This document shows positions 1 through 41,934 of a stretch of DNA of 41,934 nucleotides, one piece after another. The DNA lies in the NCBI GenBank assembly GCA_036655895.1, contig JAVVPF010000028.1:1-41934 (forward strand). The letters are read 5' to 3'. Each line of letters begins with the position of its first letter. Position 1 is the first letter of the stretch. The notes beneath the pieces are model-generated. The model saw nothing but the letters and a program-made list of their open reading frames with translations. It did no database searches and was not told the DNA's origin. Origin of the DNA: Cloacibacillus sp. (lineage in GTDB: Bacteria > Synergistota > Synergistia > Synergistales > Synergistaceae). The position numbers and the translations under genes were made by a program.

Positions 1-1349
1 TCATAAGCGTGCTCTTCTTCAATTTCTTCTTCACGGAGCCAAGGTTCACGCTCGCGGCTTACGACGCCGGCTACCCCGTCACCTTCGCCGTCATGTTCCT
101 CTCATCGTGCCTCGCCACCTCGCTCGTCCTCCGCGTCAAAGGTCAGAGTAAACTTGCGGCGCAGAAGGCCTACCGAACGGAGGTGCTGCTTACGACGAGT
201 CAAAAACTTCAAAAGGCCGACAGCGTGCGGGAAATTTTGGAGGTTACTGCGGAGCAGCTGCAAAAACTGCTGGAGCGCCCTGTGCTCTTTTACACTGCGG
301 AGGCGGACGGCCATTTGGGACGCCCCGTCTGCTTCGCGCGGCAAAACGAGGAATTTCCCGCGGAAGCCCGCGCAGAAGAAGAAAAGGGCGCGGCCGAATG
401 GGTCTTCAAAAACAACAAACACGCCGGAGCCACGACAAATACTCTGCCCTGCGCAAAGTGCCTTTATCTGGCGCTCAGAGGGCAGGAGGGGGTATTTGCC
501 GTAGCCGGCGTATATATGGGAAGCGCTGCGCGCGCCATTGATGCCTATGATAAGAACCTTCTGCTCGCCATACTCGGCGAAGGAGGGCTGGCGCTTGAGA
601 GGCAGAGCCTGCGCGAAGAGAAAAAAACCATTGAGATGAACGCGCGCCAGGAACAGCTTCGCGCAAACCTTCTTCGCGCAATATCGCACGATCTGCGCAC
701 GCCGCTCACCAGCATATCAGGAAGCGCCAGCATCTTAATGACAAACTCCGCCGTGCTGGACGAAGAAAAGAGAAAAAAACTGTGCACGGACATCTACGAC
801 GATTCCATGTGGCTAATCAACCTGGTGGAAAACCTGCTCTCCGTAACAAAGACGGAAAACGGTAAATTGAGCCTCGCCATCGAGCCAGAGCTGCTGGGCG
901 ACGTCTTCCGCGAGGCCATGAAACACCTAGACCGCCATGCCGCAGAGCATAAAATAAGCGTCCATGTGGACGACGAGCTGCTTATGGCGCAAATGGACGC
1001 GCATCTCATCGTTCAGGTCGTAGTCAACCTGCTGAACAACGCGGTAAAATATACGCCGTCAGGCTCCTTGATTCGTCTGGGCGCGAAAAAAGAGGGACGC
1101 AGGATAGTGGTCACAGTGACGGACGACGGCCCGGGCATCCCGGACGAAGCGAAGAAACGGCTCTTTGAAATGTTTTACACGGCCGGCGGCGCGCGCACGG
1201 ACAGCCGAAGAGGACTCGGGCTAGGGCTTTCTATATGCAGATCCATCGTAGAGGCCCACGGAGGAAAAATATCGGTGCGGGATCATGCGCCGCACGGCAC
1301 GGAATTTGCGTTCACATTAAAAGCGGCGGAGGTGCATAGTTATGAATAG
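1..1349 (+). CDS. kdpD: KdpD sensor histidine kinase, C-terminal part (5' truncated by window edge)
   Basis: Membrane sensor kinase for K+ limitation or osmotic stress that phosphorylates KdpE. The reading frame is open to the window edge (codons ATA AGC before the GTG at 9), so the GTG is internal and the N-terminal KdpD/Usp domains lie upstream. Visible part: the last transmembrane segments of the KdpD four-helix module, with the family-typical run LFFNFFFTEPRFT; a GAF-like domain roughly 60-200 residues in; a HisKA phosphoacceptor in SHDLRTPLTS (His about residue 227 counted from base 9); and an HATPase domain with an N box (NLLNNAVKYTPSG), a G1 box (DDGPGIP) and a G2 box (RRGLGLGLSI). It overlaps kdpE by 8 bp. 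kdpABC are not in the window; they would be expected upstream. Confidence 0.93.
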   Translation, partial: ISVLFFNFFFTEPRFTLAAYDAGYPVTFAVMFLSSCLATSLVLRVKGQSKLAAQKAYRTEVLLTTSQKLQKADSVREILEVTAEQLQKLLERPVLFYTAEADGHLGRPVCFARQNEEFPAEARAEEEKGAAEWVFKNNKHAGATTNTLPCAKCLYLALRGQEGVFAVAGVYMGSAARAIDAYDKNLLLAILGEGGLALERQSLREEKKTIEMNARQEQLRANLLRAISHDLRTPLTSISGSASILMTNSAVLDEEKRKKLCTDIYDDSMWLINLVENLLSVTKTENGKLSLAIEPELLGDVFREAMKHLDRHAAEHKISVHVDDELLMAQMDAHLIVQVVVNLLNNAVKYTPSGSLIRLGAKKEGRRIVVTVTDDGPGIPDEAKKRLFEMFYTAGGARTDSRRGLGLGLSICRSIVEAHGGKISVRDHAPHGTEFAFTLKAAEVHSYE

Positions 1350-2058
1350 ACCGCAGATATTGGTGATAGAGGATGACGGCGCCATCTTGAATCTGATGAC
1401 GACGACGCTGGAAACACAGGGATACCAATACAAGACGGCCAGGACCGGCGCGGCCGGGGTGCTTGAGGCGCTTTCGTGCCAGCCTGAAGTGATATTGCTG
1501 GACCTCGGCCTGCCTGACATGGACGGCGTGGATATAATAAAAAAGGTGCGGGGCTGGAGCGCCGTGCCAATAATAGTGGTGAGCGCGCGCAGCGAGGACG
1601 CGGACAAGGTGGAGGCGCTTGACGCCGGCGCGGACGACTATCTGACGAAGCCGTTCAGCGTGGACGAACTGCTTGCCCGGCTGCGCGTCGCTTTGCGCCG
1701 CGTGCTCTTTGACGGAGAAAAAAAGGGCAACGACGCTTCGCTGTACAAAAATGGCGCGCTTACTATAGACTATGCGGCCGGCTGCGCCTTTGTCTGCGAA
1801 GAGGAGATACACCTGACGCCGATGGAATACAAACTGCTCTGTCTGCTTGCGCAGAACACGGGCAAGGTTCTGACTCACAACTTCATTTTAAAAAAACTCT
1901 GGGGCAGCGCCTTTCCTTCCGACACTCCGTCTCTGCGCGTCTTCATGGCGACGCTTCGAAAAAAGATAGAGCCGGTGCCGTCCGAGCCAAAATACATACA
2001 GACGCACATAGGCATAGGCTATCGTATGCTGCGGACACAGAACGAGAACCAGCAGTAA
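1342..2058 (+). CDS. kdpE: KdpE response regulator, OmpR/PhoB family
   Basis: DNA-binding response regulator paired with the upstream KdpD. The N-terminal receiver domain has the acidic pair D11/D12, phosphoacceptor D54 in LLDLGLPDMDG, switch S81 and K103 in the TKPF motif. A winged-helix output domain covers about residues 130-232 (LTPMEYKLLCLLAQNTGKVLT and the RVFMATLRKKIE recognition region). Length 238 aa is typical. The start overlaps the kdpD end by 8 bp, so translation is probably coupled. The known role of the pair is activation of the kdpFABC potassium ATPase operon; the target is not visible here. Confidence 0.94.
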   Translation: MNRPQILVIEDDGAILNLMTTTLETQGYQYKTARTGAAGVLEALSCQPEVILLDLGLPDMDGVDIIKKVRGWSAVPIIVVSARSEDADKVEALDAGADDYLTKPFSVDELLARLRVALRRVLFDGEKKGNDASLYKNGALTIDYAAGCAFVCEEEIHLTPMEYKLLCLLAQNTGKVLTHNFILKKLWGSAFPSDTPSLRVFMATLRKKIEPVPSEPKYIQTHIGIGYRMLRTQNENQQ

Positions 2059-2103
2059 ATAGCCTCGCCGCCTTTTCGCGGAAGGCACGACAAGATACAG
2101 CAA

Positions 2104-2140
2104 AGGCGGAGCTAAATAAAAGGCTCCGCCTATTTTTATT
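2104..2140 (+). terminator. Rho-independent terminator after kdpE
   Basis: AGGCGGAGC (2104-2112) pairs perfectly with GCTCCGCCT (2123-2131) over a 10-nt loop, followed by an AT-rich T-run. It sits 46 bp after the kdpE stop and just before the convergent FAH-family gene. The tail is good on the + strand and poor on the - strand. Confidence 0.85.
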
Positions 2141-2152
2141 ATTTTTTATTAT

Positions 2153-2938
2153 TTATTCAGCGCAGATGTTTCTTAGTTTTCCTATCTGCTCTATCTCTAC
2201 CTCTATGAGGTCGCCGGGCTTTATCTCGCCTACGCCCTGCGGGGTGCCGGTGGAGATGACGTCGCCCTCCTCAAGCGCGGCAAAGCGGCTGATGTGCGAG
2301 ATGAGGCGCGGTATTGGGAAAATCATCTGCGATATAGCGCCGTCCTGCACGGTTTTTCCGTTGAGGCGCGTCACGACGCGCGTCTCCTGCGGCAGCTCGT
2401 TTGTCAAAAGCAGCGCTGGGCCGAGCGGCGCGAAGGTGTCAAAGCTCTTTGCGCGCGTCCACTGTCCGTCTTTGTTTTGCAGCGCGCGGGCGGTGACGTC
2501 GTTCATTATAGTGTATCCGAGCACGTGGTCCAGCGCCTCGTCCTCGCTGATGTTCTTGCCGCCGCGTCCGATGACGACGGCGAGCTCGCCCTCATAGTGT
2601 ATCGGGCCGGCCCAGGTCGGTATGCGGATAAAATCGGCCGCGCCGATGACGGCGGAGGCCGCCTTTAAAAAGACGAGCGGTTCCGCCGGTATGTCGTGCT
2701 CTAGCTCGCGCACATGGCCGACATAGTTGCGGCCGATGCACCAGAGCTTTTTGGGTGAAAACGGAGGCAGGAATTTCACGCGCTCCGCTGGATAGCTGAG
2801 GCGTATGGGTGAAAGACCGCCCTTAAACGGATCCCCTTCTGTTATATCGACCGAAGTCCCGCGCAAAGTCCCGCTGTACTGGCGGCCTTCCACCATAAAA
2901 CGACAAAAACGGACAGGCGCTTCTTTTTTTAATGTCAT
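2153..2938 (-). CDS. Fumarylacetoacetate hydrolase (FAH) family protein
   Basis: A metal-dependent C-C hydrolase or isomerase/decarboxylase of the FAH superfamily; members act on acylpyruvates, 2-hydroxyhepta-2,4-dienedioate or oxaloacetate, so the substrate cannot be fixed. It has a short DUF2437-like N-terminus (RFCRFMVEGRQYSG), then the core with KLWCIGRNYVGH, the metal-ligand motif HYEGELAVVIG (both Glu) and NDVTAR, and the C-terminal GTPQGVGEIKPGD signature. The start is uncertain. An AGGGGA Shine-Dalgarno (2950-2955) lies only 2 nt from the GTG at 2947, 8 nt from a GTG at 2941 and 11 nt from the ATG at 2938; the last two are more plausible. It follows patB by about 15 bp, so the two are probably co-transcribed. 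Confidence 0.88.
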   Translation of the reverse strand: MTLKKEAPVRFCRFMVEGRQYSGTLRGTSVDITEGDPFKGGLSPIRLSYPAERVKFLPPFSPKKLWCIGRNYVGHVRELEHDIPAEPLVFLKAASAVIGAADFIRIPTWAGPIHYEGELAVVIGRGGKNISEDEALDHVLGYTIMNDVTARALQNKDGQWTRAKSFDTFAPLGPALLLTNELPQETRVVTRLNGKTVQDGAISQMIFPIPRLISHISRFAALEEGDVISTGTPQGVGEIKPGDLIEVEIEQIGKLRNICAE

Positions 2939-2953
2939 CACGTTCACCGTCCC

Positions 2954-4135
2954 CTACTTTTTGCCTTCTCTTTTGTCGAGCGCGTCAGCTATGCGCTCAA
3001 GTCCCTCTTTGAGCTGCGCGCGTGTTGTTCCGATGTTGAGCCGCGCAAAGCCGTCGCCCTCCACGCCGAACCACGTGCCCGGGTCAAGCGCCACTTTAGC
3101 CTCGTTTACGAGGAAGTCCGTAAGCCGCTCTTCATTGAAGCCGTAGCCGCGGAAGTCGATCCAGAAGATATAGGTGCCCTCAGGGTGATCCATGTGCGCC
3201 TTCGGCATACGCTCTTTCATGAAGGCCTCCATGTAGTCGCGGTTTCCTTCAAGGTAGGCGACAAGCTCTTTGTGCCATTCGCCGCACTGACCGTAGGCGG
3301 CCTCCATCGCGGCAAGGCCCATGATGTTCAGGGAGTTGAGATGGAAGCGCTCAAGCACGGAGACATATATCCCGCGCAGCAGTTCGTTCTGGATTATCGC
3401 GACTGAAGCTTTGAGGCCCGCTATGTTGAAGGTCTTGCTGGGCGCGATGAAGGTGACGGTGCGCTTGTCCATGCCGGGCAGCGACGCTATGCAGATATGT
3501 TTTGCGTCGCTGTAGACGAGGTCCTGATGTATTTCGTCGGAAATTATTATCATATTTTTGCGGACCGCGATGTCGGCCAGCCGCTCAAGCTCTCCGCGGC
3601 TCCACACGCGAGCCACGGGGTTGTGCGGGCTGCACAAAATCAGCGTGCGGCAGGTCGGCGTGATCATTTTTTCAAGACCGTCAAAGTCCATCGTGTAGCG
3701 GCCGTTTTCGTATTTCAGCGGGTTTGGTGCTATTATACGGCCCGCCTCGCGGACGGTCCTATAAAAGGGCATATAGACGGGCGTCTGTATTATTATCTGG
3801 TCTCCGGGCTTTGTAAGGCCCATGACGGCGAAAGAAAGGCCCGCCACGACGCCGGGCGCCCAGCTTATGGCCTCACACTCGAAATCCCATCCGTAATGCG
3901 AGCTCTCCCAATTTTTGATCGCCTCTTTCAGAGAATCTGTCGCCATCGGGTAGCCGAGCGCGCCGTGCTCTAATTTTTTGCGCAGCGCCTCAAGCACCTC
4001 GGGCGGCGCTGGGAAATCCATGTCTGCCACCCACATCGCAAGCAGGTCTGTGCGTCCGAAGTCGTCCTTGAGGCCGTCCCACTTTTCGCAGTCCGTCCCG
4101 CGTCTTTCCAAATATTTATCGAAGTCGTATTTCAT
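2954..4135 (-). CDS. patB: PatB/MalY-type PLP-dependent C-S lyase (cystathionine beta-lyase) / aminotransferase
   Basis: Fold-type I PLP enzyme of the MalY/PatB group, whose members cleave cystathionine or cysteine to pyruvate, ammonia and a thiol. Visible: FDKYLERRGTDCEKWD and WVADMDFPAPPEV at the N-terminus, SPHNPVARVW (Asn about 172; the family usually has G where this has A), SDEIHQDLVY (Asp about 200) and the PLP lysine in APSKTFNIAGL (about K234). 393 aa matches the family (about 390). AAAGGAG precedes the ATG. It is first in a pair with the FAH-family gene and divergent from pepF. A catabolic sulfur amino-acid role is likely, but plain aminotransferase activity cannot be excluded. Confidence 0.87.
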   Translation of the reverse strand: MKYDFDKYLERRGTDCEKWDGLKDDFGRTDLLAMWVADMDFPAPPEVLEALRKKLEHGALGYPMATDSLKEAIKNWESSHYGWDFECEAISWAPGVVAGLSFAVMGLTKPGDQIIIQTPVYMPFYRTVREAGRIIAPNPLKYENGRYTMDFDGLEKMITPTCRTLILCSPHNPVARVWSRGELERLADIAVRKNMIIISDEIHQDLVYSDAKHICIASLPGMDKRTVTFIAPSKTFNIAGLKASVAIIQNELLRGIYVSVLERFHLNSLNIMGLAAMEAAYGQCGEWHKELVAYLEGNRDYMEAFMKERMPKAHMDHPEGTYIFWIDFRGYGFNEERLTDFLVNEAKVALDPGTWFGVEGDGFARLNIGTTRAQLKEGLERIADALDKREGKK

Positions 4136-4183
4136 CGTGAACTCTCCTTTTACGCGCCTGTGAGCAGTCCGGCGCGCTCATTG

Positions 4184-4189
4184 ATTATA
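4184..4189 (-). promoter_or_regulatory. Candidate -10 box for patB
   Basis: Minus-strand TATAAT about 48 bp before the patB start. A weak -35 (TTTAAG) lies 16 nt upstream of it on that strand. This is sequence resemblance only. Confidence 0.4.
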
Positions 4190-4308
4190 CCTGTTCTATT
4201 TTCCGCTTAAACGGACGGATATGCAAGCATTAATCAATGCTGAATTGAGGTAAAATATAAGGCGGATGTAAAACAATAACTGATCACAGGAATCGGGAGG
4301 ATATATAG

Positions 4309-6162
4309 ATGTCAAAAGAACACAAGAGCGGAAAATCAAAGGAAGAGGCGCTTGAGCTTGAACTTGGAGGCGGCGCGTCGCTGCCGGACCGTCAGGCGGT
4401 GCCCGCGGAATATAAATGGAAGCTATGCGATATTTACCCATCGCAAAAGAGCTGGGAAGAGGACTTCGCAAAGATAAAGGAACGCCTGCCCGAGATAGCG
4501 CAATACAAAGGCACGCTCTCGCAGTCGCCGGAGCGTCTTGCGCAGCTCTTCAAACTGCGCGAGGAACTTTCGATCACGCTTGGAAAGCTCTTCGTCTACG
4601 CGAACATGAAGAGCCACGAAGACACGGGAGACTCCGCGTGCCAAGGGCCGGCAAACCGCGTCTCCGCGCTCTCCGTGGAGTTTTCCGCAGAGGAGAGTTA
4701 CATCACGCCCGAGATACTGGAGATGCCGGAGGATAAACTTACGAGCTTCACCGCGTCGCCCGAGCTTGCGGAATATTCTTTCATGCTGCGCGAGATACTG
4801 CGGCAGAAGCCGCACGTGCTCACAGAGGCGGAAGAGAGGATAATTGCGCGCACGGGCGATATGGCGGGCATCGCCGACAACACCTTCTCAATGCTGACGA
4901 ACGCGGATATGAAATTCCCGTCGATACGAGACGAAAAGGGCGAAAAGGTGGAGCTTTCAGAGGAACGCGCCGTCTCCTACCTGCGCTCGCCAAAGCGCTC
5001 AGTGCGCCGCGCCGCCTTCGCCTCGCTCTACAAGCCGTACTCTGAGATGAAAAACACGCTGGGCGCCACCTTCGACGGAATGCTGAAAAGCTCGAAGTTC
5101 TACGCCGGCTGCCGCAAATACGAGTCGCCTCTCGCGGAGGCGCTCGACGGCAACAACATTCCCATCTCCGTCTACGACAGCCTGGTCGATTCCATAGAGA
5201 CGAACCTGGCTCCTATGTACCGTTACATGAAGCTGCGCAAAAAAATACTCGGCGTAAGCGAGCTGCACATGTACGACCTTTATGTGCCGCTTTCACACGA
5301 CCCGTTCGGCGCCGTATCGTGGAGCGAGGCGCAGCGCATGATGTACAAGGGGCTTGAACCGCTTGGCGGCGCGTATCTGGCGCAGGTGAAGGCGGGGCTG
5401 GAGGAGGGCTGGGCCGACGTCTTCCCGAACCGCGGCAAACGCAGCGGCGCCTACTCATGGGGCAGCTACGGCACTCATCCCTATATATTCATGAACTACA
5501 CAAATAATTTAAACGACGTCATGACGCTCGTCCACGAAATGGGGCACTCGATGCACAGCTGGTACTCGCGCAAAAACCAGCCGTTCGCCACGGCGGACTA
5601 CTGTATCTTCACGGCTGAGGTGGCCTCCACCACGAACGAAGTGCTCTTTCTCTCCGGGCTGCTTTCGGAGACGGCCGACAAAAAACGCCGCATCTACCTG
5701 CTCAACCGCAGGCTCGAAAATATACGCACGACCGTCTACCGCCAAACGATGTTCGCCTCATTTGAACGCGAGGCGCACCGCCGCGCGGCGGAGGACGGCG
5801 ACACTACGCCGGACGGCCTCAAGCAGCTTTGGTACGAGCTGAACAGGAAATATTACGGAGAGATGATAAAGATAGACGAACCGCTGAAGATGGAATGGGC
5901 GCGCATACCGCACTTCTACAGCCCCTTCTACGTCTACCAGTACGCTACGGGCTTCTCAGCCGCTACGGCGCTTGCCGAAGGCATCTTAAAGAACGGGGCG
6001 GCCGCGCGCGATAAATACCTCGCCTTCCTCACCAAGGGCGGCTCCGACTATCCCATCGAGCTGCTAAAGGGAGCGGGAGTCGACATGAGCACGCCGGAAC
6101 CGGTAAACGCCGTAGTGCGCCAGTTCACGGAGACGCTTGACGAAATGGAAGAGCTGCTGTAG
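4309..6162 (+). CDS. pepF: Oligoendopeptidase F, M3 family zinc metallopeptidase
   Basis: Cytosolic zinc endopeptidase that hydrolyses short peptides. The zinc site is H409-E410-M-G-H413, with the third ligand probably E437 in FTAEVASTTNE, 28 residues after the first His, as in the M3 family. The N-terminal helical PepF domain (WKLCDIYPSQKSWEEDF onward) and the C-terminal HFYSPFYVYQYATG region are both present. At 617 aa it is a full-length member; the first 25 or so residues are a charged, low-complexity extension before the conserved start. GGGAGG precedes the ATG. There is no signal peptide. An MBL-fold gene follows 69 bp later on the same strand. Confidence 0.94.
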   Translation: MSKEHKSGKSKEEALELELGGGASLPDRQAVPAEYKWKLCDIYPSQKSWEEDFAKIKERLPEIAQYKGTLSQSPERLAQLFKLREELSITLGKLFVYANMKSHEDTGDSACQGPANRVSALSVEFSAEESYITPEILEMPEDKLTSFTASPELAEYSFMLREILRQKPHVLTEAEERIIARTGDMAGIADNTFSMLTNADMKFPSIRDEKGEKVELSEERAVSYLRSPKRSVRRAAFASLYKPYSEMKNTLGATFDGMLKSSKFYAGCRKYESPLAEALDGNNIPISVYDSLVDSIETNLAPMYRYMKLRKKILGVSELHMYDLYVPLSHDPFGAVSWSEAQRMMYKGLEPLGGAYLAQVKAGLEEGWADVFPNRGKRSGAYSWGSYGTHPYIFMNYTNNLNDVMTLVHEMGHSMHSWYSRKNQPFATADYCIFTAEVASTTNEVLFLSGLLSETADKKRRIYLLNRRLENIRTTVYRQTMFASFEREAHRRAAEDGDTTPDGLKQLWYELNRKYYGEMIKIDEPLKMEWARIPHFYSPFYVYQYATGFSAATALAEGILKNGAAARDKYLAFLTKGGSDYPIELLKGAGVDMSTPEPVNAVVRQFTETLDEMEELL

Positions 6163-6231
6163 CCCCCAATACATTCACATACGGGAAACTGCCGCTATAA
6201 GGGCATAGACAAAAGAAAGTGAGGGCTTGAT

Positions 6232-7164
6232 GTGATCACGGACTTCAAAGATGGGATCTTTTCGGTGGACGCGGGTTATCTGCACGACGGAGCCGCCGCG
6301 GTCTATATCGTGCGCGCCGGAGGCGAAGCCGCGGTCATTGAGACTGCGCACAACGCGTCGCTGCCGCGTCTGCTTTCAGCGCTGCGCGAGCTTGGAATAA
6401 ACAAAGAGTGTGTAAAATATCTTTGCGTCACGCATGTTCACCTCGACCACGCGGGCGGAGCCGGCTCCTATATGCGCGAATTTCCAAACGCCGCGCTGGT
6501 GGTCCACCCGCGCGGCGCGCGCCACATGACCGACCCGCAAAAACTGATTGAGGGCGTTAAGGCCGTCTATGGCGAGGACGAGACAAAACGGCTCTACGGC
6601 GAGATACTGCCGGTGGACGCAGCCCGCGTCATCGCGCCGGAAGACGGGACTGAGCTGCCGCTTGGCGACGTAAGCCTGCGCTGCCTGCACACCGCAGGAC
6701 ACGCAAAGCATCACATGGTCTTTTTCATAAGCCGCCTTGGCGCGCTCTTTTCAGGAGACGCCTTCGGCATCTCCTACGAATGGATGCACCGCGGCGAATG
6801 GGCCTTCCCCGCAGCCGCCCCGGTGCAGTTTGAACCAGACGACGCCCGCGCCTCCATCGACGCGGTGCTTTCGCTAAAACCGCGCAGCGTTTTTCTTACG
6901 CACTTCGGCGAGCTTCGCTTCATTGAAAAAGCGGGCGCCCAGTTAAAGGCCGACATAGAAAAATATGTCGAAATAGCGACGAGGTCGCGCGGCGATAAAG
7001 ATTCAATAAAGCGCGCGCTCTTTGATCATTATTTAGACTGCGCGCAAAGGACCGGCCTCCAAAAGGACCGCGCCTTCATCGAAAACGCGCTTGCTATCGA
7101 CACTGAGCTCAACGCGCAGGGACTCGCCTGCTGGTACGCCGCAAAAACCGCAAGAGCCAGTTGA
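6232..7164 (+). CDS. Metallo-beta-lactamase-fold hydrolase
   Basis: MBL-fold metallohydrolase with the binuclear metal motif H68-x-H70-x-D72-H73 (THVHLDHAGG), further ligands in HTAGHAKHHMVFF and SGDAFGIS, and a terminal THFGE histidine. This arrangement resembles glyoxalase II-like or Zn-dependent hydrolases; the substrate cannot be named. The start is GTG at 6232: the overlapping ATG at 6230 runs straight into TGA, and GAGGG lies upstream. A roughly 90-residue helical C-terminal segment follows the catalytic domain. Probably cytosolic (no signal peptide). It may be co-transcribed with pepF. Confidence 0.85.
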   Translation: MITDFKDGIFSVDAGYLHDGAAAVYIVRAGGEAAVIETAHNASLPRLLSALRELGINKECVKYLCVTHVHLDHAGGAGSYMREFPNAALVVHPRGARHMTDPQKLIEGVKAVYGEDETKRLYGEILPVDAARVIAPEDGTELPLGDVSLRCLHTAGHAKHHMVFFISRLGALFSGDAFGISYEWMHRGEWAFPAAAPVQFEPDDARASIDAVLSLKPRSVFLTHFGELRFIEKAGAQLKADIEKYVEIATRSRGDKDSIKRALFDHYLDCAQRTGLQKDRAFIENALAIDTELNAQGLACWYAAKTARAS

Positions 7165-7213
7165 CAGCCGGCGGACGCGCAAAAACTTTATGCCGCGATA
7201 TGTATTCTTTACG

Positions 7214-7241
7214 TTGACAGTTGCCGAAGTTCATCTATAAT
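7214..7241 (+). promoter_or_regulatory. Near-perfect sigma70 promoter for the nitroreductase gene
   Basis: Exact TTGACA (7214-7219), a 16-nt spacer and exact TATAAT (7236-7241). Transcription should start around 7248, giving a leader of about 55 nt before the ATG at 7304. Confidence 0.8.
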
Positions 7242-7244
7242 AAC

Positions 7245-7264
7245 GTTAGCAAGAGTTAGCAAGA
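7245..7264 (+). repeat. Tandem 10-bp direct repeat at the nitroreductase transcription start
   Basis: GTTAGCAAGA occurs twice head to tail (7245-7254 and 7255-7264), beginning 3 nt after the -10 box. The palindrome TAACGTTA (7241-7248) overlaps the first copy. The placement over the expected +1 suggests a repressor operator. No regulator gene is adjacent. Confidence 0.6.
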
Positions 7265-7303
7265 AACATTTTAAATTAGAATAGATAAACGGGAGTGATC
7301 AAA

Positions 7304-7900
7304 ATGGCGGAGAACAGAGCGCCGGCGGAACATGCGATTTTTGATTTAGCGGCCAACAGGTGGAGTCCACGCGCCTTTTCTGACAAGGCGATGAGCCGTG
7401 GGGATATGCTTTCATTATTTGAGGCGGCGCGCTGGGCGCCCTCCGCTTTCAACGCGCAGCCGTGGCGAATAATCGCCGCCCCGCGCGCGAACGCGGAGGC
7501 CTTCGCGAAGATGCTGGATTGTCTTGCGCCGTCAAATCAGGTATGGGCAAAGAACGCGCAGCTTCTGCTCGTCTTTGCGGCGGAGGATAATTTCAGCTAT
7601 AACGGAAAAGAAAACAGATGGGCAAAACACGACTGCGGCATTGCGCTTGAAAATCTGCTGCTTGAAGCGACGGCCCTCGGCATGCAGGCGCACCCGATGG
7701 CGGGCTTTTCTGTCGAGGCCGTCCGTGAAACATACGGACTGCCCGCCGATTTTGATCCTATCGCCGCCGTCGCCGTCGGATACCAGGGCAGCCCCGAGAT
7801 GCTGGACGACGATTTGAAGGCGCGAGAAACCGCGCAGCGCGAACGCAATCCCATTAAGAGCTTCGTCTTCGAAGAAAAATGGGGAAATCCCGTCAAATAG
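7304..7900 (+). CDS. Nitroreductase family protein
   Basis: FMN-dependent NAD(P)H oxidoreductase of the nitroreductase superfamily. Signature: RWSPRAFSDKAMSRGDMLSL, then ARWAPSAFNAQPWRI (the FMN-phosphate-binding segment), with DCGIALENLLLEATALGM in the second half. 198 aa, single domain, cytosolic. The start is moved to ATG 7304 because GGGAG (7291-7295) is 8 nt upstream of it and overlaps the earlier in-frame GTG. The strong promoter and tandem operator-like repeat upstream suggest inducible expression from its own transcript. The physiological substrate (nitroaromatic, quinone or other) is unknown. Confidence 0.9.
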   Translation: MAENRAPAEHAIFDLAANRWSPRAFSDKAMSRGDMLSLFEAARWAPSAFNAQPWRIIAAPRANAEAFAKMLDCLAPSNQVWAKNAQLLLVFAAEDNFSYNGKENRWAKHDCGIALENLLLEATALGMQAHPMAGFSVEAVRETYGLPADFDPIAAVAVGYQGSPEMLDDDLKARETAQRERNPIKSFVFEEKWGNPVK

Positions 7901-7956
7901 CAAAAAGCGGCAACAGGCTTTTCTTATCTGGCCGCAACTAACGATACTTTACACGC

Positions 7957-7997
7957 ACAAGGAGGACGCGTCGGCGATGCCGCATCGTCCTCCTTGT
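7957..7997. terminator. Hairpin between convergent nitroreductase and recG genes
   Basis: ACAAGGAGGACG (7957-7968) and CGTCCTCCTTGT (7986-7997) form a perfect 12-bp stem. The loop contains a smaller CGGC/GCCG stem. The T-runs on either side are poor, so intrinsic termination is only likely, not certain. Confidence 0.5.
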
Positions 7998-8028
7998 TTA
8001 TCGCCGGGAGGTATCGGTGCGCCCGGCT

Positions 8029-10077
8029 CTACGCTTCATGGTTTTCTTTTTGCTCAAAGAAGGCGTCGTTTGCAAGAGCTTTGAGCTTTTCCGCCCCAAG
8101 GCCTTCTGTGCGGATGAGCCAGTCTACGTCTTCCTTTGCCTGCCGTGCCAAGTCTATGTCCTTCACTGGGTCCGCCGCTTTGAAGCTCTGGGCTCCGTGC
8201 TGCATCGTTCCGGTAAGCTCGCCCGCTCCGCGAAAGGCTAGGTCCGCCTCCGCTATCTTAAAGCCGTCCGTCGTCTGTGCGAACAGAGAAAGTCTGGACG
8301 GCGCCGGCTGCTCGTCTGATATGAGCACGCAGAGGCCGCGCCTTTTTCCGCGCCCGACCCTGCCGCGCATCTGGTGCAGCTGCGAGAGGCCGTAACGCTC
8401 CGGCGCCTCTATTATTATGACGCTCGCCTCGGGCACGTTGACTCCCACTTCAAGCACAGTTGTGCCGACAAGTATCTTGGCGTCTCCTGCGCGGAACTTA
8501 TCAAGCGCCGCCTCTTTTTCCGCGTAATCCATCTGGCCGTGGATAAGCGACGCGGGAATGGGCGGCAGTTTTTTCACCAGCCACTCAAAACGTTTTTTCG
8601 CCGCGGGCAGCGCGGCCGCTGGATCTTCTTCAACGCGCGGGCATATCCAAAAGGTGCGGCCGCCCGATGCGGTCTCTTTTATCAAAAAACGCATCAGTTC
8701 GGGCATCTGTTGTGAAGTTATTATCCTGGTGGCGACGGGAGTGCGGCCGGGCGGCATCTCGTCTATTACGGATATTTCAAGATCTCCGTATATAGTCTGC
8801 GCCGTCGTTCTGGGGATGGGGGTAGCGCTCATCATAAGAAGGTGGGCGCGCGGCGCGCGCTCGATGAGGGCAGCTCTCTGACGCACGCCGAAGCGCTGCT
8901 GCTCGTCTATTATGGCGGCGCCCAGCATGTGGAATGACGCCTCTTCGGAGAGCAGCGAATGCGTGCCTGCCGCTACCTCTATCGCGCCGTCCGCAAGGCC
9001 GGCAAGTATCTCGCGGCGCGCGGCGGGCTTTACCGACGCGGTGAGCAGAGCGCATCTTACACCAAGAGGCGCAAGATATTTTTCAGCCTCCGCGTAAAGC
9101 TGAGCCGCCAAAGTTTCCGTCGGCGCAAGAAGGACGGTTTGCGCGCCGCTGTCGCAGAGGCCCGCGGCAAAGGCTGCGGCGACCAGACTTTTACCGCAGC
9201 CGACGTCGCCCTGGAGCAGACGACGCATTGGGCGTCCCTGTGAGGCGTCTCCATAAATTTCCGCTATCGCCTTTGTCTGCGCCGAGGTCGGCGTGAAGGG
9301 AAGAGATTTCATCAGCGCATCATATATTGGGCCGCGCGCGGCCTTGACGGCGTTTTTTTCGGAGTTTTTGGCGCGCATCGCGGCAAGCGCCGCTTGAAGC
9401 GTAAAGAGTTCTTCGTAGGCGAGCCTGCGCCGCGCCTCCTTCCAGCTTTCGGGCGAGTCGGGAACGTGCATTTGGGATATTGCGGCCGCAATAGGCATAA
9501 GGTTGTTTTTTTCAATTAGCGAAGCGGGCAGGCGTTCTTCAAGAAGCGGCGCAAAACGCGCCGCCGTGTCTTTTGTAAACTGGCGCAGCCATTTCTGCGT
9601 CAGCCCCTCCGTAAGCGGATAGACCGGAACGATGCCCGCAAAGGCCTCGGGCGCCGCTCCCACGGCAAATTCCGGAGAGGCCATCTGCAGCGTGGAGCCG
9701 CGAAAGAGCGGCATTCCAAAGAGCGCGGCCTCCGCGCCTTCGCACAGCATACGATTGAGGCCGCGTATGTTGAACCACACGGCCTCCATTTCGCCTGTGC
9801 CGTCTGTCAGGCGGCAGGTGGTTATGAGTTTGTTGTTGCCGACAAGCCGTCTGGTTTCCAGAAAGACGACTCGGGCAAAGACGACGGATGGCGCGCCCGG
9901 CACGAGTTCCGATATTTTAGTGACGCGGCGTCTGTCCTCGTACCGGCGCGGGAAAAAATAAAGAAGGTCATAGACGGTGCAAAGCCCCATCCGTTCCAGC
10001 TTAGCGGAGCGTCCGGGGCCTGCGCCTTTAAGGCTCGTTATTGGCGATGCCGGCGTCGCCTTCAGAGTTTTTATCAA
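8029..10077 (-). CDS. recG: ATP-dependent DNA helicase RecG
   Basis: Superfamily 2 helicase that remodels stalled forks and Holliday junctions. N-terminal wedge domain: SLKGAGPGRSAKLERMGLCTVYDLLYFFPRRYEDR. Walker A GDVGCGKS at 290-297, Walker B DEQQ at 391-394 (the RecG form of the DEAH box), motif III MSATPIPRT, and the C-terminal GRVGRG motif VI with a following TRG region. 682 aa matches RecG. The start is TTG at 10077: the frame is closed by the in-frame divIVA stop 21 bp upstream, and later ATGs would cut the wedge. There is no Shine-Dalgarno, so translation is probably coupled to divIVA. Last gene of the eight-gene operon. Confidence 0.96.
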   Translation of the reverse strand: MIKTLKATPASPITSLKGAGPGRSAKLERMGLCTVYDLLYFFPRRYEDRRRVTKISELVPGAPSVVFARVVFLETRRLVGNNKLITTCRLTDGTGEMEAVWFNIRGLNRMLCEGAEAALFGMPLFRGSTLQMASPEFAVGAAPEAFAGIVPVYPLTEGLTQKWLRQFTKDTAARFAPLLEERLPASLIEKNNLMPIAAAISQMHVPDSPESWKEARRRLAYEELFTLQAALAAMRAKNSEKNAVKAARGPIYDALMKSLPFTPTSAQTKAIAEIYGDASQGRPMRRLLQGDVGCGKSLVAAAFAAGLCDSGAQTVLLAPTETLAAQLYAEAEKYLAPLGVRCALLTASVKPAARREILAGLADGAIEVAAGTHSLLSEEASFHMLGAAIIDEQQRFGVRQRAALIERAPRAHLLMMSATPIPRTTAQTIYGDLEISVIDEMPPGRTPVATRIITSQQMPELMRFLIKETASGGRTFWICPRVEEDPAAALPAAKKRFEWLVKKLPPIPASLIHGQMDYAEKEAALDKFRAGDAKILVGTTVLEVGVNVPEASVIIIEAPERYGLSQLHQMRGRVGRGKRRGLCVLISDEQPAPSRLSLFAQTTDGFKIAEADLAFRGAGELTGTMQHGAQSFKAADPVKDIDLARQAKEDVDWLIRTEGLGAEKLKALANDAFFEQKENHEA

Positions 10078-10098
10078 ACTGAGGAGGAGAGGCGCGCG

Positions 10099-10737
10099 CT
10101 ATTTTGCGCGGTCAGAGCCGAAGAGTTCGTTTGGGTCAACGCCGAGTATGCCGCAGGCCGCCTCGAAATCTTTGCGTCCCGTCTGCGCGCGCGGAGTTTC
10201 GTCCTCTTCCGGGCAGGGCGCGTCCGCCGATTCCGTCTCGTTCATTCCCTCAAGCACGCTTTCTACGGCACCAGCCATAGCCGAGGCTGTCAAGCACTGA
10301 GTGAGCTGAGCGTCAAACTTGGCAAGCATGCCGCGGAACTCCTGCGCGTACATCTCGCGGATATTTTTTATCTGAGCGACGCCGCAGCGCAGTCCTTCGG
10401 CCTCCTGCGCGGCTTCGGCGCGGATCTTCTCCGCCTCTTCCTTCGCTGAGGAGAGTATTTTATTTGCCTGGTCTCGCGCGCTTTTTACGCGCTCGTCTGC
10501 GCTCTTCTGCGCCATCAGCAGCGCCTCATGGAGCACGTCCTTCATGCGCTCAAATTCCGCAAGGCTCTCCTGTTTCGCGGCAAGTTCACGCTCCAGCTCT
10601 TTGTTCTTCTGGTTGTAATTCTGGAGGGTCTCCGCGACATGGTCGAGAAACTCGTCGACCTCCGTGGCGTCGTAACCGCGAAGGCTCTTCTTGAACGACT
10701 GGTTTACAACATCAAGCGAAGTTAAAAGATCTGACAT
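10099..10737 (-). CDS. divIVA: DivIVA family cell-division/polarity protein
   Basis: Coiled-coil membrane-curvature-binding protein that marks septum and poles in other bacteria. The N-terminal DivIVA lipid-binding domain is clear (TSLDVVNQSFKKSLRGYDATEVDEFLDHV), followed by a long coiled coil (about residues 32-125, rich in E, K, A and Q) and an acidic C-terminal tail. 212 aa. The ATG abuts the yggS stop directly (TAA then ATG), with AAGGAG inside the yggS end. Its place next to yggS and an HlyD-like gene resembles the division cluster of Clostridia, but sepF and ylmG/ylmH are missing here. Confidence 0.92.
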   Translation of the reverse strand: MSDLLTSLDVVNQSFKKSLRGYDATEVDEFLDHVAETLQNYNQKNKELERELAAKQESLAEFERMKDVLHEALLMAQKSADERVKSARDQANKILSSAKEEAEKIRAEAAQEAEGLRCGVAQIKNIREMYAQEFRGMLAKFDAQLTQCLTASAMAGAVESVLEGMNETESADAPCPEEDETPRAQTGRKDFEAACGILGVDPNELFGSDRAK

Positions 10738-11472
10738 TTATATACACTCCTTTTTCAGGTAGGATGTTTCAGCATAACTGCGTTCGCCGAAGATGGCGCT
10801 TCCTATACGGACGATGGTGCTTCCTTCTTCTATCGCCGTGCGGAAATCTCCGCTCATGCCCATTGAAAGTTCAGGAAGCTCAAGGCCTGTGGCCGTGCTC
10901 AGGCTGTCGCGCAGCTTTCGCAGGCCGCCGAAGGCGCCGCGCAGTTCCGTCTCGTTTTCCGTGTTGGCCGCAACTGTCATGAGCCCCTCTATTGAAAGCG
11001 CCGGGCAATGCTTCAGAATATGGAGCATAAGCGCCTCGGCATCTTCCGGTACGACGCCGTTTTTTGCGGCCTCGCGCGACATGTTCACCTCTATAAAAAT
11101 CGGAAAGCGCAGATGATCTCCTTCGTTGAGTACGCGATCGAGCGCGACGGCCGTCTCAAGCGAATCAATGCTTTCAATGAGCTGAAAAGATTCAAGCGCG
11201 CGCCGTATCTTGTTGCGCTGCAAGTGTCCTATGAGGTGCCATGGGCAGCTTTTTACACCCTCGGGCCATTCGCCGCGCTTTGAGTACGCCTCCTGAACGC
11301 GGTTTTCTCCGATGAGGTCTATCAGCCCTGCCGCTTCGACCATCAGTTCGACTGGGTGATACTTCGTGACGCCCATCAGTTTTATTTGAGAGGGCGAGCG
11401 CCCGCTCTTTGACGCGGCCTCCGCGATCTCCGCCTTGATTTTTTCAATGTTTTCTTTTACGTTCGTCACCAT
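10738..11472 (-). CDS. yggS: YggS/PROSC family PLP homeostasis protein
   Basis: Single-domain alanine-racemase-like TIM barrel that binds pyridoxal phosphate and buffers the PLP pool; no catalytic activity is established for the family. The PLP lysine is K37 in LMGVTKYHP. Further family motifs: IGENRVQEA, WHLIGHLQRNK and LSMGMSGDFRTAIEEGSTIVRIGSAIFG near the C-terminus. 244 aa is full length. It overlaps the HlyD-like gene by 7 bp and abuts divIVA, so it sits in the middle of a tightly packed operon. Confidence 0.94.
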   Translation of the reverse strand: MVTNVKENIEKIKAEIAEAASKSGRSPSQIKLMGVTKYHPVELMVEAAGLIDLIGENRVQEAYSKRGEWPEGVKSCPWHLIGHLQRNKIRRALESFQLIESIDSLETAVALDRVLNEGDHLRFPIFIEVNMSREAAKNGVVPEDAEALMLHILKHCPALSIEGLMTVAANTENETELRGAFGGLRKLRDSLSTATGLELPELSMGMSGDFRTAIEEGSTIVRIGSAIFGERSYAETSYLKKECI

Positions 11473-12401
11473 AGCTGGATCCTTCCCTCTCGGGCCTCCG
11501 ACGCGTCCGCGACTATGGCGTCGCCCACGGAAATGCCCTTCGTCACGATAAATCTGTTGTTTTCGATTTTCCTGCCCTCTATCGGGACAAAAACCACGCG
11601 GGCGCCGCGAATGAGATATACCCCAAGCACACCGTCTTTGGCAACTGTCGCGGAAGACGGCACCAGCGCGCCTTCGGTCTGCCCCGCGTCTATTGTAAGC
11701 TGGTAGTTTCTGGACATTACAAAGTCAGGCGGGAACCACGGCATGGTCAGGTATATTTTTGTAAGAGGCCCCGTCTGCTGGGTGACTCGCACATCCGCCA
11801 TAGAGGTGGTGTCGCCCATGTCGTATTTTATCTTTACCTTTTTGCGTTTCAGCTGTTCCTCGACGTCGCCGTCGGGCCGCATCAGGCCGATGAAGCGCAG
11901 TTCCTGCGGCTGTTCGATTATCTTGCCAACTATCTGGCCGCGCGCGACCTGCGTATTGTCGTTAAAAAGGTTGATCTTTACCGGCTTTTTAAACTGTTTG
12001 CCGTCGCCCGGCCAAAGAGCGGAATAACGCCATTTTGACTCGCGTCCGTCCTTCCCCGCTACAAAATAGCCCTGTTGATAGGCCTTCACCTCGCGTCCTC
12101 CGACGCGCGCCACGACCGCGCCGCGCCCGACGCGCACAGGCCCGCGCCCCAGCGGATAGCTGAGCGCGCCGTTTGTCGGAGACAGAAGCACGTTTTCCTT
12201 CCACAGCAAAAGACCGTCCACCTTTATGACCTGCGTCTCGATCCCGGGCACAGCCCATGTTATTTCAGGATGCAGGTATTCATAGCGATCGAAATATTCC
12301 TTAAAGGCCCAGATCCAGAGGATTACGATGATGACGACGCCTATCCAGTAGGAGATGCGGAGATTCCTTTTTTTACCTTCAGGGACGAAGCGTCTTACCA
12401 T
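11466..12401 (-). CDS. Membrane-anchored HlyD-like protein of the division cluster
   Basis: One N-terminal transmembrane helix (about residues 18-33) after a basic start, then an extracytoplasmic part. The segment PLGRGPVRVGRGAVVARVGGREVKAYQQGYFV looks like the biotinyl-lipoyl-like hairpin of HlyD/RND adaptor proteins, and a second beta-rich domain follows to residue 311. No transporter partner is adjacent. Similar HlyD-like genes precede yggS in clostridial division clusters, so a role in envelope or division is possible but inferred. No clear Shine-Dalgarno; it starts 6 nt after the HAD gene stop. It overlaps yggS by 7 bp. Confidence 0.65.
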   Translation of the reverse strand: MVRRFVPEGKKRNLRISYWIGVVIIVILWIWAFKEYFDRYEYLHPEITWAVPGIETQVIKVDGLLLWKENVLLSPTNGALSYPLGRGPVRVGRGAVVARVGGREVKAYQQGYFVAGKDGRESKWRYSALWPGDGKQFKKPVKINLFNDNTQVARGQIVGKIIEQPQELRFIGLMRPDGDVEEQLKRKKVKIKYDMGDTTSMADVRVTQQTGPLTKIYLTMPWFPPDFVMSRNYQLTIDAGQTEGALVPSSATVAKDGVLGVYLIRGARVVFVPIEGRKIENNRFIVTKGISVGDAIVADASEAREGRIQLW

Positions 12402-12407
12402 CTTTTT

Positions 12408-13049
12408 TTATTTAAGCCCGCAAAGCGGCGCCATCTCTATAAGGTCGGAGCAGACGCGCCATGCGCCCGCCGCCGCAAGGCCGTCCTCGTCAAAATTTCC
12501 CGTGGTCATGCCCACGCCGCGCACTCCGGCCGCTGCCGCGGTCTTCATGTCGATGTCGGTGTCGCCCACGTAGAGCGTTTTTTCGCAAGAAACGCCAAGA
12601 CGTTCTATGCCGAGCAGAAGCGCCTCCGGGTCCGGCTTCGCGTTGGTCACGTCTTCGAGCCCAACGATCGCGTCCATAAACGGCGTCAGCTTCGTCGAAT
12701 CAAGCACCTTGCGCGCAAAACGCCTGTTTGAAACGACGCCGGTCTTTATGCCAGCAGCGCGCAGCTTGGAAAGCAGCGCCTCCGTGTTCGGGAATAGGAT
12801 GATCTCGTCCTGCTCCACTCCGCGAAATTGCGCCCGGTAATATTCTATCCACTCGTCCTTATAGTCGCCCCAGTACTGCTGCCAGCAGTCTTCAATGGGA
12901 AGGCCTATGCCGGCAAGCACCGCCTCACGCGAGACGGTAGCCAGGCCGTAGGCTGCGGCAAGCAGATTTGTGCATTTATGTATTGCGTAGCTGCTGTCGG
13001 CCAGCGTCATGTCAAAATCAAAAATCACCGCTTCTATATCTGTAGCCAT
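12408..13049 (-). CDS. HAD superfamily phosphatase, phosphoglycolate phosphatase-like
   Basis: HAD hydrolase with the nucleophile motif FDFDMT (D11 and D13), motif II VVSNRR, motif III lysine in NAKPDPEA and motif IV GDTDIDM. The alpha-helical cap between residues about 18 and 85 makes it a subclass I (Gph/PpaX-like) enzyme. 213 aa. Substrate unknown; 2-phosphoglycolate or pyrophosphate would be the family guesses. It sits 3 bp after the rlmI-like gene and 6 bp before the HlyD-like gene. Confidence 0.88.
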   Translation of the reverse strand: MATDIEAVIFDFDMTLADSSYAIHKCTNLLAAAYGLATVSREAVLAGIGLPIEDCWQQYWGDYKDEWIEYYRAQFRGVEQDEIILFPNTEALLSKLRAAGIKTGVVSNRRFARKVLDSTKLTPFMDAIVGLEDVTNAKPDPEALLLGIERLGVSCEKTLYVGDTDIDMKTAAAAGVRGVGMTTGNFDEDGLAAAGAWRVCSDLIEMAPLCGLK

Positions 13050-13052
13050 TCG

Positions 13053-14246
13053 TTACTCTACCCCCATTACAAAACCCTTGAGGTAATCCGTTTCAGGCAC
13101 TCCAAGCAGCGCTGGATGGTCCTGAGGCTGGTGTATCTCGTGTACGACGCGGCATGTCCTCTCCGCGTCTTTTGCGGCGTCTCTCAGAGTATCAAGCAGC
13201 ATGTCGCGCGTGAAGGCGTGGCTGCATGAGAGGAAGGCGAGATGCCCTCCCTGTTCGAGTCTGCGAAAGCCGCGCACTGCAAGTTCCTTATAGCCGCGGC
13301 GCGCAGAGTCCAGCTTGTCACGCGACGGAGAGAAGGGCGGCGGGTCCATTATGACGAGGTCAAAACGCCTGCGCTCCGCGTCCATTTCGCGCATGATGTC
13401 AAAGGCGTTGCCGCAGCGAAAGACCGTCTTGTCCGGCAGGTCGTTCAGCGCCATGTTTTCCTTCGCGCGGTCGAGCGCGGGCTGAGACTGGTCGATGGCC
13501 GTGACGGAGGCCGCGCCCATTTTCAGCGCGTGCAGCGCGAAATGGCCCTGGAAGCTGAAACAGTCTAGCACTTCGGCTCCGGCGTAGAGCGGGTCAAGCA
13601 GCGCCGGTACGTTGCGCACGTCGAGGTAGGCGCCAGTCTTCTGACCGCCCGCGATGTCTACAAGCTCAAACGTATCGCCTATCTTCACCTTGATAGGCCC
13701 TTCCGGCATTTCACCAAGAAGCGGTTTTATTTCGTGCGGTATGCCCTCTTTATCGAGATGTTTCGTGTCGTTGCGAAGGATTATCGCGGAGAGTTTCTTT
13801 ACTTTGCGGAATGTGGCCGCGACCTCCTCAGCGTGGCGGTACCAGCCCATGACAGAAAGCTGGAGCGAGAGCACGTCGCCGTAAAGGTCTGCCGTTATGC
13901 CGGGGAGCATGTCTCCCTCGCCGTGGACCCAGCGGAAAGATTGATCGTTGGGGCACCATTTTTTGCGCACGTCGAGCGCCGATTCTATGCGCCTGCGAAG
14001 GAGCTCTTTCTGGTTCGGCTCGTGGCTGCCAAAGGAAAGAGCGCGTATGCAGAGAGCTGTGTCGCTCCACAGTCCCCAGCCGAATATCTGCCCGCGTCTA
14101 TCCGTAAAGGAGACGATGTCTCCCGGAGCGCATGAGGGGGCCTGGCTCAGATGTCCGCGGAAAATCCACGGATGACGGGCCTTGACCCTTTCGATGCCGC
14201 TCTCATTGAGCACGGCGCGGCGCATTGCTTTTTTTGAAACCGTCAT
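13053..14246 (-). CDS. rlmI: RlmI-like class I SAM-dependent rRNA (cytosine-C5) methyltransferase
   Basis: Expected to methylate a cytosine of 23S rRNA (C1962 in E. coli for RlmI). The N-terminal PUA domain includes ESGIERVKARHPWIFRGHL. The central EEHEI-like domain carries TGAYLDVRNV. The Rossmann methyltransferase domain has LDCFSFQGHFALHALKMGA (SAM-binding), AIDQS, and the catalytic-loop motif DLVIMDPPPFSPS. 397 aa matches RlmI (396). The start ATG shares its A with the folE2 stop (TAATG), indicating coupled translation. The exact target base cannot be told from sequence. Confidence 0.88.
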   Translation of the reverse strand: MTVSKKAMRRAVLNESGIERVKARHPWIFRGHLSQAPSCAPGDIVSFTDRRGQIFGWGLWSDTALCIRALSFGSHEPNQKELLRRRIESALDVRKKWCPNDQSFRWVHGEGDMLPGITADLYGDVLSLQLSVMGWYRHAEEVAATFRKVKKLSAIILRNDTKHLDKEGIPHEIKPLLGEMPEGPIKVKIGDTFELVDIAGGQKTGAYLDVRNVPALLDPLYAGAEVLDCFSFQGHFALHALKMGAASVTAIDQSQPALDRAKENMALNDLPDKTVFRCGNAFDIMREMDAERRRFDLVIMDPPPFSPSRDKLDSARRGYKELAVRGFRRLEQGGHLAFLSCSHAFTRDMLLDTLRDAAKDAERTCRVVHEIHQPQDHPALLGVPETDYLKGFVMGVE

Positions 14247-15019
14247 TAACGTTTGTCCCTTTCTATTACAGCAAAGGCATCGTGATTGTGTATGCTCTCG
14301 TGACTTGTCACAGAGACGCGGTACCAGACTACGCGGGCGTCGGCCTGCATCTTTAACGCAAGCTCCCGAACTGAGTCCTCTACGAAGCGTGGATTGCTGT
14401 AGGCCAGCTCCGTCACAAATTTTTCATCTTCCCGCTTAAGCAGGCTGTAAATTGGCGCCGAGGCGCATTCGTCGGCCATCTGCACAAGTTCCTCAAGCCA
14501 GACGAAATTTGAAAGACGCACAGCCATCTCGGCGTGCGCGCGCTGATTGTGCGCCCCAAATTCAGATATTTCCTTTGAACAGGGGCATAGCGTCTGTACA
14601 GGCGCCGTCACGGTCGTTACAAGGTCAAATACGTCGTCTGTGAGCTTTGCGTCAAACTGTATGTCGCAGCGTACGCGGCCTTTGGCTCCGCTCACCGGCG
14701 CGGTCTTTGTAATGAAATATGGGAAAGAAAATATGGTGTGCGCGTCGCGCGCCTTAAGGCGTTCCTTAAGGCTGCAAAGCAGCCCCTCCATATTATGAAA
14801 GGTGACGCTCTTTTCCTGCGCGCTGAGGACCTCTATAAAGCGGCTCATGTGCGTGCCTCGGTAATCCTGCGGCAGTGAGACGGAAAGGCTCACCTGGGCC
14901 ACGGTCTCCTGCGTCCCGTTCGTTCTGTCCGGCACGGAGATGGGCCACGAAATGTCCCGAATGCCTACGCGGTCTATCGCAAGGCGTCTGGTATCTGTTT
15001 CATTCTGAACGTCACGCAT
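14246..15019 (-). CDS. folE2: GTP cyclohydrolase FolE2 (type IB)
   Basis: Converts GTP to 7,8-dihydroneopterin triphosphate, the entry to folate and, with QueD, to queuosine. Family motifs: DRVGIRDISWPI, GTHMSRFIEVL, and the metal site TLCPCSKEISEFGAHNQRAH (C147 is the expected metal ligand). 257 aa. The start is set at ATG 15019 rather than the ATG at 15028 because GGGAGG directly abuts the upstream ATG but lies 9 nt from the downstream one. It overlaps queD by 8 bp, which argues for supply of the queuosine/7-deazaguanine pathway. Confidence 0.93.
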   Translation of the reverse strand: MRDVQNETDTRRLAIDRVGIRDISWPISVPDRTNGTQETVAQVSLSVSLPQDYRGTHMSRFIEVLSAQEKSVTFHNMEGLLCSLKERLKARDAHTIFSFPYFITKTAPVSGAKGRVRCDIQFDAKLTDDVFDLVTTVTAPVQTLCPCSKEISEFGAHNQRAHAEMAVRLSNFVWLEELVQMADECASAPIYSLLKREDEKFVTELAYSNPRFVEDSVRELALKMQADARVVWYRVSVTSHESIHNHDAFAVIERDKR

Positions 15020-15383
15020 CGGCGGCATCCTCCCTGCGGCAGATGACGGAAGAGCTTTCCGTCTCCCAGAGCCTCACAGAATAAAGGCGGCAGTTGTCGC
15101 GCGAAAGCGCGGCGTCAAGCTGTCTGAATATCCATATTGAGATATACTCCGCGGTAGGCTGCGGAAGGATATCGTTTATGTAGGCGTGGTCGAGCTTTGA
15201 AAGCACCAGCTCGTTTACGGCCTTCTTAAGGTCCACAAAATCATAGACCATCCCCTCTGAATCAGGAGCGCCTTCCAGCGTGATCCTCAGATGGTAGGTA
15301 TGCCCGTGCAGACGTTCACACTTTCCATGATAATGTATAAGATTATGCGCTGCATCAAATTTAAAGTCACGGCACAACAGCAT
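15012..15383 (-). CDS. queD: 6-carboxy-5,6,7,8-tetrahydropterin synthase QueD
   Basis: Converts dihydroneopterin triphosphate to 6-carboxytetrahydropterin, step 1 of queuosine synthesis after FolE. Zinc ligands H13, H26 and H28 (FDAAHNL and RLHGHTYH), catalytic Cys C22 in GKCERLHGH, and the substrate-binding region MVYDFVDLKKAV. 123 aa. The start is ATG 15383: GGGAGG lies 8 nt upstream of it and only 2 nt from the in-frame TTG at 15389. First gene of the eight-gene minus-strand operon, divergent from the flavoprotein. queC and queE are not in the window. Confidence 0.93.
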   Translation of the reverse strand: MLLCRDFKFDAAHNLIHYHGKCERLHGHTYHLRITLEGAPDSEGMVYDFVDLKKAVNELVLSKLDHAYINDILPQPTAEYISIWIFRQLDAALSRDNCRLYSVRLWETESSSVICRREDAADA

Positions 15384-15506
15384 CGACAAAACCTCCCGGG
15401 CGAATATATAGTGTTTATTGTACCACGCAGCTAATGATTAGTAGACTGTAAATAAATGAAATATATAAAAAATAAGAATGAGGGAGATTACGCGCCGCCA
15501 AAAGCG

Positions 15507-15512
15507 TATAAT
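15507..15512 (+). promoter_or_regulatory. Candidate -10 box for the flavoprotein gene
   Basis: TATAAT at 15507-15512, 40 bp before the chosen ATG. The -35 region (GAGATT at 17 nt) is poor. Confidence 0.4.
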
Positions 15513-15552
15513 ATAGACATTGGATACCTATGCAGCAAGGAGGAGAATTGTT

Positions 15553-16116
15553 ATGAGCGATAAAAAAGTTTTGACCATCCTGCTTGGAAGCCCGCGCGCC
15601 CAGGGCAACAGCGAACAGTTGGCGGACTCTCTCGCCAAGGGCGCGGAAGAAGCCGGCTATGAAGTGAGGAAGGTACGCCTCGCGCCGCTTACGCTGAAAG
15701 GCTGCGTCGACTGCCGCAAATGTTGGAGCACAGGCGCCCCCTGCGTCCAGAACGACGATATGGACAAAGTCTACCCTGATATGGAGGCGGCGGACGTGCT
15801 GGCCTTCGTATCGCCAGTCTACTTCTATTCATGGAGCTCACAGATCAAACCGGTATGGGACAGAATGCTTCCCTACTTCATGCAGGACGGCCCGAAGACC
15901 TTCAGAGGCAAAAAAGCGGTGCTGCTTTCTGTGGCCGGCGACAACGACGACAGCTGCTTTGAGGGCATCAAGTCCTCCTTCAAGGGCTGCTGCAATTACG
16001 CGGACTGGTCGATAGCCGGGATCATCTGCGCGCCCGCGATGTATCCGAAGACCGACATGGCCGACAAGGGCCGCAAGTTCCTCTTTGAGGCGTACGACCT
16101 GGGGAAAAATCTATAA
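15553..16116 (+). CDS. NADPH-dependent FMN reductase / iron-sulfur flavoprotein family
   Basis: Flavodoxin-like fold with the FMN phosphate loop GSPRAQGNS (residues 12-20) and SPVYFYSWSSQIKPVWDR, typical of the multimeric flavodoxin or NADPH-dependent FMN reductase family. It also has the cysteine cluster GCVDCRKCW...APC (C51, C54, C57, C64), the position where iron-sulfur flavoproteins carry a cluster; whether a cluster forms is not decided by sequence alone. 187 aa, cytosolic. ATG 15553 is chosen because AAGGAGGAG lies just upstream of it; the longer ORF from 15520 has no such site. Single-gene transcript closed by a strong terminator. Confidence 0.87.
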   Translation: MSDKKVLTILLGSPRAQGNSEQLADSLAKGAEEAGYEVRKVRLAPLTLKGCVDCRKCWSTGAPCVQNDDMDKVYPDMEAADVLAFVSPVYFYSWSSQIKPVWDRMLPYFMQDGPKTFRGKKAVLLSVAGDNDDSCFEGIKSSFKGCCNYADWSIAGIICAPAMYPKTDMADKGRKFLFEAYDLGKNL

Positions 16117-16195
16117 GGCGCGGACGGCGAGGCCTGTCGCGCGCGTTTTATGCGGGTGCTGACCTTCACAGCCTGACGCGATAAAAGAATACAGC

Positions 16196-16238
16196 AAAAG
16201 CCCCGTTCTCTCGCCTGTTGCGAGAGAACGGGGCTTTT
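16196..16238. terminator. Strong bidirectional terminator
   Basis: A 19-bp perfect stem: 16196-16214 pairs with 16220-16238, loop CTGTT, with A-tract and T-tract ends built in (AAAAGCCCC and GGGGCTTTT). It serves the flavoprotein gene (+) and the rplM-rpsI operon (-). Confidence 0.92.
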
Positions 16239-16273
16239 GTATTGTCTTGCCGAACAAAACTTCGGCGGGTTTT

Positions 16274-16675
16274 TTAACGCTTTGAGAACTGCTTGTTCGC
16301 GCGTGCGCCCTTGAGTCCGACCTTCTTGCGCTCTACCATGCGGGAGTCGCGCGTGAGGAAGCCGGCCTTTTTGAGGACGGGACGAAGGTTCGGGTTGAGC
16401 TTCAGAAGCGCGCGGGCTACGCCCATGCGGATAGCTCCGGCCTGACCTGTAAGACCGCCGCCGTGAGCGTTCACGAATACGTCGATCTTGCCTTCAACGC
16501 CTGCGGCCTGAACGGGCTGGATAGCCTGTGTCGCCCAGTAGACGCGGGGAAGGTAGTCTTTTACTTCACGATTGTTGATGAGGAACTGCCCTGTGCCTTC
16601 GCAAATGCGGACGCGGGCTATTGCGTTCTTTCTTCTGCCTGTGCCCCAGAGGAAAGCTGATTTTTTGTCTGCCAT
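16274..16675 (-). CDS. rpsI: 30S ribosomal protein S9
   Basis: Small-subunit protein whose C-terminal tail reaches the P-site tRNA. Recognised from GTGRRKNAIARVRI at the N-terminus, GGGLTGQAGAIRMGVARAL in the middle and the basic tail ending in RANKQFSKR. 133 aa is standard. GGTGG precedes the ATG. It follows rplM by 18 bp, the near-universal rplM-rpsI pair. Confidence 0.98.
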   Translation of the reverse strand: MADKKSAFLWGTGRRKNAIARVRICEGTGQFLINNREVKDYLPRVYWATQAIQPVQAAGVEGKIDVFVNAHGGGLTGQAGAIRMGVARALLKLNPNLRPVLKKAGFLTRDSRMVERKKVGLKGARANKQFSKR

Positions 16676-16693
16676 TTTATTCCACCCCTATCC

Positions 16694-17128
16694 TTAGTCT
16701 AACTTCTCGGGCTGCTGCGCCGCGTGCGGATGCGCTTCGCCGGCGTATACCTTGAGCTTGCGGTACATGTCGCGGCCGAGCTTCGTCTTGGGAAGCATTC
16801 CCCAGATGACGCGCTCGATGAGCTGCTCGGGACGGCGCTCAAGCACCTGCTTGTATGTGAGCGTCTTAAGACCGCCGGGATGTCCGGTGTGCCTCTGGAT
16901 CGTCGACTGCGTCAGCTTTTTGCCTGTAAGGCCGACCTTAGCCGCGTTGATGATTATGACGAAATCGCCTGTGTCAACGTGGGGCGTATATGTGGGCTTG
17001 TGCTTTCCTGTAAGAATGCGTGCTGCCTCAACTGAGAGACGGCCAAGGTTCTTTTCTGAAGCGTCGAGTACATACCACTTGCGCTCGACTCCTTCACCTT
17101 TGGCCATGTAGGAACGTGTACCTATCAT
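16694..17128 (-). CDS. rplM: 50S ribosomal protein L13
   Basis: Large-subunit assembly protein. Recognised from [40 protein letters not shown], then [12 protein letters not shown] and the [26 protein letters not shown]-terminal region. 144 aa. GGAGGA lies 6 nt before the ATG at 17128. A 166-bp upstream region separates it from the nicotinate phosphoribosyltransferase gene and holds a long-range inverted repeat. Confidence 0.98.
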
Positions 17129-17185
17129 GGATCTTCCTCCTTAAGAGAATGTTTCTTTAAATTTTTATTTTATATTTTTCCTAAA

Positions 17186-17259
17186 GCGTCTTGTTGCCTG
17201 CTTTCGTGCGGTCTGGCATACGCCCTCTCAAGAAGCATTGGGGCGGCCGCGAAAGACGC
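17186..17259 (-). promoter_or_regulatory. Possible structured 5' leader of rplM-rpsI
   Basis: GCGTCTT and AAGACGC (at 17186-17192 and 17253-17259) can close a 60-nt internal region that contains a further GCCC/GGGC pairing. An AT-rich stretch then leads to the rplM Shine-Dalgarno. L13 leaders that bind the protein are known in Bacilli; I cannot align this one to that family, and the promoter was not located. Confidence 0.3.
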
Positions 17260-17294
17260 CTGCCGAACAACGTGGGGGAAGGCCGGCAAGCGGG

Positions 17295-18338
17295 TTAGAG
17301 AACGCGTTTAAGTCTCGGGTTGGGGATGAGCCCCGGAAGGCGGCCGCGTTTTGCGACGGGTCTGCCGTCCACCATTTTGATGTCCATCGTCATATCGCGC
17401 TGAGCGCCGTTCGTTATGTAGCTTCCTACTCCGTAAACATCGGCTCCCGCCTCGTTCATTATCTTGATGCGTTCCGGAGTGAGGCCGCCGGTGGCGATTA
17501 TTTGTACTTTTTCAAAGCCGGCCTTGTCGAGCCTCCAGCGTATCTCGCGAACGAGATCGGGAGTCACGCCGCCGCGTTCGCCCGGCGTGTCCAGCCGAAT
17601 GCCGGAAAGCTTGCCGCCAAGCGCATCAGCCACGCGAAGCGTCTCTTCGGCTTCGTCTTTGAACGTGTCCACTAGCACTATTCTTGGTTCCTCCGCTGGC
17701 ACCTGAGCGTCGTAGAGCTTCGCGAGCTTGACAGTGTCGCCGACCATCAGAATGGCTGCGTGCGGAATAGTGCCTTTTGGTTCCTCACCGCAGAGCTTCG
17801 CGGCAAGTATGCAGCTCATCGCGCTGCATCCGGCGATCTTCGCCGCGCGCTCCATTACCGGCGCGATAGCCGGATGGACGTGGCGCGCTCCGAAGCAGAG
17901 GACGTTTCTTCCCGCAGCGGCCTCTACGCATTCTTTTGCGGCGGTGGCCCAGCCTGTTGACGAAGCGAGCATTCCAAGCAGCACCGTTTCGTAAAGCCCG
18001 AAGGAATCATAGGTACCTGTGATACGCATGAGCACCTCTTTGGGACCGAAGCTATCTCCCTCTTCAAGCGCCTCTACCTGAGGCGGGTCAGGAAGGCTGC
18101 GGAAGAGGTTCAGCACCTCTTCGGAGCCGGAAAAGGTTCCTTCCTTGCGCGTAAATACCTCAGCCGTCACCGGCGTCTCAAGCAGCCCCGCGGACCGGAG
18201 AACGTCGCGTGTCTTAAGGAAATATATGTCCGTCGTCCATCCCGTTAGTATCTCGTCGTGAGTAGCTGAAAAAAGCCGCCCCGGCGTCGGTTTGAACGAG
18301 GCAATATCCTTCTGGCTGTCTAAAGGTTTTACGGTCAT
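17295..18338 (-). CDS. pncB: Nicotinate phosphoribosyltransferase (short type)
   Basis: NAD salvage: nicotinate plus PRPP to nicotinate mononucleotide. Type II phosphoribosyltransferase barrel. N-terminal segment with ATHDEILTGWTTDIYFLKTRDVL, the catalytic-His-like region in FGARHVHPAIAPV, IRLDTPGERGGVTPD, and the phosphate-binding IIATGGLTPERIKIMNEAGADVYGVGSYI. At 347 aa it is the short form seen in archaea and many anaerobes. AGGGA precedes the ATG. It follows secG by 12 bp. Confidence 0.88.
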   Translation of the reverse strand: MTVKPLDSQKDIASFKPTPGRLFSATHDEILTGWTTDIYFLKTRDVLRSAGLLETPVTAEVFTRKEGTFSGSEEVLNLFRSLPDPPQVEALEEGDSFGPKEVLMRITGTYDSFGLYETVLLGMLASSTGWATAAKECVEAAAGRNVLCFGARHVHPAIAPVMERAAKIAGCSAMSCILAAKLCGEEPKGTIPHAAILMVGDTVKLAKLYDAQVPAEEPRIVLVDTFKDEAEETLRVADALGGKLSGIRLDTPGERGGVTPDLVREIRWRLDKAGFEKVQIIATGGLTPERIKIMNEAGADVYGVGSYITNGAQRDMTMDIKMVDGRPVAKRGRLPGLIPNPRLKRVL

Positions 18339-18350
18339 ATCATATCCCTG

Positions 18351-18578
18351 CTATCTGATGACGACCTGAATGATTGAGATGACCATGAATGCGCCTATGA
18401 GACAGGCGGTTATCTTGGTGAGCGCCGTCATGCGCTGCCATGTGCCGCCCATATCAGCCTGGGTGCCGCCTCCGCCGAAGGAGCCGGAGAATCCGCCGGT
18501 CTTTCTGTGCTGCATCATTACGACGGCGATTAGAGCTAAACAAACTAGGATGTGAAGTACACCAAAAATGGTTTTCAC
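18351..18578 (-). CDS. secG: Preprotein translocase subunit SecG
   Basis: Small two-helix subunit of the SecYEG translocon. Two hydrophobic helices (about residues 3-22 and 52-72) flank the typical loop MQHRKTGGFSGSFGGGG. The start is taken as GTG 18578: GGAGG lies 8 nt upstream of it, whereas the longest ORF would begin at a TTG that is itself next to the Shine-Dalgarno. This gives 75 aa, the usual SecG size. Confidence 0.93.
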   Translation of the reverse strand: MKTIFGVLHILVCLALIAVVMMQHRKTGGFSGSFGGGGTQADMGGTWQRMTALTKITACLIGAFMVISIIQVVIR

Positions 18579-18614
18579 AAGCCACACCTCCAAAATTTTC
18601 TAAATAAAAGGACA

Positions 18615-18633
18615 AAGGCGACTGCTTCGCCTT
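18615..18633 (-). terminator. Terminator after rdgB
   Basis: AAGGCGA (18615-18621) and TCGCCTT (18627-18633) form a 7-bp stem with a 5-nt loop. On the minus strand it is followed by TGTCCTTTTATTT. It lies just beyond the rdgB stop. Confidence 0.65.
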
Positions 18634-18640
18634 AGTAATT

Positions 18641-19246
18641 TTACATACTGCGTACAGCGTATGATTTTACCACAGAGACCAGCCTTTCGGCTATACCTTT
18701 TATCGCCTTTGCTCTATGAGAAATTTTATTTTTTATTTCGTCTCCAAGCTCGGCAAACGTTTTATCATATCCGTCCGGCACGAAGAGCGGATCGTACCCG
18801 AAGCCGGAGACCCCGGCGGGCGCGTCTGCTATGCTGCCGGGACAGTATTCCGTGATGGAAAGAGGTTCTTTTGCGTCGGGAAAGACGACGGCTATCGAAC
18901 AGGCAAACCGCGCAGCGCGGTCGTTCTTTCCTTCCATCTGGGCGGCAAGCCACAACATCCTGTCGCGGTCGCTGCCGTCTATTACGCGCGCGGAGTGGAT
19001 GCCCGGCGCGCCGTTAAGCGCGCGCACCTCGATGCCGCTGTCGTCCGCAAGCGCCGGAAGTCCGGTCGCAAGCGACCAGGCGCGGGCTTTGAGCAGGGCG
19101 TTTTCTAGATAGCTGTCTCCCGTCTCCTCCACTTCAAGAGGGGCCGGCATCTCTCCTCCAAAGAGAAGCTCTACGCCGCATGGCGAAAGCAGCTCGCGCA
19201 TTTCGTTATATTTGCCTCGGTTGCCGCTTGCCAATATCAGCAGCAT
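18641..19246 (-). CDS. rdgB: XTP/dITP diphosphatase (RdgB/HAM1 family)
   Basis: House-cleaning enzyme that hydrolyses non-canonical purine triphosphates to the monophosphate. Motifs: LILASGNRGKYNEMRELL (substrate loop), ADDSGIEVRALNGAPGIHSARV (metal-binding acids), FGYDPLFVPDG and NKISHRAKA. 201 aa. It overlaps rph by 10 bp. The rph-rdgB order is common in bacteria. Confidence 0.96.
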   Translation of the reverse strand: MLLILASGNRGKYNEMRELLSPCGVELLFGGEMPAPLEVEETGDSYLENALLKARAWSLATGLPALADDSGIEVRALNGAPGIHSARVIDGSDRDRMLWLAAQMEGKNDRAARFACSIAVVFPDAKEPLSITEYCPGSIADAPAGVSGFGYDPLFVPDGYDKTFAELGDEIKNKISHRAKAIKGIAERLVSVVKSYAVRSM

Positions 19247-20001
19247 TTGGCAAAGAGCGCCTTTTCTTCGTCGGTCAGTTCAAGCGCGTCGCGCTGTTTC
19301 TGCTGTATCTCGGAGATGCCGCTCCAACCCAAGTCGATTATTCCGGCAAGCTCCGCCATGGAGAAGGAACCGCCCTCTCCGGTGCCCTGCAGTTCGATGA
19401 AGTCACCCGCGCCGGTCATGACGAGGTTCGCGTCGACCTGAGCGGAAGAATCCTCTTCGTAGCAGAGGTCCAGCATCAAAAGGCTGGCCACTTTGCCGAC
19501 GCTCACCGCGGCTATCTGGTTTTTGAGCGGTATCCGGTCGAGCCATTTGTTGTCGCGCAGCCAGCGCATAGCGTCAAAGAGCGCGATGAAGCCGGCGGAT
19601 ATCGACGCGGTGCGTGTGCCGCCGTCCGCCTGCAAGACGTCGCAGTCTATTGTGATGGTGCGCTCGCCGAGCTTGTCAAGAGACACCGCGGCGCGCAGCG
19701 AGCGGCCTATGAGCCTCTGTATCTCGCTTGCACGCGGGTTGACCTTGCCGCGGCTGCTGTCGCGCAGCGAACGCTGATGCGTGGCGCGCGGGAGCATTGA
19801 ATATTCCGCAGTCACCCAGCCGCCGCCGTTGCCGCGCATGAAGGGCGGCACCTTTTCGTCGATGGAGGCGGTGCACAGCACATGCGTGTTGCCGCAGCGC
19901 ACGAGCGCAGAGCCTTCCGCATAACGGCTGACGCCGCGTTCAAACGTAAGAGTGCGGATCTGTTCAAGCGGTCTGCCGTCTAATCTTGGGCCGTACATCA
20001 T
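19237..20001 (-). CDS. rph: Ribonuclease PH
   Basis: Phosphorolytic 3'-5' exoribonuclease that trims tRNA 3' ends. Motifs: GRPLEQIRTLTFERGVSRYAEGSALV at the N-terminus, RSLRAAVSLDKLGERTITIDCDVLQADGGTRTASI, and GTGEGGSFSMAEL near the end. 254 aa. Two adjacent ATGs begin the frame; the first overlaps the GerMN gene stop (ATGA), and GGGAGGG lies 6 nt before it. Confidence 0.97.
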   Translation of the reverse strand: MMYGPRLDGRPLEQIRTLTFERGVSRYAEGSALVRCGNTHVLCTASIDEKVPPFMRGNGGGWVTAEYSMLPRATHQRSLRDSSRGKVNPRASEIQRLIGRSLRAAVSLDKLGERTITIDCDVLQADGGTRTASISAGFIALFDAMRWLRDNKWLDRIPLKNQIAAVSVGKVASLLMLDLCYEEDSSAQVDANLVMTGAGDFIELQGTGEGGSFSMAELAGIIDLGWSGISEIQQKQRDALELTDEEKALFAKCC

Positions 20002-20864
20002 TTGGAACCCTCCCAGGGCTTCGTGAGATCGACAGGATCTTTATCCTGTATCTCTTTGGAATTAGCGTAAAATTTTATTTTAGAAATCGGCTGGAAATTT
20101 GCAGAGACGGTCTTTACGAAGCCGTTCAGCACCTGCTGGGCCTTTGCCTTGCCTATGCCCTTTAACGAACTCTGGAACGCGGGCGGCATGTCAACATAGA
20201 GCCAGTCGCCGCTCTGGTACAGTCCCTGAGCGGATACCGCCGGATCCAGCAGCTTCATCTCTTTGAGGCTGTCGACGTACATGGAGAGGACCTTGCTTAT
20301 GTCCTCTTCGCGCGTATTTCCACGCGTTATCTCTATCTCGCGGCTCTTGAAAAGATCGCCGTCGGGAACGAAGATGACATATTTGACGCCGGTGGCGGCC
20401 GTTACGCTTTCGCCCTTTTCCGCCTCTTTGACCTCGCTGCCGCTTCCGTAGACGCTGCCTATGCGTTCTCCGCCCTTTTTATCGGACCAGCTGAAGAAAT
20501 AGTTGGCCGCAAGATAGCCGCCCGCGAACAGTATCGCCATGAGCGCTATCCACGCAAAGATACGAACTACCTTAGGCGCCTTTGACGACGGTTCTTCACG
20601 TTCTTCTTCCGGCTCTTCAAAATCGTCGTACCGCTTGCGGGAGTGTCCTCTGGGAACTGAGCGGCGCGCCGCCTCTTCCTCTTCCATCTCACGCTCGCGG
20701 AGGCTTTTTCTGACCTTTGGCGCGCGCGGCGCCTCATCGGCCTCCTCCGTTTCAGCGCGGCCGCCTTTCATAAAGCCTCTGCGGCTCACCGCGGGGTCGT
20801 CATAGTTGTCGTCTTTCCTGTCACGTATGACGAACTGGCGTTTTCTTCCATCAAAATCTTTCAT
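19998..20864 (-). CDS. GerMN-domain membrane protein
   Basis: Cytoplasmic, very charged N-terminus of about 97 residues (runs of E, R and K), one transmembrane helix at about 102-122 (IFAWIALMAILFAGGYLAANYFF core), then an extracytoplasmic GerMN domain (about 155-285; KYVIFVPDGDLFKSREIEITRG ... LYQSGDWLYVDMPPAF). GerMN domains occur in spore germination and in envelope proteins next to amidases; the function is not known biochemically. The start is ATG 20864, with GGAGG 7 nt upstream. It lies between an N-acetylmuramoyl-L-alanine amidase gene and rph, suggesting an envelope role. Confidence 0.8.
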   Translation of the reverse strand: MKDFDGRKRQFVIRDRKDDNYDDPAVSRRGFMKGGRAETEEADEAPRAPKVRKSLREREMEEEEAARRSVPRGHSRKRYDDFEEPEEEREEPSSKAPKVVRIFAWIALMAILFAGGYLAANYFFSWSDKKGGERIGSVYGSGSEVKEAEKGESVTAATGVKYVIFVPDGDLFKSREIEITRGNTREEDISKVLSMYVDSLKEMKLLDPAVSAQGLYQSGDWLYVDMPPAFQSSLKGIGKAKAQQVLNGFVKTVSANFQPISKIKFYANSKEIQDKDPVDLTKPWEGSK

Positions 20865-20896
20865 CAATAATCCTCCAGCATCGCGTGTATTGCGCT

Positions 20897-20925
20897 ATTG
20901 TTGCAAATGCGGCGCTTATAGTCAA
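20897..20925 (-). promoter_or_regulatory. Candidate promoter before the GerMN gene
   Basis: On the minus strand: TTGACT (20920-20925), 17-nt spacer, AACAAT (20897-20902), about 33 bp before the ATG. It lies between the amidase stop and the GerMN gene start. Confidence 0.35.
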
Positions 20926-20937
20926 GCTCCGCCGCCT

Positions 20938-22314
20938 TTACTTGTTTACCCTGTGTTCTTTTATGTACTGGACGACGCCTTGTGCTACGCTGCGCAGCAT
21001 CACCTCGCGGTACGAGGCCGAGTTGAGCTTGCGCGCCTCGGCGGCGTTCGTTATGTAGCCCATTTCAACGAGGACGGCGGGCATTGCCGCGCCGCGCAGC
21101 ACGAAGAAAGGCGCCTGCTTGACCTTGCGTATCGGAAGCCCCGCCGCTTTCCCCGCTTTGTGCAGCACTTCGGTGAGCGTCGTGCTTTCGTTTATTTTAT
21201 CGTTCTGCTGCATGTCGCCCAGTATCTTAAGCAGAAGCTGCGTCTTTTTATCCGCGCGCTGCGCGTCTTTAGCCGTGTCCATGCCGACGGAGATTTCCTT
21301 GTTTTCAGCAATGGCCAGGTTCAGCGCGTCGCGGTCCGACGGGGAGGCCATGATGTAGTATTCAAGCCCAGAGATATTTGAGCCGCCTTTGCCCATCGCG
21401 TTGCAGTGCAGGCTCAAAAAGACGTCGGCGTCGTTCTGGTTCGCAAAGGCGGTGCGTTCGGCCAGTTTCAGATAGACGTCGGTCTTTCGGGAGAGCCTTA
21501 CGTCTATTCCGTACTGGCGCAGTATCTCGCCAAGCTGCAGCGCGGCCTTGAGGTTGATGTCCTTTTCGCGCAGGTTGTTTGCGCCCGCTCCCGGGTCATG
21601 TCCGCCGTGCCCCGCGTCAACCACGACGACGGGACGTTCTTTTCCGGTAAACGCGGCCATTATCGGCTGCTGCGGCATTGAGGTCTCTTTTTCTTCAGCG
21701 GGAGGCGCCACTTTTACGACATCATTAGATTTAGGCGTCTGCTGCGCGATTACCTGCGCGGGCGGCTGGGCCGGTTGGACGACTGGCGCAGGCTGCTGAG
21801 GCGGAAGCTGGACCGTAGGCCTTGGCGGCGTTTGCGTCTCCTGCGCCGCTTGCTGCTGCGCGGCGGCGCCATCCGATGACGACGCCTTCCATTCAAAGGC
21901 CGCGGGCCGTCCCAGTGAGGCGAAGAAAAGGTTGAGCGCCTGAGTTACCGCCGCGCTTTCCACCCACCAGTGGCCGTCCGCTGCGCTTATCGGCACGGGA
22001 GAGCTTATTATCGTACCGGAGGCTCTCACGACGTTAGAGGCGTTCCAGACCTCTATCTTTTTGCCGTCCAGCGTTATGGCGAATGTTCCGGGGACCTCTT
22101 TTGAAAGAAGTCCAAGCGCGGAGGCCACCTGATCGAAGGCTGCCTCTTGGACGGCTCCGTTTTTACGCACCAAGATGTCGCCTTTTTTTACCTCGCCGTT
22201 CCACAAAGAAAGCGTATCCGCGGCGCAGGCGGACGAGGCGGCAAAGACGGCGCACAAAGCAAGCAGCAGCACCGCTAGCCTTGCGGCTTTATTAATTACC
22301 CGCAATGACAACAT
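20938..22314 (-). CDS. N-acetylmuramoyl-L-alanine amidase (Amidase_3), secreted
   Basis: Zinc amidase that cleaves the glycan-peptide bond of peptidoglycan. Signal peptide in residues 1-31 (LAVLLLALCAVFAASSACAA). An N-terminal domain of about 110 residues resembles the copper-amine-oxidase-like stalk domain (DILVRKNGAVQEAAFDQVASALG). A Pro/Gln-rich linker (about 160-205) leads to the catalytic domain from about 228: VVDAGHGGHDPGA (H236), REKDINL (Glu), SLHCN (His) and the catalytic Glu in LVEMGYITN. 458 aa. It overlaps pmbA by 23 bp. Likely periplasmic and involved in cell separation. Confidence 0.92.
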   Translation of the reverse strand: MLSLRVINKAARLAVLLLALCAVFAASSACAADTLSLWNGEVKKGDILVRKNGAVQEAAFDQVASALGLLSKEVPGTFAITLDGKKIEVWNASNVVRASGTIISSPVPISAADGHWWVESAAVTQALNLFFASLGRPAAFEWKASSSDGAAAQQQAAQETQTPPRPTVQLPPQQPAPVVQPAQPPAQVIAQQTPKSNDVVKVAPPAEEKETSMPQQPIMAAFTGKERPVVVVDAGHGGHDPGAGANNLREKDINLKAALQLGEILRQYGIDVRLSRKTDVYLKLAERTAFANQNDADVFLSLHCNAMGKGGSNISGLEYYIMASPSDRDALNLAIAENKEISVGMDTAKDAQRADKKTQLLLKILGDMQQNDKINESTTLTEVLHKAGKAAGLPIRKVKQAPFFVLRGAAMPAVLVEMGYITNAAEARKLNSASYREVMLRSVAQGVVQYIKEHRVNK

Positions 22315-23653
22315 TTTCCACCACCAACGCGGGAGAGGCCGTAGAACCTGAAAATTTCAGCTCCGAGGCCGCCGCCGTAATATTTTTTATAAACAGAAGC
22401 AGGTTCGAGGCCATTGTGACGCCGCTCACCGGAGTGGTCAGCTCGCCGTTTTCGATGCGCAGCCCCTTCGCTCCTATCGAAAAATCCCCGCTTATCGGGT
22501 CTATCGTGTGAAGGCCCATGAACTCCGTCACGTACATGCCGTTTTTGACGCGGCTCATAAGCTGGCTTTCGCTCTCCGCGCCCGGCTCAAGTATGAGGTT
22601 CGTCACGCCTACGTCCGGCAGCGACGACATTCCGCGCGCGCAGTTGCCAGTCGATTTTGTTCCGTCTTTTGCCGCGTATTGGAGATTATATAAAAAGGCG
22701 TTCGCCACGCCGTTCTTTATAAGTTCCGTCTTCTGCGTCGGCACTCCCTCGGAATCCCATGACGAACTGCCAGGCTTCCACGGGATGCGTCCGTTGTCTG
22801 TGAGGCTGACGCACGAAGAGGCTACAATTTCGCCAAGACGCCCCTTCATCATTGAACGTCCGCGCAAGACGTCGGAGGCGCAGAAAAGTCCTCCAAGCAC
22901 ATCTACTATCGCGCAGGCGGCCTCTGGCTCTATCATTATCGTGTAGCCGCCGGTGGGGAGCGGACGCCCGCCAAGCGCCGCCGTCGTATCACGCACGGCG
23001 CGCGCGGCGGTCTTTAGCGTGTCCAGCTCAAATAGGCGCATTCCGTCCATGCCGTAACCGCCCATTTCGGTGGAGTCTCCCGCCTGAGCGAGCACGAGCA
23101 GGCCGCAGCTTGCGCTGGAACCGCTCTCCCATCCCGCAAGCCCCTTTGAGGTTGCAAAAAACGAAGCGCCGCGTCCGTCGCGCCACGAGGCGGAACGGAC
23201 GGAGATTATCCTTTTGTCCGCGGCACGCGCCGCCTCCGTCATCTCCATGCAGTGCTTCATGCGCTGCGCGTGCGTTATCTCGGCGATGGCGGGGTCTTCC
23301 TCTTCCAGCTCATCGACGCGCACGAGCGGCCCGTCGTAGAGCAGCACGCCTTCGTCAGGTTCGGAGAGCCGCGCGTTGTGCAGGCTCCATTCTACAAGTT
23401 CATCGACGGAGGCCGAATCCAGCCGGCTGCCGTAGGCTATTCCCTGTCTTCCGTCTGAAAATATAGTTCTTATGCCAAGCCCTGAAGAGGTGCCGGAGGT
23501 GCATTCCTCTATCTCTCCGTCCTTCAGCGCGAGGCCGCAGCCGCTGCCCTCGCTGTAGAGCACGTCCGCGCCGGACGCGCCCTTTTTAAGAGCGGCGCAA
23601 AGAGCGTGCGCGGCGAGCGCCTCTACGCAGCCGCGTTCCATGAATGCCGGCAC
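22292..23653 (-). CDS. pmbA: PmbA/TldE-like protein of the TldD/PmbA family
   Basis: Member of the TldD/TldE peptidase family. TldD carries an HExxxH metal motif and TldE/PmbA does not; I see no HExxxH here, so this is the TldE/PmbA type. Family features: GLGIRTIFSDGRQGIAYGSRLD near the N-terminus, TGGYTIMIEPEAACAIVDVLGGLFCASDVLRGRS mid-protein, and TGNCARGMSSLPDVGVTNLILEPG. 453 aa. The start may be GTG 23653 (overlapping the aldolase stop) or ATG 23641; neither has a clear Shine-Dalgarno. A TldD partner gene is not in the window. Confidence 0.88.
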   Translation of the reverse strand: MPAFMERGCVEALAAHALCAALKKGASGADVLYSEGSGCGLALKDGEIEECTSGTSSGLGIRTIFSDGRQGIAYGSRLDSASVDELVEWSLHNARLSEPDEGVLLYDGPLVRVDELEEEDPAIAEITHAQRMKHCMEMTEAARAADKRIISVRSASWRDGRGASFFATSKGLAGWESGSSASCGLLVLAQAGDSTEMGGYGMDGMRLFELDTLKTAARAVRDTTAALGGRPLPTGGYTIMIEPEAACAIVDVLGGLFCASDVLRGRSMMKGRLGEIVASSCVSLTDNGRIPWKPGSSSWDSEGVPTQKTELIKNGVANAFLYNLQYAAKDGTKSTGNCARGMSSLPDVGVTNLILEPGAESESQLMSRVKNGMYVTEFMGLHTIDPISGDFSIGAKGLRIENGELTTPVSGVTMASNLLLFIKNITAAASELKFSGSTASPALVVENVVIAGN

Positions 23654-24687
23654 TATTTAAGCACCGTAAGGACGATGTCCGCCGCGCGTTCAATGTCGTC
23701 GCGGTCGATGTCTATGTGCGTCACAAAACGAACACGGCGCGGCTCTATGGCCTCGGTGAGAAGCCCGCGCGCCTCGCAGCGCGCTACAAAGTCGGCGTCG
23801 GAGGGCTGTCCGTCCGTGAGCGGGAAGAATACCATATTTGTCATATTTGGGGTGTTCTCAACTGCGACGCCGCCCGCTTTCAGCGTTTCCGCGAAGAGCT
23901 TCGCGTTTGCGTGGTCGTCCGCAAGGCGCGCTACGTTGTTTTTCAGCGCGTAAAGGCCGGCGGCCGCCGCGATCCCCACCTGACGCTGCGCTCCGCCCAA
24001 ACGTTTGCGCCATTTTTTCGCGCGTTCAATGAAGTCGTGCGAGCCGCAGAGCATAGAGCCAAGAGGCGCTCCAAGGCCCTTTGAGAGGCAGAACTGCACG
24101 GAATCGACTTCGTCCGCAAAGAGGCGCACGTCGACGCCGTAATAGACCGCCGCGTTGAAAAGGCGCGCTCCGTCAAGATGCACATGAAAGCCGAGGCGTT
24201 TGCCCTCGCGCGCCGCCGCCGCGAATTTTTCAGGAGAGACGGCTATGCCGCCCGTGTAGTTATGAGTGTTTTCAAGCGCCAGTATCGTCGTGTCGGCGTG
24301 ATGGATGTTTCCGTCCGCGCGGCTTGACTTCGCTATGTCCTCCGGGGACGGCACGCCGTCTCCGTCGTCAAGCGAATAGGGACAGAGCCCCGCGACGGCG
24401 GATAGGCCGCCCACCTCGGAGTTCCAGACGTGCGAACGTCTGCCGCAGAGGATGCTTTCACCGTGTCTTCCCGCGGTGGCGAAGGCGAGCAGGTTGCCCA
24501 TCGTTCCTGAGCAGGCGAATATCGCCGCCTCTTTGCCGGTCGCCTCGGCCGCGTATTTTGAAAGCGCGTTCGACGAAGGGTCGTCGCCGAAGATGTCGTC
24601 CCCGACCTCCGCGCAGGCAATGACCTTCCTCATTTCGTCACTTGGCCTTGTAACCGTATCGCTTCTAAAATCCATTATTTTATGCAT
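23653..24687 (-). CDS. ltaE: Low-specificity L-threonine aldolase
   Basis: PLP enzyme splitting threonine or allo-threonine into glycine and acetaldehyde. Motifs: MDFRSDTVTRPSDEMR, GDDIFGDDPSSNALSKYAAE, HLDGARLFNAAV, and the PLP lysine K203 in FCLSKGLGAPLGSMLCG. 344 aa. AGGAGG lies 8 nt before the ATG. A plausible promoter (CTTACA, 16 nt, TATAAA; 24711-24738, minus strand) lies just upstream, so it may head the transcript continuing through pmbA and the amidase. Confidence 0.93.
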   Translation of the reverse strand: MHKIMDFRSDTVTRPSDEMRKVIACAEVGDDIFGDDPSSNALSKYAAEATGKEAAIFACSGTMGNLLAFATAGRHGESILCGRRSHVWNSEVGGLSAVAGLCPYSLDDGDGVPSPEDIAKSSRADGNIHHADTTILALENTHNYTGGIAVSPEKFAAAAREGKRLGFHVHLDGARLFNAAVYYGVDVRLFADEVDSVQFCLSKGLGAPLGSMLCGSHDFIERAKKWRKRLGGAQRQVGIAAAAGLYALKNNVARLADDHANAKLFAETLKAGGVAVENTPNMTNMVFFPLTDGQPSDADFVARCEARGLLTEAIEPRRVRFVTHIDIDRDDIERAADIVLTVLK

Positions 24688-24710
24688 TGTAAAAACCTCC
24701 TCAATTATTT

Positions 24711-24738
24711 TTTATAAGACAATCAGTCAATTTGTAAG
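24711..24738 (-). promoter_or_regulatory. Candidate promoter for the threonine aldolase operon
   Basis: Minus strand: CTTACA (24733-24738), 16-nt spacer, TATAAA (24711-24716), ending about 24 bp before the ATG at 24687. Confidence 0.45.
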
Positions 24739-24760
24739 CGCGCGCTGATGGCGCGCATGA

Positions 24761-25585
24761 TCAGCGGCTTTCCAGCCTGGCCCACGGCAGCAGCGCGTCG
24801 CCGACCGCTATGCCAAGGTCTATCTCAGGACGGTTCGCTCCGTGAAAATCGGAGCCGGCCGTCGTGTATAGCCCAAATTTTGCGGCGAGCGCTAGATGGC
24901 TCATCGTAAGTTCGGGAGCGTTGGCCCCGTACACGGCCTCAAGCCCCCAGAGCCCCGCCGCTTTGAGCCTCGCAAGCAGCGCGTCCATCGCCGCGTCGTT
25001 CAGCCTACACTGCGCGGGATGCGCGAGCACGGCGACGCCGCCCGCCTCTCGTATGAGCGAGATGCACTCCTCAGCCGAGAGCCTGACGCGCGGAACGTAG
25101 GCCGCACCGTTTCTGTCCAGATATTTGATGAAGGCCATACCCACAGTCGGCACATAGCCCTTTTGGACCATGAGCCGCGCAATGTGCGGACGCGCCACCA
25201 CCTCGCCGCCGGAAATTTTTTCCACTTCGTCTATTTCTATATCAAAGCCAAGCGCGTGCAGGTTGGCGCATATTTTGACGTTTCTGTTGTTGCGGCAGTC
25301 CCTTACCTCGGAAAGCCTTCCCTCAAGCGCCGCGCTCCCCGGCCTTATCCTGTATCCCAGGATGTGAAGCGTGTAAGGCGCCTCCGCCGAAAGCTCTACG
25401 CCGCACAGGCCGCGGACGCCCTCCTTCCGGCAGGCCTGCATAAACCGCGCAAGCCCCGAGGTGGTGTCGTGGTCAGTCAGAGCAAGCAGCGAAAGCCCGC
25501 GCTTCGCGGCGGCTGAGGCAAGTCTTTCAGGCGCGTAGGTTCCGTCAGAACAGGTGCTGTGGACGTGCATATCTATCATACGCAT
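24761..25585 (-). CDS. PHP-domain phosphoesterase (TrpH/YciV-like)
   Basis: Trinuclear-metal PHP hydrolase; characterised relatives are 3',5'-nucleotide bisphosphate phosphatase or 5'-3' exoribonuclease (RNase AM). Metal motifs: MIDMHVHSTCSDG (H7, H9), LTDHDTTSG, VLAHPAQC and GSDFHG. An inserted alpha domain sits at about residues 95-160. 274 aa. The ATG shares a base with the preceding GAF gene stop (TAATG); a second ATG is at codon 3. Last gene of a three-gene minus-strand operon. Confidence 0.88.
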   Translation of the reverse strand: MRMIDMHVHSTCSDGTYAPERLASAAAKRGLSLLALTDHDTTSGLARFMQACRKEGVRGLCGVELSAEAPYTLHILGYRIRPGSAALEGRLSEVRDCRNNRNVKICANLHALGFDIEIDEVEKISGGEVVARPHIARLMVQKGYVPTVGMAFIKYLDRNGAAYVPRVRLSAEECISLIREAGGVAVLAHPAQCRLNDAAMDALLARLKAAGLWGLEAVYGANAPELTMSHLALAAKFGLYTTAGSDFHGANRPEIDLGIAVGDALLPWARLESR

Positions 25586-26391
25586 TATTCTTCTTCCAAA
25601 CTTTCCGGCTCGTCATAGCCCGCGCCCGATATTTCAAACATGTACAGCTCGTGAGCCAGTATCATGGCGGCAAGCGATAGCGTCGCCGTGTCCTCCTCCG
25701 AAAATGCGCCGGCGGTGCCGGCCTCGAGCTGTAAGACTCCGAGTTTTTCGCCGTGCGCTATGATAGGCACGGAGACGAGTGAACGCGCGTCGCGGTCAAG
25801 CGGCTGGTCGCGCGATGTGACTACGCGCGGCACATTTATCGCACGCCCAGCGGCCATCACCTTCCACGGCGTGCCTCCGCCGCGTTTGAGCAGACGCTCC
25901 GGCGCGTCAAAATGTTCCGGGATGTAAAGGCCGCCCGCTATATCCGCAAGCATAATGAAGATAGCCGCGTCAGGCGCCATCTCCTGCATGTGCTCCCATG
26001 CGTTCTCGATGGCCTCGCGGCTGCTTCTCGCCGCGGCAAGCCGTTTTGCGAAGCCTTCAAGCTCCGGCATGAGGCGCGCCATGCGGTCTCTGAAATGGAG
26101 CAGGTAGGCCGATATGGCAAAGAAGAGCACAAAAAGCGAAACTATCTCCGTCCACGCGAATATTCCGGCTATAGCTACGATGACAGACACTCCGGCGCAG
26201 ATTATCAGATTTTTTTTATAACTCCACCGGCCAAATTCGTTGAGGCCGATGAACGAGGCGACAAGCACTGCGGTGAAGAAGGCGAACAGGCCGAAGGCGC
26301 ACGAAAAGACGGAGCCCGCCGCAAGAAAAACAAGCCAGAAGGCGGAGGGCCAGAACTTGCGCGGACGGAAGATCGCGCGCGCTCTTGGCAT
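25585..26391 (-). CDS. Membrane protein with GAF domain
   Basis: Three to four transmembrane helices in the first 100 residues (about 15-50, 61-80, 82-100) followed by a cytosolic GAF domain (about 105-255; VSVPIIAHGEKLGVLQLEAG is the core signature) and a short acidic tail. No output domain is present, so it is a sensor or scaffold of unknown ligand. The start is placed at ATG 26391 (268 aa) because GGAGG (26402-26406) lies 10 nt upstream; the longer frame from 26439 would overlap the preceding gene by 26 bp. Confidence 0.72.
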   Translation of the reverse strand: MPRARAIFRPRKFWPSAFWLVFLAAGSVFSCAFGLFAFFTAVLVASFIGLNEFGRWSYKKNLIICAGVSVIVAIAGIFAWTEIVSLFVLFFAISAYLLHFRDRMARLMPELEGFAKRLAAARSSREAIENAWEHMQEMAPDAAIFIMLADIAGGLYIPEHFDAPERLLKRGGGTPWKVMAAGRAINVPRVVTSRDQPLDRDARSLVSVPIIAHGEKLGVLQLEAGTAGAFSEEDTATLSLAAMILAHELYMFEISGAGYDEPESLEEE

Positions 26392-26413
26392 TCTCGTATT
26401 TCCTCCATCCCTG

Positions 26414-26986
26414 TTACCATTTTTCAAAATGCAGTTCATCTCCGTCCAAAGTCATGATGCGGATGCCCTCCGAGTCAAGCAGCGCCGCGCTCTCAGGGTC
26501 GCGGCCCTTCGGTATCGTGGTGGAGCCGGGGTTCAAAAATATCGTTCCCGCCTCGCGCACAAGCGAACCTACGTGAGTGTGGCCGGAAATCGCGAGGTCG
26601 GCCTTTGAGTCAAGCGCCATCTGCCGAAGCAGCGGAAAGTTGTCGCCGTGCATCATAAGAATCTTTTTATCGTTCCAAAGCAGCGAGATGTAAAACAGTA
26701 CCTCCGGGTCAAGTATCATTTTATCGACGGGCGCGTCGCAGTTGCCCTGCGCTATCTTTACAGCGCCTCCGTCACGAGCAAAATCATTTATCGCGGAGGC
26801 GAGATCGGCCGGCGTATATCCGCCCGGTATGGTGTTTCGCGGTCCGTGGTAGAGGACGTCGCCCGCGTGCAGCACCGTCTTCACGTCGCCGCCAAAAAGA
26901 GCGAGCGCCTTGCGCCACGCCGGCAGACTCCCGTGGGTGTCAGAGAGCACCCCGATCTTCGCGTCATTAATTATTTCAGCGCACAC
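26414..26986 (-). CDS. YfcE/MJ0936-type metallophosphodiesterase
   Basis: Calcineurin-like phosphoesterase of the small YfcE group. Metal motifs in order: VLSDTHGS (D16, H18), VLHAGDVLYHG, QGNCD, MMHGDN and SGHTHVG. 190 aa, complete. The natural substrate is unknown for the family; family members are assayed with artificial phosphodiesters. GTG start, with AGGGGA 9 nt upstream. First gene of the operon with the GAF and PHP genes; divergent from the HTH-like gene, with overlapping TATAAT boxes for both directions around 27022-27029. Confidence 0.9.
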   Translation of the reverse strand: MCAEIINDAKIGVLSDTHGSLPAWRKALALFGGDVKTVLHAGDVLYHGPRNTIPGGYTPADLASAINDFARDGGAVKIAQGNCDAPVDKMILDPEVLFYISLLWNDKKILMMHGDNFPLLRQMALDSKADLAISGHTHVGSLVREAGTIFLNPGSTTIPKGRDPESAALLDSEGIRIMTLDGDELHFEKW

Positions 26987-27021
26987 AGCAATCTATCCCC
27001 TCTCTTAAAATCTCAGTTTAT

Positions 27022-27029
27022 ATTATAAT
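27022..27029. promoter_or_regulatory. Overlapping divergent -10 boxes
   Basis: TATAAT reads on the + strand at 27024-27029 and on the - strand at 27022-27027, midway between the divergent phosphodiesterase and HTH-like genes. Neither has a good -35. Confidence 0.35.
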
Positions 27030-27072
27030 TCAGAGCAGCGTTATAGGCATAGATAATTAAGGAGGAATTTCT

Positions 27073-27441
27073 ATGAATTTAGATATAAAAAATCTTGAAC
27101 AGCAAAATATGGAGCAGCTTGTAAAATCTCTCGAACTTGTCTCCGCCCGCGTCTTTGATTCCGTCATCAAGACCAATCAGCTAGCTTCGTCGTACACGCC
27201 GGAGATGCAGATGCTTTTCACGGAATGGGTCAACTGTCTTTCGGAATCGATAGTGAGCGAAGTGGACGCGGGACGCGCGCTCGTTCCGGACGAGCTTGCG
27301 GCCACGATAGGCGTGACGCCCGCCACAATAATATCGCTTGCGCTCACGCTGCACAGGGAGGGCCGCATCCGGATAACGGAGATAACGGCGACGCCGAGCA
27401 GCTGCGGCAATACGGAGATATGCGGCTGCCTTAAGGGCTAG
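27073..27441 (+). CDS. Small HTH-like protein of unknown function with Cys-rich C-terminus
   Basis: Not recognised as a named family. 122 aa, cytosolic. The N-terminal half is helical. Residues about 75-108 ([31 protein letters not shown]) look like a helix-turn-helix or winged-helix segment. The last 15 residues hold three Cys ([11 protein letters not shown]). AAGGAGG precedes the ATG. The yaiI-like gene starts 2 bp after the stop, so the two are co-transcribed. It could be a small transcription regulator; the Cys tail might bind metal or sense redox, which is inference only. Confidence 0.75.
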
Positions 27442-27443
27442 CC

Positions 27444-27884
27444 GTGAAGGTAATCGTAGACGCGGACGCCTGTCCGCGCGGCTGTCTTGAGGCGGTGCTG
27501 CGCAAAAGCCGCGCAGCCGGCGCGGCCGTAACGACCGTGGCCAACTTCAGCCACGAGATAGAGTCAGACTGTCACATCACGGTCGGCGGCGACTCTCAGG
27601 CGGCGGATATAAAGACGGCGAACCTCACGGAGCGCGGCGACATCGTTGTGACGCAGGACATCGGGCTTGCCGCCATCGTGCTTGCAAAAGGCGCGCGCGC
27701 CATTGGGCCTACCGGCTTTGAATATAAGGAAGAGACAATGGACGCCGTCCTTGAGGAACGCGAGATAAAGGCGAAGTTCCGCCGCGCCGGAGGCCGGACA
27801 AAAGGCCCTGCAAAACGGACAAAAGAGGACGACCGGCGCTTTGCGGAAAACTTCGAAAAGATGCTTGAGGAAAAAGAGCTCTAA
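27444..27884 (+). CDS. YaiI/YqxD family protein (DUF188)
   Basis: PIN-like DUF188 protein of unknown activity. Conserved motifs: [10 protein letters not shown] at the N-terminus, [26 protein letters not shown] in the middle and the basic [22 protein letters not shown] tail. 146 aa, the usual length. GTG start 2 bp after the preceding stop, so translation is probably coupled. Its stop TAA overlaps the stop of the convergent ggt gene. Confidence 0.9.
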
Positions 27885-29491
27885 TATACGGCTACGCAGC
27901 CGTCGGCGCGCGGCTCGGTAGCCCCGACAAGCGAGCCGCCCTCGTCGCGCAGTATCATCTGGCCGCGGCCGTATGAGGTGCTGTCGTGATCTATGCGTAT
28001 GTCGTGCCCCATCGCTGAAAGTTCCCTCGCGATATGGTTGTCTACGCCCTGTTCGAGGCCGACGCGCCTTCCGTCCAGCCACTGCCAGCGCGGTGCGTCA
28101 AGCGACTCCTGCGGGTTGAGCGCGAAGTCCACCATGTTGACTATCATTTGAAGATGGCCCTGCGGCTGCATGAAGGCGCCCATTACGCCAAACGGCCCGA
28201 CCGCCCTCTCGTTCTTTGTGATGAAGCCGGGGATGATCGTATGATACGGCTTAACACCCGGCGTCAGAAAATTCGGGGAGGCCGGGTCAAGCGAGAAGTT
28301 GTTGCCGCGGTTGTGCAGCGTTATCCCGGTCCCAGGCACGCAAAGGCCTGAGCCGAAACCGTGATAGTTGCTCTGTATCATGGATACCATGTTGCCCTCG
28401 TCGTCCGCCGCCGCAAGATAGACGGTGCCGCCTGAGCTCTGCCGTTCTGAGGTCGGAAGCCCAGCGCGCCGTTCGTCAAGCATCGCGGCGCTCCGCGCCG
28501 CCAGTTCGTCAGAGATCATAGCTTCCACGCTCTTTTTCATGCGCCTAGGGTCGCCTACTTCTGCAACCGCCTCCGCAAAGGCGAGTTTTATCGCCTCTAT
28601 TTGCAGATGATAGCTGCGCGCGCACTCGCGCCCCGTCAATTCAAATTTTTTAAGTATATTGAGCGCCATGAGCGCCACGATCCCCTGTCCGTTAGGCGGG
28701 ATCTCCCACACCTTGTAGCCGCGGTAATCGGCGCAGATAGGCTTCACCCATTCCGGCGCGAATGCCGCAAGGTCTTCCGCGCGCAGCCATCCGCCGTACT
28801 GGCGCGAGTAGGCGTCTATGGCGGCGGCGAGTTCGCCCGCATAAAACGAGCGCGCGCCGCTTTCGGCTATTTTGCGCAGCGTCTGTCCCTGCTGCGGGCT
28901 GCGCCACAGCTCGCCCGGCTCCGGCGCGCGTCCTTCTTTTGTGAAACTGTCAAAGAGCGGCGCGAACTCCGCCCCTTTCAGATTTTTTTTAAATTCCGCG
29001 AAGGCCTTTTTCCAAAGAAGGCTCACGGTCGGCGAGACCGGAAAACCGTTCTCCGCGTAATAGACGGCGGGAGCAAGCACCTCTTGCAGCGGCAGCCGTC
29101 CAAACCGCGCGTTCAGCTCGGCCCACGCACCGGGCGCACCGGGCACTGTGACTGCCTCCCAGCCGTAGAGCGGCATTTTGTTCAGTCCGCGCGCGGAAAG
29201 CGCGGAGGCGTCCGCAAGCGCCGGCGCAAAGCCGCTTGAATTCAGGCCGTGCAGCTCCCCCTTCATCCATACCAGAGCGAACGCGTCTCCGCCGATGCCG
29301 TTGCTGGTCGGCTCCACCACGGTAAGACATGCCGCCGCGGCCACGGCCGCGTCCACGGCGTTTCCGCCGCGCCGCAGCATTTCAAGCCCGGCCTGAGCCG
29401 CGAGCGGCTGAGTGGTCGCCGTCATGCCGCGCGCGCCGTAAACAAGCGTCCGCCGCGATGGATAGGAATATTTCTCTGCGTTGAATTTCAT
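27881..29491 (-). CDS. ggt: Gamma-glutamyltransferase family Ntn hydrolase (cytosolic)
   Basis: Transfers or hydrolyses gamma-glutamyl groups, for example from glutathione. Family features: [30 protein letters not shown] near the N-terminus, [13 protein letters not shown], and the self-cleavage site before T356 in [16 protein letters not shown], followed by SNYHGFGSG. 536 aa. No signal peptide, unlike periplasmic GGTs, so the substrate may be an imported peptide. The start is ATG 29491, since GAGGTG lies just upstream and the longer frame starts at a TTG within that site. Its stop overlaps the convergent yaiI-like stop. Confidence 0.9.
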
Positions 29492-29557
29492 AACAACACC
29501 ACACCTCAAAGAATAAAATTCTTTTTTATTTATACACTATCCGCATAAAAAAGAACA

Positions 29558-29571
29558 GGCGCGAGGGCGCC
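29558..29571 (-). terminator. Candidate terminator after the bio operon
   Basis: GGCGC (29558-29562) and GCGCC (29567-29571) form a 5-bp GC stem with a 4-nt loop. On the minus strand it is followed by TGTTCTTTTTT. It lies 35 bp beyond the bioA stop. Confidence 0.6.
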
Positions 29572-29605
29572 GCCACGCCCGCAGAAAAATTTAAAGACGC
29601 GCACC

Positions 29606-30946
29606 TCACGCGGGCAGTATTTTTACCAGAGCCTCCCGCGCAAGCGAGGCCGCCCTTTCGCACTCGCTTGCGCTGATTATAAGCGGCGGGTTAAAGTAAA
29701 GCACGTCGCCGAGCGGTCTTAAAATCAGCCCCAGTTTGAGCGCCTCTTTGAATATTTGATATCCCGTGCGCGCGGCGGCAAGCGGCTCTTTCGTCTTTTT
29801 GTCCGCTACAAGCTCTATTGCGTTTATGAGGCCTATGCTTCGTATCTCGCCGACGTTCGGATGGTCCGCGAACTTTTCGCGCAGGATACGGGTCAAGACG
29901 GCCGCCGTTTTCGAGGCCGTTCCAAGGACATCCTCTTCACGCATCACGCGCAGCACGGCAAGAGCCGCCGCGCAGCCAAGCGGGTTGCCGCTGTAGGTGT
30001 GGCTGTGCATGAAGGCGCGTCCGCTTGCGTAATCGGCGTAAAAGGCGTCGTACACGCTATCCGTCGTCACAGTGATGGACATGGGCATATAGCCTCCGGT
30101 AAGCCCCTTTGAGAGGCACATGATGTCCGGGCTGACGCCTGCGTGTTCAAAGGCGAACATTTTCCCCGTGCGCCCAAAGCCCGTCGCTATTTCATCCGCT
30201 ATCAGCAGCAGGCCGTAGCTGTCGCAGAGCGCGCGCAGCTTCTTCAGATAAAGCGGCGGATATACCCGCATCCCGGCGCTTCCCTGCAGCAGCGGCTCCA
30301 CGATGAGCGCGCAGCATTCATGGCCGTACTTAGCGAAGCTCTGTTCCGCCTCTGTGGCGCACTCGCAGGCGCATTCCCCGCGCCTTTTGCCGTAGCGGCA
30401 TCTGTAACAGTCCGGCGCCTCTATTCTCACCGTATCCATCAGCATCGGCCCGTACACTTTTGCGTAAAGGTCCATAGCGCCTACGGAAAGCGCGCCCGTC
30501 GTCTCTCCGTGATAGCCTCCAGAGAGAGACATGAAGCGTCTTTTTGCAGAATGCCCGCATTGAAGCTGATATTGAAAACTCATCTTTAGCGCGCACTCCA
30601 CGGCGGCGGAGCCGTTGTCCGAAAAATTGAATTTTGAAAGGCCGTCGGGCACTATTTCGGCAAGTTCTTCACAAAGCCGTATGGCCGGTTCATGCGTGAA
30701 ATTTGCGAATATGACGTGTTCAAGGCGGTCTATCTGCTCCTTCACCGCGGCGTTTATGGCTGGATGGCAGTGCCCAAGCAGATTGCACCACCAAGAGCTG
30801 ATGATGTCGATATATTCTTTTCCGTCCGTATCGTAAAGATAGACGCCGCGCCCGCGCTCTATCGGTATCGGCGCCAGCTCCTCGTAATCCTTCATCTGCG
30901 AACAGGGATGCCAGATATGTTTTAAATCTCTCTGTGCAAGGTTCAT
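29606..30946 (-). CDS. bioA: Adenosylmethionine-8-amino-7-oxononanoate aminotransferase BioA
   Basis: PLP enzyme: KAPA plus SAM to DAPA, the antepenultimate biotin step. Signature [88 protein letters not shown] with PLP lysine K280. A Cys-rich segment, [20 protein letters not shown], occurs at about 180-200, as in some BioA proteins. 446 aa. GGAGG lies 8 nt before the ATG. Last gene of bioYBDA. Confidence 0.95.
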
Positions 30947-30957
30947 GACAGAGCCTC

Positions 30958-31641
30958 CTATCTGAAAAGCTCGGCAAGCGCCAAAGCGGAAAGCGGCAGC
31001 ACGCGCGCGCCGCGAACCGTCTCGCAGAGGACTGGCACGCCGCTCAGCTCTTCAATCATTTTTTTATTATCGGCGTGGATGAGGTTTTCCGGCTCCCAGT
31101 TGTTCAGAATGACGCCCGCCGTTTCAATGCCGCGTTCCTTCATGTAGCTTGCCGTAAGCACGGCTGAATTTATAGCGCCAAGTCCCGCGTCGCCCACGAT
31201 GAGACAACGCAGCCCAAATTCCTTTATGATATCTTCAAGCATGATGCGGGTCGCACCGTCCCAACGGATGGGGCACACGACGCCGCCGCTGCCTTCGACG
31301 ACAAGATAGTCAAAGAGAGCAAGCCGCCTGTTGAAATCTTCTTTTACCTTCGCCATTTCAACTGGCTCGCCTGCGACGCGCGCCGCAAGATGCGGCGAGA
31401 ACGCCTCTTTGTAGATATAAGAGACGGCGCAGGCTGGATCTCCAGTTAGCCCCGCTGTGCGATAAACATATTCGGCGTCTCCCGGGACAAGCCTGCCGCC
31501 GCAAATTTCGGCTCCGCTCAGCGCCGCCTTGTAATAACCAACGTTCATCCCCGCGTCGCTCAATTTTTTCACGATAAGCGCCGTAACGTAGGTCTTGCCG
31601 ACCTCGGTTCCTGTGCCAGTGACAAATATCGCTTTACCCAT
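30958..31641 (-). CDS. bioD: Dethiobiotin synthetase BioD
   Basis: ATP-dependent ring closure of DAPA with CO2 to dethiobiotin. P-loop GTGTEVGKT at residues 9-17; VVEGSGGVVCPI is the second family motif; VILNNWEPENLIHADN contains the nucleotide-base loop. 227 aa. GAGGTG lies 7 nt before the ATG, which overlaps the bioB end by 8 bp. Confidence 0.95.
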   Translation of the reverse strand: MGKAIFVTGTGTEVGKTYVTALIVKKLSDAGMNVGYYKAALSGAEICGGRLVPGDAEYVYRTAGLTGDPACAVSYIYKEAFSPHLAARVAGEPVEMAKVKEDFNRRLALFDYLVVEGSGGVVCPIRWDGATRIMLEDIIKEFGLRCLIVGDAGLGAINSAVLTASYMKERGIETAGVILNNWEPENLIHADNKKMIEELSGVPVLCETVRGARVLPLSALALAELFR

Positions 31642-32602
31642 TTTTTCTCACCTCAAAGCCCAGTTCGGAAATCATTCTGATGTCGCGCGCGGCGGCTATG
31701 CCCGATGTTGTCAGCATATCGCCAGTGATCGCTGCGTTCGCGCCCGATTTAAAACAGGCAAGCCCTGCCTCGGGCAGAAGGCCGCGGCCGCCGGCCATAC
31801 GAATGGCGGCGTGCGGCAGTATGAAACGAAAAATCGCAACCGTGCGGCGTATCTCGTCATACGGAAGCCTTGGCGCGCCGGCAAGCGGAGTTCCCGCGAT
31901 AGGGTTTAAAATATTGACCGGGATAGAATCAACACCAAGCTCACGCGCCGCAAGCACCATGTCCACACGGTCTTCCATGCTCTCGCCAAGCCCGATTATG
32001 CCGCCGCTGCATACTGAAAGCCCAGCGGCGATTGCCGCTGTGACAGCCGCTCTCTTATCATGCCAACTATGAGTGGTGCAAATTTTGGGGAAATAATTTT
32101 CGCCGGTTTCAAGGTTATTATGAACGCGGCTTGCGCCGGCGTCGCCAAGACGACGGTACTGCGCCTCGGTAAGCAGCCCCAAAGAGATGCAGACGGAAAG
32201 CCTCGTGCGTTCCCTTATTAGGCGCACCGCGCGCGCGACCGAGGCAAGCTCCTCGTCTGAAAGCGAGCCGCCGGAGGTTACGATCGAAAACCGAAGCACG
32301 CCTGCCGCCTCGGCCTCAAGCGCCGTCGCAAGAATGATTTCCGCGTCAAGTAGTTCGTATTCGCTTATGGCGGCGCGATGGCGGCCCGACTGAGCGCAGA
32401 AGGCGCAGTCCTCCGAGCACCGCCCGCTCTTTGCGTTGATTATCGCGCAAAGGTCAAACGTATTGCCGCAACAGGCGCTTCGTATCTCCTCCGCATCGAC
32501 GCAAAGTTCATCAAGCGGCACGCAGGCAAGCGACAACGCCTCCGCGCGCGAAAGCAGACGTCCATCCATGACGTCTTTTTTTAGAATACTAAGGACGGAC
32601 AT
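31634..32602 (-). CDS. bioB: Biotin synthase BioB
   Basis: Radical SAM enzyme inserting sulfur into dethiobiotin. [4Fe-4S] site C62-x3-C66-x2-C69 in GRCSEDCAFCAQSGRH; downstream SLGLLTEAQYRRLGDAGASRVHNNLETGENYFPKI and SGGIIGLGESMEDRV are typical of BioB. 322 aa. The start is ATG 32602, with AAAGGAGAG upstream; the longer frame from 32638 would begin inside bioY at a poor site. The start overlaps bioY by 14 bp. Confidence 0.96.
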   Translation of the reverse strand: MSVLSILKKDVMDGRLLSRAEALSLACVPLDELCVDAEEIRSACCGNTFDLCAIINAKSGRCSEDCAFCAQSGRHRAAISEYELLDAEIILATALEAEAAGVLRFSIVTSGGSLSDEELASVARAVRLIRERTRLSVCISLGLLTEAQYRRLGDAGASRVHNNLETGENYFPKICTTHSWHDKRAAVTAAIAAGLSVCSGGIIGLGESMEDRVDMVLAARELGVDSIPVNILNPIAGTPLAGAPRLPYDEIRRTVAIFRFILPHAAIRMAGGRGLLPEAGLACFKSGANAAITGDMLTTSGIAAARDIRMISELGFEVRKNG

Positions 32603-33152
32603 TAAATATAGCTCTCCTTTCCAAAACGCGCACCGCAATTTGCGCGCTCACAAAACACAGTAAGAGGTCGCCGGGCACTGCAAGCACAAAGCAATACAAG
32701 ATAAGCGGCCCAAGCGCTATCGGCGTACCTAAGACGAAGTTTGAAACGAGCCAGCAGTAAAACATACCGCAGCCGTACACCGCGCCAAGCCCTGCAAACG
32801 ACGCAACAAGAAAGCGCCGAAACGACGGCGTGCCGGCATACGCAACGCGCCCAGATATCCACGCACCCGCCGCAAAGCCTATAAGGTAGCCGAAGGTCGG
32901 CTGCAGGATATAGGCTGGGCCTCCGCCTTCAGCAAACACCGGCACACCAGCAAGCCCAAGCAATATATAGACGCCGACCGCCGCGGCCCCGCCGCGCGCT
33001 CCGAGCGTCAAGCCGGCAAGCGTCGTAAACAAAAACTGCAGCGTGAACGGAACGACTGGCACAGGCACGCGAATACGCGCGCCGACCGCCGCAAGCGCCA
33101 CAAAAAAGGCGCATAAAACAAGCTCACGAACCGAAAAACCCTTTACCTCCAT
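32589..33152 (-). CDS. bioY: BioY, substrate-binding subunit of the biotin ECF transporter
   Basis: Integral membrane S-component for biotin uptake; works alone or with ECF energising subunits, none of which are here. About six hydrophobic helices; conserved family segments VPFTLQFLFTTLAGLTLGARGGAAAV and GGPAYILQPTFGYLIGF. 187 aa. The start is ATG 33152: GGGGAGG lies 7 nt upstream, and the in-frame TTG directly before it is less likely. First gene of bioYBDA. Placement in a biosynthesis operon and an inverted repeat upstream indicate biotin-responsive control. Confidence 0.93.
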   Translation of the reverse strand: MEVKGFSVRELVLCAFFVALAAVGARIRVPVPVVPFTLQFLFTTLAGLTLGARGGAAAVGVYILLGLAGVPVFAEGGGPAYILQPTFGYLIGFAAGAWISGRVAYAGTPSFRRFLVASFAGLGAVYGCGMFYCWLVSNFVLGTPIALGPLILYCFVLAVPGDLLLCFVSAQIAVRVLERRAIFNVRP

Positions 33153-33218
33153 CAAAATGCCTCCCCAAACGGCTCTGCTCTGCCGTCATGCAAATGAATT
33201 TATCACCAGTTTTGCGAT

Positions 33219-33252
33219 TATGTCAACTATAATATTAAAAATAGTTGACATA
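33219..33252. promoter_or_regulatory. Candidate BirA operator of the bio operon (perfect inverted repeat)
   Basis: TATGTCAACTAT (33219-33230) and ATAGTTGACATA (33241-33252) are perfect inverted copies 10 nt apart. Read as ATGTCAAC, 16 nt, GTTGACAT it matches the shape of BirA boxes (TGTnAAC ... GTTnACA with 14-16 nt between). A minus-strand TTGACA (33221-33226) lies inside it, with GATAAA 16 nt further on. No birA gene is in the window. Confidence 0.6.
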
Positions 33253-33291
33253 TGCTTTCACATTTTTTCTTGGCGATTTTTTACGACACTA

Positions 33292-33321
33292 TTGACACGA
33301 CATGAAACTTGCGTGTACAAT
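33292..33321 (+). promoter_or_regulatory. Promoter of the met leader transcript
   Basis: Exact TTGACA (33292-33297), 18-nt spacer, TACAAT (33316-33321). Transcription should start near 33328, about 30 nt before the leader ORF. Confidence 0.75.
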
Positions 33322-33345
33322 CTTTCGCAATACGCGGCTAAGGAA

Positions 33346-33469
33346 GGAGAGAGGCTCATGTTTGTAAAGGATCACTCAATAATGTACATGATGATGTGCG
33401 TGATGCGCGGCTCTCCCTTCGATAAGGCGGCGTAGTCTATCGCTGTCATTTATTGACCGGGAGGAGCGC
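33346..33469 (+). promoter_or_regulatory. Competing RNA pairings of the met leader (anti-antiterminator and antiterminator)
   Basis: Segment 1, GGAGAG (33346-33351, within the Shine-Dalgarno), pairs with CTCTCC (33411-33416). Segment 2 (33405-33417) can instead pair with 33459-33469 in the 5' arm of the terminator: GCGC with GCGC, TC with GA and TCCC with GGGA, with two bulges. The pairings are mutually exclusive with each other or with the terminator. Hand-folded, no energies calculated. Confidence 0.5.
33358..33435 (+). CDS. Methionine-rich 25-aa leader peptide (putative attenuator)
   Basis: A 25-codon ORF with a strong Shine-Dalgarno (AAGGAGAGAGG just upstream of ATG 33358) and a TAG stop at 33433. 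Residues 9-16 read MYMMMCVM: five Met among eight residues, at codons 9, 11, 12, 13 and 16. The stop is 20 nt before an intrinsic terminator, and the next gene encodes a MetQ-type methionine-binding protein. This is the arrangement of a leader peptide in ribosome-mediated attenuation: scarcity of Met-tRNA would stall the ribosome on the ATG codons. No protein function beyond this is proposed. It also happens to be the end of a longer 130-codon frame that opens inside bioY on the opposite strand; I reject that frame. Confidence 0.75.
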   Translation: MFVKDHSIMYMMMCVMRGSPFDKAA

Positions 33470-33493
33470 GGCGCTCTTTCCGGTCTTTTTTTT
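33455..33493 (+). terminator. Attenuator terminator between the leader ORF and metQ
   Basis: 33455-33468 pairs with 33472-33485 over 14 consecutive positions (two G-U), loop of 3 nt, followed by eight T (33486-33493). It lies 87 bp before the metQ ATG, so read-through is needed for metQ expression from the leader promoter. Confidence 0.88.
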
Positions 33494-33579
33494 ATTTTGA
33501 GGGGAGGACGGTTTTTATTTCAGGGTTTTGAGTATCGTTAAATTGCAACGGCAAATTATAAAAATCTGGAGGTTTTATT

Positions 33580-41338: not shown

Positions 41339-41934
41339 TTACCGCCGTTCGCCGACCGCGTAGATGAGGTCCGCTTCGGCGGTTTTTATGTCGTAGACGG
41401 CGTTTATCACTTCGCTCATGCTGTCCGTCAGCGCAAGGCGCGCGTCCAGCGTATCCAGGTTCGTGCCGACCTTTTCGTCGTAGCGGCGCACTGCGATGCG
41501 GTAGTCCTCGCGCGACGACGCGAGCTGCCTCCTCGCCGTTTCAAGACGGCTCTGCGCTGAGCGGATGTTAAGCTCCGCCTGCGTCACTTCCATGCGTATC
41601 CCGTTTTTCATATCTTCAAGCAGAAAAAGCATCTCCTGAGCCTTTGCCTTGGCCTCAGCCGTCTTCGCGCGCATTTCGCCGCCGTCGTAGAGGTTCCAGT
41701 AGGCGCCGAGAGCCGCTATCGGCTCGCTTTGCTCCGTTGGAAAAAATTTATCGTCGGCCGCCACATAGCCTATGGAGCCTATCACCTGCGGAAGCGTTTG
41801 CCCCTTTGCCGCGCGCGCCAGCTTTTCAGCCTGTTTTGCAAGCAGCGCGTAGACGCGAAGTTCCTGCCGGCGTTCAAAGGCGGTCTCTACGTCCGCGCCG
41901 GCCGTATTCACGTCAAAGCCGGCATCGTCGGCAA
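41339..41934 (-). CDS. TolC-family outer-membrane efflux protein, C-terminal part (5' end beyond window)
   Basis: The C-terminal repeat of a TolC/OEP-type outer-membrane channel: long helices with ALLAKQAEKLARAAKGQTLPQVIGSIGYV, the amphipathic strand EPIAALGAYWNLYDGGEMRAKTAEAKAK and a second helix pair ending at the stop (41339-41341). The frame stays open to base 41934, so the gene begins outside the window. Evidence for an outer membrane in this organism. Partner efflux genes may lie beyond the edge. Confidence 0.88.
   Translation of the reverse strand, partial: ADDAGFDVNTAGADVETAFERRQELRVYALLAKQAEKLARAAKGQTLPQVIGSIGYVAADDKFFPTEQSEPIAALGAYWNLYDGGEMRAKTAEAKAKAQEMLFLLEDMKNGIRMEVTQAELNIRSAQSRLETARRQLASSREDYRIAVRRYDEKVGTNLDTLDARLALTDSMSEVINAVYDIKTAEADLIYAVGERR

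Follow-up and report, generated by a model that had tools for sequence, protein, structure and literature searches.

A predicted methionine-specific leader-peptide attenuator upstream of metQ in Cloacibacillus, and related leaders across Synergistota

The leader upstream of metQ in a Cloacibacillus sp. contig is very probably a ribosome-mediated transcription attenuator of the trp/his type with methionine specificity, as judged from its sequence and from modelled RNA folds. The window analysed here is the whole 41,934-nucleotide stretch of contig JAVVPF010000028.1, and the leader lies at 33292-33493 on its forward strand. Comparison with other genomes supports the view that this element belongs to a family of attenuators with interchangeable codons that spans the phylum. 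In Synergistota, one scaffold has probably been re-coded for methionine, branched-chain and aromatic amino acids, and partly set behind a complete SAM-I riboswitch as an RNA-only two-input gate.

Synergistota are amino-acid fermenters with few genetic tools. Known methionine control senses SAM, through riboswitches or MetJ, or uncharged tRNA, through the T-box, and a coupled ribosome reading Met codons would be a further route of methionine control. In the proteobacterial trp, his, leu, ilv, thr and phe attenuators, a leader open reading frame (ORF) carries control codons, an antiterminator competes with a terminator, and a 1:2 pairing sequesters the Shine-Dalgarno (SD) sequence.

The metQ leader and its predicted structures

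The leader transcript is headed by a sigma-70-type promoter (33292-33321, + strand; 11/12 matches in a consensus scan), with TTGACA at 33292-33297 and TACAAT at 33316-33321 separated by an 18-nt spacer, and the RNA probably starts at about 33328. By eye, many orthologues have a similar promoter at the matching position. The remaining parts follow on the same strand: an SD sequence, AGGAAGGAG (33341-33349), which belongs to segment 1 and can pair with segment 2, and a leader ORF of 25 codons plus a TAG stop, MFVKDHSIMYMMMCVMRGSPFDKAA (33358-33435). ATG occurs at codons 9, 11, 12, 13 and 16. The three consecutive Met codons 11-13 (33388-33396) form a conserved run of putative control codons, and the Cys codon right behind them (33397-33399) belongs to a conserved MMMC core; a Cys codon stands right behind the Met run in most Met-gene leaders. 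The regulated gene, metQ (33580-34356, + strand), encodes a methionine ABC transporter substrate-binding lipoprotein (Pfam PF03180, E 2.5e-84); NCBIfam assigns the product to the MetQ/NlpA family with a score below the curated cut-offs. A second MetQ paralogue of this genome lies in a metN-containing operon on contig C22. Direct reading and scanning confirmed the promoter, the spacer, the SD sequence, the 25-codon ORF, its ATG positions and the downstream metQ that an earlier note on this DNA had described.

Three RNA structures are predicted for the leader (all + strand), and the region of each folded better than all 200 of its dinucleotide shuffles. The intrinsic terminator (33455-33493; -25.2 kcal/mol, z -4.45) has the stem 33455-33468:33472-33485 followed by U8 (33486-33493); it was also found by the consensus scan and shows compensatory changes in orthologues. 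It had been described as a perfect 14-bp stem with eight T; the 14 uninterrupted pairs and the U8 are there, but two of the 14 pairs are G-U and the stem is not perfectly Watson-Crick. The antiterminator (33406-33470; -32.9 kcal/mol, z -3.67) comprises four paired blocks (33406-33409:33467-33470, 33412-33417:33459-33464, 33419-33425:33450-33456 and 33426-33432:33441-33447) with the leader stop codon in the apical loop, and shows covariation in the orthologues and in the wider family. In the folds it overlaps the 5' arm of the terminator, which makes the two structures mutually exclusive. Without translation, a predicted anti-antiterminator (33331-33434; fold of 33328-33435, -38.1 kcal/mol, z -3.61) would hide both the leader SD and segment 2 through the pairs 33343-33347:33416-33420 and 33349-33353:33411-33415; it draws on partner permutation and has less support than the other two structures. 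The three alternative pairings proposed earlier exist and are far better than shuffles. The antiterminator, drawn there as two segments, is really one imperfect and much longer hairpin. The pairing of the SD region with segment 2 is predicted in all leaders folded, and conservation of the SD confounds covariation there. A local hairpin over the Met codons occurs in some leaders; it is not general and is hence not counted among the parts.

Two further features stand beside these. A purine-rich, SD-like element at 33500-33511 comes soon after the terminator and far upstream of the metQ start; most orthologues have an equivalent, which is absent from the shorter leaders L010-L012. Upstream, a perfect inverted repeat at 33220-33251, ATGTCAACTA-N12-TAGTTGACAT, covers a promoter-like site of a divergent bioY-looking gene, and it looks like a biotin-repressor (BirA-type) operator.

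Conservation, covariation and ribosome geometry

A search for MetQ orthologues covered 60 relatives. Orthologues without the Met cluster or the terminator had been named as grounds for refuting attenuation; a Met-run ORF of the same layout and a terminator are present upstream in 14/14 loci with 76-100% MetQ identity, as well as in many distant ones, and the antiterminator is kept likewise. Distant MetQ genes with a Met-run leader include those behind MICNVTNGADKAMMMCMMPRGSSPGMVGA (L026) and MRLSDSNMMMCDMMCCLCGAPEGEYGG (L048). Leader peptides of the close orthologues typically end in IM(Y/C)MMMC...GSSPE..GA, and their N-terminal half has no conservation. The window's leader has lost the GSSPE peptide and yet retains the hairpin through other bases; because of this, the 3' half of the leader ORF appears to be under selection as RNA.

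The same observation bears on nascent-peptide arrest of the TnaC kind, in which the ribosome would be halted by a Met-rich peptide that itself binds methionine or SAM inside the exit tunnel. The conserved MMMC core speaks for arrest, but residues outside that core track RNA pairing and not peptide identity, as the loss of GSSPE in the window illustrates, and where a TnaC-like arrest peptide would have conserved sequence beyond the control codons, the C-terminal residues here vary with the pairing. The same scaffold also carries Val/Leu/Ile or Phe/Tyr runs, and arrest would give an uptake gene a response of the wrong sign, except if the stall led to termination. We consider arrest very improbable.

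Covariation accompanies the conserved layout. When the 14 orthologues were simply aligned with MAFFT (A1, where the window's own row is poorly aligned), 83.8% of antiterminator cells were paired as against 27-51% with slid partners, and 7/19 pairs have changes on both sides; for the terminator in the orthologues, 95.5% are paired, with both-side changes at 5/11 pairs. Across 89 leaders, double changes occur at 16/19 antiterminator pairs and the covariation score is 0.499 versus 0.035-0.073 for slid partners, in an alignment that was fitted to covariance model R1 and so leans towards the structure. Partners were also exchanged between leaders. Segment 2 pairs with the region past the stop at -35.1 kcal/mol with its own partner and -27.7 with swapped ones. 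For the SD region with segment 2, the mean is -24.9 kcal/mol for own partners versus -22.0 for swapped ones; 0/10,000 permutations were as good overall, and the permutation within the close group gave p 0.01.

To determine where a stalled ribosome would stand, each codon was placed in the A site in turn, with the ribosome edge set 15 nt past the first P-site base, an assumed standard toeprint value, and only the RNA ahead of the ribosome, up to the 5' arm of the terminator, was folded. In the close orthologues, the folded antiterminator remains intact until the ribosome stands at about the end of the Met run and begins to decay one codon later; in the window, the run ends at or next to this last permissive codon. 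Counted from the last permissive codon as position 0, a codon that structure alone defines, Met occurs at -2/-1/0 in 86/91/55% of 56 Met-gene leaders and in 0% of 38 branched-chain and 11 aromatic leaders. Codons of the leaders' own group occupy these positions in 82/68/84% for Ile/Leu/Val and 18/100/100% for Phe/Tyr/Trp. A ribosome at the stop codon leaves little or none of the antiterminator in most folded leaders, and none in the window's. The earlier note had seen a weak point in a stop codon lying farther past segment 2 than in trp; that objection falls away, since the stop sits inside the loop of the long antiterminator hairpin, and a ribosome reaching it is for that reason predicted to disrupt the hairpin.

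A chance Met-rich ORF before an ordinary upstream terminator might be imagined, as short ORFs are common and shuffling leads one to expect a terminator-like site about 0.7 times in such a stretch. Conservation, covariation and geometry across dozens of genomes already refute it, and its probability is negligible.

The Cys codon behind the Met run raises the question of dual sensing, in which this attenuator would respond to Cys-tRNA as well as Met-tRNA and so to two sulfur amino acids. Cys stands at position 0 in 20/56 and at +1 in 19/56 Met-gene leaders (up to 39/56), some leaders have several Cys (e.g. MMMCDMMCCLCG in L048), and in close orthologues a ribosome one codon past the Met run leaves part of the antiterminator, such as 9/12 pairs in L002. 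The predicted metL leader of Streptomyces likewise mixes Met and Cys (PMC8079986). On the other hand, several orthologues (L004-L008) have Arg in place of Cys with the Met run intact, and the Cys codon mostly lies at or past the edge where loss of the antiterminator begins. Dual sensing seems unlikely to us.

Under attenuation by methionine, transcription of the leader by RNA polymerase and translation of the 25-codon ORF by a ribosome would go on together. If Met-tRNA(Met) is in short supply, this ribosome would stall on codons 11-13 with its leading edge just short of the antiterminator; hairpin 33406-33470 could then form and take the 5' arm of the terminator, allowing read-through into metQ. 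Given ample Met-tRNA, the ribosome would proceed to the stop codon and open the antiterminator, while segment 2 behind it may pair with the SD region; the terminator at 33455-33485 with its U8 would form and transcription would end. Without translation, the SD region would pair with segment 2 and termination would be favoured. The response to methionine, its effect size and any role of the neighbouring Cys codon are our inferences. The trp-like scheme proposed earlier, with a ribosome stalled on the Met codons, is supported by conservation, covariation, codon-gene matching and geometry. The element has an SD-led short ORF between promoter and gene, control codons cognate to that gene, an upstream intrinsic terminator and a mutually exclusive antiterminator, and in the folds its control codons are placed such that a stall would free the antiterminator and an advance would break it.

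It resembles proteobacterial attenuators in having a leader ORF with control codons just before the antiterminator and mutually exclusive hairpins; an SD-sequestering pairing like theirs is predicted, with weaker support. In contrast to them, it is predicted to be methionine-specific, belongs to the phylum Synergistota and uses one scaffold for several amino acids; in addition, its stop codon lies inside the long antiterminator loop, whereas that of proteobacterial attenuators is close behind segment 2.

One scaffold for several amino acids in Synergistota

Model R1, which includes the Met codons and whose matches are therefore biased to Met, was run over all 188 genomes of the phylum at a threshold of E ≤ 1e-4, with E-values from short calibrations, and matched in 62/188 genomes. 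Following genes were read from the loci, representatives were identified with NCBIfam and Pfam, and about 120 loci were given a leader and gene assignment by script and then by eye, with 35 leaders receiving no assigned gene. The genes that follow Met-run leaders are metQ, metN (metNIQ), metX, metY in the form of two kinds of O-acetylhomoserine sulfhydrylase (OAH sulfhydrylase), and one of the cystathionine-lyase type. Three predicted Met attenuators lie in the window's genome, before metQ, before metNIQ (C22:9986, leader MKLNTQYFANNMMMCIYSDGSSYDSTDA) and before metY (C34, leader MSAYCVKMMMCRLMCSSASLVDSGSMRP), the last gene encoding a MetY identified by TIGR01326 above cut-off. A codon-level DNA pattern of the Met version, searched over 84,980 genomes, returned 30 stretches, 26 of them on Synergistota contigs; the four others (Rufibacter, Archangium, Chloroflexi and Brevundimonas) do not resemble leader ORFs. 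This distribution suggests that the Met version, as a sequence, is confined to Synergistota.

The scaffold itself extends to other amino acids. Model R2 leaves out the control codons and has a structure set by hand; RNAalifold derived none from the mixed alignment A4, in which MAFFT puts the 3' arm in two registers. With its false-positive rate judged from its E-values and from gene matching, R2 found the scaffold in 124/188 Synergistota genomes (e.g. L209-L268). In the leaders newly found in this way, the run consists of Val/Leu/Ile codons where ilvN, leuA, ilvD or leuC follows and of Phe/Tyr codons where the next gene is for a paaK-like ligase; among the earlier R1 matches, ilvA has an Ile run and panB a Val run. 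In the window's genome, Val codons stand in a leader before ilvN (C15) and Ile codons in L210 (C29:24037; leader MLKGNLNQNIIIIIINAAPPRRIGA), which precedes an operon for a Por/Kor-type 2-oxoacid:ferredoxin oxidoreductase (gamma, alpha, beta), a hint that this enzyme may supply isoleucine.

Codon run and gene agree closely. Among 86 leaders with an assigned gene, those with a Met run precede methionine genes and other genes at 36:0 and the rest at 1:49 (Fisher p 1.7e-23), counts that include many orthologues and so do not amount to 86 independent events; the gene families number 6 for methionine and 8 others, with 0 exceptions. The sole leader without a Met run before a methionine gene (metY) is L085, whose frame was mis-picked and which reads ATGATGATG in another frame.

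The codon run reveals the amino acid served and could in this way point to the function and direction of uncertain genes, such as the paaK-like ligases and the Por-type oxidoreductase. Phe/Tyr leaders stand before a paaK-like arylacetate-CoA ligase at L111, L114, L117, L119, L133, L213, L214, L217, L221, L230 and L263. The ligase is usually regarded as catabolic; the leaders suggest that it is induced at aromatic amino acid scarcity, that is, that it works in arylacetate assimilation. At L233, a Phe-rich leader (FFFSFFFS) precedes an operon with DAHP synthase and an apparent aroA. Similar-looking membrane-protein genes have different leaders at L110 (NMMC) and L255 (YIIIL), and these leaders might distinguish the substrates of their membrane proteins.

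Other methionine leaders and tandem SAM-I riboswitches

The earlier note was aware of no characterised methionine leader-peptide attenuator. One prediction had in fact been made, metL of Streptomyces lividans, without a clear terminator (PMC8079986). That metL is a predicted leader upstream of metNIQ that is called leaderless and for which its authors found no typical Rho-independent terminator (PMC8079986). Like the window's leader, it is a Met-containing leader peptide with Cys mixed in, before methionine-uptake genes; unlike it, metL (MSTTSDRTPATEATTTPGARCMCRRMCAF) has no Met run, and comparative support is not reported in the part of the source consulted (PMC8079986). A comparative study of Actinobacteria described no conserved RNA regulation before methionine operons, and known actinobacterial cys, ilv and trp leader peptides, of which the cys leaders lack terminators (PMC1262725). 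What the Synergistota leaders have in common with these cys, ilv and trp leaders is that codon runs precede amino-acid genes in bacteria other than Proteobacteria. Methionine leader peptides are not mentioned in the available portion of a terminator survey (PMC2965389). In the open-access literature, the methionine leader attenuator therefore appears new apart from one incomplete prediction, and its priority is not certain.

SAM-I (RF00162) and the T-box (RF00230) are likewise RNA elements able to control methionine genes through a terminator; unlike the window's element, they have no leader ORF and detect SAM or uncharged tRNA directly. A metabolite riboswitch for SAM or methionine could be proposed to govern the metQ terminator with the ORF incidental, the more so as a SAM-I riboswitch occurs in 113/188 Synergistota genomes and there precedes methionine genes. 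Against this, the window contains no Rfam family, the T-box included, and the window's genome gave no SAM-I match at the search threshold; T-box matches are listed for that genome on other contigs. Where a SAM-I does occur, it lies before the attenuator as an element of its own, and a riboswitch would leave the matching of codons to genes unexplained. This makes riboswitch control of the terminator extremely improbable.

Nine loci have a Met attenuator with a SAM-I aptamer some 110-160 nt upstream in the same orientation; the gene that follows is metQ (G041, G058, G048, G056, G073 and G077), metX (G091) or metY (G091 and G185). The leaders are L048, L049, L050, L096, L097, L104, L134 and L137, together with G058:C9:26196-26554. 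An Rfam scan confirms eight of the nine SAM-I elements at 71-90 bits, and that of G058 comes from the genome search. The riboswitch upstream is independent evidence that the genes at these loci answer to the methionine pathway. When the stretch from aptamer to ORF was folded at five loci, a strong hairpin with a T run appeared in four and a weaker one in L104. From these folds we infer a two-terminator, two-input gate at the tandem loci; if this is true, transcription would need both SAM and charged Met-tRNA to be low. A search of the open-access literature found no report of a SAM riboswitch in tandem with a methionine leader-peptide attenuator. The tandem loci offer a direct way to ask for what reason a cell monitors SAM as well as Met-tRNA. 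At one of them, L049, a TwoAYGGAY RNA (RF01731; L049:5899-6052) shares the locus with the tandem SAM-I and Met attenuator.
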